Origin: Caulobacter sp. BK020 | GTDB taxonomy: Bacteria; Pseudomonadota; Alphaproteobacteria; Caulobacterales; Caulobacteraceae | NCBI RefSeq assembly: GCF_004342605.1 | Contig: NZ_SLZL01000015.1 | Span: 1-64,000 of the forward strand | Length of the DNA stretch: 64,000 nucleotides | Direction of reading: 5' to 3' | Part shown: positions 1-64,000 of the stretch, one piece after another | Layout: each line of letters opens with the position of its first letter | Position numbering within the stretch: position 1 is the stretch's first letter | The notes under the pieces: model-generated | Database searches by the model: none | Told to the model about the DNA's origin: nothing | What the model saw: the letters and a program-made list of their open reading frames with translations, nothing else | Made by a program: the position numbers and the translations under genes

Positions 1-491
1 GCGGCCAGGCCGTCGATCAGGTCGCAGGCCGGGGCCATGTCGTTCTGCTGGCCTGGCCCCAGGATGATGCGGACCGGCAGGCCCAGGGCGTCTACAGACG
101 TGGATCTTGGTTCCAAAGCCGCCGCGCGAGCGGCCAAGCGCCTGGGCGTGCGGTCCCCCCTTTTTCGCCGCGCGCCGGCGGCCTGGGCGTGGGCCCGGAT
201 GACGGTGGCGTCCAGCATCGCCCATTCCAGATCCGGCTCGGCCGCCACCGCCTCGAACAGGCGGTCCAGCACGCCCATCTCGATCCAGCGGTAATACCGG
301 CGCTTGGCCGTCTGGTAGGGGCCAAACCGCTCGGGCAGGTCACGCCACCGGCCGCCCGAGCGCGCCATCCACAACAGCGCGTTCACAAACAGCCGGCCAT
401 TGCTGCGCGGACCCCGCTTGCCCTTGCGCCCGCCCGGCACGAACGGCTCGATCCGAGCCCATTGGTCGTCCCGCAGAACTTCGCCTTCCAA
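1..491 (-). mobile_element. IS5-family transposase, partial and frameshifted
   Basis: The minus strand, read from a TTG at 491, encodes a typical IS5/IS427-type N-terminal region: a DDQWARIEPFVPGGRKG-like start, RSNGRLFVNALLWMARSG, and the first catalytic stretch WAMLDATVIRAHAQAAGAR. An A5G6 run lies at 154-165, and a -1 shift there gives the expected GPHAQALGRSRGGFGTKIHV. The next conserved piece, VDALGLPVRIILGPGQQNDM, lies back in the first frame, so an indel near 93-98 is implied. The element runs off the left edge. The A5G6 run could be the programmed slippage site known in the IS427 group, but the second shift is not explained by that, so this copy is probably inactive. The exact terminal inverted repeat was not identified. 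Confidence 0.8.
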
Positions 492-565
492 CGCCGCCTC
501 CAAAAAGCAGCGTTGAATCAGAACTCCGGCCCAACGGGAATCCTAAATCGTCACTAGAACCTAGA

Positions 566-600
566 GCCGTCCCAACCTGGGGGCCGTCCCAACCTGGCGG
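566..600. repeat. Two tandem 17-bp units beside the IS end
   Basis: The unit GCCGTCCCAACCTGG occurs at 566-580 and again at 583-597, a period of 17 bp, between the IS fragment and the HxlR gene. It may be debris of IS insertion. No function is evident. Confidence 0.6.
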
Positions 601-614
601 CTCGGCCAGCGAGA

Positions 615-1106
615 CTAGCGAACGCCAGGGTCCAGCAAGCGGCGGACAGCGTCGTCGGCGCCCGGACCTGGACGCAGCGCCGCGCGTTCGATCGGCACGT
701 TCTCGCCGGTCTCGGCGTCGACAAGGGTCAAACGCAGCGGGCGCCCGGTTTCGCGATCAACCATCTCCATGGGCACGCCAAAGCCGCTGGCGTCCCACCG
801 GTCGCCCCACTCGCGTAGCGCCACCATGACCTTCCACAGGTCGTGTCCCTTGCCGGTCAGGTGATATTCGTCGCGTGGCGGGCGCTCCTGATACCGCACC
901 CGTTCGACCAGGCCGCCCTCCACAAGGTGCGTCAGCCGCGCCGCCAGCGTGGCCGGCGGGATCCCGGTGCTGGTGCGCAGTTCGTCATAGCGGCGCAGTC
1001 CCAGCGACAAGTCGCGGATCAACAACAACGCCCAGCGATCGCCGACCGCTTCCAACGCGCCAGCCATCGAGCACCGCATTCCGGAGAACGATTTCGCCTT
1101 CATCAC
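615..1106 (-). CDS. HxlR-family transcriptional regulator
   Basis: 163-aa winged-helix regulator. Residues about 12-100 carry the HxlR signature, including VGDRWALLLIRDLSLG, a recognition region with IPPATLAARLTHL, and the wing RPPRDEYHLTGKG. Cys12 sits where many HxlR proteins (for example the YodB type) carry a redox-sensing cysteine. The C-terminal 50 residues resemble the short beta domain found in longer HxlR members. The start is either of two adjacent ATG codons (1106 or 1103). The gene is divergent from the hydrolase/ene-reductase operon starting at 1208, and a perfect palindrome at 1122-1138 lies between them, so it probably represses itself and that operon. The inducer cannot be read from sequence. 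Confidence 0.9.
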   Translation of the reverse strand: MMKAKSFSGMRCSMAGALEAVGDRWALLLIRDLSLGLRRYDELRTSTGIPPATLAARLTHLVEGGLVERVRYQERPPRDEYHLTGKGHDLWKVMVALREWGDRWDASGFGVPMEMVDRETGRPLRLTLVDAETGENVPIERAALRPGPGADDAVRRLLDPGVR

Positions 1107-1121
1107 CGTCGCCCTCTTGTC

Positions 1122-1138
1122 ACTTCAATAATTGAAGT
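1122..1138. promoter_or_regulatory. Perfect palindrome, probable HxlR operator
   Basis: ACTTCAAT-A-ATTGAAGT is a perfect 8-bp-arm palindrome in the 101-bp divergent gap between the HxlR gene and the first hydrolase gene. It is AT-rich in a GC-rich genome and well placed to block both promoters. That it is the HxlR operator is inferred from position and symmetry. Confidence 0.75.
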
Positions 1139-1207
1139 ATATCTCTATCTCATCAAACTGCAAGGGTGCGCGCCGGTGCGCGGACCCTTGCAGACGGGAG
1201 AAAGCGC

Positions 1208-2044
1208 ATGGCCGCTGAGTTGTTTAAGGACACACCCAATCGCTACCTCGAGGCTGGCGGCGTTCGCTTCGCCTACCGAGATCTGGGCCCCCGGACGGGG
1301 ACGCCAGTCGTCATGCTCAACCACCTGGGCGCGACGCTCGACAATTTCGACCCCCGCGTCGTCGATGGCCTGGCCAGCCAGCATCGCGTGGTCGCGCTGG
1401 ACAATCGCGGCGTAGGCGGGTCGAGCGGAAGCGTCCCACGCGACATCGCGGCGATGGCCCGTGACGCGGTCGCCTTCATCCGCGCCATGGGGTTCCAACA
1501 GGTGGACCTGCTCGGTTTCTCGATGGGCGGGTTCGTCGCGCAGCAGATCGTGCTGAGCGAACCCGCGCTCGTACGTCGGCTGATCCTGACCGGCACCGGC
1601 CCGGCCGGCGGAGTGGGCATCGACAAGGTCACCGGCATCTCGGTGCGCGCCATGATCAAGGGCGCGCTGACCTCGAACGACCCGAAGCTCTATCTGTTCT
1701 TCACCAAGACCGCTAACGGCCGTCGCGCCGGCCATGAATTTCTGGCGCGCTTGAAGGAGCGTACCGCCGATCGCGACAAGCCGATCACGCTGGCCGCCTT
1801 TGGGCGCCAGCTCACCGCGATCAAGCGTTGGGCGCGGCAGGCGCGGCAGGATCTGTCCGTCATCACCCAGCCGACCTTCGTGGCCAACGGTGACGACGAC
1901 CGGATGGTGCCGACCGAGAATTCGCGCGATCTGGCCCGCCGCATCGCCGGCGCCAAGCTGGCGATCTACGCGGACGCCGGCCACGGCGGCATCTTCCAAT
2001 ATCACCGCCCCTTCGTGCTGGCCGCGCTCGAATTCCTGCGCTGA
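1208..2044 (+). CDS. Alpha/beta-fold hydrolase (first copy)
   Basis: 278-aa cytoplasmic alpha/beta hydrolase. The nucleophile elbow GFSMGG puts Ser105 as nucleophile. A GDDDRMVP stretch (about residues 228-235) supplies the acid, and His259 in DAGHGG completes the triad. The N-terminal LNHLGATLDNFDP corresponds to the oxyanion-hole loop. The ATG at 1208 is chosen over the upstream in-frame ATG at 1166 because the homologous region starts here and GGGAG precedes it. It is the first gene of a plus-strand operon with a paralogue, an Old Yellow Enzyme and a zinc-free alcohol dehydrogenase/quinone reductase homologue. The substrate (ester, lactone or chloride) is unknown. Confidence 0.88.
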   Translation: MAAELFKDTPNRYLEAGGVRFAYRDLGPRTGTPVVMLNHLGATLDNFDPRVVDGLASQHRVVALDNRGVGGSSGSVPRDIAAMARDAVAFIRAMGFQQVDLLGFSMGGFVAQQIVLSEPALVRRLILTGTGPAGGVGIDKVTGISVRAMIKGALTSNDPKLYLFFTKTANGRRAGHEFLARLKERTADRDKPITLAAFGRQLTAIKRWARQARQDLSVITQPTFVANGDDDRMVPTENSRDLARRIAGAKLAIYADAGHGGIFQYHRPFVLAALEFLR

Positions 2045-2082
2045 CCGCTGATCGCAATCCTTTCCGATCCGGAGTTCTCGCC

Positions 2083-2931
2083 ATGACCGACACCCACATC
2101 ACCGCGCCGACCCGCTTTGTCGACATCGACGGCGACCGCTTCGCCTATCGCCGCTGGGGGCGCGTCGAAGCGGGCCAGCCGCCCTTGCTGCTGATCCAGC
2201 ATTTCCGGGGCGGCATGGACAACTGGGACCCGCTGATGACCGACGGCCTGGCGGCTGGTCGCGAGGTGATCCTCTACAACGGGCGTGGCGTCGCCTCCTC
2301 GTCAGGCGCGCCCCGCAACCGGATCGAGGACATGGCCGACGACATCGCCGCCTTTATCCGGGCGCTGGGTCTGGAACAGGTCGACCTGCTCGGCTTCTCG
2401 CTGGGCGGCATGCAGGCGCAGGACGTGACGCTGCGCCATCCGCGGCTGGTCCGCAAGCTGATGCTGCTCGGCACGGGCCCGCGGGGCGGCAGCTTCGGCT
2501 CCGACGAGCGCGTCCTGCTCCATGCGACCCAGCCGGTTCCGAGCGTCGAGGATTTCCTGTTCCTGTTCTTTGGCCGCTCGGACGCGGCGCAGCAGGCGGG
2601 CCGCGACTTCTGGGACCGACGTCACCAGCGCGCCGATCAGGATACGCCCAGTTCGCCTGCGGCGATGCAGGCGCAGATGGAGGCCAACGTCGCCTGGCTG
2701 GCGCCGGTCGATCCCGCCGCGCGCCTGGCGCATCTGGGCGCGCTCACCCAGCCGACCTTCATCCTGAACGGCAATGACGACGTGATGATCCCGACCATCA
2801 ACTCGTACGAGATGGCGCAAACCATCCCGAACGCCCAGCTGTTCATCTATCCGGACGCGGGCCACGGCGCCCAGTTCCAGTATCCCGAACGCTTCCTGCG
2901 CCATGTCACCCAGTTCCTGGATGAAGCGTGA
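2083..2931 (+). CDS. Alpha/beta-fold hydrolase (second copy)
   Basis: 282-aa paralogue of the preceding gene with the same architecture: nucleophile elbow GFSLGG (Ser106), acid loop NGNDDVMIPT and the histidine loop PDAGHGAQFQYPERF. A GGAG ribosome-binding site lies 8 nt before the ATG, and the gene begins 38 nt after the first hydrolase stop. Two adjacent, diverged copies suggest duplication with different substrate preference. The substrate is not deducible. Confidence 0.88.
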   Translation: MTDTHITAPTRFVDIDGDRFAYRRWGRVEAGQPPLLLIQHFRGGMDNWDPLMTDGLAAGREVILYNGRGVASSSGAPRNRIEDMADDIAAFIRALGLEQVDLLGFSLGGMQAQDVTLRHPRLVRKLMLLGTGPRGGSFGSDERVLLHATQPVPSVEDFLFLFFGRSDAAQQAGRDFWDRRHQRADQDTPSSPAAMQAQMEANVAWLAPVDPAARLAHLGALTQPTFILNGNDDVMIPTINSYEMAQTIPNAQLFIYPDAGHGAQFQYPERFLRHVTQFLDEA

Positions 2932-2969
2932 TCGCGTCCGCCCGCTAGGTTTCAAGTGAGAGATCGAGA

Positions 2970-4064
2970 ATGACCAGCAACGCCCTGTTCGAACCCTACG
3001 CTCTTGGCGACCTGACGCTCGCCAATCGCATCGTGATGGCCCCGCTGACGCGCAACCGCGCGGGCGCCGGGTTCGTCGCGACCGACCTCATGGCCGAATA
3101 CTACGCCCAGCGCGCCACCGCAGGCCTGATCATCTCGGAGGCGACGCAGGTGTCGCGCCAGGGCCAGGGCTACCAGGACACCCCCGGCCTCTACACGCCC
3201 GAACAGGTCGAAGGCTGGCGCAAGGTGACGGACGCCGTTCACGCCAAGGGCGGCCGAATGTTCGCTCAGCTCTGGCATGTCGGCCGGGTCAGCCACGTCG
3301 ACCTGCAAGAAGGCGGAGCCGCGCCCGTCGCCCCCTCGGCGATCCGCGCCCAGACCAAGACGGTGGTCAACAACGCCTTCGTCGACGTGTCCGAACCCCG
3401 CGCCCTGGCGCTGGACGAGTTGCCCGGCATCGTCGAGGACTTCCGCAACGCCGCGCTCAACGCCATCAAGGCGGGCTTCGACGGGGTCGAGGTGCATGGC
3501 GCCAACGGCTATCTGCTCGACCAGTTCGCCAAGGACGGCGCCAATGTCCGCACGGACGCCTATGGCGGTTCGGTGGAGAACCGCGCCCGGCTGATGATCG
3601 AGGTGACCGCGGCGGTGGCCGAGGCGGTCGGCGCCCACCGCACCGGGGTGCGGATCTCGCCCGTCTCGCCGGCCAACGGCGTCTCGACCAGCGATCCGCA
3701 GTCGCAGTTCGACTACATCGTCGACCGTCTGAAGGCGCTGGGTATCGCCTACATCCACGTCGTCGAGGGCGCGACGGGCGGCCCGCGCGATGTCGCCCAG
3801 TTCGACTTCGACTCGCTGCGCAAGCGCTTCGACGGCGCCTACATCGCCAACAACGGTTACGACCTGAAACTCGCCAGGGCGCGGCTGGCCGAGGGCAAGG
3901 CCGATCTGTTCGCCTTCGGACGCCCGTTCATCGCCAATCCCGACCTAGTCGAGCGCCTGAAGGCCGGCGCGCCGCTCGCCGACCTCGATCCGGCGACGCT
4001 CTATGGCGGCGGGGCCAAGGGCTACACCGATTATCCCACCGCGACCGCCACCGTCGCCGCCTGA
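2970..4064 (+). CDS. Old Yellow Enzyme family alkene reductase (NemA-like)
   Basis: 364-aa FMN-dependent ene-reductase of full family length. The N-terminal NRIVMAPLTRNRA, the HxxN substrate-binding pair at His176/Asn179 followed by Tyr181 (HGANGYLLDQF), DAYGGSVENR, and the C-terminal phosphate-binding FGRPFIANPDL are all present. The family reduces activated C=C bonds of enals, enones, maleimides and nitro compounds with NAD(P)H. It lies in an operon under a probable HxlR repressor, a context typical of electrophile detoxification. GAGAG precedes the ATG. Confidence 0.93.
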   Translation: MTSNALFEPYALGDLTLANRIVMAPLTRNRAGAGFVATDLMAEYYAQRATAGLIISEATQVSRQGQGYQDTPGLYTPEQVEGWRKVTDAVHAKGGRMFAQLWHVGRVSHVDLQEGGAAPVAPSAIRAQTKTVVNNAFVDVSEPRALALDELPGIVEDFRNAALNAIKAGFDGVEVHGANGYLLDQFAKDGANVRTDAYGGSVENRARLMIEVTAAVAEAVGAHRTGVRISPVSPANGVSTSDPQSQFDYIVDRLKALGIAYIHVVEGATGGPRDVAQFDFDSLRKRFDGAYIANNGYDLKLARARLAEGKADLFAFGRPFIANPDLVERLKAGAPLADLDPATLYGGGAKGYTDYPTATATVAA

Positions 4065-4121
4065 CAAACCGCTCGTCGGGCCGCATCATGAGTGCGGCCC
4101 GACGGGACAAGGAGACGCCTG

Positions 4122-5120
4122 ATGAAGGCCCATATTCTCGACCGCTATGGCAAGGGGCAGTCGCTCCGCCTGGGAGACTGGCCCGACCCCGTCGCGGGGC
4201 CGGGCCAGGTGCTGGTGGACATTCGCGCCGCCGCGCTCAACGTGCTGGACGCCAAGATCCGTGACGGCGCGTTCAAGCCGATCCTGCCCTATCGCCCGCC
4301 CTTCGTCCTCGGCCACGATCTTGCCGGCGTCATCACCGGCGTCGGGCCGGGCGTGTCGCGATTCAAGGTCGGCGACGAAGTGTTCGCGCGGCCCCGTGAT
4401 CACCAGATCGGGACCTTCGCCGAACGGATCGCGGTCGCCGAGGCCGATCTGGCGCCCAAGCCCGCCGGCCTTTCGATGGCGCAGGCCGCGTCGCTGCCGC
4501 TGGTCGCCCTGACCGCGTGGCAGGTGCTGGTCGAGGTCGCCCGCGTCAAGCGCGGCGACAAGGTGATGATCCACGCCGGCTCCGGCGGGGTGGGCACGAT
4601 CGCGATCCAGCTGGCCAAGTCTCTGGGCGCGACGGTCGCGACCACCACCAGCGCCGGCAATGCGGAGTTCGTCCGCGGTCTCGGCGCCGACGTTGTGATC
4701 GACTACAAGACCCAGGACTTCGCCGAACGTCTATCGGGCTACGATGTCGTGCTCAGCAGCCTGGAGGACGGGACGCTGGAACGCTCGCTGAAGATCCTGA
4801 AGCCGGGCGGCAAGCTGATCTCCATCTCCGGTCCGCCTGATCCCGCCTTCGCTCGGGCCCAGGGCATGAACTGGATGATGCAGCAGGTCATGGGGCTGCT
4901 GAGCCGCAAGATCCGGCGTGAGGCCGCGCGCCATCAGGTCGACTATTCCTTCCTGTTCATGCGGGCGGACGGCGGCCAGCTCGCCCAGATCGCGGCGCTC
5001 GTCGACAGCGGCGCGCTGCGCCCGGTCGTCGACCGTGTCTTCGCGTTCGACGCCTTGAACGACGCCATGGCCTATCTCGCGACCGGGCGCGCCAAGGGCA
5101 AGGTCGTCGTCACGCGATAA
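4122..5120 (+). CDS. NADP-dependent quinone oxidoreductase/alcohol dehydrogenase (MDR family)
   Basis: 332-aa medium-chain dehydrogenase/reductase. A GroES-like N-terminal half (FVLGHDLAGVITGVG, about residues 61-75) is followed by a Rossmann domain with the HAGSGGVGTIAIQLAK nucleotide-binding motif at about 151-166. The structural zinc cysteine cluster is absent, as in the quinone oxidoreductase/zeta-crystallin branch. The ATG at 4122 is preferred over 4092 because AAGGAGA lies 6-12 nt upstream and homology begins with MKAHILDRYG. It is the last gene of the operon and likely acts on quinones or reactive carbonyls alongside the ene-reductase. Confidence 0.9.
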   Translation: MKAHILDRYGKGQSLRLGDWPDPVAGPGQVLVDIRAAALNVLDAKIRDGAFKPILPYRPPFVLGHDLAGVITGVGPGVSRFKVGDEVFARPRDHQIGTFAERIAVAEADLAPKPAGLSMAQAASLPLVALTAWQVLVEVARVKRGDKVMIHAGSGGVGTIAIQLAKSLGATVATTTSAGNAEFVRGLGADVVIDYKTQDFAERLSGYDVVLSSLEDGTLERSLKILKPGGKLISISGPPDPAFARAQGMNWMMQQVMGLLSRKIRREAARHQVDYSFLFMRADGGQLAQIAALVDSGALRPVVDRVFAFDALNDAMAYLATGRAKGKVVVTR

Positions 5121-5239
5121 GCCTGAGACCAGGATCGCCTGGGTCCGACAGACGTCCGCGCGACGCCATCAAGGCGTCGAACGCGACCGGACCCGGGCGG
5201 ACGCTCGGGAACCCGCTGACCTTGGGGCTTCCCGCCCCC

Positions 5240-5683
5240 TCAGGCCTTCCGGTCCCTCCACCGCCCCCATCCCGCCTGGACCACGCCGACCGCGAAGGCC
5301 GCCAGCTGGGCGTCGCTCCACAGGTAGTAGGCGGAGAAGAAGCCCCACTGCATCAGGGTGCGGTCGATGATGAAGGCCACGTGGGTCAGCACCACCAGGA
5401 GCTGGAAGGCGGTCATGAACAGGATCCAGACGCGCCGCTCGAACGTGCACAGGGTGATCAGGACCAGCAGGTAGATGAGATCGACCGTGAAGATCCCCCA
5501 CTGCACCGCCGCGCGGTCGGGCGACTGGACGGCGGCCGACAGGAACCAGGCGACGACGGTGACCAAGGCCAGGCCGCGCTCCAGGCGTCGGCCCACCAGC
5601 AGGGCCAGGGCGCAGATCGCCAGCATGACCATGGCGGCGATCTGGGTCGGCAGGATCGAGAAGAAGTTGGAAAAGGAAAACAT
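5240..5683 (-). CDS. Integral membrane protein of unknown function
   Basis: 147 aa with about four hydrophobic helices (roughly residues 10-30, 38-52, 62-85 and 88-108) and a charged C-terminus (WGRWRDRKA). Helix 3 contains DLIYLLVLITLC. No enzyme motif is recognised. The minus-strand start follows a GGGGGCGGC tract. A function is not assigned. Confidence 0.7.
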   Translation of the reverse strand: MFSFSNFFSILPTQIAAMVMLAICALALLVGRRLERGLALVTVVAWFLSAAVQSPDRAAVQWGIFTVDLIYLLVLITLCTFERRVWILFMTAFQLLVVLTHVAFIIDRTLMQWGFFSAYYLWSDAQLAAFAVGVVQAGWGRWRDRKA

Positions 5684-5751
5684 GCCGCCCCCGCGCCAGG
5701 AGCGACATGTGTCTCACGAATCGCGGCCAGGCCAAGGGCCTCGGCGGCGGC

Positions 5752-6096
5752 TCAGGCGCTCTTGACCTCGTGCAGGTGGCCGGTGCGCGGCACGTCGCCG
5801 TCGGTCTTGTCGCCGCCGCCCACCAGGGTGACACGGCGCAGCCCGACCTGGTCCCTGGCTTCCGCCAGCGCCGCGTGGGCGGCGATCAGCGAGCGGCGGG
5901 CGCTGGCCATGCCCGAGGCGGCTTCCAGCACGCGGTCGACGGCCTGCTGGCCGACGCCGGCCGCCAGACCGGCCTCGAGCCGCGCGCGCGGCATGGCGGC
6001 GATCAGGTCGCCCATCAGGGCCAGGGTAGTGTCCACGGCCTCCTCGGTGGTGAACAGGTGATTGGCCAGACGCTCGGCGACGATACGGCGTTTCAT
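5752..6096 (-). CDS. Conserved hypothetical protein, helical
   Basis: 114 aa, alanine-rich and probably mostly helical, beginning MKRRIVAERLANHLF. It resembles small lineage-specific proteins that end in a basic, glycine-containing tail (VTLVGGGDKTDGDVPRTGHL). No signal peptide, membrane helix or catalytic motif is visible. It lies upstream of the minus-strand membrane protein at 5240-5683, with only 68 bp between them. Confidence 0.65.
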   Translation of the reverse strand: MKRRIVAERLANHLFTTEEAVDTTLALMGDLIAAMPRARLEAGLAAGVGQQAVDRVLEAASGMASARRSLIAAHAALAEARDQVGLRRVTLVGGGDKTDGDVPRTGHLHEVKSA

Positions 6097-6179
6097 GTGA
6101 CGGTGCTCCCCCAGCGCCCGAAGGCGCGTTGCTGATGACGGACGCCTCGGCGCCCGTCGCGGGGTTCAGCCCGCAGGGT

Positions 6180-6338
6180 TCAGCCGTGACGCAGGACTTG
6201 GAAGAAATGGGCGACCTGCCGGGTCCCCAGGAGGCCGCCGACCAGCAGGCTGCAGGCGGCGGCGATGGCGAGGACGAACAGCAGGCGGACGGCGGGGCTC
6301 AGGACATGGTCGTACCCTCCGCCCAGGCTTCGTGCCAT
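6180..6338 (-). CDS. Possible small single-pass membrane protein
   Basis: A 52-aa frame beginning MARSLGGGYDHVLSP and containing one strong hydrophobic helix (AVRLLFVLAIAAACSLLVGG). It starts inside the end of the 123-aa gene (40-nt overlap), as in translationally coupled genes. It is in the same frame as the LuxR-type ORF, so it could instead be the tail of that protein. Confidence 0.4.
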   Translation of the reverse strand: MARSLGGGYDHVLSPAVRLLFVLAIAAACSLLVGGLLGTRQVAHFFQVLRHG

Positions 6339-7037
6339 TTCGTGTGGAAGGCCTCGTCCAGCAGCGTGGCCGTGATGATCAGGATCTCGCGCAGCACCAT
6401 CTCCGGCGGCTTGGGCCCCGCCTCCTTGCGCACCGCCGAGACCAGATCCCGGACCATCGGCGACAAGGCGTCCGGCGCCAGGTCCCGCAGCTGGCGCTCC
6501 AGCTCCGTCCAGGCGAAGCCCGGCATCGGCGGCCGGTTCGCCTGCCGCGGCCAGTCCTGCTCGAACTGGGCCGCCGCCTCGCGCACCTGCAGCGCCCGGC
6601 GCACCAGCAGGCCCAGGCGGGTCTCCGCCAGGCTGGTCGCCTCGTTGTCGTTCACCACGCTGATGTTCACGATCTTGGTCCGTCTCTCGGAATGTCGAGA
6701 CGGCATCGGACGGCGTTGGCGGGATCGGCGACAGTCCCATTGAGTCGCTGTGGGATTCAGTCCCATAGCCGGGAGGGCCGCCCTTCGGGGTCGCGCGGGC
6801 GGCGGGCGGCGGACCAGGGTCGTGGGCGACCAGCACCCGGGCCGCGGCCCGCCGGCCGCTGACGCCCAGCTTGCGGCACGCGCTTTCGACCAGGGCGTCG
6901 GCGCGCGACTTGGACACCCCCATCAGCGGGCCGATTTCCTTGGACAACCTGTGTTCGGCCACCCAGCGGAGGGCTTCCCGCTCTCGTTGAGTGAGCAGCT
7001 CGATATTGGGCGCCGGAGGGGTCGAGGGCCTGTCCAT
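6180..7037 (-). CDS. LuxR/GerE-type helix-turn-helix regulator, 3' end uncertain
   Basis: From an ATG at 7037 the first 75 residues form a GerE-type DNA-binding domain: LTQREREALRWVAEHRLSKE, then MGVSKSRADALVESACRKLGVSGRRAAARVL. There is no receiver or ligand domain. The next in-frame stop is at 6180, giving 285 aa, but from about residue 115 onward the composition is Gly/Ala/Pro-rich and overlaps the 123-aa gene in another frame, so much of the tail looks like non-coding read-through. The frame ends in a good transmembrane helix, so a membrane-anchored regulator is possible. It is divergent from the XRE regulator at 7155. Confidence 0.55.
   Translation of the reverse strand: MDRPSTPPAPNIELLTQREREALRWVAEHRLSKEIGPLMGVSKSRADALVESACRKLGVSGRRAAARVLVAHDPGPPPAARATPKGGPPGYGTESHSDSMGLSPIPPTPSDAVSTFRETDQDREHQRGERQRGDQPGGDPPGPAGAPGAAGARGGGPVRAGLAAAGEPAADAGLRLDGAGAPAAGPGAGRLVADGPGSGLGGAQGGGAQAAGDGAARDPDHHGHAAGRGLPHEMARSLGGGYDHVLSPAVRLLFVLAIAAACSLLVGGLLGTRQVAHFFQVLRHG
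6299..6670 (-). CDS. Conserved hypothetical protein, cytoplasmic
   Basis: About 123 aa from a GTG at 6670 (VNISVVNDNEATSLAETRLG onward); the open frame extends to 6766, but the extra N-terminus is low-quality. It is predicted all-helical with regions such as RALQVREAAAQFEQDW and LREILIITATLLDEAFHTKWHEAW. Its codon use looks more natural than that of the LuxR-type frame running through the same DNA. Function unknown. Confidence 0.6.
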   Translation of the reverse strand: MNISVVNDNEATSLAETRLGLLVRRALQVREAAAQFEQDWPRQANRPPMPGFAWTELERQLRDLAPDALSPMVRDLVSAVRKEAGPKPPEMVLREILIITATLLDEAFHTKWHEAWAEGTTMS

Positions 7038-7154
7038 CAGCTCGAAAACGATTGTCGCCGGCGCCCGACGCGCCGCATACGGTGCAAGAATGCATTGCGG
7101 TCGGCCAAGGCCAAGCCGATAGTTCTGAAATCGCCATTTCAGCGGGGGACGGCT

Positions 7155-7544
7155 TTGGAAACGCCGACGGGTCCAGATCCTATCGATGTCGCGGTGGGCA
7201 CCCGCATCCGGGTCCAGCGACGCCACATGAAGATCAGCCAGGACGAGCTGGCCCAGGTGCTGGGCCTGACCTTCCAGCAGGTCCAGAAGTATGAGCGGGG
7301 CACCAACCGGGTCTCGGCCTCGATGCTGGTGCGCATCGCCGCCAAGCTGCAGACCACGGTGGGCAGCCTGGTGGGCGAGGACGTGGTGGCCGAACAGGAC
7401 GTGGCCATGCTGACGGCGCTGTCCACGCCAGGCGCCATCGACCTGCTGCGCGCCTACGGCCAGGCCACGCCCAAGGGCCGCAAGGCGATCCTCAACGTCG
7501 CCAGGACCCTGGTCGAGCCGGACGAGACGGCCGACGTCGCCTGA
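7155..7544 (+). CDS. XRE-family helix-turn-helix regulator
   Basis: 129 aa from a TTG start at 7155, preceded by GGGGGAC. The HTH_3 domain covers about residues 14-68, with helix-turn-helix ISQDELAQVLGLTFQQVQKYERG. The C-terminal part (TPGAIDLLRAYGQATPKGRKAI) is typical of the small alphaproteobacterial XRE proteins of the Caulobacter type. It has a divergent LuxR-type neighbour. Targets are unknown. Confidence 0.85.
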   Translation: METPTGPDPIDVAVGTRIRVQRRHMKISQDELAQVLGLTFQQVQKYERGTNRVSASMLVRIAAKLQTTVGSLVGEDVVAEQDVAMLTALSTPGAIDLLRAYGQATPKGRKAILNVARTLVEPDETADVA

Positions 7545-7589
7545 TCTGGCCGGGGATATCGCGGCGAGGGCGTGTCCCCGTCCCCAATC

Positions 7590-8357
7590 CTAGGCCGCTC
7601 CCGCCTCGAGCCGTTCGATCCCCTTCACCCCGACCTCGACAAGCGCCGCGACCAGCGCCTCGACCGCCGTGTCGACCTCGGCCAGGTCGCGCCCGCGGAT
7701 CACCAGGCTGGCGCCGTAGACATCGGGCGGGGCGAAGAACGGATAGCTGCCGATCGACAGATCCGGATGGGCCTTGGCCACCGCTTCCAGCGGCGCGGCG
7801 ATCGTGCCCTCGCCCGTGCCGGTGACGCGGACGGTCTTGCTGATCACCACCGCCCCGGTGCGCAGGCGCGGGCCGACGTCGTCGAGCATGCCGCGCATGA
7901 TCGCCGGCACCCCGGCCAGCACGAAGACGTTGCCGATCTGGAAGCCCGGCGGCCCCTGCACCGGGTTCTTCACCAGGGTCCCGCCCTCGGGCACGTGGGC
8001 CATGCGGCGGCGGGCAGCGTTGGGCTCGCCCCAGCGCTCGCGCAGCATGGCCATGATCTCGGGATGCTCGGGCGCCGTGACGCCGAACGCCTTGGCCACC
8101 GAATCGGCGGTGATGTCGTCGTGGGTGGGGCCGATGCCGCCGGTGGTGACGACGTAGTCGTAGCGGGTCCGCAGGGCGTTGACCGCGTCGACGATCTCCT
8201 GCTCGACGTCGGGCACCACCCGCGCTTCGCACAGGTCGACGCCGTAGGTGGCCAGGTACTTGGCGATGGCGTTGAGGTTCACGTCCTGGGTGCGGCCCGA
8301 CAGGATCTCGTCGCCGATGATCAGAACCGCCGCCGTCACGCGTTCGCTGGCCGTCAT
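7590..8357 (-). CDS. Molybdopterin-binding/CinA N-terminal domain protein
   Basis: 255 aa. An N-terminal MoCF-binding domain (about residues 8-175) is recognisable by AAVLIIGDEILSGRTQDVN, the VVTTGGIGPTHDDIT loop and FVLAGVPAIMRGMLDDV. These match the N-terminal half of CinA (competence/damage-inducible protein A, an ADP-ribose pyrophosphatase/NMN-linked family). The C-terminal nicotinamide-nucleotide amidase domain of full CinA is absent. The last 80 residues form a separate small domain common in stand-alone members. It is a single gene convergent with the XRE gene. Confidence 0.88.
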   Translation of the reverse strand: MTASERVTAAVLIIGDEILSGRTQDVNLNAIAKYLATYGVDLCEARVVPDVEQEIVDAVNALRTRYDYVVTTGGIGPTHDDITADSVAKAFGVTAPEHPEIMAMLRERWGEPNAARRRMAHVPEGGTLVKNPVQGPPGFQIGNVFVLAGVPAIMRGMLDDVGPRLRTGAVVISKTVRVTGTGEGTIAAPLEAVAKAHPDLSIGSYPFFAPPDVYGASLVIRGRDLAEVDTAVEALVAALVEVGVKGIERLEAGAA

Positions 8358-8449
8358 CGTCTCAATCCCTATCCGCGCCGATCGTCTTTCGACTTAAGGC
8401 CCCCGCGCGCGCGCCGCAACCAATGCCGCACGGCTTGTCGCCGGTGCAT

Positions 8450-8470
8450 GACCGGTTATATTACCGGTTA
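8450..8470. promoter_or_regulatory. Near-palindromic ACCGGT repeat before the VapB-like gene, probable autoregulatory operator
   Basis: ACCGGTTATATTACCGGTTA (8451-8470) has two ACCGGT cores 12 bp apart. Read as an inverted repeat, the 18-bp site matches in 8 of 9 positions per arm. A further CCGGT lies at 8441. It is immediately upstream of the antitoxin start at 8483, where toxin-antitoxin operons usually bind their own antitoxin. Confidence 0.6.
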
Positions 8471-8482
8471 CAAGGAGCGACC

Positions 8483-8782
8483 ATGGCTGACGCACAACGA
8501 CGCGCCGTCGAGAACAATAGGCGACGCCTGCGCGAACAGGGGCTGGACCGCTTCGAGGTGCGCGGTCTGGAGTCCGACAAGGCCCTGCTGCGCGCGGTCG
8601 CCAAACGGCTGGCGCGCAATGACGAGGCGGGCGCCCGGTTACGAGCGGACATCGAAGCTCGAATGTCGCCCTCGCCGGACCAGCGCGGCGGCGTCCTGCG
8701 CGCCCTTCGCCGATCGCCGCTGGTGGGCGCGGATCTGGACCTGGCGCGTGAAACCACCGCCGGACGCGACATTAATCTATGA
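8483..8782 (+). CDS. Antitoxin of a VapBC-type pair
   Basis: 99 aa, highly charged, starting at the ATG after AAGGAGCGACC. Residues MADAQRRAVENNRRRLREQG and the following FEVRGLESDKALLRAVAKRL suggest an N-terminal DNA-binding segment and a helical C-terminal part that would wrap the toxin. It overlaps the PIN-domain gene by the ATGA tetranucleotide, so the two are translationally coupled. The family is inferred from length, charge and partner. Confidence 0.75.
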   Translation: MADAQRRAVENNRRRLREQGLDRFEVRGLESDKALLRAVAKRLARNDEAGARLRADIEARMSPSPDQRGGVLRALRRSPLVGADLDLARETTAGRDINL

Positions 8783-9216
8783 CGCGATACCTGCTCGACA
8801 CCAACATCATCAGCAACATCGTCAAACCCGAACCGTCGGCGGCGCTGATGGACTGGATGGCCGACCAGCGCGACGCCGACCTCTACATCTCGACCTTCTC
8901 CCTGGCCGAAATCCGCCGTGGCATCCTGCAGAAGCCCGAGGGCCGGAAGCGCCGGGAACTCGAGGCCTGGTACCTGGGCGACCTTGGTCCCAAGGCCCTG
9001 TTCGGGACCCGGGTCCTGCCGTTCGACGAGGCGGCCGCCGAGACGTGGGCGCAATTGATGGCCGAGGGTCATCGGCAAGGCTCGCCGCGCAGCGCCCTCG
9101 ACATGATCATCGGCGCCGTCGCCCAGGCCAACGCCTGTGTCGTGGTGACGGACAACGAGCGTCATTTCGTCGGCGCGGTGGAGGTGTTCAACCCCATGCG
9201 ACCGATCGGCGGCTGA
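8779..9216 (+). CDS. PIN-domain ribonuclease toxin (VapC-like)
   Basis: 145 aa. The PIN acidic residues are all present: Asp7 (YLLDTNII), Glu44 (SLAEIRRG), Asp108 ([11 protein letters not shown]) and Asp125 (VVTDNERHF). VapC toxins are Mg-dependent endoribonucleases that cut tRNA or rRNA and are held inactive by the co-encoded antitoxin. The [16 protein letters not shown]-terminus is typical of the FitB/VapC branch. sfsA starts 2 nt after the stop. Confidence 0.92.
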
Positions 9217-9217
9217 C

Positions 9218-9982
9218 ATGCTCCTCCCGCAACCGATGACGCGCGGCGTGATCGTCCAGCGCTACAAGCGATTCTTCTGCGACCTGGTGCTGGACGACGG
9301 GCGGCAGGTCACCGCCCACTGCCCCAACTCCGGCGCCATGCTGGGCGTGAACCTGCCGGGCCAGGGGGCGTGGGTGTCGTGGTCGGACGATCCCAAGCGC
9401 AAGCTGGCGGCGACGCTGCAGTTGGTCGAGGCCGGCGGTCCCGACGGCAGGGGTCTGGTGGGGGTCAACACCCACCTGCCCAACAAGCTGGTCGCCGAGG
9501 CCCTGGTCGGCGGGGTGATCCCCGAGCTGACCGGCTACGCCTCGATCCGACCGGAGGTGAAGTACGCCGCCGCCAGCCGCGTCGACTTCCTGCTGACCGA
9601 CCCCGACCGCCCGCCGTGCTGGCTGGAGGTCAAGAACGTCCACCTGTCGCGCGCCCCGCCGCTGGCCGAGTTCCCCGACTGCAAGGCCGCCCGCTCGACC
9701 CGCCACCTGGAGGACCTGGCCGCCCAGGTGCGCGAGGGCCACCGGGCCGTGGCCCTGTTCGTGGTCCAGCGCGAAGACTGCGACCGCTTCAGCGCCTGCG
9801 CCGACCTCGACCCGGCCTTCGCCATGGCGTTGGATCGCGCCGCGGGCTCCGGAGTCGAAGTGTTGGTCTATGGATGCGAGGTCACGACGGAGAGCGTGCG
9901 GATTGATCGGCGGCTGAGATGGAAGCCTTGCCCATTCACCAACGAAGTTGCACGCCAAGTCCCTGACCGGCCTAGACGCTAG
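9218..9982 (+). CDS. sfsA: SfsA, sugar fermentation stimulation protein homologue
   Basis: 254 aa, slightly longer than usual (about 235-240). Diagnostic stretches are KRYKRFF-like [36 protein letters not shown], and the nuclease-fold core [21 protein letters not shown]. The family has an OB fold plus a PD-(D/E)XK-like domain and binds DNA; its exact role is unresolved. An alternative start is MTRGVIV at 9236. The 3' end overlaps the convergent nuclease gene by 4 nt. Confidence 0.93.
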
Positions 9983-10917
9983 CGGCTTTGTAGCAGCGTC
10001 GCGTACGGCATCAGCCGATAGGCGGCGCATAGCGCGGCCTCAATTGCCGACAGTTGAGCCTCGACGCCGCCATCCATGTCGATGGCCGGGACCTTGATCG
10101 CCAGCGAAGCCGTGCCGCCTTTCTGTACGACGGCAATGTCATCCGACCAATTCGCCTTAATGGCGAGGATATCTTCGATCCTGCGGCCTTCGAAGCCGAT
10201 CTCCACGACCTCCTGATCAAATTTGTGGTGTATTTTGACCCCCTTAGGAAAGTCGTGCCCCTTCAGGATAATCCAGTTCGACTTGTTTCCACGGCCGCTT
10301 GGCTTCGCCATGCGTATTTTCGGATGGCGCTCTCGTAGTAGCTTCCAGTAGGCAAAATGAAAGGCCGTCTTCGAGGCGCTGATGGCCATGGTGTAGCCAC
10401 GGCGACCCTGCTCAATAGCCTCCAGCATAATTTGCCTTCGCCAGGCCGCGCGGCGACCCGACTGTTTCTCAAACCACTCGGCGATGCGTTCGTACGGAAA
10501 ACGATGCTGGTAGGCGCTTGTCGCGCTCAGCCTCCCCAGGTACCGCAGTGGCGCGCAGATCACCGTCACGTAGTCGTCGACCTTTTCCGTCTCGCGAGAT
10601 TTGATACCGCGCAAGTGATAGCGCTCGCCTTGCAAATCCTGCTCCGGCGCGGCGATCTTGTTCTCGATCAGCACTGCGATCCTGAGTCCATTCACCACAA
10701 CGCGGAGCAATAGATCGGTTTCGCCATCGGTGTCGGACAGGCTGTGCCACGCCCCAGCGGGCGACGCGTTCACGATGCCGATCTCACGGCAAAACCAGTC
10801 AACGAAATCGTCGCTGACATGGAACTCTTCCATCAGCAGCAGATCGACATCACGCTCCGCGACATTAGCGAGATAGCGACCAAAGTCCGGGTGGGTCACG
10901 GCTAGGGCAACGTCCAT
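9979..10917 (-). CDS. PD-(D/E)XK nuclease superfamily protein
   Basis: 312 aa. The catalytic core is [13 protein letters not shown] followed by [12 protein letters not shown]...QGERY (Asp68, Glu85, Lys87), the pattern of the PDDEXK_4-type family. That family is often found in defence or mobile regions. The rest (for example [21 protein letters not shown]) resembles no domain I can name. Codon use is clearly less GC-rich than neighbours, and the gene has no operon partner, both consistent with horizontal acquisition. It could be a solitary defence nuclease. No methylase or helicase lies beside it. Confidence 0.8.
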
Positions 10918-11144
10918 TTACGTGATCCCTCGATTAGCTCTGGAGACCAGTTCGCACGATATCGCGCAGGATGACCGATGGTCGCCAGCGTGGCGAGACT
11001 CTGGCGCGAGATGTTCGCGTCTCCTGGCGGAGGCGGGCGTTGAACTTCCGTGCTATCATTGCGACATAAGCCCCGAAGAGATCCGCCTGTCGCGCCGCAT
11101 TGCCTGGCGAGACGCGCCGACCGTTACAGCCTGAGCAGACCGCC

Positions 11145-11975
11145 ATGACCCTTGAAGACACGGCCGAGATCGAAGCCGAGACCCGCACCGGCGCGATCAA
11201 GATCCACAAGCCCGCCGACTTCGAGGGCATGCGCAAGGCCGGCAAGCTGGCGGCCGAGTGCCTGGACATGCTGATCCCGCACGTCGTGCCCGGCGTGTCG
11301 TCCGACCACCTGGACACCCTGGCCCGCGAGTTCATCCTCGACCACGGCGCCCTGCCCGCCTGCCTGTTCTATCGCGGCTATCCCAAGACGGTCTGCATCT
11401 CGCGCAACCACGTGGTCTGCCACGGCATCCCCGGCGAGTGGAGCTTGCGCGAGGGCGACATTGTCAACATCGACGTGACGGCGATCGTCGACGGCTGGCA
11501 CGGCGACACCTCGCGGATGTACGGCGTCGGCGAGGTGGGCCCGCGCGCCCGCCGGCTGGTCGAGATCACCTATGAGGGCATGAAGCGCGGCCTGGACGCG
11601 GTGAAGCCGGGGGCGACCCTGGGCGACATCGGCCACGCCATCCAGTCCTATGTCGAGGCCCAGCGCTGCAGCGTGGTGCGCGACTTCTGCGGCCACGGCC
11701 TGGGCAAGGTGTTCCACGACGCGCCCAACATCCTGCACTTCGGCCGTCCCGGCCAGGGCGCGGTGCTGAAACCGGGCATGTTCTTCACCGTCGAGCCGAT
11801 GGTGAACCTGGGCAAGCCGGCGGTGAAGGTGCTGGGCGACGGCTGGACGGCCGTGACCCGCGACAAGTCGCTGTCGGCCCAGTGCGAGCACTCGATCGGC
11901 GTGACCGAGGACGGCTACGAGGTGTTCACCGCCTCGCCGGCCGGCCTGTTCCAGCCGGCCATCCAGGGCGGCTGA
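11145..11975 (+). CDS. map: Type I methionine aminopeptidase
   Basis: 276 aa, full length. The metal ligands are in place: Asp110 and Asp121 (NIDVTAIVDGWHGDTSRMY), the histidine of CGHGLGKVFHDAP, Glu of FFTVEPMV and Glu of QCEHSIGV. The enzyme removes the initiator Met from nascent proteins in the cytosol. The ATG at 11145 is chosen over 11100 because homology begins at MTLEDTAEIEAE. radC follows on the same strand. Confidence 0.96.
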   Translation: MTLEDTAEIEAETRTGAIKIHKPADFEGMRKAGKLAAECLDMLIPHVVPGVSSDHLDTLAREFILDHGALPACLFYRGYPKTVCISRNHVVCHGIPGEWSLREGDIVNIDVTAIVDGWHGDTSRMYGVGEVGPRARRLVEITYEGMKRGLDAVKPGATLGDIGHAIQSYVEAQRCSVVRDFCGHGLGKVFHDAPNILHFGRPGQGAVLKPGMFFTVEPMVNLGKPAVKVLGDGWTAVTRDKSLSAQCEHSIGVTEDGYEVFTASPAGLFQPAIQGG

Positions 11976-12030
11976 GACTGGACAACCCTCAATTGATCTG
12001 ACCTAATCTGCTCTCGCGTTCGAGGGTGCG

Positions 12031-12828
12031 ATGGTCAGCGGCAGATCACTGAAGGCGACCCCGCCGGGCCTGGCCGACGCCGCCCCGGCCAGCGCCCCTG
12101 CCCAGAATGTTCTCGCCCAGGGTGTTCTCGCCCAGAGTCCGGCCGCCAAAAGTCCGGCCGCCCACCAGCTGGGCCACCGCGAGCGCCTGCGCCAGCGGGC
12201 CAAGGCCGGCGGGCTGGTCGCCCTGCCCGACTACGAGCTGCTGGAGCTGTACCTGTTCCGCACCTTCGCGCGCGGCGACGTCAAGCCGATGGCCAAGGCG
12301 CTGCTGGCCCGGTTCGGCTCGTTCGGGGCGACGATCTCGGCCTCGATCGAGGAGCTGAAGACCGTGCCCGGGGTCGGCGAGACCGCCGCGATCGACCTGA
12401 AGCTGCTGCACGAGGCCGCCCTGCGGGCCGGCCGCGACAAGATCGCCAAGCGGACGGTGATCTCGTCCTGGACGGCGCTGCTGGGCTATGTCCGCGTCGC
12501 CCTGGCCAACGAGCCGCGCGAGCAGTTCCGCGTCCTGTTCCTCGACAACAAGAACCAGCTGATCGCCGACGAGGTGATGAACCACGGCACGGTCGACCAC
12601 GCCCCGGTCTATCCGCGCGAGGTGATGCGCCGGGCGCTGGAACTGTCGAGCAGCAACATCATCCTGCTGCACAACCACCCGAGTGGCGACCCGACCCCGT
12701 CGCGGCCCGACATCGAGATGACCAAGCAGATCGTCGAGGCCGGCAAGGCGCTGAAGATCGGTGTCCACGACCATCTGGTGGTCGGCCGCGACGGCGTGGC
12801 CAGCTTCAAGGCGCTGGGGCTGTTCTGA
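12031..12828 (+). CDS. radC: RadC-family JAB/MPN-domain protein
   Basis: 265 aa. The helix-hairpin-helix segment ([20 protein letters not shown]) and the C-terminal JAMM-like metalloprotease motif [14 protein letters not shown] are intact. The N-terminal 45 residues are an Ala/Pro/Gln-rich low-complexity leader built partly from 15-bp tandem repeats (12106-12165). The family was historically linked to DNA repair but its biochemical role is unclear. It sits downstream of map, a common alphaproteobacterial arrangement. Confidence 0.94.
12106..12165 (+). repeat. 15-bp tandem repeats (2+2) inside radC
   Basis: Two units of the type NNTGTTCTCGCCCAG (12106-12135) are followed by two units of AGTCCGGCCGCCNNN (12136-12165), all in frame in the radC leader. 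This is a likely site of length variation between strains. Confidence 0.65.
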
Positions 12829-12899
12829 GGCGGCGCGGCCTTGACCGCGCCCGCCTGATCCCCGAGCGTGGCCGCCGCCCCCCTCGCGCCGGAGCCCCG

Positions 12900-14135
12900 A
12901 TGTCCCGCCTGCTGACCGCCCTGCTTGGCTCCGCCGTCCTGTTCGCCACGACCGCCCACGCCGCCAACGCGCCGGTCTCCAAGGCCGATCGCGCCTTGCA
13001 CGAGAAGGTCCTGACGCTCGACACCCATCTGGACACCCCCGAGCATTTCGCCCGCCGGGGCTGGAGCATGGTCGAGCGGCACGAGGTCAAGGCCGACGGC
13101 ACCCAGGTGGACCTGCCGCGCATGGACGCCGGCGGCCTGGATGGCGGGTTCTTCGTGATCTACACCGCCCAGGGCGAGCTGACCGCCGAAGGCTATCGCC
13201 AGGCCCGCGACTTCGCCCTGGAGCGGGCGACGCAGATCCGCGAGATGGTCGCGGCCCATGCCGACAAGTTCGAACTGGCCTACACCGCCGACGACGCCGG
13301 GCGGATCAACAAGGCCGGCAAGAAATTCGTCTTCCAGAGCATGGAGAACAGCTGGCCGCTGGGCGAGGACCTCACCCTGATGGACACCTTCTACAAGACC
13401 GGGGTGCGGATGGCCGGGCCGGTGCACTTCAAGAACAACCAGTTCGCCGACAGCTCGACCGACAAGCCGATCTGGCATGGCTTCTCGCCGCTGGGCCTGC
13501 GCTGGCTGGCCGAGGCCAACCGGCTGGGGATCCTGGTCGACGTCAGCCACGCCTCGGACGACGTGGTCGACCAGGCCGTGCAGCTGTCGAAGGTCCCGAT
13601 CATCGCCTCGCACTCGGGCGCCAAGGCGATCTACGACCACTCGCGAAACCTGGATGACGGCCGGCTGAAGAAGATCGCCGACGCCGGCGGGGTGATCTGC
13701 ATCAACTCGGTCTATCTGAAGAACACCGCCGCCAGCCCCGAGCGCGTGGCCGCCCTGAAGGCCCTGGGAACCGCGCCCGACAGCGAGACGGCCACCGAGG
13801 CCGAGATGGTGGCCTATCTGAAGAAGCGCGCCGAGGTCGACGCCAGGTTCCCGCCCGTGCGCGCCAGCTTCGAGGACTTCATGGCCAGCCTGACCCACAC
13901 CCTGAAGGTGGTCGGGCCCGAGCATGTGGGAATCGGCGCCGACTGGGACGGCGGCGGCGGGGTGATCGGCTTCGAGGACGTCGCCGACCTGCCCAAGGTC
14001 ACCGCGCGGCTGAAGGCGGCCGGCTACAGCGACGCCGACGTGGCGGCGATCTGGGGCGGCAACGTGCTGCGCATCGTCCGCCGGGCCCAGGACTACGCGG
14101 CCCAGCAAGCCGCCAAGGCCAAGCCTATCGGATAA
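12900..14135 (+). CDS. M19 membrane dipeptidase (renal dipeptidase family)
   Basis: 411 aa with an N-terminal signal peptide ([21 protein letters not shown]). The binuclear zinc ligands of the family are visible: [10 protein letters not shown] near residue 40, the bridging Glu in [19 protein letters not shown] and [17 protein letters not shown]. The C-terminal [11 protein letters not shown] closes the barrel. It hydrolyses dipeptides and related substrates and should be periplasmic. It has no clear operon link to radC upstream (71-bp gap). Confidence 0.92.
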
Positions 14136-14183
14136 CGCGGTTATCGTTTAGGTTGCCCGGACATCGGTCCGGGAGGGTTCCGA

Positions 14184-14837
14184 ATGGTTCGTCACGCGTG
14201 CTGGGCCGGCGTCGCCGCCCTGCTCTTCTTCGCCGCGCCCGCCACGACCTGGGCCGCCAGCTTCGACTGCGCCAAGGCCGGCTCGCCCACCGAGAAGGCG
14301 ATCTGCAAGAACGCCTCTATCTCCAAGCTGGACGAGCAGGTGGCCGTGGCGTTCAAGGCGGCCCAAAGCCTGTGGCCGGCGGGAAACTGGTCGACCTTTA
14401 TCCGCAGCGAACAGCGGTGGTGGCTCAAGGACCGCGACCGAAACTGCAAGGCCGACATAACTTGCCTGAAGCAGGACTACGAACGCCGCCTGACCTTCCT
14501 GACCCATCCCAGCCTGAAGTGGATGGGCCGCTATGTCGGCGGGAGTTGTCCCAAGGACGGGGTCTATCTGGACGTGACGCCCAGTTATCCGGACGCCGGG
14601 ATCGGGGTCGAGCTCTATATCTGCCCCAACTCCAGCGGGAACATGCTGCTGCAGGCCGAGGGCGACGTCGACGCGTCCGGCAGGCTGAAATTCGACGACG
14701 CCGGCTGCCCGCGCGTGCTGGCCTTCACCCAGGACACCGCGACCCTGTCGTCGCCGAAGGGCGATCGCTGCGCCCTGGGAACGGACTCGCGCGTCTTCCG
14801 GCGCGATCCGGCCAAGTCGCCCTATCTGACGGAGTAG
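14184..14837 (+). CDS. LprI-like (DUF1311) secreted protein, first copy
   Basis: 217 aa with a signal peptide ending near TTWAAS. The LprI/DUF1311 module follows at once: SFDCAKAGSPTEKAICKNASISKLDEQVAVAFK, with conserved cysteines. The second half carries three or four more cysteines, suggesting disulphides in the periplasm. The family includes lysozyme inhibitor LprI, but inhibitor function here is unproven. It lies 3 nt upstream of a paralogue. Confidence 0.85.
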   Translation: MVRHACWAGVAALLFFAAPATTWAASFDCAKAGSPTEKAICKNASISKLDEQVAVAFKAAQSLWPAGNWSTFIRSEQRWWLKDRDRNCKADITCLKQDYERRLTFLTHPSLKWMGRYVGGSCPKDGVYLDVTPSYPDAGIGVELYICPNSSGNMLLQAEGDVDASGRLKFDDAGCPRVLAFTQDTATLSSPKGDRCALGTDSRVFRRDPAKSPYLTE

Positions 14838-14840
14838 GCC

Positions 14841-15527
14841 ATGACCCGCGTCGTCGCCGCCCTGGCCGCCCTGCTGCTGATCGCCCTCGCCCCGTCCCTG
14901 GCCGCCGCCGCCAGCTTCGACTGCGCCAAGGCCCGGACCAAGGTCGAGAAACTGATCTGCAAGGATCCGCAGCTGTCGCGCCAGGACGAGGATCTGGCCA
15001 AGGCCTATGGCGAGGCGCTGAAGCTCTGGGACGGCCAGATCGCCGCCTATGTGAAGCTGAGCCAGCGCGGCTGGGTCGCCTCGCGCGCCTTGTCGGCGCC
15101 GGGGATGGGCGGAGGCGGGGAGCTCTGCGAGGACGATGGCGCCGCCCTAGCCTGCCTGCGGACCATCCATGCCGACCGCATCGCCGTGCTGAGGAGCTCC
15201 GGCTTCCGGCTGAGCGGGATCTATGCGCGCGGTCAGGACTTCCTGCGCATCAAGGCCACGCCGACGGGGCTGGAGTTCGCCTACCAGCTGGCCGACGCGA
15301 ACATGTCGCAAGGCTTCACCGCGGACGGCGCCCAGGTGAAGGTCGTCCCCGGCCAGACCATCGTCGCCTTTCCGCTCACCGGGACCGGCCCCGACGCCTG
15401 CCGCCTGGACGCGTCGTTCAGCGCCGACGAGGTGACGCTGACCCAGAAAGGTCCGTGCGGCGGCGCGAAGCTGGGCGGCTGGTGGAAACGGGACCAGGCG
15501 CGGGACCCGGAAGCGGAGATGTTCTGA
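14841..15527 (+). CDS. LprI-like (DUF1311) secreted protein, second copy
   Basis: 228-aa paralogue of the gene just upstream with the same plan: signal peptide (LLLIALAPSLAAAAS), then SFDCAKARTKVEKLICKDPQLSRQDEDLAKAYG, and a cysteine-containing C-terminal domain. The two copies share the N-terminal module but have diverged C-terminal halves, which suggests tandem duplication with specialisation. A strong hairpin follows the stop by 2 nt. Confidence 0.85.
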   Translation: MTRVVAALAALLLIALAPSLAAAASFDCAKARTKVEKLICKDPQLSRQDEDLAKAYGEALKLWDGQIAAYVKLSQRGWVASRALSAPGMGGGGELCEDDGAALACLRTIHADRIAVLRSSGFRLSGIYARGQDFLRIKATPTGLEFAYQLADANMSQGFTADGAQVKVVPGQTIVAFPLTGTGPDACRLDASFSADEVTLTQKGPCGGAKLGGWWKRDQARDPEAEMF

Positions 15528-15528
15528 T

Positions 15529-15560
15529 CCGCTCATCCCGGCGAACGCCGGGATGAGCGG
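15529..15560. repeat. Perfect hairpin, D-family palindrome, possible bidirectional terminator
   Basis: A 15-bp perfect stem (CCGCTCATCCCGGCG / CGCCGGGATGAGCGG) with an AA loop lies between convergent genes (LprI-like and msrQ). There is no T-run. The same core occurs at 34932-35034 and 46025-46151, so this is an interspersed repeat that may double as a terminator. Confidence 0.75.
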
Positions 15561-15577
15561 AGTATGGGAGGCCTAGT

Positions 15578-16300
15578 CTAGGCTCTCGATCTCGCCCAAG
15601 CCTCCCACACCCGCCATCCCAGCAGCACCGCCAGGATCGCGGCATAGACCAGCGGCGGCCGGTGGTCGGCCTTGACCAGCAGGTAGTAGTGGACCACGCC
15701 CAGCGGGACGATCAGGTAGATCAGCCCGTGCAGCCTTTGCCAGGTCGCCCGGCCCAGGCGGATCACCCAGCCGTTGGTCGAGGTCACCGCCAGCGGGATC
15801 AGCAGTACGAATCCGGCCATGCCCAGGGTGATGAAGGGCCGCTTGAGGATGTCCTTCCACAGCTGGCCCCAGTCGAAGAACAGGTCGACGCCGATATAGG
15901 TCAGCAGGTGCAGGCAGACGTAGGCGAAGGCGAACAGGCCGATCGTGCGGCGAAAGCGGACCAGGCGCGGCTTGTTCAGGATCCGCGCGGCCGGGGTGAT
16001 CGCCAGGCCCACCAGCAGCAGGCGCAGGCCCCAGACGCCGATCTGGCGGATCAGAGCCTCGATCGGATTGGCCCCCAGGTCGCCGCTGACCCCCCGCCAG
16101 GCCAGCCAGGCCAGCGGCGCGAAACAGGCCAGCCAGACGGCGGCGTAGACCAGGTTGTCTTGGGTCTTGGAAGGACGCTTGCGCCGGCCCCCTCCGTCGG
16201 CCTTGCCGACACCTCCCCCAGAGGGGGAGGATCTGCGCCGAGCCAGATGCTCCCCCCTTGGGGGAGCTGTCGCGGAGCGACTGAGGGGGTCCCGCGCCAT
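15578..16300 (-). CDS. msrQ: MsrQ, heme-binding membrane subunit of the methionine sulfoxide reductase
   Basis: About 240 aa. Six hydrophobic helices after residue 48 and the sequence FRRTIGLFAFAYVCLHLLTY with further His (WQRLHGLIYL, GVVHYYLL) match the YedZ/MsrQ ferric-reductase-like family, which passes electrons through the inner membrane to MsrP. The ATG at 16300 overlaps the msrP stop (ATGA). Residues about 4-38 are encoded by an interspersed B-family repeat (16188-16290), giving an odd Gly/Arg/Ser-rich extension before the normal N-terminus near KTQDNLVYAAVW. Confidence 0.92.
   Translation of the reverse strand: MARDPLSRSATAPPRGEHLARRRSSPSGGGVGKADGGGRRKRPSKTQDNLVYAAVWLACFAPLAWLAWRGVSGDLGANPIEALIRQIGVWGLRLLLVGLAITPAARILNKPRLVRFRRTIGLFAFAYVCLHLLTYIGVDLFFDWGQLWKDILKRPFITLGMAGFVLLIPLAVTSTNGWVIRLGRATWQRLHGLIYLIVPLGVVHYYLLVKADHRPPLVYAAILAVLLGWRVWEAWARSRA
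16188..16290. repeat. B-family palindromic repeat inside the msrQ coding region
   Basis: Half-element CCCCCTCCG...ACCTCCCCCAGAGGGGGAGG is followed by half-element ATGCTCCCCCC..GGGGGAGCTGTCG..CGACTGAGGGGG. Other copies are at 49991-50100, 52258-52357 and 52734-52833. Here the repeat is kept open in frame. Confidence 0.85.
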
Positions 16301-17220
16301 CAGAAGTCCCGCTTCAGGTCCATGCCGCGATAGAGGTCGGCGACCCACTCGCCGTAGCCGTTGAACGGCAGGGTCTCGCGGCGGCGGAACTCGCCGATCC
16401 GCCGTTCGGTGGCCTGCGACCAGCGCGGGTGGTCCACGGCCGGATTGACGTTGGAATAGAAGCCGTACTCCCGCGGCGCCAGCACGTTCCAGGCGGTGGC
16501 CGGCTGCTTCTCGATCAGGCTGATCCGCACGATCGATTTGGCGCCCTTGAAGCCGTACTTCCAGGGCACGACCAGCCGCAGCGGCGCACCGTTCTGGTTG
16601 GGCAGGACGTCGCCATAGAGGCCCACGGCCAGGAGGGTCAGCGGGTGGGTCGCCTCGTCGATCCGCAGGCCCTCGCGATAGGGCCAGGCCAGGGTGTCCC
16701 ACCGCTGGCCCGGCATTTCGGAGGGCCGCATCAGGGTCTCGAAGGCGACGTATTTGGCCTTCGAGGTCGGCCTGACCTGGGCCAGCAGGTCCTTCAGCGG
16801 GAAGCCCACCCACGGGATCACCATCGACCAGCCCTCGACGCAGCGCATGCGGTAGATGCGCTCTTCCAGCTTCTGGCCCTTGATCAGGTCGTCGATCCCA
16901 AAGGCGGCCGGCTTCTCGCATTCGCCGTCGACGCGCACCGTCCAGGGACGGGTCTTCAGGGTTCCGGCGTTCTCCGACGGGTCCTCCTTGTTGACCCCGA
17001 ATTCGTAGAAGTTGTTGTAGCTGGTGATGTCCTTCTTCGAGGTCTTGGGCTCGGTGGTCGAGAAGCCGGGGCTGTAGGCCAGGCCGCGCGCGCTGGCTGT
17101 TCCGGCCGCCGCCTGCAGCCCCAGCCCCGCCGCCCCGCCGATGAAGTCGCGCCGGCGCAGATACAGGCTGCGGTCGGTGACGTCGCTGTCGGTCAGGTCG
17201 GGGGCGTGGCGGATCAGCAT
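16300..17220 (-). CDS. msrP: MsrP, periplasmic methionine sulfoxide reductase catalytic subunit
   Basis: 306 aa. A Tat signal ([20 protein letters not shown], twin arginines at 22-24) is followed by the molybdopterin oxidoreductase fold. Cys127 in MRCVEGWSM is the molybdenum ligand, and [18 protein letters not shown] is family-typical. It reduces methionine sulfoxide in periplasmic proteins, with electrons from MsrQ encoded next in the operon. The C-terminus ([17 protein letters not shown]) matches the usual end. Confidence 0.95.
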
Positions 17221-17463
17221 GGCGGGCTCCGGGGAAGCTACTCTGGAAGATACGTATCGGAAGCGCCAATGGTTACATGGGCCGAGGCGCCTTCCCGCGC
17301 CGCTTGTGATCGCCCAAAAGGCGAGGCTGCTTCGTATGCACTTTTAACTAGTATTTCTCTTAATTTCGCGCATAGATAGCTCTTGAGCGCCGCCGGCTGT
17401 CGGCGACGTCGTCTTCCGTCGACCCATGCCGGCGGGCGGAAGTCGAGACACAGGGAGAGCGTC

Positions 17464-17835
17464 ATGGGTTTCTATGGTCCTGAACCATTCGACACGGCCG
17501 AGGCGACCTACGTCTGGACCGGCCTGCGCGAGCCGGGCTTCTTCAGCGTCAGCGTCAAGGGCGCCGCGCCGAACTTCACCAGCGGCATCCAGCTGGTCCG
17601 TGATCCTCACTTCGTCGGCGGCCTGGCGATCGACGTGATGGGCTGGACCGGCCCATTGGCCAAGGGCACGACGCCCTACGCGGTGCATGCCACGTTCGGC
17701 GGCCTCTATCTGCCCAAGATTCTTATCGTGGGCCAGAACAAGCGCCTGCTGATCGACGTGAAGGAGATCCCCTTCACCACCGACGAGGCCTATGTGAAGC
17801 ACCTGACGGCCGCCCGAAGCCTAGAAACGGCCTAG
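17464..17835 (+). CDS. Conserved hypothetical protein
   Basis: 123 aa starting at the ATG after GGGAGAGCGTC. Sequence such as TYVWTGLREPGFFSVSVKGAAP and TPYAVHATFGGLYLPKILIVG suggests a small beta-rich cytoplasmic domain. There is no signal peptide and no motif I can name. Codon use is normal. It stands alone between msrP (divergent) and an E-family repeat. Confidence 0.7.
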   Translation: MGFYGPEPFDTAEATYVWTGLREPGFFSVSVKGAAPNFTSGIQLVRDPHFVGGLAIDVMGWTGPLAKGTTPYAVHATFGGLYLPKILIVGQNKRLLIDVKEIPFTTDEAYVKHLTAARSLETA

Positions 17836-17876
17836 AGTCTAGGGCGGATCGGCGTTCAGTCACGCTCTCAATGGGT

Positions 17877-18005
17877 CCGTCATTCTCGCCCTTGTGGCGA
17901 GAATCCCTCCATCCGCCGCAGGTGTGGAAGTGTGGCGTGCTGGCGCGCCAAGGCGCTTCGCCTTCGGCTGAACCAGGGATTCCCGCCACAAGGGCGGGAA
18001 TGACG
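17877..18005. repeat. E-family element, about 128 bp, terminal inverted repeats
   Basis: Outer arms CGTCATTCTCGCCCTTGTGG and CCACAAGGGCGGGAATGACGG bracket an internal palindrome around GGCGCGCC. A homologous copy lies at 59070-59198. It occupies most of the gap between the hypothetical gene and glnE and looks like a MITE or BIME-type element. Confidence 0.8.
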
Positions 18006-18067
18006 GATCAAGCGGGTAGCTGGGCGGTGGCCCCGCCACCCAAGACAGCCGAATATAGGTCCGCCCG

Positions 18068-20980
18068 TCAGGCCTTCACCACCGCCTCGAACGCCGCCCG
18101 CGCCTCGGCCTTGGCCTTGGCCAGCTTGGTCTTCAGCGAGCGGAACTCGCGCACGCCGCCCGCCCGGGCCAGCAGCGCCCGGAAGGCCTTGGGCTCTGTA
18201 TCGGGATCGTGCCCGTCCTCCAGCGCCACCTTCAGCAGCTGCGACAGGTCCTGCTCCAGCCGCCAGGCGCCCTCCAGCGCCGCCAGGGCCGCGGCGTCGC
18301 CCAGGCCCGCGCGGCCCAGGGCGGCCAGGGCCTCGCCGGTGTTCTGGGCCAGGGGGCCGCCGCTGGACGCGTGGACCAGTTGCAGGAACTGGGCGGCGAA
18401 CTCGATGTCGACCAGGCCCCCGGCGGTCAGCTTGAGGTCCCAGTCGCCCTTGCCGGGCCGCTCGTCCTCCATCAGCTGGCGCATCTCCAGCACGTCGACG
18501 GCGGTCGTCTTCGGATCGCGCGGCCGGCGCAGGGCCACGGCGATCGCGGCCTCGGCCCGGGCCTGGAAGGCGGGCGACGAGGCCCAGATCACCCGCGCCC
18601 GGGTCAGGGCCTGCAGTTCCCAGGTCTCGGCCTCGCGCTCGTAATAGTCCTCGAAGGCCGCGAAGCTGACCGCCACCGGCCCCTTGGTCCCCGAGGGCCG
18701 CAGCTTCAGGTCCACCTCGTACAGCGTGCCCTCGCCGGTCGGGGCCGACAGGGCCGAGGTCAGGCGCTGGGTGAAGCGGGCGTAGAAGCTGTCGGCGGCC
18801 CAGCCCTTGATCGCCGATTGGCCCGCCGCGTCGTCGGCGGCGTAGAGGGTCATCAGGTCGAGGTCGGACTTGGCCGTCATCTCGCGCGAGCCCGCCTTGC
18901 CCAGGGCGACCACCGCCACCTGGCCCGGAAAGGCGCCACCCAGCCGCTCGACCTCGGCCAGGGCGGCCGGGGCCAGGCCGCCGACGATCAGGTCGGCCAG
19001 GTCCGCGAAGGCCGCGCCGGCGTCGCGCGCCCCGGCCGTGCCGCTGATCACCCGCACGCCGATCCGGAAGCTCTGGTCGCGGAACAGCCGCCGGGCGGCG
19101 TCCATCGCCCCCTCGAAGTCGGCCGGGTCCCAAGGAACCTGCCGGGGCATTTCCATCGGCCCGAAGAAGGCCGGGTCCAGCAGGGCGTCCAGGGCCGTGG
19201 GCCGGCGGGCCAGAGTGCTGGCCAGGCGCGGGGCGAAGGCCATGACCTCGACGATCAGCTCGAACAGGCGCGGCTGGGCCAGGAACAGCGACTGGATCTG
19301 CACGCCGCTGCTGAGGCCCGCGAAGAAGTCGCTGAACCGGTTGAAGGCGTCGTCCGGCGCGCCCGTGGCGTTGGCGGCGTCCAGCAGGCGCGGGGCCAGG
19401 CGGGTGAACAGCTCGCGGCCCCGCTCGGTGCGGGTGGCGGCGATGTGGCCATGGTGCCAGCCGCGGATCGTGGCGGCCACCCGCTCCGGATGGGAAAAGC
19501 CCATGCGCTTGAGCGTGGCCAGGGTCTCCGGATCGTCCTCGACGCCGGTGAACACCAAGCTGCCGAACCGCGACGACAGCGCCTCCTCGCCCTTGAACAG
19601 CGCGCCGTAGCGGCGGTTCACGCCCTTGAGGATCCGGCCGACCGCGGCGTCGAAGCCGCGCAGGACGCCGTGCCCCCACAGGGCCGCCACCTTCTTGCGG
19701 TCGGCGTCGGACTCCGGGAGCTTGTGCGTCTGGTCGTCGGCGATCATCTGGGCCCGGTGCTCCAGGGCGCGCAGGTCGCGATAGGCCGCGATCAGGTAAT
19801 CGCGGTCCTCGGGCGTGACGTGGCCAGCCTCGGACAGGGCGGCCAGGGCGTCCAGGGTGCGCGGGCCGCGCAGGCCGGGGTGGCGACCGCCCAGGATCAG
19901 CTGCTGGGTCTGAACGAAGAACTCGATCTCGCGGATGCCGCCGCGTCCCAGCTTCAGGTCCGCCCCCTTGGCGGTCAGGCGGTCGTCCACCTTGTAGGCG
20001 TGGATCTGGCGCTTGATCGAATGGATGTCGGCGATGGCCGCGAAGTCGAGGTTCTTGCGCCAGATGAACGGCTGCAGCTCGGCCAGGAACGCCGCGCCGC
20101 GCGCCAGGTCGCCGGCCGCGATCCGCGCCTTGATGTGGGCCGCCCGCTCCCAGTTCTGGCCGACGCTCTCGTAGTAGTCGAGGGCCGCGTCGATCGGCAT
20201 GGCCGGCGGGGTCGAGGACGGGTCGGGGCGCAGGCGCAGGTCGATGCGGAAGACGTAGCCGTCGGCCGTGCGCTCGGCCAGCAGCCGGCCCAGGTGGTTG
20301 GCGATGCGCACCGCCACGCCTTGCGGCTCGACGCCCTCGGCGACCGGCAGGGCCTCGGGCGCGTAGAAGATCGAAAAGTCGATGTCGCTGGAATAGTTGA
20401 GCTCGAAGGCGCCGTGCTTGCCCATGGCGACGCAGAACAGCCCCGGGGCTGGACCGTCCGGTCCCTCGCCCACGTGGGTCAGGGCCCCGCGCGCCACCTC
20501 CAGCCGCACCGCCTGGGCCAGGGCGGCGTGCAGGGTCGCGTCAGCGAAGCGGGTCAGGGCGCCGGTCACCGCGTCCAGGTCCCAGACCCCGCCCAGGTCG
20601 GCCAGGGCGGTCAGCAGGTGCAGGTCGGCCTTCAGTTCGCGCAGGAGCCAGCGGGCGGTCTCGAAGTCGGGCTCGGCGGCCGCGGCCTCGGCGGTCGTGA
20701 GGATCTGCTCCAGCCGAGCATCGGGATCGCTGTCGAGGATCGAAGGCAGCCGCAGGCCGTTGCGCCGCGCCAGGCCGGTCAGGTAGGGCGAGGCGGAAAA
20801 GATCGGCGCCAGGGCCGGCCAGGCGGCCTCGACCAGCGGCGCGGCCTCGCCGACCCGCCGGACGATCGCCTCATGCGCCCGTTCGGCGGCCTTGGGATCG
20901 ACCACGGGGCCGCAGGGAGTGAGGCGTTCGAGCAGGCGAGTCATGGCCGCCACTGTGGCGCGGGGCGGTCGCGAGGTCAT
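18068..20980 (-). CDS. glnE: GlnE, bifunctional glutamine synthetase adenylyltransferase/deadenylylase
   Basis: 970 aa, full length. It has two nucleotidyltransferase domains: the first with ELNYSSDIDFSIFY, the second with KAGSREMTAKSDLDLMTLY (Asp-x-Asp metal sites), each followed by a helical regulatory domain. The C-terminal FRSLKTKLAKAKAEARAAF closes the second helical domain. It adds AMP to glutamine synthetase under nitrogen excess and removes it under limitation, directed by PII. The start may be 36 nt in (MTRLLERL, 20944). Close downstream linkage to degP and its two-component genes on the same strand is common in alphaproteobacteria. Confidence 0.95.
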   Translation of the reverse strand: MTSRPPRATVAAMTRLLERLTPCGPVVDPKAAERAHEAIVRRVGEAAPLVEAAWPALAPIFSASPYLTGLARRNGLRLPSILDSDPDARLEQILTTAEAAAAEPDFETARWLLRELKADLHLLTALADLGGVWDLDAVTGALTRFADATLHAALAQAVRLEVARGALTHVGEGPDGPAPGLFCVAMGKHGAFELNYSSDIDFSIFYAPEALPVAEGVEPQGVAVRIANHLGRLLAERTADGYVFRIDLRLRPDPSSTPPAMPIDAALDYYESVGQNWERAAHIKARIAAGDLARGAAFLAELQPFIWRKNLDFAAIADIHSIKRQIHAYKVDDRLTAKGADLKLGRGGIREIEFFVQTQQLILGGRHPGLRGPRTLDALAALSEAGHVTPEDRDYLIAAYRDLRALEHRAQMIADDQTHKLPESDADRKKVAALWGHGVLRGFDAAVGRILKGVNRRYGALFKGEEALSSRFGSLVFTGVEDDPETLATLKRMGFSHPERVAATIRGWHHGHIAATRTERGRELFTRLAPRLLDAANATGAPDDAFNRFSDFFAGLSSGVQIQSLFLAQPRLFELIVEVMAFAPRLASTLARRPTALDALLDPAFFGPMEMPRQVPWDPADFEGAMDAARRLFRDQSFRIGVRVISGTAGARDAGAAFADLADLIVGGLAPAALAEVERLGGAFPGQVAVVALGKAGSREMTAKSDLDLMTLYAADDAAGQSAIKGWAADSFYARFTQRLTSALSAPTGEGTLYEVDLKLRPSGTKGPVAVSFAAFEDYYEREAETWELQALTRARVIWASSPAFQARAEAAIAVALRRPRDPKTTAVDVLEMRQLMEDERPGKGDWDLKLTAGGLVDIEFAAQFLQLVHASSGGPLAQNTGEALAALGRAGLGDAAALAALEGAWRLEQDLSQLLKVALEDGHDPDTEPKAFRALLARAGGVREFRSLKTKLAKAKAEARAAFEAVVKA

Positions 20981-21020
20981 CCCGTCTCGTGACGGGCGCG
21001 CATCCGCTTGACAGTCGATG

Positions 21021-21032
21021 TTACAGGCGTAA
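21021..21032. promoter_or_regulatory. Probable BlaI-type operator and promoter
   Basis: TTACAGGCGTAA is a palindrome with 4-bp arms, placed in the spacer of a TTGACA (21008-21013) promoter upstream of the BlaI gene. The same pattern recurs twice upstream of the gene at 22433. BlaI/MecI repressors recognise TACA/TGTA-type dyads, so autoregulation is inferred. Confidence 0.65.
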
Positions 21033-21057
21033 TCGTTAGAGTCGGAGACCGAACGCC

Positions 21058-21426
21058 ATGAACATCACCCAGGCCGAAAGCCGCATCATGGATGCGCTCT
21101 GGACCCGCCAGCCCCTGACGGTCGACGAGATCATGGCCGAGGTCGCCGAGCCGCAGGGCTGGGGCGAGGCCACGGTCAAGACGCTGATCAACCGCCTGCT
21201 GAAGCGCAAGGCGATCCGCTCGGACCGCATCGACGGCCGGGCGCGCTACGCCCCGATCATCCAGCGCGCCGACTATGTGCAGGCCGAGAGCCAGAGCCTG
21301 CTTAACCGCCTCTTCGACGGCCAGCTGACGCCGCTGGTGGCGCATTTCGCCCAGCACCGCGCCCTGTCGACCGACGAGATCAAGCAACTGAAGACTCTGA
21401 TCGAGGGTCTCGAACATGATGGCTGA
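21058..21426 (+). CDS. BlaI/MecI/CopY-family repressor
   Basis: 122-aa winged-helix repressor. N-terminal ITQAESRIMDALWTRQPLTVDEI and GWGEATVKTLINRLLKRKAI (recognition helix) are characteristic, and the C-terminal helices mediate dimerisation and carry the cleavage region in relatives. It is followed, with an 11-nt overlap, by an M56 peptidase, the usual sensor partner. Matching operator-like palindromes occur at 21021, 22363 and 22385. Confidence 0.93.
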   Translation: MNITQAESRIMDALWTRQPLTVDEIMAEVAEPQGWGEATVKTLINRLLKRKAIRSDRIDGRARYAPIIQRADYVQAESQSLLNRLFDGQLTPLVAHFAQHRALSTDEIKQLKTLIEGLEHDG

Positions 21427-22315
21427 ACTGCTGGCCCTGACCCTGTTGCGCACCCAGGCGGCGGCGGCCGCGGCGGTGCTGCTGGTCCTGCTGCTGCGCG
21501 GCCCGATGCGGGCGGCGTTCGGGGCCGGCCTGGCCTATCGTCTGTGGGCCCTGGTGCCGGTGGCGGCGATCGCCACGGTGTTCCCCAGCCTGTCCGAGAC
21601 CCTGGGCTCGGGCGCGCCGCCGCCGCTGATGGGCGAGGAGCGCGCCGTGCTGGTGCTGGCCATCTGGCTGGCCGGCGGCGTCGCCCTGGCCACGGTGATC
21701 CTGCTGCAGGAGCGCGCCTTCCGCGCCCGGGCCGAGGCCGGACGCGCCGGCCCCGCCGTCATGGGCGTCTTCTGGCCCCGCATCGTGCTGCCGGCCGACT
21801 TCACGACCCGCTTCGACGAGCAGGCCCGCAAGATGGTCGACCTGCACGAGCGCGCCCACATCAAGCGCGGCGACCCGGTCGCCAACCTGGCCATCGCCGG
21901 CATCCAGGTCCTGGGGTGGTGCAACCCGCTGATCCACCTGGGCGCCCTGTGCGCGCGACTGGATCAGGAGATGGCCTGCGACGCCTCGGTCCTGAGCCTG
22001 CGGCCCAACCTGCGGCGTCCCTATGCCGAGGCGCTGCTGGAGGCCCATACCCGCCGGACCGGCTCGCCCCTGGCCTGCTTCTTCGCCGCCCATCCCCTGC
22101 TGCTGCGGGTCAAGCTGCTGGCCCGGCCTGAGCCCAGCTATCGGCGCCAGACGGCCGGCGCGGCGACGATCGCCCTGATCGCGGTCGTCACCGCCCTGGG
22201 CGTCTGGACCGTCACGCCGCGCGGCCCGCTGCCCAACCAGGAGATCTCCTGGCCCGGCCGGTTCGTCGGCGACAGCCCGGTCGACGGCATCACCTTGCCC
22301 AAGCTGCATCACTGA
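21416..22315 (+). CDS. M56-family (BlaR1-like) membrane metallopeptidase
   Basis: 299 aa. Several N-terminal membrane helices are followed by a gluzincin site HERAH (144-148) with downstream Asp/Glu-rich DQEMACDASVL. It lacks the C-terminal penicillin-binding sensor domain of true BlaR1, so its signal is unknown. It presumably cleaves or inactivates the BlaI repressor encoded just upstream. It starts at either of two tandem ATG codons (21416 or 21419). Confidence 0.9.
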   Translation: MMAELLALTLLRTQAAAAAAVLLVLLLRGPMRAAFGAGLAYRLWALVPVAAIATVFPSLSETLGSGAPPPLMGEERAVLVLAIWLAGGVALATVILLQERAFRARAEAGRAGPAVMGVFWPRIVLPADFTTRFDEQARKMVDLHERAHIKRGDPVANLAIAGIQVLGWCNPLIHLGALCARLDQEMACDASVLSLRPNLRRPYAEALLEAHTRRTGSPLACFFAAHPLLLRVKLLARPEPSYRRQTAGAATIALIAVVTALGVWTVTPRGPLPNQEISWPGRFVGDSPVDGITLPKLHH

Positions 22316-22361
22316 GCACGGCCGGTCCTGATCGTTCCACCGCCGTGGCTTGACGACTATA

Positions 22362-22396
22362 ATTACATCTGTAATTCTTTCGGACTACAGGCGTAA
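22362..22396. promoter_or_regulatory. Two BlaI-type operators upstream of the 22433 gene
   Basis: ATTACATCTGTAAT (22362-22375) is a palindrome with 6-bp arms, and CTACAGGCGTAA (22385-22396) matches the BlaI-gene operator TTACAGGCGTAA in 11 of 12 positions. A TTGACG box at 22350-22355 precedes the first site. The pair suggests that the gene at 22433 is a BlaI target. Confidence 0.65.
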
Positions 22397-22432
22397 TCCG
22401 CGCTCGGGCGCGGCGTCAGGCGGGCCGCGATC

Positions 22433-22981
22433 ATGACCTTCGTTCTCAGAATGCCCGTGGCGCGCGGTCGCCACAGCCGTCGCAAGGCGCTGGCGGTGAG
22501 GATCTTCGACCTGGGCGTCATGGCCCTGGTCGCCTTCGCCGTCGGCCTGATGGTGATGTTCACGGTGCGCTATGAGATGAAGGTCGAACCCAAGCCCCCG
22601 GCCGCGGGCGGCCAGCTCGTCCAGGCCCGGTCGATGGCGCGGGTGCGCTGGGCCAGCGTCAAGCCGCGCCTGAGCGCCCGCCTGGCTCAGCCGCACGCCC
22701 TGGAGCTGGGCCGGGTGTGGGCGCGGCGCGACGGCCGGGTCTGCGGCCTGGTCAACGGCTGGGGCAGCTTCGGCGGCCTGACCGGCATGACCCGCTTCTA
22801 CGCCCAGGGCGACGAACCGGTGTTCAAGCAGGACGGCCGTCCGGACTTCGAGGAGGAATGGTGGGCGTGCAAGCGCGACCGCTATGTGGTGATCCGCGAA
22901 GGCTCGGAAGAGACGGGTTTCTGCCCGACGAAGCTGGGCCGGCAGCGGTGTTTCGACGTGGTGTACGGGCGACCGGAATAG
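22433..22981 (+). CDS. Membrane-anchored hypothetical protein, putative BlaI target
   Basis: 182 aa with one N-terminal helix (LGVMALVAFAVGLMVMF, about residues 28-44) and a soluble C-terminal domain likely facing the periplasm. It has four cysteines, including CGLVNGWGSFGGLTG, WWACKRD and FCPTKLGRQRCFDVVYG. No family is recognised. Two operator-like palindromes upstream link it to the adjacent BlaI/M56 pair. Confidence 0.7.
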   Translation: MTFVLRMPVARGRHSRRKALAVRIFDLGVMALVAFAVGLMVMFTVRYEMKVEPKPPAAGGQLVQARSMARVRWASVKPRLSARLAQPHALELGRVWARRDGRVCGLVNGWGSFGGLTGMTRFYAQGDEPVFKQDGRPDFEEEWWACKRDRYVVIREGSEETGFCPTKLGRQRCFDVVYGRPE

Positions 22982-22995
22982 GTCGAGACGGCGAT

Positions 22996-23102
22996 CACTT
23001 GCCCCCTACGGGTCGCTTCGCGGCCGTCTTCCCCCAGAGGGAAGAGCGCTCCGCCCCCTGTGGGGGCGGACAGACGGCGAAGCCGTCAGGTGGGGGCAAG
23101 TG
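22996..23102. repeat. A-family palindromic repeat (copy 1, outside the GTA cluster)
   Basis: 107 bp bounded by the exact inverted repeat CACTTGCCCCC/GGGGGCAAGTG, with three inner hairpins (CTTCCCCC..GAAG, TCCGCCCCC..GGGGGCGGA-like, and GACGGCGAAGCCGTC). Six more copies lie in the GTA cluster. It sits between convergent genes. Confidence 0.9.
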
Positions 23103-23119
23103 CGTGAGCCGTGAGGCCC

Positions 23120-24526
23120 CTACTCCACCCGCGGCAGCACCAGCGCCACGCGCAGGCCCGGGCCGAAGCCGCCGTATTCGCCCGGCCCCTCGGCCAGTTC
23201 CAGCCGCCCGCCGTGCGAGGCGGCCACGGCCTGGACCAGCGACAGGCCCAGCCCCGCCCCGGGCTCGCTGCGGCTGTTCTCCAGCCGCACGAAGCGCTGG
23301 ACCACCCGGGCGCGGTCGGCCTCGGGCACGCCGGGACCGGTATCGGTGACCGAGAACTCCAGCTCGCTGGACGAGGTGCGCCGGGCCCGCAGCATCACCG
23401 CCCCGCCCTCGGGCGTATATTTGATGGCGTTGTCGAGAATGTTGGCCAGGGCCTGGGCGATGAACTCGCGGTTGCCGCGCACGCCCAGGGCCGGAACGAT
23501 CTCGGCCTTGAAGTCCAGGCCCTTGTCCTCGCAACTGGCCTCATAGAGCTCGGCCATGTCCGAGGCCAGTTCGCTGGCGTCGAACACCGCCTGGTTCGGC
23601 GCCTCGCCGGCCGCCTGCAGGCGGGCGATGGCCAGCACCGCGTTGAAGGTCTTCAGCACGCCGTCCGCGTCGGCCAGGGCGGTCTCCAACGCCGCCACCG
23701 GATCGCCCTTGCCGTTCTCGGCGTCGATCAGGGCCACCTCCATGCGGGCGCGCAGGCGGGTCAGGGGCGAGCGCAGGTCGTGGGCGATGGCGTCGCCGGC
23801 GTGGCGCAGGCCCCCCATCAGCCGCTCAATGCGGTCGAGCATGTCGTTGAGGCCCTCGGCCAGCTCGTCATACTCGTCGCGCGTGCCGCGCACCCGGGCC
23901 CGGGCGTGCAAGTCTCCGGCCCGCACCGCGTTCACCACGTCGACCAGCCCCTGCATGCTGCGCGAGACGTTGCGGCTGATCAGCACCCCGCCGGCCAGGC
24001 CCAGGATGATGACCAGCGCCCCGGCCCCGCGCAGGGCCCGGACGATCTTCATCACATAGCCTTCCGACTCCTGGACGTCGGCCCCGACGAACAGGGCCTC
24101 GCCGCCGCTCAACCGCTCCTGAACCCCACGCGCGGCGCGCTTGACCTCGGCCCCGTCGATGTCGGTCTCGGTGAGCTTGAAGGTCTCCCAGGTCGGGCCG
24201 GGACCGGTGAAGTCGTCGATCGGCGACTCCTCGATCGAGCCGGAGATCCGCTTGCCGTCCTTGTCGAGCAGCAGGTACAGGAACGGCCGCTCGCCGGTGG
24301 CGCGCTCGACGATGGTCTGGTTCAGGGCGTTGACCCCGCCCACCCGGTAGGCGGCCTCCAGGCTCTCCATCTCGCGGGTGATCTCGGCGTCGGCCCGGCG
24401 GTTCACCTCGCCGGCGGTGGCGATGTAGATATAGCCCAGGAACGCGCTGGCGGCCGCCGCGAACAGGGCCAGGAACAGCAGGGTCAGCCGGAACGGCGTC
24501 GATCGGATCAGGCGCGGCAGGCGCAT
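23120..24526 (-). CDS. Sensor histidine kinase
   Basis: 468 aa. It has an N-terminal transmembrane helix, a periplasmic sensor region of about 130 residues, a second helix (ALVIILGLAGGVLISRN), a HAMP linker, the H-box HAGDAIAHDLRSPLTRLR, N-box NILDNAIKYTPEGG, and ATP-lid motifs DTGPGVP and GAGLGLSLV. Its partner regulator lies upstream at 25099-25776, with a toxin-antitoxin pair inserted between. The glnE/kinase/regulator/DegP neighbourhood is conserved in many alphaproteobacteria, suggesting envelope-stress sensing. Confidence 0.93.
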   Translation of the reverse strand: MRLPRLIRSTPFRLTLLFLALFAAAASAFLGYIYIATAGEVNRRADAEITREMESLEAAYRVGGVNALNQTIVERATGERPFLYLLLDKDGKRISGSIEESPIDDFTGPGPTWETFKLTETDIDGAEVKRAARGVQERLSGGEALFVGADVQESEGYVMKIVRALRGAGALVIILGLAGGVLISRNVSRSMQGLVDVVNAVRAGDLHARARVRGTRDEYDELAEGLNDMLDRIERLMGGLRHAGDAIAHDLRSPLTRLRARMEVALIDAENGKGDPVAALETALADADGVLKTFNAVLAIARLQAAGEAPNQAVFDASELASDMAELYEASCEDKGLDFKAEIVPALGVRGNREFIAQALANILDNAIKYTPEGGAVMLRARRTSSSELEFSVTDTGPGVPEADRARVVQRFVRLENSRSEPGAGLGLSLVQAVAASHGGRLELAEGPGEYGGFGPGLRVALVLPRVE

Positions 24527-24529
24527 GGG

Positions 24530-24844
24530 CTAGCTCTTCTTGCCGAGCAGGGTCGCGACATCGCGGCGACTATCGATAAGACGCAAGACCTGGATGCCGG
24601 CGTCATTAGGCAGTGTTTCATAGACGATCATCCAGGGAGCGACCGTGAAGACGCGTGGTTCGCCATCGAAATCTCTTCGCACTCGCCCCATCCGAGGACG
24701 CAAAGCCAACCTCTCGGCCATCCTGTCGATCCTCGAAAGCACCTCAGCAGCTCGTACGTGGCCGCTGTCCTGGGCGATCCAAGCATAGATGTGCTTGAAA
24801 TCGCCTTGAGCTTTGCGAGTCCGGACGACCAGAGGCGCGTTCAT
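24530..24844 (-). CDS. RelE/ParE-family toxin
   Basis: 104 aa with the ParE pattern: VVRTRKAQGDFKHIYAWIAQ, RMAERLALRPRMGRVR, and the C-terminal IVYETLPNDAGIQVLRLIDSRRDVATLL. ParE members poison gyrase and RelE members cut mRNA at the ribosome; the choice cannot be made here. It shares one base with the antitoxin gene upstream and ends 3 nt before the kinase ATG, so all are probably co-transcribed. Confidence 0.88.
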   Translation of the reverse strand: MNAPLVVRTRKAQGDFKHIYAWIAQDSGHVRAAEVLSRIDRMAERLALRPRMGRVRRDFDGEPRVFTVAPWMIVYETLPNDAGIQVLRLIDSRRDVATLLGKKS

Positions 24845-25065
24845 CAGCCCTTTTGGCTTTTCTCGAATTCACGCCTGGCTTCCGCCAACATGGCCTCGAA
24901 ATCCCAGGGTTCGACCCCGCCTTCGGCTATGTCCTCTCGCGCTTCCCGGATTAGCGCGTTGATCCCGTCGCGATTGCGCGCGATCCAAGCTTCCATCTCG
25001 GCGTCGGATTGCTCCGGGCCGAAATCCTCTTCGTCTTCGGGAACGGGCTGGGTCAGCTTGTTCAT
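24844..25065 (-). CDS. ParD-like antitoxin
   Basis: 73 aa, strongly acidic, with a helical core DAEMEAWIARNRDGINALIREAREDI and the C-terminal FEAMLAEARREFEKSQKG that would contact the toxin. The N-terminus is too short for certain assignment of a ribbon-helix-helix. It directly precedes the ParE-type toxin. It starts 33 nt after the response-regulator stop. Confidence 0.8.
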   Translation of the reverse strand: MNKLTQPVPEDEEDFGPEQSDAEMEAWIARNRDGINALIREAREDIAEGGVEPWDFEAMLAEARREFEKSQKG

Positions 25066-25098
25066 GGTCCCGAGCCTAACACGCCCCTGCCCCGCCGC

Positions 25099-25776
25099 CT
25101 ACGGATCGAGCCGGTAGCCCGCCCCTCGCACGGTCTGCAGCATGGCCCGGTCGAAGCCCTTGTCGATCTTCGAGCGCAGCCGGGAAATGTGCACGTCGAT
25201 GACGTTGGTCTGCGGGTCGAAATGGTATTCCCACACCTTCTCCAGCAGCATGGTGCGGGTCACCGACTGGCCGGCGTGGCGCATCATGAACTCCAGCAGC
25301 TGGAACTCGCGCGGCTGGAGATCGATCTCCTTGCCCTGGCGATGGACCGTCCGGTTGATCAGGTTCATTTCGAGCTCGCCCACCTTGAGGGTGGTCGCGA
25401 CCGCCCCGGTCTCGCGGCGGCGCGACAGGGCGTCGACCCGGGCGATCAACTCGGCGAAGGCGTAGGGCTTGACCAGGTAATCGTCGGCCCCGGCCCGCAG
25501 GCCGGTGACGCGGTCGTTGATCTCGCCCAGGGCCGACAGGAACAGCACCGGCGTCTGGTCGCCCTCTCGGCGCAGGGTCTCGACCACCTCGACGCCGTTC
25601 TTCTTGGGCATCATCCGGTCGACGATCATCACGTCGAACTTGCCCTTGCCCGCCTCGGCCAGGCCGGCCTCGCCGTCGGGCGCGTGCGTGCATTCGTAGC
25701 CGGCCTCGGTCAGGCCGTGGCGCATCGCCGCCGCCGCCTCGAGGTCATCCTCGATGATCAGAATACGCATGCCCAA
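25099..25776 (-). CDS. OmpR-family response regulator
   Basis: 225 aa. Receiver domain with acidic pair ED/D near residues 10-11, phospho-acceptor Asp53 (VMIVDRMMPKKNG) and Lys in YLVKPYAF. The C-terminal OmpR winged helix has TRTMLLEKVWEYHFDPQTNVIDVHISRLR. It lies in the same operon direction as the kinase downstream and follows degP on the same strand. Confidence 0.94.
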   Translation of the reverse strand: MGMRILIIEDDLEAAAAMRHGLTEAGYECTHAPDGEAGLAEAGKGKFDVMIVDRMMPKKNGVEVVETLRREGDQTPVLFLSALGEINDRVTGLRAGADDYLVKPYAFAELIARVDALSRRRETGAVATTLKVGELEMNLINRTVHRQGKEIDLQPREFQLLEFMMRHAGQSVTRTMLLEKVWEYHFDPQTNVIDVHISRLRSKIDKGFDRAMLQTVRGAGYRLDP

Positions 25777-25880
25777 TCCTCAACCCTGGCCCCGGATGCA
25801 CGAAAGGGCGCCACCGTGCGAATCGATGACGCCCTCTATCGTGTTGTCGTCACGTCCCGGCGATGGTGACGTGATCCGCG

Positions 25881-25900
25881 CGCGGGCGAAAGCCCCCGCG
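25881..25900 (-). terminator. Hairpin after degP
   Basis: CGCGGGCGAAAGCCCCCGCG forms an imperfect GC-rich stem with a GAAA loop, 12 nt past the degP stop. No T-run follows, so it may be a weak terminator or a 3'-end stabiliser. Confidence 0.4.
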
Positions 25901-25911
25901 TATCGCGGTTC

Positions 25912-27486
25912 TTACGGCGCGATCTTCAGCGGCACGATCGTGGGACGACCGGCGCGGACGATCCGCAGGTTGACGCTGGGGCGCTGCAGCTTCTTGGCCG
26001 CTTCCACCGCCGACGACACCTGGGCGGCCGAGGCGACCGGCTCGCCATTGACGCTGGTCAGGACGTCGCCCTTGCGCAGGCCCTTCTCGCCGGCGTCGGA
26101 ATTGGCCTTCACGCCGTCGATCAGCACGCCCTTGACGGTCGGGTCGATGCTGTAGGTGCGGCGGGCCGACTCGTCGATCGGGACCAGGGTCATGCCCAGG
26201 GCTTCCGACTTCTGGACCTGCGGCTTGGCCGGCGCATCGGCGCCGCCCTCGTCGCTGTCGTCGTCGTTCAGGGCCAGTTCCTTCTCGGTGGGACGCACGC
26301 CCGACTTGATCTCGATCGTCCGCGGCTTGCCGCCTCGCAGGACCGACAGCTTCAGGGTGTCGCCCGGACGGCCCTTGGCCACTTCGCGGGTCAGTTCCGT
26401 GCCGCTCTTGATCTCCACGCCATTGACGGCGGTGATCACGTCCTCGGGCAGCAGGCCGCCCTTCTGGGCCGGACCGCCGGGCACCAGGTCGGCGACGATC
26501 GCGCCCTTGACGTCGCCCAGGCCCTGGGCGTCGGCCATTTCCTTGGTGAAGGGCTGGATCTGGGCGCCGATATAGCCGCGCACCACCTTGCCGCCGCTGA
26601 TCAGCTGTTTGGCGGTGGCCTCGGCCACGTCGGCGGGGATGGCGAAGCCGATGCCCACCGAGCCGCCGGTCGGCGAGAAGATGGCGGTGTTGACCCCGAT
26701 CACCCGGCCATAGATGTCGAACGAGGGACCGCCCGAATTGCCCCGATTGATCGGCGCGTCGATCTGGATGTAGTCGACGAAGTTCGACGAGCTGTCGCCC
26801 AGGTCGCGGTTATAGGCCGAGATGATGCCGGCCGTGGCGGTGCCGCCCAGGCCGAACGGGTTGCCGATGGTGATCACCCAGTCGCCGACCCGCGGCTTGG
26901 CCTGGTTCTCGAAGTTGACGAACGGGAACGCCGCGCCCTTGGCCTTGGGATCGACCACCTTGAGGACCGCCAGGTCGGTGCCCTCGTCGCGGCCGACGAT
27001 CGTGGCCTTCAGCTCGCGGCCGTCCTTGAGCACGACATTGATGCCGTCGTCGTCGGCGTCGGCCACCACGTGGTTGTTGGTGACCAGATAGCCGTCGGCC
27101 GAGATGAAGAAGCCCGAGCCCGAGGACTGCTGCTTGGGCCCCGGGGCCTCCTCGCCGTCTTCGCCCTTCTGGCCCTTGGGCACGATGTCGAACCCTTCCA
27201 GGCCGGGAATGCGCAGCTTCGGCGCGGCGGCGGCCTTGGAGGTGACGTCGATCTGCACCACGGCGGGCGAGACCTGTTCGAAGATGTCGGCGAACGACAT
27301 CGGGGCGCCGGGCGGCGGCGCGAACATCGGCGCGCCGGCGGCCATCGGCGCGCCCGAGGTGCGGATCACCTGCGGCTCGGCGGCGCCCGCGGGGCCCATG
27401 CGCATACCCACGCCGACCAGCGCCGCGCAGGCCACGCCCGCCCCGGCCACCGCACCGACAAAGAAACCAGACTTCCTAGCAGCCAT
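25912..27486 (-). CDS. degP: Do-family periplasmic serine protease (DegP/HtrA)
   Basis: 524 aa from the ATG at 27486, which has GAGGAAA about 9 nt upstream; the open frame extends 26 codons further. An N-terminal signal/anchor helix (SGFFVGAVAGAGVACAALVGVG) precedes the trypsin-like domain with triad His139 (TNNHVV), Asp171 (GTDLAVL) and Ser251 (NRGNSGGP). Two PDZ domains follow. An acidic insert (GQKGEDGEEAPGPKQQ) sits before the protease core, as in LA-loop variation. It degrades or refolds misfolded envelope proteins, and the adjacent two-component system is a plausible regulator. Confidence 0.95.
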   Translation of the reverse strand: MAARKSGFFVGAVAGAGVACAALVGVGMRMGPAGAAEPQVIRTSGAPMAAGAPMFAPPPGAPMSFADIFEQVSPAVVQIDVTSKAAAAPKLRIPGLEGFDIVPKGQKGEDGEEAPGPKQQSSGSGFFISADGYLVTNNHVVADADDDGINVVLKDGRELKATIVGRDEGTDLAVLKVVDPKAKGAAFPFVNFENQAKPRVGDWVITIGNPFGLGGTATAGIISAYNRDLGDSSSNFVDYIQIDAPINRGNSGGPSFDIYGRVIGVNTAIFSPTGGSVGIGFAIPADVAEATAKQLISGGKVVRGYIGAQIQPFTKEMADAQGLGDVKGAIVADLVPGGPAQKGGLLPEDVITAVNGVEIKSGTELTREVAKGRPGDTLKLSVLRGGKPRTIEIKSGVRPTEKELALNDDDSDEGGADAPAKPQVQKSEALGMTLVPIDESARRTYSIDPTVKGVLIDGVKANSDAGEKGLRKGDVLTSVNGEPVASAAQVSSAVEAAKKLQRPSVNLRIVRAGRPTIVPLKIAP

Positions 27487-27631
27487 CTTACGTCTTTCCT
27501 CACCCACGGCGCGCGGCGCCGGGTCCTTGGCCTGAGAACCTAGTTGCGCTGGCGAAAGGCGCAATGGTCTTCGATGAGATCATGCGTCCACGCTCAAGAT
27601 GGTCTTGCGGCGTCTTCGCGGCGCAATCGTG

Positions 27632-28087
27632 TCATTCGTCCTTCAACAACACCTGAAGACGCGCCTCCTCCACCTGCGAAAGCGGCGCAGAATCTTCACC
27701 GTCCGCCGCCGAGGCTGCCCGTCGGCGCAACAGCAGCGCCATCAGCACGCCGCCCAGGATCAGCGCGATCGCCGGCGTGGCCCAGAGCAGGGCGTTGCCG
27801 GCCGAGAACGGCGGCTTGAGCAGCACGAACTCGCCATAGCGCTCGACCAGGAACGCGCGGATCTGCTTGTCGCTGCGTCCCTGCTTCACTTGGTCGCGTA
27901 CGACCTGGCGCAGGTCGCCGGCCAGCGCGGCCTCGGAATCGTCGATCGACTCGTTCTGGCAGACCAGGCAGCGGACCTCGCGGAACAGCGTGCGGGCCCG
28001 GGCCTCCTGGGCCGGATCGGGCAGGCGCTCGGCCGGATCGGCGGCGGCCCCGGCCATGCAGGCGATGGCGGCCAACGCGACAAGCAT
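27632..28087 (-). CDS. ccmH: CcmH/CycL, cytochrome c maturation thioredoxin-like subunit
   Basis: 151 aa from the ATG at 28087. Signal-like N-terminus MLVALAAIACMAGAAADP, then the heme-lyase redox motif RCLVC (Cys40, Cys43) in VRCLVCQNESIDDSEA, and a C-terminal membrane anchor (LLWATPAIALILGGVLMALLL). CcmH reduces or holds apocytochrome c for heme attachment with CcmF. It is the last gene of the ccmIEFH (cycHJKL) operon. A C-family palindrome pair sits between ccmF and this gene, leaving 173 nt. Confidence 0.93.
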   Translation of the reverse strand: MLVALAAIACMAGAAADPAERLPDPAQEARARTLFREVRCLVCQNESIDDSEAALAGDLRQVVRDQVKQGRSDKQIRAFLVERYGEFVLLKPPFSAGNALLWATPAIALILGGVLMALLLRRRAASAADGEDSAPLSQVEEARLQVLLKDE

Positions 28088-28093
28088 CCCCCG

Positions 28094-28243
28094 CCCCTTC
28101 TCCCCTTGCGGGAGAAGGGGTCGGCGTAGCCGACGGATGAGGGGTCGTAGGGCGGCGACACCGCGAACGATCGAGGTTGAAAGGTTTGAGAGACCCCTCA
28201 TCCGACCGCCTTCGGCGGCCACCTTCTCCCGCAAGGGGAGAAG
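28094..28243. repeat. C-family inverted repeat pair inside the ccm operon
   Basis: Two arms of about 50 bp, CCCCTTCTCCCCTTGCGGGAG... (28094-28146) and its inverted counterpart ...CTCCCGCAAGGGGAGAAGG (28192-28243), each with its own hairpin (GTCGGCGTAGCCGAC, GCCGCCTTCGGCGGC-like), surround a 45-bp centre. In the ccmF-ccmH transcript the region would form a large stem. Confidence 0.85.
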
Positions 28244-28260
28244 GAAGGGGAAAACCGACC

Positions 28261-30237
28261 TCACGCCGCACGCTCCGCGCGCTTGCCCACCCCAAACCGC
28301 AGGCGGCGGTCCGACAGCGAGACCAGGCCGCCGATCGCCATGACCAGCGGGCCCAGGAAGATCAGCCGGACCCACGGATTGACGAAGGCCCGCACCAGCC
28401 AGGCCGGCTGGCCGTCCGGGCCGGCCCGGCGCTCGCCCAGCACCACATAGAGGTCGTCCAGCACCTTGGGGCAGATCGCCACCTCCGAGGTGGTCTGCTT
28501 GCCGGTGGGATAGAAGCGGCGCTCGGGCCGCGCCTCGCAGACCGGCGCGCCGGCCCGGGTGATCTTCACGATCCCGCGCTCGGCGATGTAGTTCTCGCCC
28601 TCCACCGTGCCGACGTCGGTCAGAGCCAGTTCGTAGGCGCCCAGCTTCAGCTGACCGCCGACGCTCAGGGCCTGGGCCGCCTCGACCCGCCACGTCGTCT
28701 CGAACGCCGCGCCCAGCACGAAGATCCCCAGGCCGGCATGGGCCAGGGTCGTGCCCCAGGCTCCGCGCGGCAGGCCGGTCAGGCGGCGGCGGACCTCGGG
28801 CCAGGGCGCGCGGAAGGCCTTCACCCGCTCGGCCAGCTCCAGCACCGCCCCGCCCACCAGCCAGAAGCCGACGACCAGGCCGGCGCTGGCCAGGGCGCTG
28901 CGCGGGGCGACGGCGGCGAAGGCCGCCAGGCCCAGGATCGCGGCGATCGCCAGGGCCAGCCATAGGCGGCGGACCACCAGCCGCGCGTCGCCGCGCTTCC
29001 AGGCCAGCAGCGGCCCCGCCGGGAGGATCGCCATGGCCAGGACCATCAGGGGCACGAAGGTCATGTTGAAGAACGGCGCGCCGACCGACACCGCCTCGCC
29101 GTCGGTCGCCTCGCGGATCAGCGGGAACAGGGTCCCGACCAGCACCACGGCCGTGGCGGTCGACAGGATGATGTTGTTCAGGACGATGGCGCTCTCGCGG
29201 CTGACCGGGGCGAACAGGCCGCCGCTGTTCAGGCTGGGCGCGCGCAGGGCGAACATCGCAAAGCCGGCGCCGGCCGCGATCCCCATGATGGTCAGCAGCA
29301 GGATTCCCCGCGTGGGGTCGACGGCGAAGGCGTGGACGCTGGTCAGCACGCCCGAGCGCACCAGGAACGCGCCCAGCATCGAGAAGGTGAAGGCCGCCAG
29401 CCCCAGGAACACCGTCCAGCCCGGCAGGGCGCCGCGCTTCTCCAGCACCACGGCCGAGTGCAGCAGGGCCGAACCGATCAGCCAGGGCATGAAACTGGCG
29501 TTCTCGACCGGGTCCCAGAACCACCAGCCGCCCCAGCCCAGCTCGTAATAGGCCCAGAAGGCGCCCAGGGTGATGCCGACGGTCAGGAAGCTCCAGGCCG
29601 CCAGCGTCCAGGGCCGCACCCAGCGCGCCCAGGCCGCGTCGACCCGGCCCTCGATCAGGGCGGCCATCGAAAACGAGAACACCACCGAAAAGCCGACATA
29701 GCCGGCGTAGAGGAACGGCGGGTGGAAGGCCAGCGCCGGGTCCTGCAGCAGCGGGTTCAGCGACGCGCCCTCGACCGGGACATCCAGCAGCCGGGCCATC
29801 GGGTTGGAGGCGAAGACGGTGTAGGCCAGGAACAGCACGCCCAGCGCGCCCTGGGTCGCCACCGCATAGGCCCGCAGGCGCGGCGGCAGGGCCTCGCCGA
29901 AGCTGGCCACGGCCGCGCCGTAGCCGGTCAGCACCAGGCACCACAGCAGCATCGAGCCCTCGTGGCTGCCCCAGGCCCCGGCCACCTTGTACAGCATCGG
30001 CTTGGCGGTGTGGGAGTTGGCCGCGACATTGGCCACCGAGAAGTCCGACACCACGAAGGCGTGGATCAAGGCCAGGAAGGTCAGGGCCGTGCCCAGGAAG
30101 GCCCCCAGCGCGGCGCCCCGCCCCGCGCCGGCCAGCAGCGACGAGCGCCGCGCCCCGCCGATCGCCGACAGGATCATCTGCAGGGCCGACAGGACCAGGG
30201 CCAGGACCAGGGCGTAGGCGCCGAATTCGGTGATCAC
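28261..30237 (-). CDS. ccmF: CcmF/CycK, heme lyase subunit
   Basis: 658 aa from a GTG at 30237 that overlaps the ccmE stop (GTGA). It is a polytopic membrane protein with the WWD heme-handling motif WGGWWFWDPVENASFMPWL and periplasmic histidines (for example SHTAKPMLYKVAGAWGSHEG). It transfers heme from CcmE to apocytochrome c. The C-terminal region (AICPKVLDDLYVVLGERR) is the usual large soluble loop before the last helix. Confidence 0.95.
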   Translation of the reverse strand: MITEFGAYALVLALVLSALQMILSAIGGARRSSLLAGAGRGAALGAFLGTALTFLALIHAFVVSDFSVANVAANSHTAKPMLYKVAGAWGSHEGSMLLWCLVLTGYGAAVASFGEALPPRLRAYAVATQGALGVLFLAYTVFASNPMARLLDVPVEGASLNPLLQDPALAFHPPFLYAGYVGFSVVFSFSMAALIEGRVDAAWARWVRPWTLAAWSFLTVGITLGAFWAYYELGWGGWWFWDPVENASFMPWLIGSALLHSAVVLEKRGALPGWTVFLGLAAFTFSMLGAFLVRSGVLTSVHAFAVDPTRGILLLTIMGIAAGAGFAMFALRAPSLNSGGLFAPVSRESAIVLNNIILSTATAVVLVGTLFPLIREATDGEAVSVGAPFFNMTFVPLMVLAMAILPAGPLLAWKRGDARLVVRRLWLALAIAAILGLAAFAAVAPRSALASAGLVVGFWLVGGAVLELAERVKAFRAPWPEVRRRLTGLPRGAWGTTLAHAGLGIFVLGAAFETTWRVEAAQALSVGGQLKLGAYELALTDVGTVEGENYIAERGIVKITRAGAPVCEARPERRFYPTGKQTTSEVAICPKVLDDLYVVLGERRAGPDGQPAWLVRAFVNPWVRLIFLGPLVMAIGGLVSLSDRRLRFGVGKRAERAA

Positions 30238-30734
30238 GTCGTGGGTTTCCCCGGCTTGTAGCCCTGGTACGACGGCGCCTGTCCGTCGCCGCGCCACTCG
30301 CCCTGTTCCTTCAGGGCCTTGGAGACCTCGCGCGGCATGTAGCGCTCGTCGTGCTTGGCCAGCACCTGCTTGGCGACGAAGGTTCCGGACGCGTCGAACG
30401 CCCCCGACGCCACCACGCCCTGGCCCTCGCGGAACAGGTCCGGCAGGTCGCCCTTGTAGCGGACCAGGGCGGTGGAGCGCTGGTCGGCGACCACGAACTC
30501 GACCAGGCCGTCCGGATGCTTGACGACGCTGCCGGCCTTGACCAGCCCGCCCAGCTGCACCTTGCGGCCGGCCGGCACGTGGGCGGCGGCGGCCTGGGCC
30601 GGGGTGTAGAACAGCGAAATGGCGTCGCGCATCCCCCATAGCGCCAGGCCAACGGCCAGCGCCACCACGGGGGCGGCGACGGCCAGGACGGTCAGGCGAC
30701 GGCGCGCCTTGCGGGATTTGGGCAGGAAACTCAT
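30234..30734 (-). CDS. ccmE: CcmE/CycJ, periplasmic heme chaperone
   Basis: 166 aa. N-terminal anchor helix (LTVLAVAAPVVALAVGLALWG) and the OB-fold heme-binding domain. The covalent heme ligand is His128 with Tyr132 in LAKHDERYMP. It receives heme from CcmC and delivers it to CcmF. ATGA overlap with ccmI upstream and GTGA overlap with ccmF downstream indicate tight coupling. Confidence 0.95.
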   Translation of the reverse strand: MSFLPKSRKARRRLTVLAVAAPVVALAVGLALWGMRDAISLFYTPAQAAAAHVPAGRKVQLGGLVKAGSVVKHPDGLVEFVVADQRSTALVRYKGDLPDLFREGQGVVASGAFDASGTFVAKQVLAKHDERYMPREVSKALKEQGEWRGDGQAPSYQGYKPGKPTT

Positions 30735-31861
30735 GGCTGGGTCTTCTGGGCGGGAGTCTGGGCGGCCTGGCGCAGGGCGGCCAGCACCTTGGGCTGGTCC
30801 TTGTAGCGGGCCTCGGCCTTGGCCAGGGTCGCGTCGCGGCGGGCGGCGTCGCCCAGCACGGCGTAGGCGCGCACCAGTTTGACCCAGCCGTCGGGATCGT
30901 CGGGACTGGCCTCCAGCCGGGCGGCCAGGCCGGCGACCATGCCCTGGATCATGCCTTGAACATCGCCGTCCGAGCCGCCCTCGGCCGGCTGGCCGGTGGG
31001 GGCGGCGCTGGGCCGCAGGCCGCCGTCGGCCTGGACCTGGGCGATCTGGTGACCAAAGCCCATGCGGCGCGGATCGTCGGGCGGCAGGTCGGCCAGCAGC
31101 GCTTTCCAGTCGGCCAGGCCGCCCTGGACGTCGCCGTTGGCGATCCGGGCCAGGCCCAGGTGATAGCGGGCGCTGACGTTCCTGGGATCGCGCTTCAGCG
31201 CCTCGGCGAAGGCCTTGCGGGCGTCGGTCCCGATCTCGCCGTCGCCATCGGCCACGAAGGTCTCGCCCAGGCCGGCCCACAGGTCGGCGCGGGCCGGGGC
31301 CAGGATCACGGCGCGGCGCAGGGCCTGGGACGCGCCGGTGGCGTCACCGGCCGCCATCCGGGCCAGGGCCAGGTTCTTCAGCGGCTCGGGATCGGTCGGA
31401 CGCTGGACGGCGATCTGCTCCAGCACCGTGGCGATCTTCTGCGGCTCCAGCTGGGCGGGGTCGGTGTTGCGCCAGGCGGCCACGCGCTTGAGGAACGGCT
31501 GGTCGGCCAGGCCCGGGGCGCCGACCACGCCGTAGAGCGCGATCGCCAGCAGCGGGGCGGCGGCGGCCAGGGCCAGCACCAGCGGCCGCAGCTTGGGATC
31601 CGTCGGCGGCCACGGCGCCTGGTGGTCGGCGGCGGCGATCAGGCGGCGGGCGGCTTCGGCCCGGGCCCCCTTCAGCTCGGCGTCGGCCAGCAGGCCCCGC
31701 TCGGCCAGGTCGTCGATCTCGGACAGCTGGCGCCGGTGCACGGCCAGGCTGGCGTCGTCGCCGCCCGCGCTCGCAGCCGCGGACGCCCGCGCCGCGCCGC
31801 GCAGCACCAGGGCGGCGACGACGGCCGACAATCCCGCCGCGGCGATCCAGAAAGCGATCAT
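30731..31861 (-). CDS. ccmI: CcmI/CycH, cytochrome c-type biogenesis TPR protein
   Basis: 376 aa. Two N-terminal transmembrane helices separated by the characteristic cytosolic loop (RQLSEIDDLAERGLLADAELKGARAEAARRL) are followed by periplasmic TPR repeats (LKNLALARMAAGDATGASQALRRAV, NVSARYHLGLARIANGDVQGGLADW). It chaperones apocytochrome c to the heme lyase. It is the first gene of the ccmIEFH operon. Confidence 0.93.
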   Translation of the reverse strand: MIAFWIAAAGLSAVVAALVLRGAARASAAASAGGDDASLAVHRRQLSEIDDLAERGLLADAELKGARAEAARRLIAAADHQAPWPPTDPKLRPLVLALAAAAPLLAIALYGVVGAPGLADQPFLKRVAAWRNTDPAQLEPQKIATVLEQIAVQRPTDPEPLKNLALARMAAGDATGASQALRRAVILAPARADLWAGLGETFVADGDGEIGTDARKAFAEALKRDPRNVSARYHLGLARIANGDVQGGLADWKALLADLPPDDPRRMGFGHQIAQVQADGGLRPSAAPTGQPAEGGSDGDVQGMIQGMVAGLAARLEASPDDPDGWVKLVRAYAVLGDAARRDATLAKAEARYKDQPKVLAALRQAAQTPAQKTQP

Positions 31862-31929
31862 GTCGCGCGTGTTAGCCGGGAAAACGGCGGCGCCGTTAGC
31901 GAAAAAAGCGCTTAAGGGCCGCGATGACC

Positions 31930-33270
31930 CTAAGCCGCCGCCGCCATGGCCGCGGCCGCGCGGCGGCGGACGATCTCGGCGGTCTTTTCATCGCGGCTGT
32001 AGGCGATGTAGCCGGCGGCCAGGTCGACATAGAGCCGCGCCAGGCCCTGGTCGCCGCCGTCGCCGGTCCGCACGATGTGCAGGATGTCCTCGATGTACTG
32101 GTCCAGGCGGCCGTTCAGCTTCTCCAGCACCTTGGCGCGGCTGGAGCCGTAGCCGCTCTGCGTGGCGCAGCCGCGGATCTCGGCGATGAACACCAGCACC
32201 GCCGTCAGCCGGCGGGCCTGGACCTCGTCGGGCTCGGCCGTCAGCAGCGGCACGCCCTTGCCCTTCTTGCCGCCCAGGATCGAGATCGGCCGCAGCGGCA
32301 GGGCCGCCAGCAGCTCCTTCTCGGCCGCGTTCATCCGCGTCTCGACCGCCTGGGCGATGGCCTGCTTGTACTTGACCAGGCGCCGGCCCCAGGGGCCGTC
32401 CTTGGCCAGGTTCACCGACTGCTCCAGCTCGGTGATCTGCTGGGCGACCCTCTGGGCGGCATGGGCGGCCTTGCGGCCTTCCGTCTCGCCCTTGGCCGGG
32501 TCGAAGGCGTTGATGAAGTCGATGTTCTTCTCGATGTCGGCCAGCACCCGCTCGCCGAACACCCCGACCTCGGACGAGGCCCAGAACTTGTCGCCCGGCC
32601 GGTCCATGACCGCCGAGATCACCCGCAGGATCCGCCAGTCGTCCGGAAGGTGGGCGGCCAGCATCTCGAACAGCAGCGGCCCGGCGTCCGGGCGGATGGC
32701 GCAGGCGTCCTTGTAGGCCAGCCGGGCCGAGGAGGCGCGATCCTCGCTCATCTTGCTGACCCATTCCTGCAGCTTGGGCAGGGCGGCGCGGACGATGACC
32801 GACAGCTCCAGGCACGAGGCCAGGGCGTCGACGTCGCAGACGGCGTCCAGCGCCTGGAAGCCCGGCTCGGCCTGGGCGCGCAGGCCGCGGGAGGCAACCT
32901 TGCACAGCTCGTCGAAGACGTCGGGCGGGCCCTGCTCCAGGTCCCACGGATTGCAGCGCGCCGCGGCCTCCTCGACCTTCCTGGGCGCCTGCCGCCTCAG
33001 GGCGGCCCACAGCAGGGGCAGGGTGCGGGGCGGGAAGGCGGTCTGTCCTGCCTCGCGCAGGGCGCACAGCGGGACGATCGGGGCCAGGACGCTGTTGCGG
33101 ACATAACGGGCGGTAACTTCGTCCTCGACCAGGCCGCGCACGGTCGCCAGCGCGCCCTGCCCGCCGGCGGGGCCGGCCAGGGCGAGCTCGAGGCTGCGCA
33201 GAGCGGCGTCGGGCGCGGTTTCCACCAGCTTCCGGACCATCAGCAACTTGTTGGCGGCGATCGCTGCCAT
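31930..33270 (-). CDS. Conserved protein of unknown function
   Basis: 446 aa from the ATG at 33270, which directly follows a GGTGGGGGG tract. The open frame extends to 33345, but the extra 25 codons use AT-ending codons unlike the rest and probably include the promoter. The protein is helical throughout with no signal peptide. Features include LPLRPISILGGKKGKGVPLL and regularly spaced helices such as QRVAQQITELEQSVNLAKDG. It resembles lineage-specific large helical proteins; no function is assigned. It is 68 bp from ccmI on the same strand. Confidence 0.75.
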   Translation of the reverse strand: MAAIAANKLLMVRKLVETAPDAALRSLELALAGPAGGQGALATVRGLVEDEVTARYVRNSVLAPIVPLCALREAGQTAFPPRTLPLLWAALRRQAPRKVEEAAARCNPWDLEQGPPDVFDELCKVASRGLRAQAEPGFQALDAVCDVDALASCLELSVIVRAALPKLQEWVSKMSEDRASSARLAYKDACAIRPDAGPLLFEMLAAHLPDDWRILRVISAVMDRPGDKFWASSEVGVFGERVLADIEKNIDFINAFDPAKGETEGRKAAHAAQRVAQQITELEQSVNLAKDGPWGRRLVKYKQAIAQAVETRMNAAEKELLAALPLRPISILGGKKGKGVPLLTAEPDEVQARRLTAVLVFIAEIRGCATQSGYGSSRAKVLEKLNGRLDQYIEDILHIVRTGDGGDQGLARLYVDLAAGYIAYSRDEKTAEIVRRRAAAAMAAAA

Positions 33271-33474
33271 AACCCCCCACCGGATCGGCCCGCTCCGGGC
33301 CGCGTCAACCATGTCGCCAACGAGGTTAAGACTTTCCGAAACCATAAGTTTTCGCGGCGCGAACGGCAGCGTCGAAAGGTCGCTGGGGCCAGGAAAGCGG
33401 TTTCCGTCGATGTCAGGTTGAGCGCGTCGGCCCGTCGTTCTCCCCTGCCGCGAAACGGGCGGGAAGAGCGGTGG

Positions 33475-34857
33475 TCACCCCTCCGACCGCGGCAGCACCA
33501 GGGTCACGCGCAGCCCGCCCAGGGGCGAGGCGCCCAGGGTGACCGAGCCGCCGTAGGCGCGGGCCAGTTCGTCCACGATCGACAGGCCCAGCCCCGAGCC
33601 GGGCGTGTGCTCGTCCATCCGCTGGCCGCGCTTGAGGGCGTCGGTCCAGCGGTCGGGCGGCAGGCCGGGACCGTCGTCGTCGACGGTCAGGGTCATCTGC
33701 TCGGGCGAGCTGGCCACAGCCTCGGCCCGCACCTTGCCCTTGCACCACTTGCCGGCGTTTTCCATCACGTTGCCGGCCAGTTCCATGAAGTCCTGGCGCT
33801 CGCCCTGGAAGCACAGGTCGTCGGGGCACCGCCAGTCGATCTGGACACCCTTGTCCTGGAAGATCCGCTCCAGGGTCACGGCCAGCTCGTCCAGGATCGG
33901 TTCGACCGGCGTGCGCTCGCCCGAGGTCTGGGAGCGGGCGGCGGCGCGAGCCCGGCGCAGGTGGTGGTCGACCTGCTCACGCATGGTCTGGGCCTGGCGC
34001 TCGACGACCTCGGCCAGGGCGCCGGGCCGCTGGCCCGCCTCGGTCAGCATCACCGACAGCGGGGTCTTCAAGGCGTGGGCCAGGTTGCCGACGTGGGTGC
34101 GCTGGCGCTCGACCACCTCCTGGTTATGCGACAGCAGGGCGTTCAGCTCGACGGCCAGCGGCGCCAGCTCCTCCGGATAGTCGCCGTCCAGCTTCTCGGC
34201 CTTGCCGCGCCGCACCGAGGCCACCTCGCGGCGCAGGCGGAACAGCGGCACCAGGCCGACCCGCACCTGCACCACCACCGCGGCGATCAGGCCGCCGCCC
34301 AGGATGACCAGGGCGAAGGTGGTGATGCGCCCGAAGCGGTCGGCGTCGGCGTCGATCGGCGAGCGGTCCTCGGCGGCGATGAACACCACCGGCCGCGGGT
34401 AGCCGGGCAGCCGGGCCAGCAGGGCGGCGGCGCGCAGCGGCCGGTTCTGCGGCCCCTTGAGGTCGAAATAGAGGGTCTTGCCGGGCTCGGACATCAGCCG
34501 CTCGGACTGCTCGACCGGGATCACCAGGTCGCTGTCGAACAGCGAGCGCGAGCGCTCGATCACGTTCAGTCCGCCGCCGCCCGGCGGCTGGTCGAAGATC
34601 GTCCAGTAGCGGCCCGAATAGGCCCGGGTGGCGCGGATGTCGGTCAGGACCGGGGCCTTCAGCACCCCGTCGTCGACGGTGGAGCCGGCATAGAGGTCGT
34701 CGGTCAGCACGGCCAACGATTGGTCGAACCGGCGGATGGCCGCGTCGCGGAACTGGGCGGTCAGGAACACGCCCGCCAGCACCAGCACCACCAGGTTCCA
34801 CGCCGCCGCCAGCAGCACCAGCCGCCGGACCAGCGAGCGCTTGCTGAGGTCCCACAT
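33475..34857 (-). CDS. Sensor histidine kinase (PhoQ/QseC-like architecture)
   Basis: 460 aa. It has two transmembrane helices bounding a periplasmic domain of about 150 residues, a HAMP-like linker, the H-box VGNLAHALKTPLSVMLTEA (PhoQ-type HALKTP), the N-box GNVMENAGKWCKG, and ATP-lid motifs DDDGPGLP and GSGLGLSIV. It belongs to a minus-strand PepSY-regulator-kinase operon, a layout often linked to cation or antimicrobial-peptide sensing. Confidence 0.93.
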   Translation of the reverse strand: MWDLSKRSLVRRLVLLAAAWNLVVLVLAGVFLTAQFRDAAIRRFDQSLAVLTDDLYAGSTVDDGVLKAPVLTDIRATRAYSGRYWTIFDQPPGGGGLNVIERSRSLFDSDLVIPVEQSERLMSEPGKTLYFDLKGPQNRPLRAAALLARLPGYPRPVVFIAAEDRSPIDADADRFGRITTFALVILGGGLIAAVVVQVRVGLVPLFRLRREVASVRRGKAEKLDGDYPEELAPLAVELNALLSHNQEVVERQRTHVGNLAHALKTPLSVMLTEAGQRPGALAEVVERQAQTMREQVDHHLRRARAAARSQTSGERTPVEPILDELAVTLERIFQDKGVQIDWRCPDDLCFQGERQDFMELAGNVMENAGKWCKGKVRAEAVASSPEQMTLTVDDDGPGLPPDRWTDALKRGQRMDEHTPGSGLGLSIVDELARAYGGSVTLGASPLGGLRVTLVLPRSEG

Positions 34858-34931
34858 GGGTTAGGCCTCGCCCACGGTGGCGACTAGGGGCTCAGGACAC
34901 ATTTCCGTTTCGCTCACCTTGCCCCTTTTTC

Positions 34932-35034
34932 CCGCTCATCCCGACGAAAGTCGGGACCCAAGCCGAGCCTGGCGGTTTCGCTCTGACCCAGCAACCTGCC
35001 TCAGCTTGGGTCCCGCTTTCGTCGGGATGAGCGG
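34932..35034. repeat. D-family palindrome pair between regulator and kinase genes
   Basis: CCGCTCATCCCGACGAAAGT... at 34932-34963 is matched by its inverse ...CTTTCGTCGGGATGAGCGG at 35003-35034. Outer arms of about 32 bp enclose a 39-bp centre. It lies within the operon and would form a strong hairpin in the transcript, possibly tuning kinase expression relative to the regulator. Confidence 0.85.
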
Positions 35035-35071
35035 AGTTTTGGGTTGGGCCAGACCCAAGTTGGCGAATGCC

Positions 35072-35752
35072 CTACCCTTCCGTCGTCTCGCCTTCCAGCG
35101 GCGTCAGGCGGTAGCCCAGGCCGCGCACGGTCTCGATCCGGTCGCTGCCCAGCTTCTTGCGCAGCCGGCCGATGAACACCTCGATGGTGTTGGAGTCGCG
35201 GTCGAAGTCCTGGTCGTACAGGTGCTCGACCAGTTCGGTGCGGCCGATCACCCGGCCCTGGTGCATCATCATGTAGTGCAGCAGGCGGTATTCCAGCGAG
35301 GTCAGGCGCAGGGGCTCGCCGTTGACGCTGGCCCGGGCGGCGCGCGGATCCAGGCGCAGGCCGCCGCACGACAGGGTCGGCGAGGCGTGGCCGGACGAGC
35401 GGCGCAGCAGCGCGCGCAGGCGGGCCAGCAGCTCCTCGGTATGGAACGGCTTGGTCAGGTAGTCGTCGGCGCCGGCGTCGAAGCCCGCCACCTTCTCGTT
35501 CCACGAGCCGCGCGCGGTCAGGATCAGCACCGGGGTGGCGACGTTGCCGCGCCGCCAGCGCTCCAGCACCGACACGCCGTCCACCTTGGGCAGGCCCAGG
35601 TCCAGCACCACCGCGTCGTAGGGTTCGGTCTCGCCCAGGAACTGGGCCTCCTCGCCGTCGGCGGCGTGGTCGACGGCGTAGCCCGCGTCGCCCAGGGCCA
35701 GCTTCAGCTGGCGCGACAGGTCGGGATCGTCTTCGACAAGCAGGATGCGCAT
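35072..35752 (-). CDS. OmpR-family response regulator
   Basis: 226 aa. Receiver domain with Glu7/Asp8-Asp9 pocket, phospho-acceptor Asp51 (AVVLDLGLPKVDG) and Lys in YLTKPFHT. The C-terminal winged helix has LVEHLYDQDFDRDSNTIEVFIGRLRKKLG, as in PhoP/QseB-type regulators. It precedes its kinase and follows a PepSY-domain gene. Confidence 0.94.
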   Translation of the reverse strand: MRILLVEDDPDLSRQLKLALGDAGYAVDHAADGEEAQFLGETEPYDAVVLDLGLPKVDGVSVLERWRRGNVATPVLILTARGSWNEKVAGFDAGADDYLTKPFHTEELLARLRALLRRSSGHASPTLSCGGLRLDPRAARASVNGEPLRLTSLEYRLLHYMMMHQGRVIGRTELVEHLYDQDFDRDSNTIEVFIGRLRKKLGSDRIETVRGLGYRLTPLEGETTEG

Positions 35753-35788
35753 GGAGGAGTCTCTGTCTCGTGACGCTGGATCGGAAAC

Positions 35789-36106
35789 TTAGTTGGCGCT
35801 GAGAATCTGGCCGGTCTGGGCATCGACGATGAAGTCGATGCGGCGACCGTCGGTCGTGGCCCAGCGGACCCGGTAGTTGGGGCCTTCCAGGCCGGCGTCC
35901 AGCACCCGGCCCGGCGTGCGGCGGCCGATCTGCTCGATCACCCGGCTGAGCGGCACCAGACGCCCCGACTGCACGCCCCCGCGCGCCTGGTCCTGCCGGG
36001 CGCGCCAGTCGGCGCCCAGCGAGTCCGGGCCGCGCTGCGCGGACGCCACGCCGGGGAGGGCGGCGGCGGCCAGGGCGGCGGCGAAGAGGAAATGGATCGG
36101 CTTCAT
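35789..36106 (-). CDS. PepSY-domain periplasmic protein
   Basis: 105 aa. Signal peptide MKPIHFLFAAALAAAALPGVASA, then a PepSY domain (LSRVIEQIGRRTPGRVLDAGLEG, YRVRWATTDGRRIDFIVDAQTG). Such small PepSY proteins are commonly encoded with QseBC/PhoPQ-like systems and may modulate the kinase sensor. It is the first gene of the operon. Confidence 0.9.
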   Translation of the reverse strand: MKPIHFLFAAALAAAALPGVASAQRGPDSLGADWRARQDQARGGVQSGRLVPLSRVIEQIGRRTPGRVLDAGLEGPNYRVRWATTDGRRIDFIVDAQTGQILSAN

Positions 36107-36398
36107 GGGCTCCGGTTTAGAGCGTCGCGGCTGAATAGAGGCTGAACACGGCCGTTATGGACGGGCAACGTCGTTCTGTCACGGATTCGACGAACGAAGG
36201 TCCGGCGGGCCGCCTTCGATCGATCCGGCCGCCAAACCGAAGGACGACGCCTCCGCCGCGGACTTGCCAGTGAAATCGCCCGGCCCTAGCGTGCAATCTT
36301 CGCGTGCAGGGTCCGCGGGTTACAGCCCAACGCGCCATGCGCCGCGACGGATCCTTGAGGGTCCGGATCCTGAAGGCGCCGTCTTTTTGGGGGGAGGC

Positions 36399-37376
36399 AT
36401 GCGACTATTCGGAGATGTCAGGCCGTCGTTCCTGGCCTGGGCGCTGGCGGCGGGCCTGAGCAGCCTGGCCGCCGCGGCCGTGGCCGACCCGCCGCCGCCC
36501 AGCGCCAGCCCCACCCCGGTCGACGGCGTGATCCAGGCCCTCGGCGTCTCGCCGTCCCGGCTGGGCGCCAACGCCGACCAGCTGACCGTCCTGCCCACGG
36601 GCGCGCCCGGCCCGGTGACGCTGACCGTCGACCGGCCGGCCGACAAGCAGGCCCTGGACCTGGGCGCGCGGCCCGGCGACCGGGTCTGGCTGACGGTGGA
36701 CGATCCGCTGAGCCCGCAGCATGTGGTCCAGATCACCCGCCTGGCGCGGCCCGTGCCAGTCCTGCAGCGGACGATCGCCCTGGTCGCCGCCTTCGCGGTG
36801 ATCGCCGCCTTCGCCAGCCTGGCCACCGCCGGCCGGCCCTGGCGGTTCCTGGTCGGGAACGACAACCGCATGAGCAATTCCCAGACCCAGATGGCGCTGT
36901 GGTTCGGCGTGGTGGCCATGGTCTACGGCGCGACCCTGATCCTGCGCGCCTGGTTCCTGGGCTGGGAGTTCATGGGCGGCATCGCCATGACCACCAACGT
37001 CCTGGCCATGACCGGGCTTTCGGGCCTGTCGTTCGGCGCGGCCAAGGTGGTGGCCGTGCAGAAGGACGCCAACGCCGCGGCCGCCCCCGCCGTCGACGGC
37101 GCGCCCGCTCCGCCTGGCGTCGCACCCCGGCCCCGGATCGCCGACCTGGTGCTCAACGACTACGGCGCCGCCGACCTGGGCGACTTCCAGATGATCCTGA
37201 TCAGCAGCGTCGCCACCCTGATCTTCGCCGCGGCCAGCTGGGAGTTCCTGACGATGATCGACATCGTCCGCGCCACCACCCTCCCCGACGTCGACACCGC
37301 CCTGCTGGGCAGCTTCGGCGTCGGCCAGGGGGCCTATCTGATCAAGAAGGCGGCGCTGCCGAACGGGGTGGGGTGA
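36399..37376 (+). CDS. Multi-pass membrane protein of unknown function
   Basis: 325 aa from the ATG after GGGGGGAGGC. Signal/anchor segment (FLAWALAAGLSSLAAAAVADP), a periplasmic beta-rich region (about residues 30-120) and four hydrophobic helices in the C-terminal two thirds (TIALVAAFAVIAAFASLAT, ALWFGVVAMVYGATLIL, AMTTNVLAMTGLSGLSFG, MILISSVATLIFAAASWEF). No family is recognised. Confidence 0.75.
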   Translation: MRLFGDVRPSFLAWALAAGLSSLAAAAVADPPPPSASPTPVDGVIQALGVSPSRLGANADQLTVLPTGAPGPVTLTVDRPADKQALDLGARPGDRVWLTVDDPLSPQHVVQITRLARPVPVLQRTIALVAAFAVIAAFASLATAGRPWRFLVGNDNRMSNSQTQMALWFGVVAMVYGATLILRAWFLGWEFMGGIAMTTNVLAMTGLSGLSFGAAKVVAVQKDANAAAAPAVDGAPAPPGVAPRPRIADLVLNDYGAADLGDFQMILISSVATLIFAAASWEFLTMIDIVRATTLPDVDTALLGSFGVGQGAYLIKKAALPNGVG

Positions 37377-37430
37377 GATGGTTCGACGCCCGTGGATGGC
37401 GTTCGATGACCGGCCTCGTCACCCTTCGTA

Positions 37431-37459
37431 TTGACAACGTGGATACGTTGCCCAACAAT
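37431..37459 (+). promoter_or_regulatory. Promoter with palindromic operator before the TacA-like antitoxin
   Basis: TTGACA (37431-37436) overlaps the palindrome CAACGT-GGAT-ACGTTG (37435-37450), and AACAAT at 37454-37459 is a possible -10 box. Initiation would fall almost at the ATG (37466), so the transcript may be leaderless. Autorepression is inferred from overlap of the dyad with the promoter. Confidence 0.55.
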
Positions 37460-37465
37460 GCTCGA

Positions 37466-37810
37466 ATGGTCAAGAGCCACGCCCCTATATTGGCCGACTT
37501 GCCTTCGGGAGCCGCGACAAGCGCGGAGCCCTCCCCGTCCGGCGCCGAGGTCAAGGGCAGCATCAACCTGCGTATCGAGACGCAGACTCGCCAGCTCATT
37601 GATGACGCCGCCGCCATCCTGGGAAAGACCCGAACCGAGTTCATGATCGAAAGCGCCCGGGCGCTCGCGATCGACGTGCTGCTGGATCAACGCCTGTTCG
37701 CCCTCGACTCCGAACGCTACGATGCGTTCGTCCATGTACTCGACAATCCTCCAGCGCCTGGACCGAAGTTGCGCGCGCTGCTGCGTCGAGTCCCCGCGTG
37801 GAAGACCTAG
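37466..37810 (+). CDS. DUF1778 (TacA-type) antitoxin
   Basis: 114 aa. The DUF1778 ribbon-helix-helix is clear from GSINLRIETQTRQLIDDAAAILGKTRTEFMIESA; the C-terminal tail (LDNPPAPGPKLRALLRRVPAW) is the toxin-neutralising segment. The start at 37466 is the first ATG after the promoter-like dyad. It overlaps the acetyltransferase toxin gene by 13 nt. Confidence 0.9.
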   Translation: MVKSHAPILADLPSGAATSAEPSPSGAEVKGSINLRIETQTRQLIDDAAAILGKTRTEFMIESARALAIDVLLDQRLFALDSERYDAFVHVLDNPPAPGPKLRALLRRVPAWKT

Positions 37811-38328
37811 CGTCGGGCGCCGGAGAGTCGCAGGCCAAGCTGTCGGCTCCGGTCCCTTTGACGGCGGAGCACGATCTCTCCAACTTCGATTGCGGCGAAC
37901 CGGCGCTGAACGACTGGCTGAAACAACGCGCGCTCAAGAACGAGAGCCGCTTTTCCAGGACCTATGTGGTTTGTGAAGGCGCCAGCGTCGTCGCCTATTT
38001 CTGCATTTCCGCAGGCGCGGTGGACCGGGAGGCCGCGCCAGGCAAGCTCCGCCGCAACGCCCCGGAGGCGATCCCGGTCTCCGTGATCGGCCGCTTGGCG
38101 GTCAGCCGCTCCCATGCCGGCCGCGGCCTCGGCGCCGACATTCTCTCGGACGCCCTTCGAAGGATCGCCATCGCTTCGCAAAGCATCGGGATCGGCGCGG
38201 TCCTCGTTCAAGCCAAGGATCAGCGGGCCAGACAGTTCTATCTGGCTTGCGCTGAATTCATCGAATATCCGGCGGAGAGCCGCACGCTGTTCCTGCCCAT
38301 CGAAACCATCATCGCGGCCTTTGGCTGA
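37798..38328 (+). CDS. GNAT-fold acetyltransferase toxin (TacT-type)
   Basis: 176 aa from a GTG at 37798. Typical TacT features are the N-terminal FDCGEPALNDWLKQRALKNE, the acetyl-CoA loop VSVIGRLAVSRSHAGRGLGADIL, and the C-terminal AREFYL-like ARQFYLACAEFIEYP. TacT toxins acetylate the amino group of aminoacyl-tRNA and stop translation. It is paired with the DUF1778 antitoxin upstream. Confidence 0.93.
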   Translation: MEDLASGAGESQAKLSAPVPLTAEHDLSNFDCGEPALNDWLKQRALKNESRFSRTYVVCEGASVVAYFCISAGAVDREAAPGKLRRNAPEAIPVSVIGRLAVSRSHAGRGLGADILSDALRRIAIASQSIGIGAVLVQAKDQRARQFYLACAEFIEYPAESRTLFLPIETIIAAFG

Positions 38329-38382
38329 ACGCTTTTCGACGACAGAACGCAGGTCGCCGGAGAGGGCGTGGTGACCGCCCCG

Positions 38383-39324
38383 CTACCGCCGCTTCGGCGC
38401 GTAGGGCCGCTTGTCCCGCCACGTCTCGGCGAACTTCTCCAGCTCGGGGTCCGGCGCGTCCGGCAAGGTCACCACCAGCCGCGCGAACAGGTCGCCGCGG
38501 TGGCCCTTGGCGTCGGAGAGGCCGCGGCCCTTCAGCCGCAGCTTGGCGCCGCTGTTGGAGCCCTTGGGGACGGTCAGGGTCACCGGGCCGTCGGGCGTGG
38601 GGGCCTCGACCTTGCCGCCCAGCACCGCGTCGGGGACGCTGACCGGCAGGTCCATGACCAGGGCGCCGTTCTCGGGCCGGTAGATCGGGTGCGGCTTGAT
38701 GGCCAGCTCGATCAGGGCGTCGCCCTGGCCGCCGCGGCCCGGGCTGCCCTGGCCCTTCAGGCGCAGCGTCTGGCCTTCCTGGGCGCCGGCCGGGATGGTG
38801 ACGTCGATCGTGCGGCCGTCCGAGAAGGCCACGCGCTTCTTGCCGCCCTTGATCGCCTCCTCCAGGTCGATGTCGAGCCGGGCGCGCACGTCGGCGCCCT
38901 TGGCCGCGAAGCCGCCGCCGAAGCCGCCGCCCGCCCCGGCCCCCGCGCCGCGATTGCGGCCCAGGATGTCGCCGAACAGGTCGTTGAGATCGATCTCCGG
39001 CCCCTCGCCGCCGCCGCTGCCGCGGAAGCCGCCGCCGCGCCCGCCGAAGCCGGCCCCGAACGGGTTGCCGCCGCCGCCGAACCCGCCGCGCATCGTCTCG
39101 CGGCCGTCGGCGTCGATCTCGCCGGCGTCGAACTTCTTGCGCTTGTCGGCGTCGCCCAGGATGTCGAAGGCGGCGCTGACCTGCTTGAACTTCTCCTCCG
39201 ACTTCTTGTCGCCCTTGTTGGCGTCGGGGTGATGCTGCTTGGCGAGCTTGTGGAACGCCTTGCGGATTTCCGCCGCGCTCGCGGTGCGGGAAACGCCAAG
39301 CTCCAGATAGGGGTCGCGCGCCAA
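38383..39324 (-). CDS. DnaJ/CbpA-type J-domain co-chaperone
   Basis: 313 aa from a TTG start at 39324 with GAGGAG upstream. J-domain at residues 3-70 with HPD at 32-34; a Gly/Phe-rich linker (about 78-135) containing a conserved EIDLNDLFGDILG motif; then two C-terminal beta-sandwich substrate-binding domains. The cysteine-rich zinc-finger of DnaJ is absent, so it is a type II (CbpA-like) partner of DnaK. Confidence 0.93.
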   Translation of the reverse strand: MARDPYLELGVSRTASAAEIRKAFHKLAKQHHPDANKGDKKSEEKFKQVSAAFDILGDADKRKKFDAGEIDADGRETMRGGFGGGGNPFGAGFGGRGGGFRGSGGGEGPEIDLNDLFGDILGRNRGAGAGAGGGFGGGFAAKGADVRARLDIDLEEAIKGGKKRVAFSDGRTIDVTIPAGAQEGQTLRLKGQGSPGRGGQGDALIELAIKPHPIYRPENGALVMDLPVSVPDAVLGGKVEAPTPDGPVTLTVPKGSNSGAKLRLKGRGLSDAKGHRGDLFARLVVTLPDAPDPELEKFAETWRDKRPYAPKRR

Positions 39325-39409
39325 GGAGGCTCCTCACGTCAGTTCAAACAGGCGGAACGCCTCAATTAGGCCGTTCGGCGCGGCGCGCAAGCGTTATGTT
39401 GCATTATTA

Positions 39410-42211
39410 TCACAGCAAGGCCCGTGACACGGCGCCCCAGCCGAACAGGGCCGAGCCCTGGGCGACCCTGACAGCCATCACCCCGGTCGGTCCAGCGGGG
39501 AAATCGGCGGCCCGCTGGACGGCCGTGTAGGTGAAGGCCGGGGTGGCGGTTTCGGCCGTCCGGATCACCCGCTCGCCGTCCAGGATCTCGACGCGATAGG
39601 CCTCGCGCTCCTCGCTCAGCGGGACCTCGGCGTCCCAGCCGTCGCCGGCCAGGCGGGTCCGGCGGATCCAGGTCACGACAACGTCGCCGCCCTGGGACCG
39701 GACCCGCAGGTGGGCCGGCGACCAGGGCCGGGCCGACAGGCCGCGCCAGGTCTCGACCGTCTGGCTCATCGACGGTCCCGAGGCCGGGCCGCCGGCCGGG
39801 GCGGCGCGCCAGGTCAGGGGCAGGCCGCGCTCGGCCAGGGCCAGGTCGGCGCGGACCAAGGCCTCGTCCAGCACCACCACCGCCGCCCCGGCCGGGGTCA
39901 GGGCGGCGGTGGCCGGGTCGCTGCCGGCCTGGCCGCGCAGCAGGCCCGACAGGACCCAGGTGTCGGCGCCGACCGGCTCGGCGGTCAGGAACTGGACGAT
40001 CTCCCACTCACCACCGGCCCCGCGCACCGCCAAGGCGTTGGCCCCGGCCAGCACGGCCGAGCGGTCGCGACTGACCGGCGCCGCGCCTTCCAGCCGCACG
40101 GTCAGCCGCGTGGCCGGGTCGAAGCGATGCAGCGGCCCGGCCGGCAGGTCCGACAGGGTGACGCCCAGCGTGGCAGGCACGGTCGCCGTGGTCCGCACGC
40201 GCAGGGCCTCGACGCCCGCGCCGGCCTGGACGTCGAAGGCCCGCCAGGGCGAGGCCGCCACCGCGACCAGCGGCCGCTCGTCGGCCTGGCCCGGCAGGTC
40301 CAGCACGTGCAGCACCGGCGGGCCGGGGACCTCGCGCGGCGCGGCGGGCGACCAGTCCAGGTCGCCGCCCACCCGCACCGGCTCGACCACCGGCGCCAGC
40401 TGGGCGCGGGGATGTTCGTCCAGGTCGACCCGCGTCACCCGCCAGACCGCGCCGTCCCCGACCAGGCTCGGCAGGTCCAGCCGGTCGCCGGGCTCCAGCC
40501 GCAGGGCGGCCAGGGGCGACAGGTGGACGGTCGCCTCGCGCGGGTCGGCGGCGGCCAGCAGCCGCTCGGCCACGGCCCGGGCGTCGGCGGCGGCCAGCAC
40601 CAGCGGCGCGTCGAGGTCGGCGCTCCCCTCCCCCGCCTCGCGGCGGACGATCACCGAACCGGTCTGGTAGTCGCGGGCGGCGTCGATGAAGCGCAGGCGC
40701 AGGGCCTGGACCGGGGCGGCCAGGGCCCGGGCGCCGGTCAGCGGCGCGACGCGATCCTCCGGCCAGGCCAGGTCGTCGTCGCCCAGCGTCAGGACCGGCG
40801 CGCCCGAGCGGCCGGCCAGGGCGACGCCGTCCTGGCGCTCGACCGGGTCCAGGGCGAAGGCCTCCAGCAGCGGGGCCAGGGCGTCGCGCAGCCGCATCGG
40901 CCGGTCGACCACATAGCCGACCACGCTGCCGCCCGCCTCGCCCGGGTCGACCGCCGCGCCGGCCCGCTGGGCCAGGGCGGCGACCAGCTCGGGCAGCGGC
41001 GCGATCCCCGCCCGGCCGTTCAGCCAGTGGCCCAGGGTCCAGTTCGGCCCGTCGGCCCAGACGCCGCCGCGGGCTGGGAAGTCGGGGAACGGCCGGGCGT
41101 CCCAGCACCAGGCCGCCGCCCCCTCGATCATCGGCCCGCCATAGACCGGCGAGACCGGATTGGTCGCCGGATCAGCCAGGTGGGCCAGCACCGCCTCCAG
41201 CGCCCGCCGCTGGCCCAGCTCGTCGCGGGTCCCGTCCGAGAACGGCGGCAGGGCGCTCTCGGCGCTCTTCTGGTCGACGAACAGGTTCGGCGCATTGGCG
41301 CCCCTGTCGACCGCGCCGCAGCCGAACTCGACCAGCCGCAGCGGCTTGGAGCGGGGAACCCACGCCGTCGGCGCCGTGGCGCGCACGCCGCCGGTCCGGT
41401 CGAAATGCGGCTGGCTCCACCACGACAGCAGGTCCTTGGGCCGGAACACCCAGGGCTCGGCGTAGGCGCCGTCGGTGATCGGGGTGCGGACCTGGGCCAG
41501 ACGGTCGGCGTCCGAGGCGTAGAACCAGTCGAAGCCTTCGCCGCCGACCAGATTGGCGCGCAGATAGGTCAGGTCGTGCGGCCCGCCCCGCCCGGCGTCC
41601 AGGTGGTCGTCGCCGTCCCGCCAGTCGGCCATCGGCGGGTAGAAGTCGATCCCGACGAAATCGATGTTGGCGTCGCTCCACAGCGGATCGAGGTGGAAAT
41701 GGACGTCGCCGGAGCCGTCGGCCGGCTGGTGGCCGAAATACTCGCTCCAGTCGGCGGCGTAGCCCAGCTTCGTCGCCGGCCCCAGCAGGATCCGGACCTC
41801 GCCGGCCAGGCTCTTTAGCGCGCTCACGGCCGGATAGGACGAAGCCCCGTCGCGCACCGTGGTCAGGCCGCGCAGCTCCGAGCCCAGGATGAAGCCGTCG
41901 ACCCCGCCCGCCAGCTGGGCCAGCTTGGCGTAGTGCAGCAGCATCCGCCGCAGGCCCCAGTCGCCGGCCGGACCGCCATAGGTCGGTAGGCCGTCCGCCG
42001 CCCCGAACTGGCTCGCTGTCGCCGCGCCGAAGAAACTGGCGACCTGCGCCCCGGCGGCCGCCGTCCTGTCCGGCGAGCCCGGACGGCCGGCGGCGGGATG
42101 GCAGGTGATCCGCCCGCGCCAGGGATAGGCGCCCTGCCGCGCGCCGCCATAGGGGTCGGGCAGGCCGTTCCCCGCCGGCACGTCCATCAGCACGAACGGA
42201 TAGAGGGTCAC
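39410..42211 (-). CDS. GTA hub/host-specificity protein (gp15-like), C-terminal part of a broken gene
   Basis: 933 aa beginning VTLYPFVLMDVP (GTG at 42211), deep inside the usual protein. It carries the GTA TIM-barrel-like domain (GWDLRR-like DWGLRRMLLHYAKLAQLAGG, VGIDFYPPMADWRDGDDH), then the phage tail-3 and C-terminal fibronectin-like regions (VVTWIRRTRLAGDGW). In intact homologues this is preceded by about 350 residues in one frame. Here the first 160 are in another frame (42214-42723) and the intervening segment is missing. It would form the baseplate hub that delivers DNA. Translation from the internal GTG has no obvious biological basis. Confidence 0.85.
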   Translation of the reverse strand: MTLYPFVLMDVPAGNGLPDPYGGARQGAYPWRGRITCHPAAGRPGSPDRTAAAGAQVASFFGAATASQFGAADGLPTYGGPAGDWGLRRMLLHYAKLAQLAGGVDGFILGSELRGLTTVRDGASSYPAVSALKSLAGEVRILLGPATKLGYAADWSEYFGHQPADGSGDVHFHLDPLWSDANIDFVGIDFYPPMADWRDGDDHLDAGRGGPHDLTYLRANLVGGEGFDWFYASDADRLAQVRTPITDGAYAEPWVFRPKDLLSWWSQPHFDRTGGVRATAPTAWVPRSKPLRLVEFGCGAVDRGANAPNLFVDQKSAESALPPFSDGTRDELGQRRALEAVLAHLADPATNPVSPVYGGPMIEGAAAWCWDARPFPDFPARGGVWADGPNWTLGHWLNGRAGIAPLPELVAALAQRAGAAVDPGEAGGSVVGYVVDRPMRLRDALAPLLEAFALDPVERQDGVALAGRSGAPVLTLGDDDLAWPEDRVAPLTGARALAAPVQALRLRFIDAARDYQTGSVIVRREAGEGSADLDAPLVLAAADARAVAERLLAAADPREATVHLSPLAALRLEPGDRLDLPSLVGDGAVWRVTRVDLDEHPRAQLAPVVEPVRVGGDLDWSPAAPREVPGPPVLHVLDLPGQADERPLVAVAASPWRAFDVQAGAGVEALRVRTTATVPATLGVTLSDLPAGPLHRFDPATRLTVRLEGAAPVSRDRSAVLAGANALAVRGAGGEWEIVQFLTAEPVGADTWVLSGLLRGQAGSDPATAALTPAGAAVVVLDEALVRADLALAERGLPLTWRAAPAGGPASGPSMSQTVETWRGLSARPWSPAHLRVRSQGGDVVVTWIRRTRLAGDGWDAEVPLSEEREAYRVEILDGERVIRTAETATPAFTYTAVQRAADFPAGPTGVMAVRVAQGSALFGWGAVSRALL

Positions 42212-42213
42212 CT

Positions 42214-42723
42214 TCAGGCCGCGCCGCGATAGGCCGGCGTCCCGCCGGCGTCACTTGGGCCCTCGACGGCCGCGATCAGGGGATCGGGCCCCTGGTCCTC
42301 GGCCCCGGTGTGGACGCGCATGACCACTCCGGCCATGTCCATCGGCTTGCCGTCGGCCCAGACGCGGCCGATCCCTTCGATCGGCCCCTCGCAGACGGCC
42401 ACGGCGAACGACAGGCTGTAGGCGGCGCTGGTCGTGCGCGCGCCCTTGCCGCCGCCGGACCGGCCGTCGAGCCAGCGCTCCTTGAACCGCGCCGCCCAGA
42501 TCACCTGGCCGGCCACGCGGGCCCGGCCGAACACCGCCGCCATCGGCGCGCCCTCGGCCGCGCCCGACAGCCGCAGCTCGGGAATGCGCGGCCCGACGCG
42601 GCGGGCGGGGGTCAGGGCGTCGAGCGCGGCGCTGTCGATCGCCGCCCCGACCGCCAGGCCGATCGCGCCGCCGACGGGACCCGCCACGGCCGTGCCGACG
42701 GCGGAGAGAATGACCTGGGCCAT
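42214..42723 (-). pseudogene. N-terminal fragment of the GTA hub protein (gp15-like)
   Basis: 169 aa. MAQVILSAVGTAVAGPVGGAIG through ARVAGQVIWAARFKERW, SLSFAVAVCEGPIEGIGRVW and TGAEDQGPDPLIAAVEG are the standard start of the GTA TIM-barrel/hub protein. After PAYRG the frame meets a TGA at 42214-42216, while RGLKVTLYPF continues in a different frame two bases off. The join TATCGCGGCGCGGCCTGAAG looks like an out-of-frame deletion at a CGCGGC microhomology. Together with the downstream ORF it is one broken gene. Confidence 0.85.
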
Positions 42724-42732
42724 GGGTGTCCT

Positions 42733-43308
42733 TCAGGGTTTCGGGAATCGAAAGGCGCCGACCAGCCGCTGGCGCCACCAGCGGCCCAGCCAGCTCTCGA
42801 CGCAGGCCCGGCCCCAGTAGGCGTGGATCATCCGGTCCTCGGCCGAGGCGATCGCGCAGTGCTTGGCCGGGGCGTCCGGGGCCATGCGGAACAGCAGCAC
42901 GTCGCCCGGGCTGGCGGCGGCGAGGTCCAGCCGGACCAGCCGGCGGTCCAGCGCCTGCGCCAGCAGCTCGCGCCCGCCCAGCTCGGCCCAGTCGGGGCGA
43001 TAGGGCGGCGGGATCTCGGGCTCGGGGCCGTAGAGCGCCCGCCAGACGCCGCGCACCAGGCCCAGGCAGTCGCAGCCGACGCCGCGCAGCGAGGCCTGGT
43101 GCTGGTAGGGCGTGCCCAGCCACAGGCGGGCTTCGGCGAGGGCGGCGGCGCCGGTCGGCGCTTCGGCGGCCAGCGCTTGCCCCCTACGGATCGCTTCGCG
43201 ATCGTCTTCCCCCGAAGGGGGAAGAGCGCTCCGCCCCCCAAGGGGGCGGACAGACCGCGAAGCGGTCAGGTGGGGGCAAGTGATCCCCTCACCGCCGCCC
43301 GCCGTCAT
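42733..43308 (-). CDS. GTA NlpC/P60 cell-wall peptidase (gp14-like) with repeat-derived N-terminus
   Basis: 191 aa. The NlpC/P60 core is RLWLGTPYQHQASLRGVGCDCLGLVRGV (catalytic Cys81) with His in APAKHCAIAS. It trims peptidoglycan during DNA entry or particle assembly. The ATG at 43308 overlaps the gp13 stop by 20 nt. Residues about 9-45 are encoded by an A-family repeat (43176-43282), so the normal start of the domain (near AEARLWLG) is preceded by a foreign, Ser/Arg-rich stretch; the frame is preserved. Confidence 0.88.
   Translation of the reverse strand: MTAGGGEGITCPHLTASRSVRPLGGRSALPPSGEDDREAIRRGQALAAEAPTGAAALAEARLWLGTPYQHQASLRGVGCDCLGLVRGVWRALYGPEPEIPPPYRPDWAELGGRELLAQALDRRLVRLDLAAASPGDVLLFRMAPDAPAKHCAIASAEDRMIHAYWGRACVESWLGRWWRQRLVGAFRFPKP
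43176..43282. repeat. A-family palindromic repeat (copy 2), within gp14 coding
   Basis: 107 bp, CTTGCCCCC...GGGGGCAAG ends and the same three inner hairpins as the copy at 22996. It falls entirely inside the gp14-like reading frame and is open in it. Confidence 0.9.
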
Positions 43309-43939
43309 TCCGCTCCCCCTCGCCGGGATACAGCGTCAGGAAATCCTCGCCTGGGGCGGTCGGAAAGCCGCGGAAGTTCAGGCCGTTGCCGAACCGCTCC
43401 CGGCAGGTGGCCCAGCGCTTGTCGCAGGTCGCGCCGGGAAAGGCCGCGAGGTCGACCCCGCAGCGGGCGTCGCCGAACGCCGCGTCGCACGACCGGCCGA
43501 AGGTGCGGCCGGTCACCCGGTCCAGCGCCGCCAGCGGACCCTCCAGGGCCAGGGTGAAGGCCCCGCCCTCGGTCTTGGCCGCCGCGACGCGGGCCGACCA
43601 CAGCCGCACGGCCAGCGGGGGCGCCGACCAGTCGACCACCCGGCAATCGACCCGCGCCCCGTCATAGAGCCCGGCCGCCAGGTCGGCCTCCGACAGCGCC
43701 GCGTCGTCGAAGCCGCCGACCGCCGTGGCCTGGCCCGGCGCGAAGCCGGCCGCCGTCTCGGCCGCCCCGGCGGTCCAGCCGCTGGCCGCCTTGCAGACGA
43801 CGCCGTCGACCACCAGGTCGCGGTCATGGTCGGTGAAGCCCAGCACCGTCCCGTCGGCCCGGGTCAGGATCCAGGCGTGGCACAGGCTGGCCGCCCCGCT
43901 CTCGAGGCGGGCGGCCAGGTCGGGTGGGACCGCGCGCAT
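43289..43939 (-). CDS. GTA tail protein, DUF2163 (gp13-like)
   Basis: 216 aa from the ATG at 43939 (ATGA overlap with gp12). N-terminal MRAVPPDLAARLESGAASLCHAW and FTDHDRDLVVDGVVCKAASGW are the DUF2163 signature, and the C-terminal part contains a cysteine cluster (CDAAFGDARCGVDL, CDKRWATCRERFGNGLNFRGFP) that in the RcGTA distal tail protein binds an Fe-S cluster. Likely part of the baseplate. Confidence 0.93.
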   Translation of the reverse strand: MRAVPPDLAARLESGAASLCHAWILTRADGTVLGFTDHDRDLVVDGVVCKAASGWTAGAAETAAGFAPGQATAVGGFDDAALSEADLAAGLYDGARVDCRVVDWSAPPLAVRLWSARVAAAKTEGGAFTLALEGPLAALDRVTGRTFGRSCDAAFGDARCGVDLAAFPGATCDKRWATCRERFGNGLNFRGFPTAPGEDFLTLYPGEGERNDGGRR

Positions 43940-44568
43940 CAGACCCGCACCTCGACCAGGGCCACGGCCCCGACCCGGGCGGCGTTGAAGCTCTCCAGGG
44001 TCACGTCGATGCGGTCGCCGTCGAAGCGCACCGGCACGTCGAACTCGAAGCCGGCGGTGATCGCCGCCCCGGCCGCCGGGGCGGTCGCCAGGGTCACCAG
44101 GCCGGTGGTCGTATCGACCGTGAAGGCCCCGGCCGCCAGGGCCACGCCGGCCACCGCGACCTTGACCGTGCCGGCGACCGGCTTGACGATCGGCCGGACC
44201 ACGGCGGTCGGGCCGGTCCCATAGGTCTTGGCCAGGGCGAAGACCTTGCGAGCCCCGTCGCCGGTCCCGATCGGCTGGTCGGTGGCGGCCGGCGCCTGGG
44301 ACGGGGCGCACGACTTGCCGTCGGCCGGGTCGCGGAACCGGAAGCCATGCAGCCGCCCGCGCCGCGCCTCGAAGAACGCCACCAGCTCGGCCGCGTCGTC
44401 CAGCGGCCGCACCGCCGTGCCGATCAGGTAGCGCCGCCGCCCCTGGGCCCAGGGACTGGAGCGCCGCTCGAAGCCGGACGCCAGGGTCGTCACCTGGGTC
44501 CGCCGCTCGACCCCGCCAGTGCAGCCGAACGCCAGCCGCGCCGGCAGGCGCGTCTCGTGGAAGGACAT
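43939..44568 (-). CDS. GTA tail protein, DUF2460 (gp12-like)
   Basis: 209 aa. SFHETRLPARLAFGCTGGVERRTQV and GRRRYLIGTAVRPLDDAAELVAFFEARRGRLHGFRFRDPAD are diagnostic of DUF2460, the distal tail protein of GTA and lambdoid phages. It is the first of the tightly overlapping gp12-gp13-gp14 block, now separated from the tape-measure gene by a 1.6-kb insertion. Confidence 0.93.
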   Translation of the reverse strand: MSFHETRLPARLAFGCTGGVERRTQVTTLASGFERRSSPWAQGRRRYLIGTAVRPLDDAAELVAFFEARRGRLHGFRFRDPADGKSCAPSQAPAATDQPIGTGDGARKVFALAKTYGTGPTAVVRPIVKPVAGTVKVAVAGVALAAGAFTVDTTTGLVTLATAPAAGAAITAGFEFDVPVRFDGDRIDVTLESFNAARVGAVALVEVRV

Positions 44569-44637
44569 GAAGCCTCCGAAGGTTGTAAAGCTTTGCCGAC
44601 GCGATGCGCCGTGGTTGATGGGCGCAACAGGATCGAG

Positions 44638-45132
44638 GTGAAGCGCTTGGGCGGATTCAAACTATTGCTGAGCCCAGCTGGGATCGGACGCCGGGCCTTC
44701 GGCTGGTCAGCGTTGGCGCTCTACGGCCTGCCGCTCGCGTTGGCGGCCACGAACCTGCTGTTGCTCAAGACACTGGGCGAAAATCTCGTGACGGCGACGC
44801 TGGGAACCATCCTGTTCGGCGCCGTGGTCCTGGTCCCCTATGTGGGCCTGTGCCTGCATCTCAAGCGCTTGCGGGACGCGGGCCGACCGCCCTGGAGCCT
44901 GATATCGCTAAGCCTGCTCACCTTACTGGGGACACCGCTGGCCCTGTTGCTGCCGAGCCTGCGGTTGATGTTCCAGAATGGCCCCGGTGTAGAGGGCTCC
45001 GACACAATGATGTTCGCGGCCATGGCGCTGGGCGCGGCGGCCATCCTGGCTTGGCCGTTCTATAGCCTGTGGGTCGGCCTTGCCGGACCCAGGGCGGACG
45101 AGATCGCCACCCAGGTTAAACCCGCGTCATGA
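44638..45132 (+). CDS. DUF805-family membrane protein, first copy
   Basis: 164 aa from a GTG at 44638 preceded by AGGA. Three to four hydrophobic helices and the DUF805 hallmark LHLKRLRDAGRPPWSLI. It is on the opposite strand to the GTA genes on both sides. DUF805 proteins are small inner-membrane proteins of unknown role. Confidence 0.75.
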   Translation: MKRLGGFKLLLSPAGIGRRAFGWSALALYGLPLALAATNLLLLKTLGENLVTATLGTILFGAVVLVPYVGLCLHLKRLRDAGRPPWSLISLSLLTLLGTPLALLLPSLRLMFQNGPGVEGSDTMMFAAMALGAAAILAWPFYSLWVGLAGPRADEIATQVKPAS

Positions 45133-45196
45133 CTTGCAATTCACTTAAACCGCGAGCCGGTCGGCCCTAGTTTCAGCTCAGGATTGGGAGCTGGAA

Positions 45197-45655
45197 ATGG
45201 ACTGGAAATCGTTGTTCTTCTCGGCCGAGGGCCGGATCGGCCGTCAGGTGTTCTGGATCGGCTGGCTGATGCTGCTGGGCGCTCACGTGGTGGCCGGCTG
45301 GATCCCGCTGATCGGCCAGGTCATCGGCCTGGTCGCGATCTTCGCCTGGGTCTGCCTGTGCGCCAAGCGCCTGCACGACATGGGCCGCAGCGGCTGGTGG
45401 CAGCTCGTGCCGATCCTGCTGGGGCCGGTGCTGATCGTCGGCTCGGCGATGTCGATCGGCTTCGGCGCGGTCCTGGCCGAGCTGACCAACGGCGACGCCG
45501 GCTGGGCGGCCCTGGCCGGGGTCGGCGGCCTGTTCGTCAGCCTGGCCATCGCCTTCGTCGCCGTGGTCGGCTTCACCCTGTGGCTGGGGATCACCGAAGG
45601 CCAGCCGGGCGAGAACCGCTATGGCGAGCCGCCGCTGACGCCGGTGGTGGTGTAG
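45197..45655 (+). CDS. DUF805-family membrane protein, second copy
   Basis: 152 aa. MDWKSLFFSAEGRIGRQVFWIGW and LCAKRLHDMGRSGWWQLVP are the canonical DUF805 motifs; four transmembrane helices. It is a diverged paralogue of the preceding gene, on the same strand and 64 nt downstream. It is an insert within the GTA cluster; function unknown. Confidence 0.88.
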   Translation: MDWKSLFFSAEGRIGRQVFWIGWLMLLGAHVVAGWIPLIGQVIGLVAIFAWVCLCAKRLHDMGRSGWWQLVPILLGPVLIVGSAMSIGFGAVLAELTNGDAGWAALAGVGGLFVSLAIAFVAVVGFTLWLGITEGQPGENRYGEPPLTPVVV

Positions 45656-45720
45656 GGTCCGAAAACCGAAACGCGAATTTCCAAGCTTTCCCCATCGCCT
45701 CGGCGGTGGGGAAATGCTGC

Positions 45721-46017
45721 ATGGCCTTCTATTGCTACATCGTGGCGAGCCGCCGAAACGGCACGCTCTACACCGGATCCACCGATGACCTGCCGCGGCG
45801 GATCGAAGAGCATCGGCAACATCTCCGCCGCGGCTTCGCGGCGAAGTACGACTGTACGATCCTGGTCTGGTACGAGGTCTTCGAAACCCGCGAGGAAGCG
45901 TTTCGGCGGGAGCGACGCATCAAGGCATGGCGGCGCTCCTGGAAGCTCATGTTGATCGAGGCCGCCGAAAATCCAACCTGGCGGGACCTCTTCCCCGATC
46001 TGAACCTCAACGCCTGA
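45721..46017 (+). CDS. Small GIY-YIG nuclease-domain protein
   Basis: 98 aa. Motif YCYIVASRRNGTLYTGSTDDLPRR shows the GIY-like YIV and YIG-like YTG elements, followed by Arg/His/Glu (RIEEHRQH, YEVFETREEAFRRERRIKAWRR). It belongs to the YhbQ/UPF0213-type group. It ends 8 nt before a D-family palindrome pair, an association worth testing. Confidence 0.9.
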   Translation: MAFYCYIVASRRNGTLYTGSTDDLPRRIEEHRQHLRRGFAAKYDCTILVWYEVFETREEAFRRERRIKAWRRSWKLMLIEAAENPTWRDLFPDLNLNA

Positions 46018-46024
46018 CCCTAGA

Positions 46025-46151
46025 CCGCTTATCCCGGCGAACGCCGGGACCCAGATCCCAAGGCGGTGTGGCGGATTGGAAGAGCTCTGAGCCCTTGGCG
46101 TCAGCCTCAAAGCCATTCCATCTGGGTCCCGGCGTTCGCCGGGATGAGCGG
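46025..46151. repeat. D-family palindrome pair downstream of the GIY-YIG gene
   Basis: CGCTTATCCCGGCGAACGCC... at 46025 onward is mirrored by ...GGCGTTCGCCGGGATGAGCGG ending at 46151, with AACGCCGGGACCCAGAT / ATCTGGGTCCCGGCGTT arms. It occupies almost all the gap to the GTA tape-measure gene. Confidence 0.88.
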
Positions 46152-46162
46152 ATTTTGGGAAG

Positions 46163-46693
46163 CTACAGCCTCCGCGCGCCCAGGCTCACCGCCCGGGCCA
46201 GGGCCTGGGCCAGCTGGGCGTCGGAGCGGGCGAGGCCCGCGGCGTCACCGCCCGCGACGTTGATCGTCACATTCATCCCGCCCCCAGCCCCGCCCAGCGG
46301 CTCGACCACGCCGGCGCCGGCGGGGCGGAACAGTTCGGGGCCGCGCTCGCCGACCAGATAGGCGCCGCCCGCCGAGACCGGGCCGCCGTCGGCCCTCGCC
46401 CCCGAAAGGGCCGAGCTGACCGCCCCGGCCAGGGCCTTGACCAGCCCGCCTCCGCCGCCCGAACTGGCCGACACCGCGTTCAGCACCGCTCCGGCCAGTT
46501 CGGCCAGGCTGACCTTGCCGTCGGCGGCCGCGTGGGCCAGCGAGCGGACGAGGCCCGTCCCGGCCCTGGCGAAGGCCTCGTCTATGGTGCGGGCCGCTTG
46601 TTCGGCCGGGGCGCGCAGGGCGGCCAGGGCGGCGGCGGCCTCGGCGGCGCGGGCGGGGACGGCGTCGAGGCCATCAGGGTCGAAGTCGCTCAT
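46163..46693 (-). CDS. GTA tail tape measure protein (gp11-like)
   Basis: 176 aa from the ATG at 46693. Alanine-rich helical start (LDAVPARAAEAAAALAALRAPAE) and the C-terminal glycine-rich region GGAYLVGERGPELFRPAGAGVVEPLGG, which is typical of tape-measure C-termini. Short compared with phage tape measures, as expected for short GTA tails. ATGA overlap with the gene upstream. Confidence 0.88.
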   Translation of the reverse strand: MSDFDPDGLDAVPARAAEAAAALAALRAPAEQAARTIDEAFARAGTGLVRSLAHAAADGKVSLAELAGAVLNAVSASSGGGGGLVKALAGAVSSALSGARADGGPVSAGGAYLVGERGPELFRPAGAGVVEPLGGAGGGMNVTINVAGGDAAGLARSDAQLAQALARAVSLGARRL

Positions 46694-46887
46694 GGGATCT
46701 CCCAAGGGATCGGATCGTCGGGAAAGCGGGCGATCAGGGCGTCCAGCGCCGCGCGGTCCAGGGCCGGCGCGGCCGGCGCCTCGGTCAGGGCTCGCCACTC
46801 GGCCAGGGACAGCCGCCAGAAGGCCTCGGGCGACAGGGCCAGCTGCAGGCTGGCCAGCCGCAGGGCCGCGCGCCAGCGGGCGTTCAT
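46690..46887 (-). CDS. GTA small tail-assembly protein (gp10.1-like, rcc01693 family)
   Basis: 65 aa, consisting mostly of the LRLASLQLALSPEAFWRLSLAEWRAL motif that defines this tail assembly chaperone-like family, and ending DDPIPWEIP. It overlaps the tape-measure gene by 4 nt. Confidence 0.85.
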   Translation of the reverse strand: MNARWRAALRLASLQLALSPEAFWRLSLAEWRALTEAPAAPALDRAALDALIARFPDDPIPWEIP

Positions 46888-46900
46888 GCGCAGGCGGCCC

Positions 46901-47191
46901 CTAAGCGCAGGCGGCCAGGGCGGCGGCCACGGCCGCGACCGACTCGGGGATCGATACCGGCGCGGCGTCCAGCACGGCCGGATCCTCGCCGCCGCCCTCG
47001 AGCAGGGCGGCCAGCACGGCCAGCAGCTCGCTCGCCGACAGCCGGCCGAACCGCTCGGGCAGGGCGCTCCAGTCGTCCAGGCGAAGGACCGCCTCGATCC
47101 GCGCCAGGGCGCCCAGGGTCAGGCACAGGCGGCGCGGCGCGCCGGCCAGCGGAACGACGACCTCGCCGCGGGCGGGGTTGGGGACGGGCAT
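46901..47191 (-). CDS. GTA tail assembly chaperone (gp10-like)
   Basis: 96 aa from the ATG at 47191 with GGAGAAC upstream. N-terminal PNPARGEVVVPLAGAPRRLCLTLGALARIE matches the GTA-gp10/TAC_11 family. It lies between the major tail protein and the small assembly protein, the expected position. The A-family repeat copy 3 lies just upstream. Confidence 0.88.
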   Translation of the reverse strand: MPVPNPARGEVVVPLAGAPRRLCLTLGALARIEAVLRLDDWSALPERFGRLSASELLAVLAALLEGGGEDPAVLDAAPVSIPESVAAVAAALAACA

Positions 47192-47215
47192 GGTGATGTT
47201 CTCCAGTGCGGCGAG

Positions 47216-47323
47216 CGGACCGCTTCGCGGTCGTCTTCCCCCAGAGGGGGAAGAGCGCTTCCGGCATGAGGCTCCGCCCCCTATGGGGGCGGACAGGCGG
47301 CGAAGCCGCCAGGTGGGGGCAAG
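47216..47323. repeat. A-family palindromic repeat (copy 3), left end degenerate
   Basis: It lacks the left CTTGCCCCCT end, has an extra segment (TTCCGGCATGAGG) in the middle, and ends with TGGGGGCAAGG. It lies between GTA gp9 and gp10. Confidence 0.85.
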
Positions 47324-47333
47324 GAGGTGAGCC

Positions 47334-47750
47334 TCAGATCGCCGTGAACGTGACCGGCCCGGCCGAGGCCAGGGACAGGGCGAAGGCGGCCTCGCCGTCG
47401 TGCTCGCCGGCATATTCCAGGGCCGCCACCAGGAACGGCCCCTCCAGCTGCACGAAGTCGGGGATCACCAGCCGCCAGACCCGGGCGGTCTGGGCGAAGA
47501 AGCTGTCGCGGACCATCGCGTCGGACGCCGCGTCGCGGAACACGCCGCCGCCGGAGACGGCGACCGAGCGCACGCCCGCCCCGGCCAGCAGCTCGCGCCA
47601 GCGGCCGGCGCTGTCGCCGTCGGTGGCGTCGATGGTCTGGGCGTTGAGGCTGATCGTCCGGGCCCGCAGGCCCGCCACGGTGGTGAAGGTCGGCGTCGGC
47701 GCGCCGTCGCTGATCTTCAGCAGGATGTCTTTGCCGGCTTGGGCGGCCAT
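47334..47750 (-). CDS. GTA major tail protein, TP901-1 family (gp9-like)
   Basis: 138 aa. MAAQAGKDILLKISDGAPTP, AGLRARTISLNAQTIDATDGDSAGRWRELL and the C-terminal FLVAALEYAGEHDGEAAFALSLASAG are characteristic of the tube protein. Polymerises into the tail tube. Flanked on both sides by A-family repeats. Confidence 0.93.
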   Translation of the reverse strand: MAAQAGKDILLKISDGAPTPTFTTVAGLRARTISLNAQTIDATDGDSAGRWRELLAGAGVRSVAVSGGGVFRDAASDAMVRDSFFAQTARVWRLVIPDFVQLEGPFLVAALEYAGEHDGEAAFALSLASAGPVTFTAI

Positions 47751-47784
47751 GGGAGTCTCCGGGTTTGGGATATTGCGGCGAGCG

Positions 47785-47901
47785 CTTGCCCCCTACGGAC
47801 CGCTTCGCGGTCGTCTTCCCCCAGAGGGGGGAAGAGCCGCGCGGGCGAGGCTCCGCCCCCTCGCCGCGACAGACCGCGTAGCGGTCAGGTGGGGGCAAGT
47901 G
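47785..47901. repeat. A-family palindromic repeat (copy 4)
   Basis: CTTGCCCCCTACGGACCGC... to ...GGGGGCAAGTG, with a 10-bp insertion in the central hairpin (GCGCGGGCGAGG). Between GTA gp8 and gp9. Confidence 0.9.
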
Positions 47902-47906
47902 TCGAA

Positions 47907-48317
47907 CTAGGCGCTCTCGGTCACCGCCCGCACCCGCAGCACGCCCAGCGACAGCTCGCGGTCGGCGGCGCGGAAGACGTCAGCATAGGTGACGCGCAGG
48001 GTGACCAGGCGTCGGCCGGCCACGGCCAGCGGCGCGTTGTGCAGGGCCGCGCGGACCGCCGAGGTGACGGCCCGCGCCTCCTCGGGGCCGCCGTACTTGC
48101 TGGCGCAGGTGACGGTCAGCAGGTGCTCCAGGCCGTCCGCGTCCGGACCGAACGGCCGGCTCTCCTGCCGGCCCAGGCTGACGCACGGATAGACCGGATG
48201 GCGCGGGGCGTCGGCGTGGACGCGGGCGGCGACCAGGGCGGAAACGGCAGACGCGGCCTTCAGGGCCTGGACCAGGGCGGCGGCGATGGCCGCGTCGGCG
48301 TTCAGGGGGCCGCTCAC
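47907..48317 (-). CDS. GTA tail terminator, DUF3168 (gp8-like)
   Basis: 136 aa. DUF3168 pattern: AAIAAALVQALKAASAVSALVAARV, YPCVSLGRQESRPFG, and LTVTCASKYGGPEEARAVTSAVRAALHN. It probably caps the tail tube. ATGA overlap with the head-tail connector gene. No gp7-like head-closure gene lies between them. Confidence 0.92.
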   Translation of the reverse strand: MSGPLNADAAIAAALVQALKAASAVSALVAARVHADAPRHPVYPCVSLGRQESRPFGPDADGLEHLLTVTCASKYGGPEEARAVTSAVRAALHNAPLAVAGRRLVTLRVTYADVFRAADRELSLGVLRVRAVTESA

Positions 48318-48583
48318 AGCCGGGCCTCCCGATAGGGCGCCAGCCAGGCCTCGACCAGGCCGGGCGGCGGCTCGGCGTCGTCGCGGTGCTCGTAGGCGTG
48401 GGCGACCAGGACCAGCGCGGCCAGGCGCAGCGGCGCGGGACTGGCCGGCGTCAGGGCCTGGCCGGTGGCGGCGGCGACGCGCGCCTCGGCGGCGTCGATC
48501 AGCAGGCCGACCAGGGCGTCCTCCGTGGCGTCGGCCACGCGCAGGAAGCCCTTGGCCTCGGCCAGGGTGATGGAGAGGGGCAT
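48314..48583 (-). CDS. GTA head-tail connector (gp6-like)
   Basis: 89 aa. LSITLAEAKGFLRVADATEDALVGLLIDAAEARVAAATGQ is the Phage_connect_1 (gp6-like) signature. It binds the portal in the neck. It is shorter than some GTA homologues, lacking a C-terminal extension. Only one neck gene is present before gp8. Confidence 0.9.
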   Translation of the reverse strand: MPLSITLAEAKGFLRVADATEDALVGLLIDAAEARVAAATGQALTPASPAPLRLAALVLVAHAYEHRDDAEPPPGLVEAWLAPYREARL

Positions 48584-48610
48584 GTGGGGGTGTGTCCAGG
48601 ATTGGAGGAA

Positions 48611-48717
48611 CTTGCCCCCTCCGGGCCGCTTCGCGACCCTCCTCCCCCAGAGGGGGAAGAGCGCTCCGCCCCCTATGGGGGCGGACAGGCGGCGAAGCCG
48701 CCAGGTGGGGGCAAGTG
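48611..48717. repeat. A-family palindromic repeat (copy 5)
   Basis: 107 bp, CTTGCCCCCTCCGGGCCGC... to ...GGGGGCAAGTG, between GTA gp5 (capsid) and gp6. Confidence 0.9.
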
Positions 48718-48725
48718 GGAAGGAC

Positions 48726-49967
48726 CTACGACGCCGCGAACTTCAGCAGCTTGATCGCGTCGAAGTTCTGCACCCCGCCGCCGACCCGCTTGGTGGTGTA
48801 GAACAGCACGTGGGGCTTGGCCGAATAGGGGTCGCGCAGCACGCGGACGCCGGCCCGATCGACGATCAGGTAGCCCTTCTCGAAGTCGCCGAACGCGATG
48901 GCCAGGGCGTTGGCGGCGACGTCCGGCATGGCCTCGATCTCGGTCACCGGATAGCCCAGCAGCGAGGCCGACTGGCCCGGCTGCAGGGCCGCGTTCCAGA
49001 TGTAGTTGCCCTGGGCGTCCTTGAACTTGCGCACGGCGCTGACCGTGCGGCGGTTCATCACGAAGCGGCCGTTCTGGCGGTATTGGGTCTTGGCCGCGTA
49101 GATCAGGTCGATCAGCTTGTCGGTCGGGTTCGACGCCGGCCAGGCGCCGGCCACGCCGGTGGCCAGGTAGCCCAGCTGGCCCCAGGTCGCCGCAGCGTCG
49201 GCCGCCGCGGTGTAGGCCAGCAGGCCCTTGGGCTTGTTGACCCCGTCGCCGCCGATGAAGGCGCTGGTCTCCTGGGCGGCGAAGGCGTCCTGCACCTCCT
49301 CGGCCAGCCACTCGTCGATGTCGACATAGGCGTCGTCGAGCAGGGCCTGGGTGGCGGCCGGGCTGGCGTAGAGCTCCCCGGCCGGGAAGTCGATCACGTC
49401 CAGGGTCGGAGCCGCGGTCTCGGGACGCGCCGCGGTCTCGGCCACCCAGCTGGCGGCCAGGCCGGCGGTCGAGACCGGCTTGCGGAAGGTCCCCGCCCCG
49501 ATCGTGCGCACCTGGCAGATGTCGCGCATCGGCGAGGAGGCCTGCAGGCGGCGCAGGATCTGCCGCTCCAGCTCGGCCGGGGCGACATAGCCGCCGGCCG
49601 TGGCCACGCCTTCGGACAGGCCCTTGGCCTCCAGCAGCAAGGCCGGCGCCTCGCCGGTCTTGATGTAGCGGTCGAAGGCGGCCTTGCGCTCGTCGACACG
49701 CGCCAGCGGCGCGTCACCGCCGCCAAGAGGGCCGCCAATAAGCGGCCTGCGGGCGTCGGCCAGCACGCGGTCCAGCCGCGCCTGGGCCTGGGAGACGGCG
49801 TCGTCGATGCGGGCGACCTTCTCCTCCAGCAGCACGTCGGCCCGCTTGGTCTCCAGCGCCGCCAGCCGCTGGTCGTTGGCGGCCTTGAAGCCCTCGAACG
49901 CCGCCAGCACCTCGTGCAGCGCCGCGCGGGCCTCCGGCGAAGCCGCGGCCTGTTTGGTTTCCTTCAT
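48726..49967 (-). CDS. GTA major capsid protein, HK97 fold (gp5-like)
   Basis: 413 aa from the ATG at 49967. An N-terminal coiled-coil scaffold (AALHEVLAAFEGFKAANDQRLAALETKRAD, about residues 13-60) is followed by the HK97 capsid domain with GVATAGGYVAPAELERQILRRL and ETSAFIGGDGVNKPKGLL. The scaffold is expected to be cleaved by the gp4 protease around residue 105-120. The end (GGGVQNFDAIKLLKFAAS) matches the family. Confidence 0.95.
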   Translation of the reverse strand: MKETKQAAASPEARAALHEVLAAFEGFKAANDQRLAALETKRADVLLEEKVARIDDAVSQAQARLDRVLADARRPLIGGPLGGGDAPLARVDERKAAFDRYIKTGEAPALLLEAKGLSEGVATAGGYVAPAELERQILRRLQASSPMRDICQVRTIGAGTFRKPVSTAGLAASWVAETAARPETAAPTLDVIDFPAGELYASPAATQALLDDAYVDIDEWLAEEVQDAFAAQETSAFIGGDGVNKPKGLLAYTAAADAAATWGQLGYLATGVAGAWPASNPTDKLIDLIYAAKTQYRQNGRFVMNRRTVSAVRKFKDAQGNYIWNAALQPGQSASLLGYPVTEIEAMPDVAANALAIAFGDFEKGYLIVDRAGVRVLRDPYSAKPHVLFYTTKRVGGGVQNFDAIKLLKFAAS

Positions 49968-49990
49968 GGGAGTCTCCGGTTGGGTGTCAG

Positions 49991-50100
49991 ATGCTCCCCC
50001 TCCGGGGGAGCTGTCGCGGAGCGACTGAGGGGGTTTTCCGGCCACGGCCGAACCGCCCCCTCCGGCCCTTCGGGCCACCTCCCCCAGAAGGGGAGGATCT
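49991..50100. repeat. B-family repeat, half-elements in reverse order
   Basis: ATGCTCCCCC..GGGGGAGCTGTCG..CGACTGAGGGGG comes first, followed by CCGCCCCCTCCGG..GGCCACCTCCCCCAGAAGGGGAGG. The B1 copy has the halves in the other order, as in BIME-like assemblies. Between GTA gp4 and gp5. Confidence 0.85.
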
Positions 50101-50108
50101 CTTTCGGG

Positions 50109-50525
50109 TCAGGCCCGCTTCAGCCTCGCGCCGGGCAGCATCGGGAAGGTCACGATCGACACCTCCCACAGCTCCACCTGCGTCAGCACCCGCAGCCGCC
50201 CCGTCTCGTCGGGGCGGGCCTTGACGGCGCGGAAGCCGATGGAGAGGCCGTCCAGCGCCCCGGCCTCGACCAGGGCGGCGACCAGGCGGCCCCTCGGCGT
50301 GGTCCGCAGGATGCGGCCGCGGACGTGGAGTCCCGTGGCGTCCTCCTCGATCGCGTCCCAGACGCCGACGGGCTCGGCGTCGTCGTGCTGGTGCAGCATC
50401 TTCACGCCGCCAGGACCGGTGCGCGCCAGGCTGGCGGCGAAGGCCCCGGCGGCGGCGACGTCGTCGTTGAGGTCGCGGGTCCAGAAGAGGGAGGCGTGGC
50501 CTTCGATGGGCAGGTCGTCGTTCAT
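50109..50525 (-). CDS. GTA prohead protease, HK97 family (gp4-like)
   Basis: 138 aa. IEGHASLFWTRDLNDDVAAAGAFAASL, VKMLHQHDDAEPVGVWD (catalytic His) and GALDGLSIGFRAVKAR (catalytic Ser) are typical of the U35/HK97 protease. It cleaves the capsid scaffold. It is shorter than many phage versions but in the usual GTA range. Confidence 0.93.
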   Translation of the reverse strand: MNDDLPIEGHASLFWTRDLNDDVAAAGAFAASLARTGPGGVKMLHQHDDAEPVGVWDAIEEDATGLHVRGRILRTTPRGRLVAALVEAGALDGLSIGFRAVKARPDETGRLRVLTQVELWEVSIVTFPMLPGARLKRA

Positions 50526-50545
50526 GGCGGCTCCTGTGCGGCGAT

Positions 50546-50653
50546 CACTTGCCCCCTACGGACCGCTGCGCGGTCGTCTTCCCCCAGAGGGGGAAGAGCG
50601 CTCCGCCCCCTATGGGGGCGGACAGACGGCGAAGCCGTCAGGTGGGGGCAAGT
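50546..50653. repeat. A-family palindromic repeat (copy 6)
   Basis: CACTTGCCCCCTACGGACCGC... to ...GGGGGCAAGT, between GTA gp3.5 and gp4. Confidence 0.9.
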
Positions 50654-50660
50654 CGGTGCG

Positions 50661-50906
50661 CTAAGGCTGTTGATCCAGCTTGCTCTCGATCCGGGCCAGG
50701 GCCGCCCGCGTCGCGTCGGCCTGGGTCTCCAGGCGGGCCAGGCGTTCGGCGACCGGGGCCTGGGCGTCGAGGCGCTGGCGCAGGTCGTCGATCCGCGCGC
50801 TGGCCCGGCCGGCCCACATCAGGGCGGCGGCGGCCTGCAGGGCCACGGCGACCAGCAGGCCGAGCGAGACCTGGCGGTCGAGCCGCCAGCGGGCAGGTGA
50901 GGTCAT
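50661..50906 (-). CDS. GTA small membrane protein (gp3.5-like)
   Basis: 81 aa: one N-terminal helix (QVSLGLLVAVALQAAAALMWAG) followed by a coiled coil (RIDDLRQRLDAQAPVAERLARLETQADATRAALARIE). A gene with this plan lies between portal and protease in GTA clusters. Its role is unknown; it may anchor assembly at the membrane or act in lysis. Confidence 0.8.
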   Translation of the reverse strand: MTSPARWRLDRQVSLGLLVAVALQAAAALMWAGRASARIDDLRQRLDAQAPVAERLARLETQADATRAALARIESKLDQQP

Positions 50907-50921
50907 GGGTTTCTCCTGGGG

Positions 50922-51041
50922 ACTTGCCCCCTACGGACCGCTGCGCGGTCGTCTTCCCCCAGAGGGGGAAGAGCCAGGCGGTGAAGGCTCCGCCCCCTAT
51001 GGGGGCGGACAGGCGGCGAAGCCGCCAGGTGGGGGCAAGTG
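50922..51041. repeat. A-family palindromic repeat (copy 7)
   Basis: ACTTGCCCCCTACGGACCGC... to ...GGGGGCAAGTG, with an expanded middle hairpin (GAGCCAGGCGGTGAAGGCTCC). Between GTA gp3 and gp3.5. Confidence 0.9.
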
Positions 51042-51043
51042 AA

Positions 51044-52201
51044 CTACCCCTCGAGCCCCGCCAGCCGCCGCCGCTCGGCGTCGGTCAGGAAGCTGGCGCC
51101 CTCCAGACGGGCCCACAGGGCGTCGCGCTCGGCCGACAGGGCCGGCACGGCTTCCAGGTCGCAGGCGATCCGCGCGCCCGGGAACTTCGGCGCCAGCCAG
51201 ACCGACAGGGCCCGCGCCGCCCGCTCGGCCAGCGGGACCACCGTGTGGCGCCAGAACGCGCCGTTGGCCTCGCGGTAGTTGGCGTAGGTCGCGTCACCGG
51301 GCACGCCCAGCAGCTGGGGCGGCACCCCGAAGGCCAGGGCGATCTCGCGCGCCGCGGCGTGCTTGCCTTCGATGAAGTCCATGTCAGCCGGGGTCAGCGA
51401 CATCGGCCGCCAGTCCAGGCCGCCCTCCAGCAGCAGCGGCCGGCCGGCGTTGGCGGTCCCGGCGTGGGCGTCGGAAAGCTCGGCCTTCAGCCGCTCGAAC
51501 TGCTCGGCCGAGAGCCGGTCGCCGGCCTCGCGGTTGGCGTAGACCAGGGCTCCCGACGGCCGGGCGCTGTTGTCGAGCAGGGCCTTGTTCCAGGCCCCCG
51601 AGGCGTTGTGCACGTCGATCGCGAAGGCCGCCGCCTCCAGCGGGCTGAAGCCGTAATGGTCGTCGGTCGGGTTGAACAGCTTCAGGTGCAGCACCGGCAG
51701 CCAGCCCGAGGCGTCGCGGCCGATCCGCGCCGTGCGGCCGGCGACCTGGTAGTCATAGGCCAGCGGCCAGCCGCGCGGCCCGGGGACCACGGTCATCCGG
51801 TCGGGTCGCAGCGCGTAGAGCTCGGTCGGAGCATTCTCTCCCCCTCCTTTGTCTTGGGCCGCCTCGATGTAGCCGTTCCCCGCCACCTGCAGGCAGCCGA
51901 AGAACGCCTCCATCAGGTCGGCCCCGCCCTGCTCGGGATTGGGGGCCTGCAGCAGCCGGCGCAGCGGATGGTCGTCGGCCCGCCGGCCTTCGACGAACAC
52001 GGCCAGCGGCACGGCCGCGGCGGCCTCGGCGATCATCCGCACGCAGCGATAGGCGATCGGGTTCTTGCCGAAGCCCTCGGACGCCAGGGCGGCGTAGTCC
52101 CGCGGCGTCCACTTGGGCCGCCCCGCCGTGGTCAGGGCGATCAGGCGCGCGGCCCGGGAGTCCTTGGCCTCCGGCGGGCGGCGGGGTTTGAACAGGGGCA
52201 T
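51044..52201 (-). CDS. GTA portal protein, HK97 family (gp3-like)
   Basis: 385 aa from the ATG at 52201. Portal signatures: GFGKNPIAYRCVRMIAEAAAAVPL, LMEAFFGCLQVAGNGYIE, FSPLEAAAFAIDVHNASGAWNKALLDNSARPSG, and GVPPQLLGVPGDATYANYREANGAFW. It forms the dodecameric DNA channel. Its upstream neighbour should be the terminase, but a DUF559 cassette is inserted between them. Confidence 0.95.
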   Translation of the reverse strand: MPLFKPRRPPEAKDSRAARLIALTTAGRPKWTPRDYAALASEGFGKNPIAYRCVRMIAEAAAAVPLAVFVEGRRADDHPLRRLLQAPNPEQGGADLMEAFFGCLQVAGNGYIEAAQDKGGGENAPTELYALRPDRMTVVPGPRGWPLAYDYQVAGRTARIGRDASGWLPVLHLKLFNPTDDHYGFSPLEAAAFAIDVHNASGAWNKALLDNSARPSGALVYANREAGDRLSAEQFERLKAELSDAHAGTANAGRPLLLEGGLDWRPMSLTPADMDFIEGKHAAAREIALAFGVPPQLLGVPGDATYANYREANGAFWRHTVVPLAERAARALSVWLAPKFPGARIACDLEAVPALSAERDALWARLEGASFLTDAERRRLAGLEG

Positions 52202-52257
52202 GTCGGCGCCTCGCGGTTGAGAACGAATAGGGAACATGTTAGGGTTGTCGGGGAAAG

Positions 52258-52357
52258 CCCCCTCAGTCGCTTCGCGACAGCTCCCCCAGAGGGGGAGCAT
52301 CCGCGCCGCGATAGATCCTCCCCCTCTGGGGGAGGTGGCCCGAAGGGCCGGAGGGGG
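52258..52357. repeat. B-family repeat (left arm of the DUF559 cassette)
   Basis: CCCCCTCAGTCG..CGACAGCTCCCCCAGAGGGGGAGCAT then GATCCTCCCCCTCTGGGGGAGG..GGCCGGAGGGGG. It is the inverse of the right arm, allowing for scattered differences. Confidence 0.88.
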
Positions 52358-52380
52358 CTCGCGGCGGTGGAGGCAATTTC

Positions 52381-52785
52381 ATGGACGCGCCACGGCGCAC
52401 ACGAAACTTCGCCAGGCAGCTGCGACGCGAGATGTCGCTGCCCGAAGTCCTGCTGTGGCTGGGCCTGAAAGTCCGACGACTCGAAGGCCTGCATTTCCGC
52501 AAGCAGCATCCGATCGGGCCCTACGTGCTCGACTTCTACTGCGACGAAGTGAAACTGGCTGTCGAGGTGGACGGCGGAGGTCATGCCTCCGGCGACCGGC
52601 CTTGGCTGGATGCTGTTCGCGACGACTGGATGGCGCGACAGGGAATCAGAACCTTGCGGATTCCGGCGGTCGAGGTTCTGGAATGCGTCGACGGCGCGCT
52701 TTCGACGATCCTTTCGGAAGCGCGGCGCGGACCCCCTCCGACCCTCCGGGCCACCTCCCCCAGAGGGGGAGGATCTACGCCATGA
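52381..52785 (+). CDS. DUF559 (Vsr-like endonuclease fold) protein
   Basis: 134 aa, GGAGG before the ATG. DUF559 core: ARQLRREMSLPEVLLWLGLK, FRKQHPIGPYVLDFYCDEVKLAVEVDGGGHA (Asp and Glu of the PD-(D/E)XK-like site), RDDWMARQGIRTLRIPAVEVL. Homologous to the Vsr mismatch-nuclease fold, but activity is unproven. Residues about 118-134 (RATSPRGGGSTP tail) are encoded by the right repeat arm. It lies on the strand opposite to the GTA genes. Confidence 0.92.
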   Translation: MDAPRRTRNFARQLRREMSLPEVLLWLGLKVRRLEGLHFRKQHPIGPYVLDFYCDEVKLAVEVDGGGHASGDRPWLDAVRDDWMARQGIRTLRIPAVEVLECVDGALSTILSEARRGPPPTLRATSPRGGGSTP

Positions 52786-52833
52786 TAGATGCTCCCCCGC
52801 TGGGGGAGCTGTCGGCGAAGCCGACTGAGGGGG
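52732..52833. repeat. B-family repeat (right arm of the DUF559 cassette)
   Basis: CCCCCTCCGACCCTCCGGGCCACCTCCCCCAG... to ...GTCGGCGAAGCCGACTGAGGGGG. Same orientation as the copy inside msrQ; inverse of the left arm. Confidence 0.88.
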
Positions 52834-52843
52834 CCTTCCCCCC

Positions 52844-54172
52844 TTACAACACCCTCAGCCTCGGCCTTCTCCCCACCCCCAGCATCAGCTCGCTGACGGC
52901 CCAGACCAGGGCGTCGGCGCGGTCGGGGCTGTGGTCCAGGTCGCCCGAGCCCAGGGCCATCAGTTCCTCCTCCAGGGCCGGGAAGGCTCCGCAGTGGACC
53001 ACGCGGCCCTGCTCGTACAGCGCCGCCACCGGCTCGGCCCGGGCCCGCTTGCCGAGCGAGGCCTTGACCAGCTTGACCGCGCACGGCGGGCCGGCCTGGG
53101 CCAGGACGGCGCGGACCATGTCGCCGCCCTGGTTGGCCTCGGCCACCAGGGCGTCGGCGTTCCAGCGCGCGGCGGCCTCGACCGCCCGGCGGGCCCAGCC
53201 GTTCGGCGACAGGCCCCGCGCGGTGCGGTCTTCGAGCACGAAGGCCCTGCCGTCGTGACGCCCGCAGACCACGATCCCGCAGGCGTCGCCGCCCGCCGTG
53301 GCCGGCGGGTCGACGGCCACGACCACGCGCTCGAAGGCGGCCGGCGGCGCGCCCCGGCAGCGGGCCAGGTCCTCGGCCCGGAACAGCCCGCCCTCGCCCT
53401 CGACGATCAGGCCGTCCAGCTCCTGGGCGGCCAGGCGGGTGCCGCCGTAGAGGCCCTGCAGGGTCGACAGGAAGGCCGGGGCCAGGTGGTCGGCGTTGGC
53501 GTGGGTCGGCGCGCGGGTGTTGGCCGTGCCCGGTTCGGCGATCAGGTTGCGCAGGGCGCGGATCGGCCGGGGCGTGGTGGTGACCACCAGGCGCGGATCG
53601 GTCCCCAGGCGCAGGCCGAAACGCAGCATGGCCAGGGTCTCGGCCGGCCGGGGCCAGGCGCAGAACTCGTCGGCCCAGGCGGCGTGGAACTGCGGCCCGC
53701 GCAAGGCGTCGGGATCCTCAGCCGAGAAGGCGTAGGCGACAGCGCCGTTGGGGAACAGCAGTCGCTTGCGAGTGGCTTCCCAGCGTGGACGGGCCCCGAC
53801 CGGATAGAGACTCTTGAGACCGGAAGGTCCCTCGATCATCACCTCGCGCACGTCGTGGAAGGTGGGGCCGACCAAGGCCAGGGCGTCACCCCGCCGAGCC
53901 TGTTCCTTGATCCAGGCCGCGCCGGCGAAGGTCTTGCCGGCTCCACGGCCGCCCAGGAACAGCCAGGTCGTCCAGGACTCAGACGGGGGACGCTGATGCT
54001 CCGCCCTTGGTTTCCAGGCCGCTCGGCAGCGCTCGATCCGCTGGTACGCCGCCGCGCCCAACCATTTGCTTAGATTCTCGGGCGGTTCGAGCAGCATCCA
54101 GTCGGCGTCGGATGTCGGCGTGAATTTCGCCCATCCGCTCGGGGGTTCGGCCAGAGTCGTCATCCATCTCAA
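52844..54172 (-). CDS. GTA large terminase (gp2-like)
   Basis: 442 aa. ATPase Walker A GGRGAGKT (74-81) and Walker B AAWADEF (Asp168, Glu169), then a C-terminal nuclease domain with VAVDPPATAGGDACGI and ALVAEANQGGDMV and a final DHSPDRADALVWAV. It packages host DNA by headful. The start may be the second Met (54163). The N-terminal 65 codons overlap the gp1-like gene in another frame. Catalytic motifs look intact. Confidence 0.95.
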   Translation of the reverse strand: MRWMTTLAEPPSGWAKFTPTSDADWMLLEPPENLSKWLGAAAYQRIERCRAAWKPRAEHQRPPSESWTTWLFLGGRGAGKTFAGAAWIKEQARRGDALALVGPTFHDVREVMIEGPSGLKSLYPVGARPRWEATRKRLLFPNGAVAYAFSAEDPDALRGPQFHAAWADEFCAWPRPAETLAMLRFGLRLGTDPRLVVTTTPRPIRALRNLIAEPGTANTRAPTHANADHLAPAFLSTLQGLYGGTRLAAQELDGLIVEGEGGLFRAEDLARCRGAPPAAFERVVVAVDPPATAGGDACGIVVCGRHDGRAFVLEDRTARGLSPNGWARRAVEAAARWNADALVAEANQGGDMVRAVLAQAGPPCAVKLVKASLGKRARAEPVAALYEQGRVVHCGAFPALEEELMALGSGDLDHSPDRADALVWAVSELMLGVGRRPRLRVL

Positions 54173-54473
54173 TCTCCTCGTTGGACGCGCCCTTGACCGC
54201 GACGGAGCCCAGCACGGCCGTCTTGGTCTTGATGGGAGCTGTCGCGGCGGTGTTCAGGGCGTCGAGATCGGCCAGCAGTTTGCGGCCGTCCGCGAGAAGG
54301 GCGCCGATACCGCGGCCGGCCTTGGCGGCTTCGGCGATCAGCTTCATGCCGTCTATGTTGGCCAGATCGTCGCGCTTGACGATCTGATCGACGGTGGCGG
54401 CGTGCTTCCTGGCCAACGCCTGGGCGGTCCGGAGCAACTGCGCCTCGGCGCCGATATCTTCGTCCTGGGTCAT
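53979..54473 (-). CDS. GTA gp1-like small terminase/DNA-packaging protein, overlapping terminase
   Basis: 164 aa from the ATG at 54473 (the open frame extends to 54662). The N-terminal half is helical (DIGAEAQLLRTAQALARKHAATVDQIVKRD) and is in the position of RcGTA gp1, the small terminase. The C-terminal part from about residue 101 shares about 194 nt with the terminase gene in another frame. Assignment rests mainly on position and helical content. Confidence 0.6.
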   Translation of the reverse strand: MTQDEDIGAEAQLLRTAQALARKHAATVDQIVKRDDLANIDGMKLIAEAAKAGRGIGALLADGRKLLADLDALNTAATAPIKTKTAVLGSVAVKGASNEEIEMDDDSGRTPERMGEIHADIRRRLDAARTARESKQMVGRGGVPADRALPSGLETKGGASASPV

Positions 54474-54743
54474 GTCGCTTCCGCTTCTCCCGGCCATGGC
54501 ACAAAGATACGGGAGCAGCGGGCGCCGCTGATAACTTAGGTCGAGAAAGTTTAGAGCGTTGATTTCGTTGGCGTTGAGTCGCTGAACGCCGAGGATGGAC
54601 GGCGCTGTATCCCCGCCAAGGGCTCTGGCGGGCCGCCTGGCGGCGGCGTTGGACCCATCCATCTCCGGCGTGCCGGGCGCAGGGTCCGAGTGAACGGCCG
54701 AAAAAGGAAGCGCGTGCTCGCTAGCCGCCCGCCGGCCTGGCGA

Positions 54744-54897
54744 GGCCGCGCCTTAAAACCTTGTAGGCGAGCCTGCTCTGGCGTCTGGCCGTGTCAAGGA
54801 CGACGCGCCGCGTCGCCGCGACGCGGCCGGCCGGAGGCCGGTCCTTGATACGGCTAGACGCCAGAGCTCCGATCCACCAAGGCTTTAAGGCACGGCC
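54744..54897. repeat. Long imperfect palindrome, about 57-bp arms
   Basis: GGCCGCGCCTTAAAACCTTG...TCTGGCGTCTGGCCGTGTCAAGGAC (54744-54801) pairs with GTCCTTGATACGGCTAGACGCCAGAG...TTTAAGGCACGGCC (54841-54897), around a loop that itself contains GACGCG/CGCGTC hairpins. It may be a non-coding RNA, a MITE-like element or a strong terminator. Confidence 0.8.
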
Positions 54898-54971
54898 CCA
54901 TCCAGGGCGGATGCGGGCTTGCGCCAAGCGGATGTTTTGAGAGTCTGCGATGGGTGGTCGGCGGACGTGTC

Positions 54972-55076
54972 GTGCGTCCTTCGAGGCCCGCTGCGCGGGC
55001 GCCTCAGGATGAGGAATTCAGTAGAGATCACCTCATCCTGAGGTGCGCGCTCCTGAGCGCGCCTCGAAGGACGCAC
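54972..55076. repeat. F-family palindrome, about 42-bp arms
   Basis: GTGCGTCCTTCGAGGCCCGC..GCCTCAGGATGAGG is mirrored by CCTCATCCTGAGGTGCGCGC..GCGCCTCGAAGGACGCAC, each arm holding its own GC hairpin, around a 20-bp centre. Resembles BIME-like interspersed elements. Confidence 0.88.
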
Positions 55077-55221
55077 AGAGTCCGCCACGGGTCGAGATTC
55101 GTCATGAGCATCCTACCGGCAAGCGGACGCCCAAATCGTCATCGCCAGCGCCTGTCGGGTCCGGTAGGCGCAAGGCTCGGGGCGGCAGTGGAAAGAAACT
55201 AGCCAAGCCCGCCCTCGCCCC

Positions 55222-55786
55222 TCACTCCGCGATCGACCGGATCACCCGGGCCGGGTTCCCGCCGACCAGGGTGTCGGCCGGGACGTCGCGGGTGACCACC
55301 GACCCCGCCGCGACGACCGAATTCTCGCCGATGGTGACGCCGCCGAGGATGATCGCCCCGGCCGCGATCCAGACATTGCGTTCGATCACGATGGGCCGGA
55401 CGACGACGCCGTCGCGCCGGCGGGAGGGCTCGACCGGGTGGCCCGAGGTGATCAGGCTGACGTTCGGCCCGATCATCACCTCGTCGCCGATGTCGATCCC
55501 GCCCAGGTCGTAGAAGGTGCAGTTCTGGTTGACGAAGACCTTGCGCCCGACCCGGATATTGGCCCCGCTCTCGGTGTAGAACGGCGGGATCAGCGCGAAG
55601 TCGGCGTCCACCGGCCGGCCGGTCAGCTCGGCGAACAGGGCGCGGACCTGGTCGGCGTCGTCATAGGCCAGGCGGTTGAGGGCGGCGGTCAGGGCCATGG
55701 CCCGCCGGACGCCGGCCGCCGGCCGCCATGGCCGCCGAGTCCGGGGTCCGCCGGGCGATCAGCCGGCTGCGGTCGTCATGGGCCAT
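55222..55786 (-). pseudogene. Maltose/galactoside O-acetyltransferase (Maa/NodL-like), frameshifted
   Basis: The intact 158-aa ORF (55222-55698) contains the left-handed beta-helix acetyltransferase domain: FYTESGANIRVGRKVFVNQNC, ISDGHPV-like LITSGHPVEPSRR (catalytic His), and VWIAAGAIILGGVTIGENSVVAAGSVV. The normal N-terminal segment is in another frame: an ATG at 55786 with AAGGA upstream starts MAHDDRSRLIARRTPDSAAMAAGGRR. A one-base insertion in the GC-rich run near 55700-55725 would restore one 188-aa protein. A sequencing error is possible. Confidence 0.65.
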
Positions 55787-55946
55787 GAGGTCTTCCTTAG
55801 GGCGCGCCAGGACAAGCGTCCGGCCGCCCGACCAAGCCGGGATTCGGCGCGCCCCGCCATGGCCCGGACGAAAAACCGCCGCCGGCTGTCGGGCCGCGCC
55901 CTGGCCGGCCGTCCTTGGCTCGACACCCGCCGCAACGGAGAATTCC

Positions 55947-56174
55947 ATGTCCTTCCAGGCCTATCTCGACACCATCCAGGCCAGGACCGGCCTCGACGCC
56001 CAGGCCCTGGCGGCGGCGGCCGACGCCGCTGGCCTGTCCGAGGGCGGCCAGCTCAAGCCTGGGATCAAGGCCGGCCAGGTCGTGGACTGGGGCAAGGGCG
56101 CGCTGGGCCTGGGCCACGGCCACGCCATGGCCATCTACGCCCTGCTGTCGGGAAAGCGGAAACCGGGGGACTGA
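55947..56174 (+). CDS. DUF4287-domain small protein
   Basis: 75 aa. SFQAYLDTIQARTGLDAQALAAAADAAGL, LKPGIKAGQVVDWGKGALGLGHGHAMAIYALL fits the DUF4287 family almost end to end. Cytosolic. Function unknown. The start follows a GGAG tract. Confidence 0.88.
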   Translation: MSFQAYLDTIQARTGLDAQALAAAADAAGLSEGGQLKPGIKAGQVVDWGKGALGLGHGHAMAIYALLSGKRKPGD

Positions 56175-56215
56175 GCGGCCCCGAACAAGGAACCCGCCCT
56201 GAAACGGGACGCGCC

Positions 56216-56701
56216 TCAGTCCTCCGGGTCGTAGGCTAGATCGCCCTTGTCGGCCATCAGGTCGGTGGCCACGAAGTCCAGGGCGTCCTCGGGATCCTCG
56301 AAGGCCAGCTCCGAGACCGTCTGGTCGCGGACCGAGATCCCCGCCTTGTGGGTGCTGTCCGGGTCGCCGGTGACCAGCGGATGCCAGTCGGGCAAGGTCT
56401 TGCCCTCGTGCAGCCGACGGTAGGCGCAGGACGGCGGCATCCACTCCAGGGTCTCGATGTTGTGCGGCGTCAGCTTGATGCAGTCGGGCACGGTCTTGCG
56501 GCGATTGGGATAGTCCTTGCAGCTGCAGCGGTGCTCGTCGAACAGTTGGCAGTGCACGCGGGTGGGGATGATCTCGCCGGTGTCCTCGTCCTCGAAGCGG
56601 ACCAGGCAGCACAGGCCGCAGCCGTCGCAGAGACTTTCCCACTCGGGGACCGTCATCTGGTGCAGGGACTTCGTCTCCCAGAAAGGTTTGTGCGCCATCA
56701 T
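56216..56701 (-). CDS. YcgN/UPF0260-family cysteine-cluster protein
   Basis: 161 aa. CDGCGLCC (about residues 25-32), CSCKDYPNR, and the later Cys of VPDCIKL and PPSCAYRRL form the zinc/iron-cluster-like cysteine set of the family. Full length. Function unresolved. It is divergent from the penicillin-binding protein gene. Confidence 0.92.
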
Positions 56702-56780
56702 CGCGGCGTCCTAAACCCAATTCGCCCCCGCGACAAACGGGTGAAGGCCAGGACGACCCAAAGCGGACCATAGGACGCAC

Positions 56781-58913
56781 GTGAACGACTGGACGCTCCC
56801 GCCTTACCGGTTCGACGACGACAAGCCGGCGCCCCCGCCGGCCGCGCCGCCGGTGTTCGGCTCGGCGCCGCCCACGCCCCCGCCCGAGGAACCGTTCCGC
56901 GCCGACCTCGAGCACGCCAAGGCCAAGGCCCGCGCCCGGCGGGGCCGCTGGGTCTGGATCGCCGCCCTGGCGGTGCTGATGGCCCCGGTGGTCGGCGGCG
57001 CGGCCGGGGCCGGCTTCGTCTGGTGGAAGTACCTGCGCGACACCCCGACCCTGCCCTCGCGCGAGGCGCTGTTCGCGGTCAACCGCGCGCCCGGCGTGCG
57101 GTTCGAGGACCGCAGCGGCCAGGTGATCGCCAGCCGCGGCCCGCGCTACGGCCAGCGCATCGGCCTGGCCGGCCTGCCCAACTACGTGCCGCTGGCCTTC
57201 CTGGCCGCCGAGGACAAGCGGTTCTACCAGCACGGGGCCATCGACCCCTACGGCATCGCCCGCGCGGCCTGGGTCAACCACAAGGCCGGCCGCACCGTCC
57301 AGGGCGCCTCGACCCTGTCCCAGCAGCTGGCCAAAGGCCTGTTCCTGACGCCCGACCGCACGGTCAAGCGCAAGCTGCAGGAGATGCTGATGGCCTGGCG
57401 GCTGGAGCGGGTCCTGAGCAAGGACGAGGTGCTGGAGCTGTATCTGAACCGGGTGTTCTTTGGGGCCAACACCTTCGGGGTGGACGGGGCCTCGCGCACC
57501 TATTTCGGCAAGCCGGCCAGCCAGCTGAGCCTGTCGGAGGCCGCCCTGCTGGCCAGCCTGCCCAAGGCCCCCTCGCGCCTGGCCCTGACCCGCGACATGG
57601 GCGCGGCCCTGACCCGCTCGCGCCTGGTCCTGGCCAACATGCGCCAGGAGGGCTGGATCACCGCCGAGCAGGAGCGCCAGGCCCTGGAAGACACCCCCAG
57701 GCTCTCGCCGCTGACCGTGGCCGACGAGGGCGACTACGGCTGGGTGCTGGACTACGCCACCGCCGAGGCCGTGCGCATCGCCGGCCAGAACGCCCCGGAC
57801 CTGGTGGTGCGCCTGACCATCGACTCGCGCCTGCAGCACGTGGGCGCCGAGACCGTCCGCCAGGCCATCGCGGTCGGCGGCGCGAACGCCGGGGCCGGCC
57901 AGGCGGCCCTGCTGTCGCTGGCGGCCGACGGGGCCGTGCGGGCCATGGTCGGCGGGACCGACTATGTCGAGAGCCCGTTCAACCGGGCCGTCCAGGCCCG
58001 CCGCCAGCCGGGCTCGACGTTCAAGCCGTTCGTCTACGCCGCCGCCCTGGAGAAGGGCGTGCTGCCCACCGACATCCGCGTCGACGGCCCGGTTCGGTTC
58101 GGCGCCTGGAAGCCCGAGAACTACGGCGGCGGCTATCGCGGGCCGATGACGGTGCAGGACGCCCTGGTCAATTCGATCAACACCATCGCCGTCAAGCTGG
58201 CCCAGGAGGCCGGCGGACCGGCGATCGGCGACCTGGCGCGCCGGTTCGGGATCACCAGCCTGCCGCCCAATCCCGACCTGTCGGTGGCGCTGGGGGCCTA
58301 TGAGGTCAACCTGCTGCAGCTGACGTCGGGCTTCCAGGTGTTCCAGCAGGGGGGCCTGCGCCTGGAGCCCTATGTGATCGAGAGCATCGCCACCCAGGAC
58401 GGCCGGCCGATCTTCGCCCATTCCGCCCCGGCGGTCCCGGCCAGCGTCTACGACATCAGCAAGGCCAGCATGATGGTCAAGATGATGAAGAAGGTGGTCG
58501 AGGTCGGCACCGCCCGGCGGGCGGCGTTCGGCTGGCCGGCGGCGGGCAAGACCGGCACCAGCCAGAACTGGCGCGACGCCTGGTTCGTGGGCTTCACCCC
58601 CGACTACGTGACCGGCGTCTGGGTCGGCAACGACGACGACCGGCCGATGAACAAGGTGGTCGGCGGCGATATCCCGGCCAGCATCTGGCGGCGCTACATG
58701 CTGGCCGCCCACGAGGGCCTGGCGGTGCGCGACTTCCCCTGGCTGCTGGCCGACCCGGCGCCCCTGTCGGTCCCCGATCCCCGCAACGGCTTCTACGAGA
58801 CCCTGGCCGCCGAGTTCGCCCGCTCGGCCTCGGCCCTGGAACCGGTGACCCAGGCGGCCCCCGAGGCCGCCGCGCCGGACGCCACGCCCTCGCCGCAGCC
58901 GCTGCCCTACTAG
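56781..58913 (+). CDS. Class A penicillin-binding protein (PBP1-type)
   Basis: 710 aa. A Pro-rich cytoplasmic N-terminus, one membrane helix (about 57-82), a GT51 glycosyltransferase domain (catalytic Glu144 in AAEDKRFYQHG; STLSQQLAKGLFL) and a transpeptidase domain with SxxK at Ser412-Lys415 (PGSTFKPF), SIN (NSINTIAVK) and KTGTS. It polymerises and cross-links peptidoglycan in the periplasm. The C-terminus ends in a Pro/Ala tail. No OB insert is evident. Confidence 0.95.
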   Translation: MNDWTLPPYRFDDDKPAPPPAAPPVFGSAPPTPPPEEPFRADLEHAKAKARARRGRWVWIAALAVLMAPVVGGAAGAGFVWWKYLRDTPTLPSREALFAVNRAPGVRFEDRSGQVIASRGPRYGQRIGLAGLPNYVPLAFLAAEDKRFYQHGAIDPYGIARAAWVNHKAGRTVQGASTLSQQLAKGLFLTPDRTVKRKLQEMLMAWRLERVLSKDEVLELYLNRVFFGANTFGVDGASRTYFGKPASQLSLSEAALLASLPKAPSRLALTRDMGAALTRSRLVLANMRQEGWITAEQERQALEDTPRLSPLTVADEGDYGWVLDYATAEAVRIAGQNAPDLVVRLTIDSRLQHVGAETVRQAIAVGGANAGAGQAALLSLAADGAVRAMVGGTDYVESPFNRAVQARRQPGSTFKPFVYAAALEKGVLPTDIRVDGPVRFGAWKPENYGGGYRGPMTVQDALVNSINTIAVKLAQEAGGPAIGDLARRFGITSLPPNPDLSVALGAYEVNLLQLTSGFQVFQQGGLRLEPYVIESIATQDGRPIFAHSAPAVPASVYDISKASMMVKMMKKVVEVGTARRAAFGWPAAGKTGTSQNWRDAWFVGFTPDYVTGVWVGNDDDRPMNKVVGGDIPASIWRRYMLAAHEGLAVRDFPWLLADPAPLSVPDPRNGFYETLAAEFARSASALEPVTQAAPEAAAPDATPSPQPLPY

Positions 58914-58916
58914 GGC

Positions 58917-58960
58917 GCATTTTCCGACGAAATGGACACCGGTTCGTCGTCAGAAAACGC
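58917..58960. repeat. Short dyad repeat after the penicillin-binding protein gene
   Basis: GCATTTTCCGACGAA and TTCGTCGTCAGAAAACGC flank an 11-bp centre (ATGGACACCGG). Sequences of this type are widespread in alphaproteobacterial intergenic regions. It may act as a terminator or be a REP-like unit. Confidence 0.65.
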
Positions 58961-59069
58961 GTCAAAACAAACATCTAGAGCCCCGGCCTGACGCAGTCAG
59001 GTCGGGATTCTAGGCGGATCGACATTCGACCGGTCTGACGCTGACCGACTTTCGCGCCCACCTTTCAGC

Positions 59070-59198
59070 CGTCATTCCGGGCCTTGTGCCCGGAACCCCT
59101 CGCGCCGCCGCAGCTGCGGATGTGTGGCGCGCCGGCGCGCCAAAGCGCTTCACGTGCAAGCTGAACCAGGGGTTCCGGGCACAAGGCCCGGAATGACG
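59070..59198. repeat. E-family element (second copy)
   Basis: CGTCATTCCGGGCCTTGTGCC... to ...GGCACAAGGCCCGGAATGACG. Its interior (GTGTGGCGCGCCGGCGCGCC, GCTGAACCAGG) is homologous to the 17877-18005 copy, so these are members of one interspersed family. Confidence 0.85.
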
Positions 59199-59768
59199 GA
59201 GATCTGGGAAGACCGTCGATCCGACCTAGGCCCCCTTTCGAGACAAAGGGGCCACGGTTCGGCCATCGCGATCGTATCGGCGTGGGGCGTCTGTCCCCGG
59301 CCCTATCCCCGCGCCCTTGCAATTTCCCAGCGAGCACCGAGCCCCGCGGCCCGGGTGAAATCCGCCTTTTTCGCGGCGACACGCATCGATAATCGATCTC
59401 GGAATATCGATCGTCGATGAGCAACGCTACAATAATTACCGATCTGTAAGAATTGAATTTCAGATCTCCGGTTCCACGAACCACGATACTCATGGTCAAG
59501 CTAGAAGATCGGCGTTTTCTCTACAGCGCATTGCGCAGCTGACACCCAAAAGACCTATTCTCGCCTTATTTCAGCATCAGCCGTTGCTTGGATGTGACAG
59601 GTCCTAGACATATTGATTACATGGCGGCGTCGGCGATTGACGCCCGTGTTCGACGGTTCCAATCCCAGCGGCAACCGGGGACGAAGGTCCGCCGGGAAAC
59701 CTGAAGCTGACAGGGCGACGGGACGAGCAGCCGATGCGGCCAAGCTCCGAGCGCCCGGAGGGACCGAC

Positions 59769-62621
59769 ATGAAATTGCAGATCACCCGCGGGCGCCTGCT
59801 CGCGACGACGATGATGGCGGGGGTCGCCACCTTCGCCGCCTTCGCCGCGAACGCGCAGACCGCCCCGGCCCCGGCCGCGCAGGCCGCGCCCGCCGACAAC
59901 GAAGTCGAGGCCGTGGTCGTCACCGGTTCGCTGCTGCGCCGCACCGACACGGCCACCCCGTCGCCGGTCACGGTCCAGACCACCGAGACCCTGAAGGCCC
60001 AGGGCATCACCACGATCTCCGACGCCATCCGCAGCCTGTCGGCCGACAACTCCGGCTCGATCCCCGCCGCCTTCGGCAACGGCTTCGCCGCCGGCTCGAC
60101 CGGCGTGTCGCTGCGCGGCCTGTCGGTCAACTCGACCCTGGTGATGATCGACGGCCTGCGCAACGCCAACTATCCGCTGGCCGACGACGGCCAGAAGGCG
60201 TTCGTCGACCTCAACTCGATCCCGTTCAACGCGGTCGAGCGCATCGAGACCCTGAAGGACGGCGCCTCGTCGCTGTACGGCGCCGACGCCATCGGCGGCG
60301 TGGTCAACATCATCATGAAGTCGAACTACCAGGGCATGAGCGCCGACGCCTCGTACGGCACGTCGCAGCATGGCGGCGGCGACCAGTTCCGCTTCACCGG
60401 CGACGTCGGCTACGGCGACCTGGATACCGACAAGTACAACGTCTACCTGGACGTCGAGTACCAGCTGGACAAGCGCATCAGGGGCGACCAGCGCGGCTTC
60501 CCGTACAACACCAACGACCTGACCGCGATCCCCGGCGGCCAGAACAACAACCCGCAGGCCGGCGGCAGCACCTTCTACGGCAACGTCCGCCCCGCCACGA
60601 TCACCGGCGACGACCTGACCACCGGCGTGGCCATCGGCGGCGTGGGCAACGCCTGGCGTCCGCTGCGCACGTGCTCGAGCGACGCCCCGCTGACCCAGGA
60701 TTCGCGAACGGACGACGACGGCCTGTCGCTGGGCTCCTACTGCGCCCAGAACATCGCCGACTTCGGCGACATCCAGCCCAAGCAGGAGCGCGCCGCGGTC
60801 TACGGCCGCTTCACGATCAAGCCGACCGACAACCTGGAAGCCTATCTGTCGGGCAGCTTCGTCCAGTCGAAGACCTCGGTGAACGGCACGCCGACCACGC
60901 TCACCTCGAGCACCCCCAACAACCTGTCCAACCTGGTCCTGCCGGTGTGGATCTGCTCGGCCGGCGCCAACTGCGCCTCCGCCGCCGACCGCCAGCTGAA
61001 CCCCAACAACCCGTTCGCGGCCGCCGGCCAGTACGCCCTGGTCAAGTACCGCTTCAGCGACATCCCGGCCACGTCCGACTACACCAACCGCATGCTGCGC
61101 CTGGTGGGCGGCGTGAAGGGCTCGGCGATGGACTGGGACTACCAGGCCAACCTGGTGATCGCCCATGACTCGCTGGAAAGCACCCTGACCGGCTTCATCA
61201 GCTACAAGCAGCTGATGAGCGACATCCAGACGGGCGCCTACAACTTCGTCGACCCGACGAAGAACAGTCAGGCCGTCCGCAGCGCCCTGTCGCCGGACCT
61301 CGCCAAGACCTCGACCACGGACCTGGACTCGATCAACGTCCAGGCCTCGCGTCCGCTCTTCAGCCTGCCGGGCGGCGACGCCCAGCTGGGCCTGGGCGGC
61401 GAGTTCCGCTACGAGGCCACCAACGACCCGGCCCTGAACCCGGTCAACGACGCGCAAGGGCTGGGCAACGCCCGCACCAAGGGCAACCGCACCGTGGCCT
61501 CGGCCTTCGCCGAACTGGGCCTGCCGATCACCGACAAGGTGGAAGTCAACGTCTCGGGCCGCTACGACCACTATTCGGACTTCGGCGGCAACTTCTCGCC
61601 GAAGCTCGGCGTCAAGTTCACCCCGATCAAGACGGTCGCCCTGCGCGGCACGATCTCGAAGGGCTTCCGGGCGCCGTCCTTCTCCGAAGCCGGCAACTCG
61701 GCCAGCCAGGGCTTCACGACGTTCTCGTTCGACTCCGCCCGGTACGACGCCTTCCGCGCCGCCCACGGCGACAACGAGTACACCAAGGACTACTCGCTCT
61801 CGTCGATCACCACGGCCAACCCGGACCTGGATCCGGAAAAGTCGACCAGCTACACCCTGGGCGCGGTCTGGGCCCCGACCCGCAGCTTCAGCGTCTCGCT
61901 GGACTACTACCACATCAAGAAGACCGACGTGATCGCCCAGGCCAGCGCCGGCGTCGCCCTGGCCGCCTACTATTCGGGCCAGGCCATCCCGGCCGGCTAC
62001 ATCGTCACGCCCGACGCGGTCGATCCGGAGCACCCCACGGCCCTGCCGCGCGTGCTCTCGGTGGCCTCGCCCTACATCAACGCCGACTCGCTGGTGACCA
62101 GCGGCCTGGACCTGAACGTCCAGGCCACGTTCTACCTGCCGGCCGACGTGAAGTGGACCAGCAACCTCGATGCGACGACCATCTTCGACTACAAGTACAC
62201 GCAGGACGGCACGACCTATAACTACGTCGGCAAGGAAGCGCCGTACGTGCTGTCGTCGGGCGCCGGCACCCCGAAGAACCGCCTGTCGTGGACCAACACC
62301 TTCGAGCGCGGCCCGATCCACGTGACGGGCGTGATGAGCTATGTCAGCGGCATGCGCGAGGTGGACGACAGCTACACCGAGGGCTGCCTGTACGGCGACG
62401 AGGCCTTCAACTGCCGCGTCAAGTCGTTCACGACCGTCGACCTGACGGGTGCCTACGACGTGACCGAGAAGGCCACGGTCTACGCCGACGTGATGAACCT
62501 GTTCGACACCGGCCCGATGTTCAACCCGGCCAACTACGCCGGCGTGAACTGGAACCCGACCTACTCGCAGTCGGGCATCGTGGGCCGCTACTTCCGGGTG
62601 GGCGTCCGCCTGAAGTACTAG
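59769..62621 (+). CDS. TonB-dependent outer-membrane receptor
   Basis: 950 aa from the ATG after GGAGGGACC. Signal peptide ending ANAQT; plug domain from EVEAVVVTGSLLRRTDTATPSPVTV through GVVNIIMKSN; then a 22-strand-type barrel ending in RVGVRLKY (terminal aromatic). The VDLNSIPFNAVERIETLKDGA and LRGLSVNSTLVMIDGLR stretches are typical of the large Caulobacter receptors. There are periplasm-facing or loop cysteines (TCSSDAP, WICSAGANCASA, EGCLYGDEAFNCR). Substrate unknown. A strong terminator follows. Confidence 0.95.
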   Translation: MKLQITRGRLLATTMMAGVATFAAFAANAQTAPAPAAQAAPADNEVEAVVVTGSLLRRTDTATPSPVTVQTTETLKAQGITTISDAIRSLSADNSGSIPAAFGNGFAAGSTGVSLRGLSVNSTLVMIDGLRNANYPLADDGQKAFVDLNSIPFNAVERIETLKDGASSLYGADAIGGVVNIIMKSNYQGMSADASYGTSQHGGGDQFRFTGDVGYGDLDTDKYNVYLDVEYQLDKRIRGDQRGFPYNTNDLTAIPGGQNNNPQAGGSTFYGNVRPATITGDDLTTGVAIGGVGNAWRPLRTCSSDAPLTQDSRTDDDGLSLGSYCAQNIADFGDIQPKQERAAVYGRFTIKPTDNLEAYLSGSFVQSKTSVNGTPTTLTSSTPNNLSNLVLPVWICSAGANCASAADRQLNPNNPFAAAGQYALVKYRFSDIPATSDYTNRMLRLVGGVKGSAMDWDYQANLVIAHDSLESTLTGFISYKQLMSDIQTGAYNFVDPTKNSQAVRSALSPDLAKTSTTDLDSINVQASRPLFSLPGGDAQLGLGGEFRYEATNDPALNPVNDAQGLGNARTKGNRTVASAFAELGLPITDKVEVNVSGRYDHYSDFGGNFSPKLGVKFTPIKTVALRGTISKGFRAPSFSEAGNSASQGFTTFSFDSARYDAFRAAHGDNEYTKDYSLSSITTANPDLDPEKSTSYTLGAVWAPTRSFSVSLDYYHIKKTDVIAQASAGVALAAYYSGQAIPAGYIVTPDAVDPEHPTALPRVLSVASPYINADSLVTSGLDLNVQATFYLPADVKWTSNLDATTIFDYKYTQDGTTYNYVGKEAPYVLSSGAGTPKNRLSWTNTFERGPIHVTGVMSYVSGMREVDDSYTEGCLYGDEAFNCRVKSFTTVDLTGAYDVTEKATVYADVMNLFDTGPMFNPANYAGVNWNPTYSQSGIVGRYFRVGVRLKY

Positions 62622-62730
62622 GCCAAGCGTGATAGCCGAAAGTGGTCGCCGGTTTCGGCGGCCATCATGCGGCCAACGCCAAGAGATCTCGTGTACGGGG
62701 GCATCAGTACGCCCCCGATGAGGTGGAAGG

Positions 62731-62757
62731 GGCCGTCCGCAAGGACGGCCCTTTTTT
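62731..62757 (+). terminator. Rho-independent terminator of the TonB receptor gene
   Basis: GGCCGTCC-GCAA-GGACGGCC stem-loop followed by CTTTTTTC, the only textbook intrinsic terminator noted in the window. Confidence 0.92.
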
Positions 62758-62783
62758 CATGGGCGAGGGCGCCGGGGCCGAAA

Positions 62784-62853
62784 CAGGGGACAGACACTCA
62801 CCCCACGGCCTCGCCAGGTCGGCAAAGACGCTGCCGTGAGTGTCTGTCCCCTC
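62784..62853. repeat. REP element, left copy flanking the RAYT
   Basis: AGGGGACAGACACTCAC...GTGAGTGTCTGTCCCCT: 17-bp perfect outer arms with the interior CCCACGGCCTCGCCA. A near-identical copy in the same orientation follows the transposase (63531-63602). Confidence 0.92.
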
Positions 62854-62927
62854 CTCCGCCAACGGCGCCTTCTTGACATGAGAACAAATGAAGAACATAG
62901 TTCGCCGCCTCACGAGAGAAGAGCATC

Positions 62928-63560
62928 ATGCCCAGAATGGCGCGTGTGGTGTTTCCCGGCGTTCCCCATCACGTGACCCAGCGAGGCAATCGACGACAGC
63001 CGACCTTCTTCGGTCCCAACGACTACGCCACCTATCTGCGGATCGCCGCCGGCGCCTTCACCGAGGCCCGCGTTCAGGTCTGGGCCTATTGCCTGATGCC
63101 AAACCACGTCCATCTGATCGCGACGCCGGAAACCGAGGAAGGCCTCGCCCAAGCCGTCAGCGCCACCCACGTCCGTTACGCCCGCCACGTCAATCGGCGC
63201 GAAGGCTGGACCGGATGCCTGTGGCAAGGCCGGTTCGCCTCCGCCCCGATGGACGAGGCCCATCTGTCGCTCTGCGCCCGTTATGTGGGCCTGAACCCCG
63301 TGCGCGCCGGACTGGCCAGACGCGCCATCGACTGGCCTTGGTCCAGCGTCAGGGCGCATCTGTCCGGGGAGACCGACCCTCTGCTCACACCGGAACCGCT
63401 TGCGGATCTGTTGGGCCCACACATGGCGACCTTCTTCGATCTCGACGCCCCCGAGGAGCGGTACGATCTGCTGCGCGGCGGCACGCGAACGGGGCGTCCA
63501 CTGGGATCAACGGCCTGGCAGCGGGCGAAACGGGGGACAGACACTCGCCCCACGGCCTAG
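62928..63560 (+). CDS. REP-associated tyrosine transposase (RAYT, Y1/IS200-like)
   Basis: 210 aa. MPRMARVVFPGVPHHVTQRGNRRQPTFF start, HUH motif PNHVHLI (His60, His62) and catalytic Tyr119 in CARYVGLNPVRAGL are diagnostic. RAYTs cut REP single strands; they are usually domesticated. The C-terminal codons (about 202-210) and the stop lie within the right-hand repeat. Confidence 0.95.
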   Translation: MPRMARVVFPGVPHHVTQRGNRRQPTFFGPNDYATYLRIAAGAFTEARVQVWAYCLMPNHVHLIATPETEEGLAQAVSATHVRYARHVNRREGWTGCLWQGRFASAPMDEAHLSLCARYVGLNPVRAGLARRAIDWPWSSVRAHLSGETDPLLTPEPLADLLGPHMATFFDLDAPEERYDLLRGGTRTGRPLGSTAWQRAKRGTDTRPTA

Positions 63561-63602
63561 CCAAGCTGGACATGAGCTTTTCCGTGAGTGTCTGTCCCCT
63601 CC
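63531..63602. repeat. REP element, right copy overlapping the RAYT 3' end
   Basis: GGGGGACAGACACTCGCCCC...GTGAGTGTCTGTCCCC: outer arms as in the left copy, interior CCACGGCCTAGCCA; the TAG of the transposase gene is in this repeat. Confidence 0.92.
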
Positions 63603-63656
63603 TCCGCTGCAAGCTGCTATACGCCCCCGTCCCTGCCCTTCGATCGTTGTTGTTCC

Positions 63657-64000
63657 ATGGCCTCCCCGACTCGCGCCCCTGTCCTGGCCCTCAAGGACGT
63701 CCGCCTCGCCGATGGGGCCAAGCCGTTGTTCGACGGGGTGGACCTGGCGCTGGAGCCGCGGGTGCGCGCCTGCCTGGTCGGGCGCAACGGGGCCGGCAAG
63801 TCGACCCTGCTGAAGATCCTGGCCGCCCAGGGGATCGAGGCCGACAGCGGCGAGCGCGCCGCCCAGCCGGGCGCCAAGATCGTCTATGTCAGCCAGGAGC
63901 CGGACATCGTCGGCGAGACCCTGCTGGACTACTGCACGGCGGGCGGGGCCGAGGACTACGAGGCCCACGCTACCCTGGCCGACTTCGGCCTGGACTACGC
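63657..64000 (+). CDS. ABC-F family ATPase (Uup-like), start only
   Basis: About 114 aa before the right edge. LALKDVRLADGAKPLFDGVDLALEPRVRACLVGRNGAGKSTLLKILAA gives a Walker A GRNGAGKS; AKIVYVSQEPDIVG is the Q-loop. No membrane domain is coded, consistent with the ABC-F translation/ribosome-associated class; Uup is the closest that I can judge. The rest lies outside the window. Confidence 0.85.
   Translation, partial: MASPTRAPVLALKDVRLADGAKPLFDGVDLALEPRVRACLVGRNGAGKSTLLKILAAQGIEADSGERAAQPGAKIVYVSQEPDIVGETLLDYCTAGGAEDYEAHATLADFGLDY

Follow-up and report, generated by a model that had tools for sequence, protein, structure and literature searches.

A DUF559 nuclease gene between inverted hairpin arms in Caulobacter, a candidate member of a class of minimal mobile units

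DUF559 nuclease genes lie between inverted copies of a repeat in genomes of several phyla, and this boxed arrangement is a general unit and not the outcome of chance or a local oddity. The window analysed here, a stretch of 64,000 nucleotides of Caulobacter sp. BK020 (contig NZ_SLZL01000015.1, positions 1 to 64,000), holds one such unit between the portal and terminase genes of a gene transfer agent (GTA) cluster. We consider it reasonably likely that the unit is a minimal element whose own nuclease mobilises it at folded arms, in a manner analogous to REP/RAYT systems although with an unrelated enzyme, DUF559 presumably being the catalyst. The locus comprises the following features.

51044 to 52201, minus strand: GTA/phage portal gene adjoining the box (PF04860, E 6.4e-86), likely start near 52201
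52250 to 52366, plus strand: left arm, a near-palindromic doublet (outer unit about 52258-52301, inner unit about 52313-52357)
52381 to 52785, plus strand: coding sequence of a DUF559, predicted Vsr-like PD-(D/E)XK nuclease of 134 amino acids (PF04480, E 8.9e-26)
52723 to 52841, minus strand: right arm, an inverted copy of the left arm, encoding the C-terminus and stop codon of the nuclease
52844 to 54172, minus strand: GTA/phage terminase large subunit gene adjoining the box (PF03237, E 3.2e-35; PF17289, E 4.6e-30)

The first-pass annotation had placed a DUF559 gene between inverted arms, and the alignment bears this out: the arms are 86.7% identical in inverted orientation over 120 columns. 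Their matched GGGGAARG extensions, also described there, agree at 95% over 20 nt, and the last 17 codons plus the stop codon do lie inside the right arm if this is counted from 52732. Each arm is a doublet of two units of about 45 bp that is 80% self-inverse, which is why the arms also align in direct orientation (79-81%); at other loci of the genus an arm mostly consists of one unit of about 54 bp (median). When folded as single-stranded DNA, the left and right arms reach -45.5 kcal/mol (z -5.3) and -40.3 kcal/mol (z -4.5), respectively. An RNA family was rejected, as an Rfam search of the locus gave no match over any family threshold and only sub-threshold microRNA and mraW matches. DUF559 is the only open reading frame of the unit and PF04480 its only Pfam match. 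The longest portal reading frame (51044-52300, minus strand) starts inside the left arm; a start at MPLFKPRR... near 52201 is likelier and falls outside that arm, and the portal gene is therefore probably not cut by the box.

The window protein scores 90.3 bits against PF04480 (cut-off 20.6) and thus belongs to DUF559. An alignment of 44 sequences revealed E22, D51, E62, D64 and H68 as invariant, and R80 and R93 are also among the conserved residues. Foldseek comparison of its AlphaFold model (pLDDT 86.6) retrieved 3hrl, the solved structure of a DUF559 protein of Neisseria gonorrhoeae (E 1.5e-6), followed by I-Bth0305I (3r3p; 6.2e-4), PvuRts1I/AbaSI, Vsr (E 0.07) and TnsA. Among characterised proteins, the homing endonuclease I-Bth0305I is the closest relative, and it is also matched by sequence (E 0.0016). 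Predicted fold and active-site residues together place the protein in the PD-(D/E)XK nuclease superfamily. We know of no transposase fold in DUF559 proteins, a point that counts against a mobile unit.

Boxing was scored as an inverted match with a local score of at least 18 within at most 350 bp on either side of the DUF559 domain. Genomes positive for DUF559 numbered 56 of 61 in the genus, 63 of 192 in the class and 112 of 299 in the phylum; 100 extra stretches, mostly of 12 kb, were hand-picked among the matches listed and are not a random sample. A sense-only profile yielded 216 distinct DUF559 domains, of which 212 were tested and four skipped. Inverted arms were found at 158 of these 212 genes, and at 145 with a stricter score of 22, the threshold of 18 having been set after a first look at the data. 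By set, the boxed genes amounted to 76/89 in the genus, 25/26 at the GTA site, 32/45 in the class and 24/50 in the phylum, with one of one for the other gene taken from the window's own genome and none of one for E. coli. When windows of identical geometry were moved along the 12-kb stretches outside DUF559, leaving out every place with a match to the profile, only 4 of 7,844 were boxed at score 18. The expectation of the first-pass annotation that such arms accompany DUF559 genes of related genomes beyond chance is thereby confirmed, and a random association is rejected. Control genes tested with inset windows behaved in the same way (4/646 other genes and 1/211 short genes boxed). An earlier gene control with whole reading frames had given 5/822 for other genes and only 21/89 for DUF559, the latter being low because the called reading frames swallow the arms.

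A second set of named loci from many phyla gave 49 boxed genes out of 73, as opposed to 4 of 3,055 control windows. It started from 80 loci, one of which (L308) was dropped for a run of N and six of which were skipped at contig ends, and its genomes may overlap with those of the first set. Its hosts include alpha-, beta-, gamma- and deltaproteobacteria, Gastranaerophilales, one cyanobacterium, Nitrospirae and Kuenenia. Three of five loci from a plasmid collection (Sphingobium, Azospirillum and Deinococcus) were boxed; the repeats of the N. gonorrhoeae locus are in direct orientation and the Sphingomonas locus is unboxed. The DUF559 gene of the Deinococcus plasmid lies between paaD and paaZ, and that of the Sphingomonas plasmid, which has no arms by the boxing test, between pnt transhydrogenase genes.

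Unboxed genes (54/212 and 24/73) count against the idea of a mobile unit; E. coli ycjD is one of them, as are half of the genes in the phylum-level set. E. coli ycjD was rejected as a boxed case; it has one triplex motif at its 3' side. The ycjD region of the fabI-ycjD-sapF locus is covered to at least 80% in 3,333 of 5,375 matching E. coli genomes. Two other E. coli strains carry an efflux operon after fabI in its place, an arrangement also reported in the available part of PMC12817139.

Palindromes of one pattern, searched in the 192 genomes of the class, were present in at least three copies in 36 of the 48 genomes that match DUF559 strongly versus 10 of 144 others, among which are counted 15 genomes with weak or partial matches (Fisher p 1e-19, kinship and genome size being ignored). 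The exceptions, fewer than three copies in 12 of the 48 DUF559-bearing genomes and at least three in 10 of the 144 lacking DUF559, again weigh against mobility.

The family to which the arms belong tracks the clade of the protein. For pairs taken across genomes and sites, arms were alike (similarity above 0.5) in 2% of cases at less than 45% protein identity, in 8% at 45-55%, in 46% at 55-65%, in 86% at 65-75% and in 98% at 75-90%. The same holds among paralogues within one genome, whose arms were alike in 1% of pairs below 45% identity versus 82% at 60% or more. The correlation between arm and protein (rho 0.505) exceeds the maximum of 500 within-genome shuffles of the arms (0.270). Since arms match the protein even within genomes, a chance fall of the gene between the resident repeats of its host is rejected.

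The genome from which the window was taken contains three DUF559 genes, all tightly boxed by inverted repeats that differ from one gene to the next (120, 71 and 48 columns at 87, 93 and 90% identity). The left arm of the window unit recurs at a minimum of 40 places of this genome, both window arms included; this figure results from merging 79 listed matches, the best 40 of 162 candidates having been scored. Copies that lack the gene are present in the window itself.

16188 to 16291, minus strand: gene-less copy of the window arm doublet, 84.6% to the arm of a DUF559 locus (L089)
28095 to 28245, no strand assigned: gene-less pair in inverted orientation that resembles the arms of DUF559 loci of other species (L032, L150) at 96-98%
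49994 to 50100, no strand assigned: gene-less copy of the window arm family, two units
50548 to 50652, no strand assigned: gene-less units, with 50601-50652 matching the arm of another species' GTA-site DUF559 gene (L090) at 98%

The repeats that arm the GTA-site gene at L090 occur without a gene in the window, at 50601 and at 50988. The dispersed form of the window's own arm family is a back-to-back doublet, unlike the convergent gene-less pairs of other families.

Gene and arms move together. The 102 boxed loci of the genus occupy 46 oriented sites, which become 39 once opposite orientations are merged, one merged cluster of 36 being an over-merging. One family of protein plus arms has 49 copies there in 23 genomes and accounts for 30 of the oriented or 25 of the merged sites, and a single genome can hold up to 13 DUF559 copies. 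Two copies at different sites of the same genome (L135 and L132 in G034) are 97.6% identical over 535 bp; their homology stops at most 8 bp from the arms, and that of many other pairs stops at the same edges. The gap downstream of a YmdB-like gene, between it and an 'Ohr' marker that is an out-of-frame translation but still marks that DNA, holds the unit in 5 of 30 loci, three along and two against YmdB. In 12 of the 25 unit-free loci, YmdB and the next marker are at most 200 bp apart and DUF559 is absent. Another site (L122) harbours a boxed gene in G041, a gene-less pair of the same family in G057, a gene-less pair of another family in G051 and neither in G001, whose flanks lie together without arms and with another stretch of about 1 kb between them. 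Three further genomes (G008, G054 and G055) were discarded as empty L122 sites because the two flanks lie apart. Gene-less neighbouring units at most 200 bp apart are convergent, as in a box, in 28 cases, divergent in four and in tandem in five.

The edges of the units were compared at 30 independent sites of one arm family (CCCTCTC). Target duplications, envisaged in the first-pass annotation, were not seen there: the mean flanking direct repeat is 0.73 nt, the same as in shuffled sequences (0.73). Palindromic extension past the arms (mean 1.07 nt versus 0.69 shuffled, with a shuffle maximum of 1.23) is not significant. An A precedes CCCTC at position -2 in 25 of the 30 sites, counted by eye, and may represent an element end or a target preference. 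An exact empty-to-filled junction was not found at L122, L148 or three E. coli repeat pairs, where flanks are too divergent, and this counts against movement.

Some further repeats deserve mention in their own right. A separate repeat of about 350 bp adjoins the boxed DUF559 gene of L148 (4000-8000, minus strand; query about 1301-1669) and has many copies, about 77-84% alike, in most of nine genus genomes searched. Beside the gene that flanks the L122 unit, G054 carries another long palindrome pair (L263, about 2660-2780), by eye of the type TTAGAGC...GCTCTAA. Between hrpB and mrcB of E. coli K-12 (L347; relatives L349-L352) lies a triplex-motif pair; strains C7, E66 and MS20659 lack it as a block of about 102 bp, and DEC9B retains a single hairpin.

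The copy in the window has a history of its own. Thirty terminase loci were fetched in the genus, two of which (L096 and L108) are cut by contig ends. DUF559 lies beside the terminase gene in 27 of the 28 informative loci, with portal, DUF559 and terminase in one stretch in 26. The remaining locus, L103, has a gene-less inverted arm pair at the terminase-portal site, so that the same insertion in all relatives without an empty site is nearly, if not entirely, what is seen. At L094 (G007) an IS-like insert with a transposase reading frame lies inside an arm, between DUF559 and terminase. The tree groups all 26 GTA-site proteins in a single clade (support 0.87), and the gene is under purifying selection (dN/dS 0.05-0.17 in 10 pairs). 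A recent insertion into the GTA cluster is ruled out for this copy by its presence in 27 of 28 loci and by the single clade, and with it the earlier proposal that the unit had inserted into the terminase-portal site. The compact mobile unit proposed in the same place stands for the general class, with its 158 boxed genes and its many sites, and falls as regards recent insertion at this locus. The arm pair at the GTA site changes between species and tends to stay matched: left and right arms within a locus score 36.1 versus 24.2 for left arms between loci, and in 13 GTA-site loci the locus' own right arm is the best of 25. The unit looks like an old resident whose arms are renewed in step. It has hardly moved, which counts against a mobile unit. 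L160, a copy located elsewhere than at the GTA site, shares 66% protein identity with a GTA-site copy; such copies were sought among the matches listed (to about E 4e-29), which may lack relatives of the GTA clade with low scores.

According to the model that we favour, the window unit would be an old representative, still under constraint, of a class of elements of about 500 bp that consist of an arm, a DUF559 gene and an inverted arm. Their arms would form hairpins and belong to the 'intrastrand triplex' type of repeat. The nuclease would recognise its own arm family and nick or cut within the folded arm or next to it, after which repair or replication by the host would copy or join the arm-to-arm stretch elsewhere, leaving no target duplication. 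Gene-less inverted arm pairs would be the non-autonomous copies. We infer that DUF559 cuts the arms and drives movement, as we do every chemical step; a cut-and-copy route through hairpins or replication fits because target duplications are absent, homology runs exactly from arm to arm and gene-less pairs exist. More tentatively, and with slightly more doubt than conviction, we suggest that in several phyla a lone nuclease of the Vsr/homing PD-(D/E)XK type moves the DNA enclosed by cognate hairpin arms, requiring neither a transposase nor a recombinase and leaving no target duplication, and that intrastrand-triplex repeats, those of E. coli included, are its gene-less offspring.

For the window copy, a rather unlikely though serious alternative is that the unit was captured long ago by the GTA cluster and now serves it, for example by cutting DNA at packaging or uptake. 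Its presence in nearly all informative relatives, the single clade and the low dN/dS are in line with this, and so is the numbering of C. crescentus genes: terminase CCNA_02880, portal CCNA_02877 and capsid CCNA_02872 are given in the available part of PMC9632790, and the Vsr-like CCNA_02876, which is 3.8-fold up in the scmA mutant according to the available part of PMC12907096, falls in that range. However, L103 does without the gene, and the arms are still matched pairs, for which packaging has no need. Service to the GTA cluster and movement are compatible readings, and their probabilities overlap.

We regard it as improbable that DUF559 is a host-kept mismatch repair nuclease of the Vsr type, acting on 5-methylcytosine deamination, with arms that hitch-hike or serve as regulatory hairpins. 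The known in vivo data on DUF559 do point to mismatch repair and count against mobility: as described in the available part of PMC12907096, the DUF559 protein VsrA damages DNA in Caulobacter cells without a cytosine methylase and causes an SOS response in C. crescentus lacking the methylase ScmA. That part of the source does not mention flanking palindromes with VsrA. YcjD detects Vsr by profile comparison (PMC1189080, in the part available), Vsr is among the Foldseek matches of the window protein, and the vertical inheritance of the GTA-site gene under purifying selection would suit a repair gene. Yet boxing by own cognate repeats at 25-30 sites and up to 13 copies per genome are unexpected for repair genes. 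Moreover, the two roles can coexist, and the nuclease may act in repair alongside mobilisation.

Similarly improbable is a parasite resembling a homing endonuclease, whose enzyme would cleave a target that is empty or carries a solo hairpin; recombination would then copy the unit in, and the arms would be what is left of the target on either side. Its appeal lies in the relationship to I-Bth0305I, in the varied contents of a given gap, which may be a boxed gene, a gene-less pair or a lone hairpin, and in the pair reduced to one hairpin in E. coli DEC9B. Homing, however, normally targets one allelic site, and for this reason the unrelated flanks of the sites of one family speak against it. That GC-rich hairpins, abundant as they are in these genomes, end up around any small gene by chance or as terminators is highly implausible, being refuted by the counts for control windows, other genes and short genes and opposed by the lack of terminator-like sites in 52100-53000 and by the cognate matching of arms and proteins.

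The recurring pairing of nuclease and arms, as interpreted here, suggests minimal mobile DNA and could explain the spread of a widespread family of bacterial repeats, whose origin would become directly testable through a cognate nuclease. If true, it would provide a role for DUF559, still 'of unknown function' in Pfam, and add one more enzyme fold to the short list of those able to spread DNA. The pairs of protein clade and arm family offer material that a specificity assay could use directly, and with the GTA-site copy a gene transfer agent cluster gains a nuclease. A link of DUF559 to palindromic or triplex repeats was not found in the accessible text of the open-access literature searched.

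Among known systems, insertion sequences and MITEs share with the DUF559 units inverted ends and the occurrence of autonomous and gene-less forms. Unlike DDE transposons, the units contain no transposase gene, and the 30 CCCTCTC-family sites show no excess of target duplication over shuffles. Vsr and VsrA are alike in fold and DUF559 domain and as nicking or cutting nucleases; they differ in that the available parts of the literature examined do not describe Vsr as repeat-boxed or mobile. I-Bth0305I, nearest by fold and profile match among characterised proteins, is intron-encoded (PDB title 'mobile intron protein') and has no inverted-repeat box.

In their DNA, the units resemble the intrastrand triplex motifs (TM/PIT repeats; Holder et al. 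2015, PMC4666352, in the part available): the arms of many loci seem to share the layout CCCTCTCCC..GGGAGAGGG(N)GGGGTGAGGG, the E. coli motif of these authors. By eye, many arms of loci L267-L346 fit CCCTC..GAGGG plus a third G-rich strand, and the window arm is a CTCCCCC..GGGGGAG variant, whereas several DUF559 arm families lack the exact core. Inverted pairs and strain polymorphism are common to that report and to the E. coli strains considered here. The available text of PMC4666352 assigns no enzyme to triplex repeats, and the word endonuclease is absent from its main text.

A further parallel is offered by REP/REPIN repeats and their RAYT (TnpA-REP) proteins. RAYT is an HUH tyrosine (Y1) enzyme whereas DUF559 is a PD-(D/E)XK nuclease without HUH; a GTAG-tagged arm was not seen in the arms analysed here, which are longer and have a layout like that of the triplex motif. 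CGTC repeats of alphaproteobacteria have no dedicated transposase according to the available part of PMC3733652. As described in the available parts of PMC3116915, PMC8266576 and PMC3733652, REP/RAYT systems have palindromic repeats that are scattered as inverted doublets, one single-domain enzyme gene with its cognate repeats on both sides, and several families per genome. The defining arrangement of these systems, an enzyme gene flanked by cognate palindromes that are dispersed as inverted doublets, is present in the DUF559 units.
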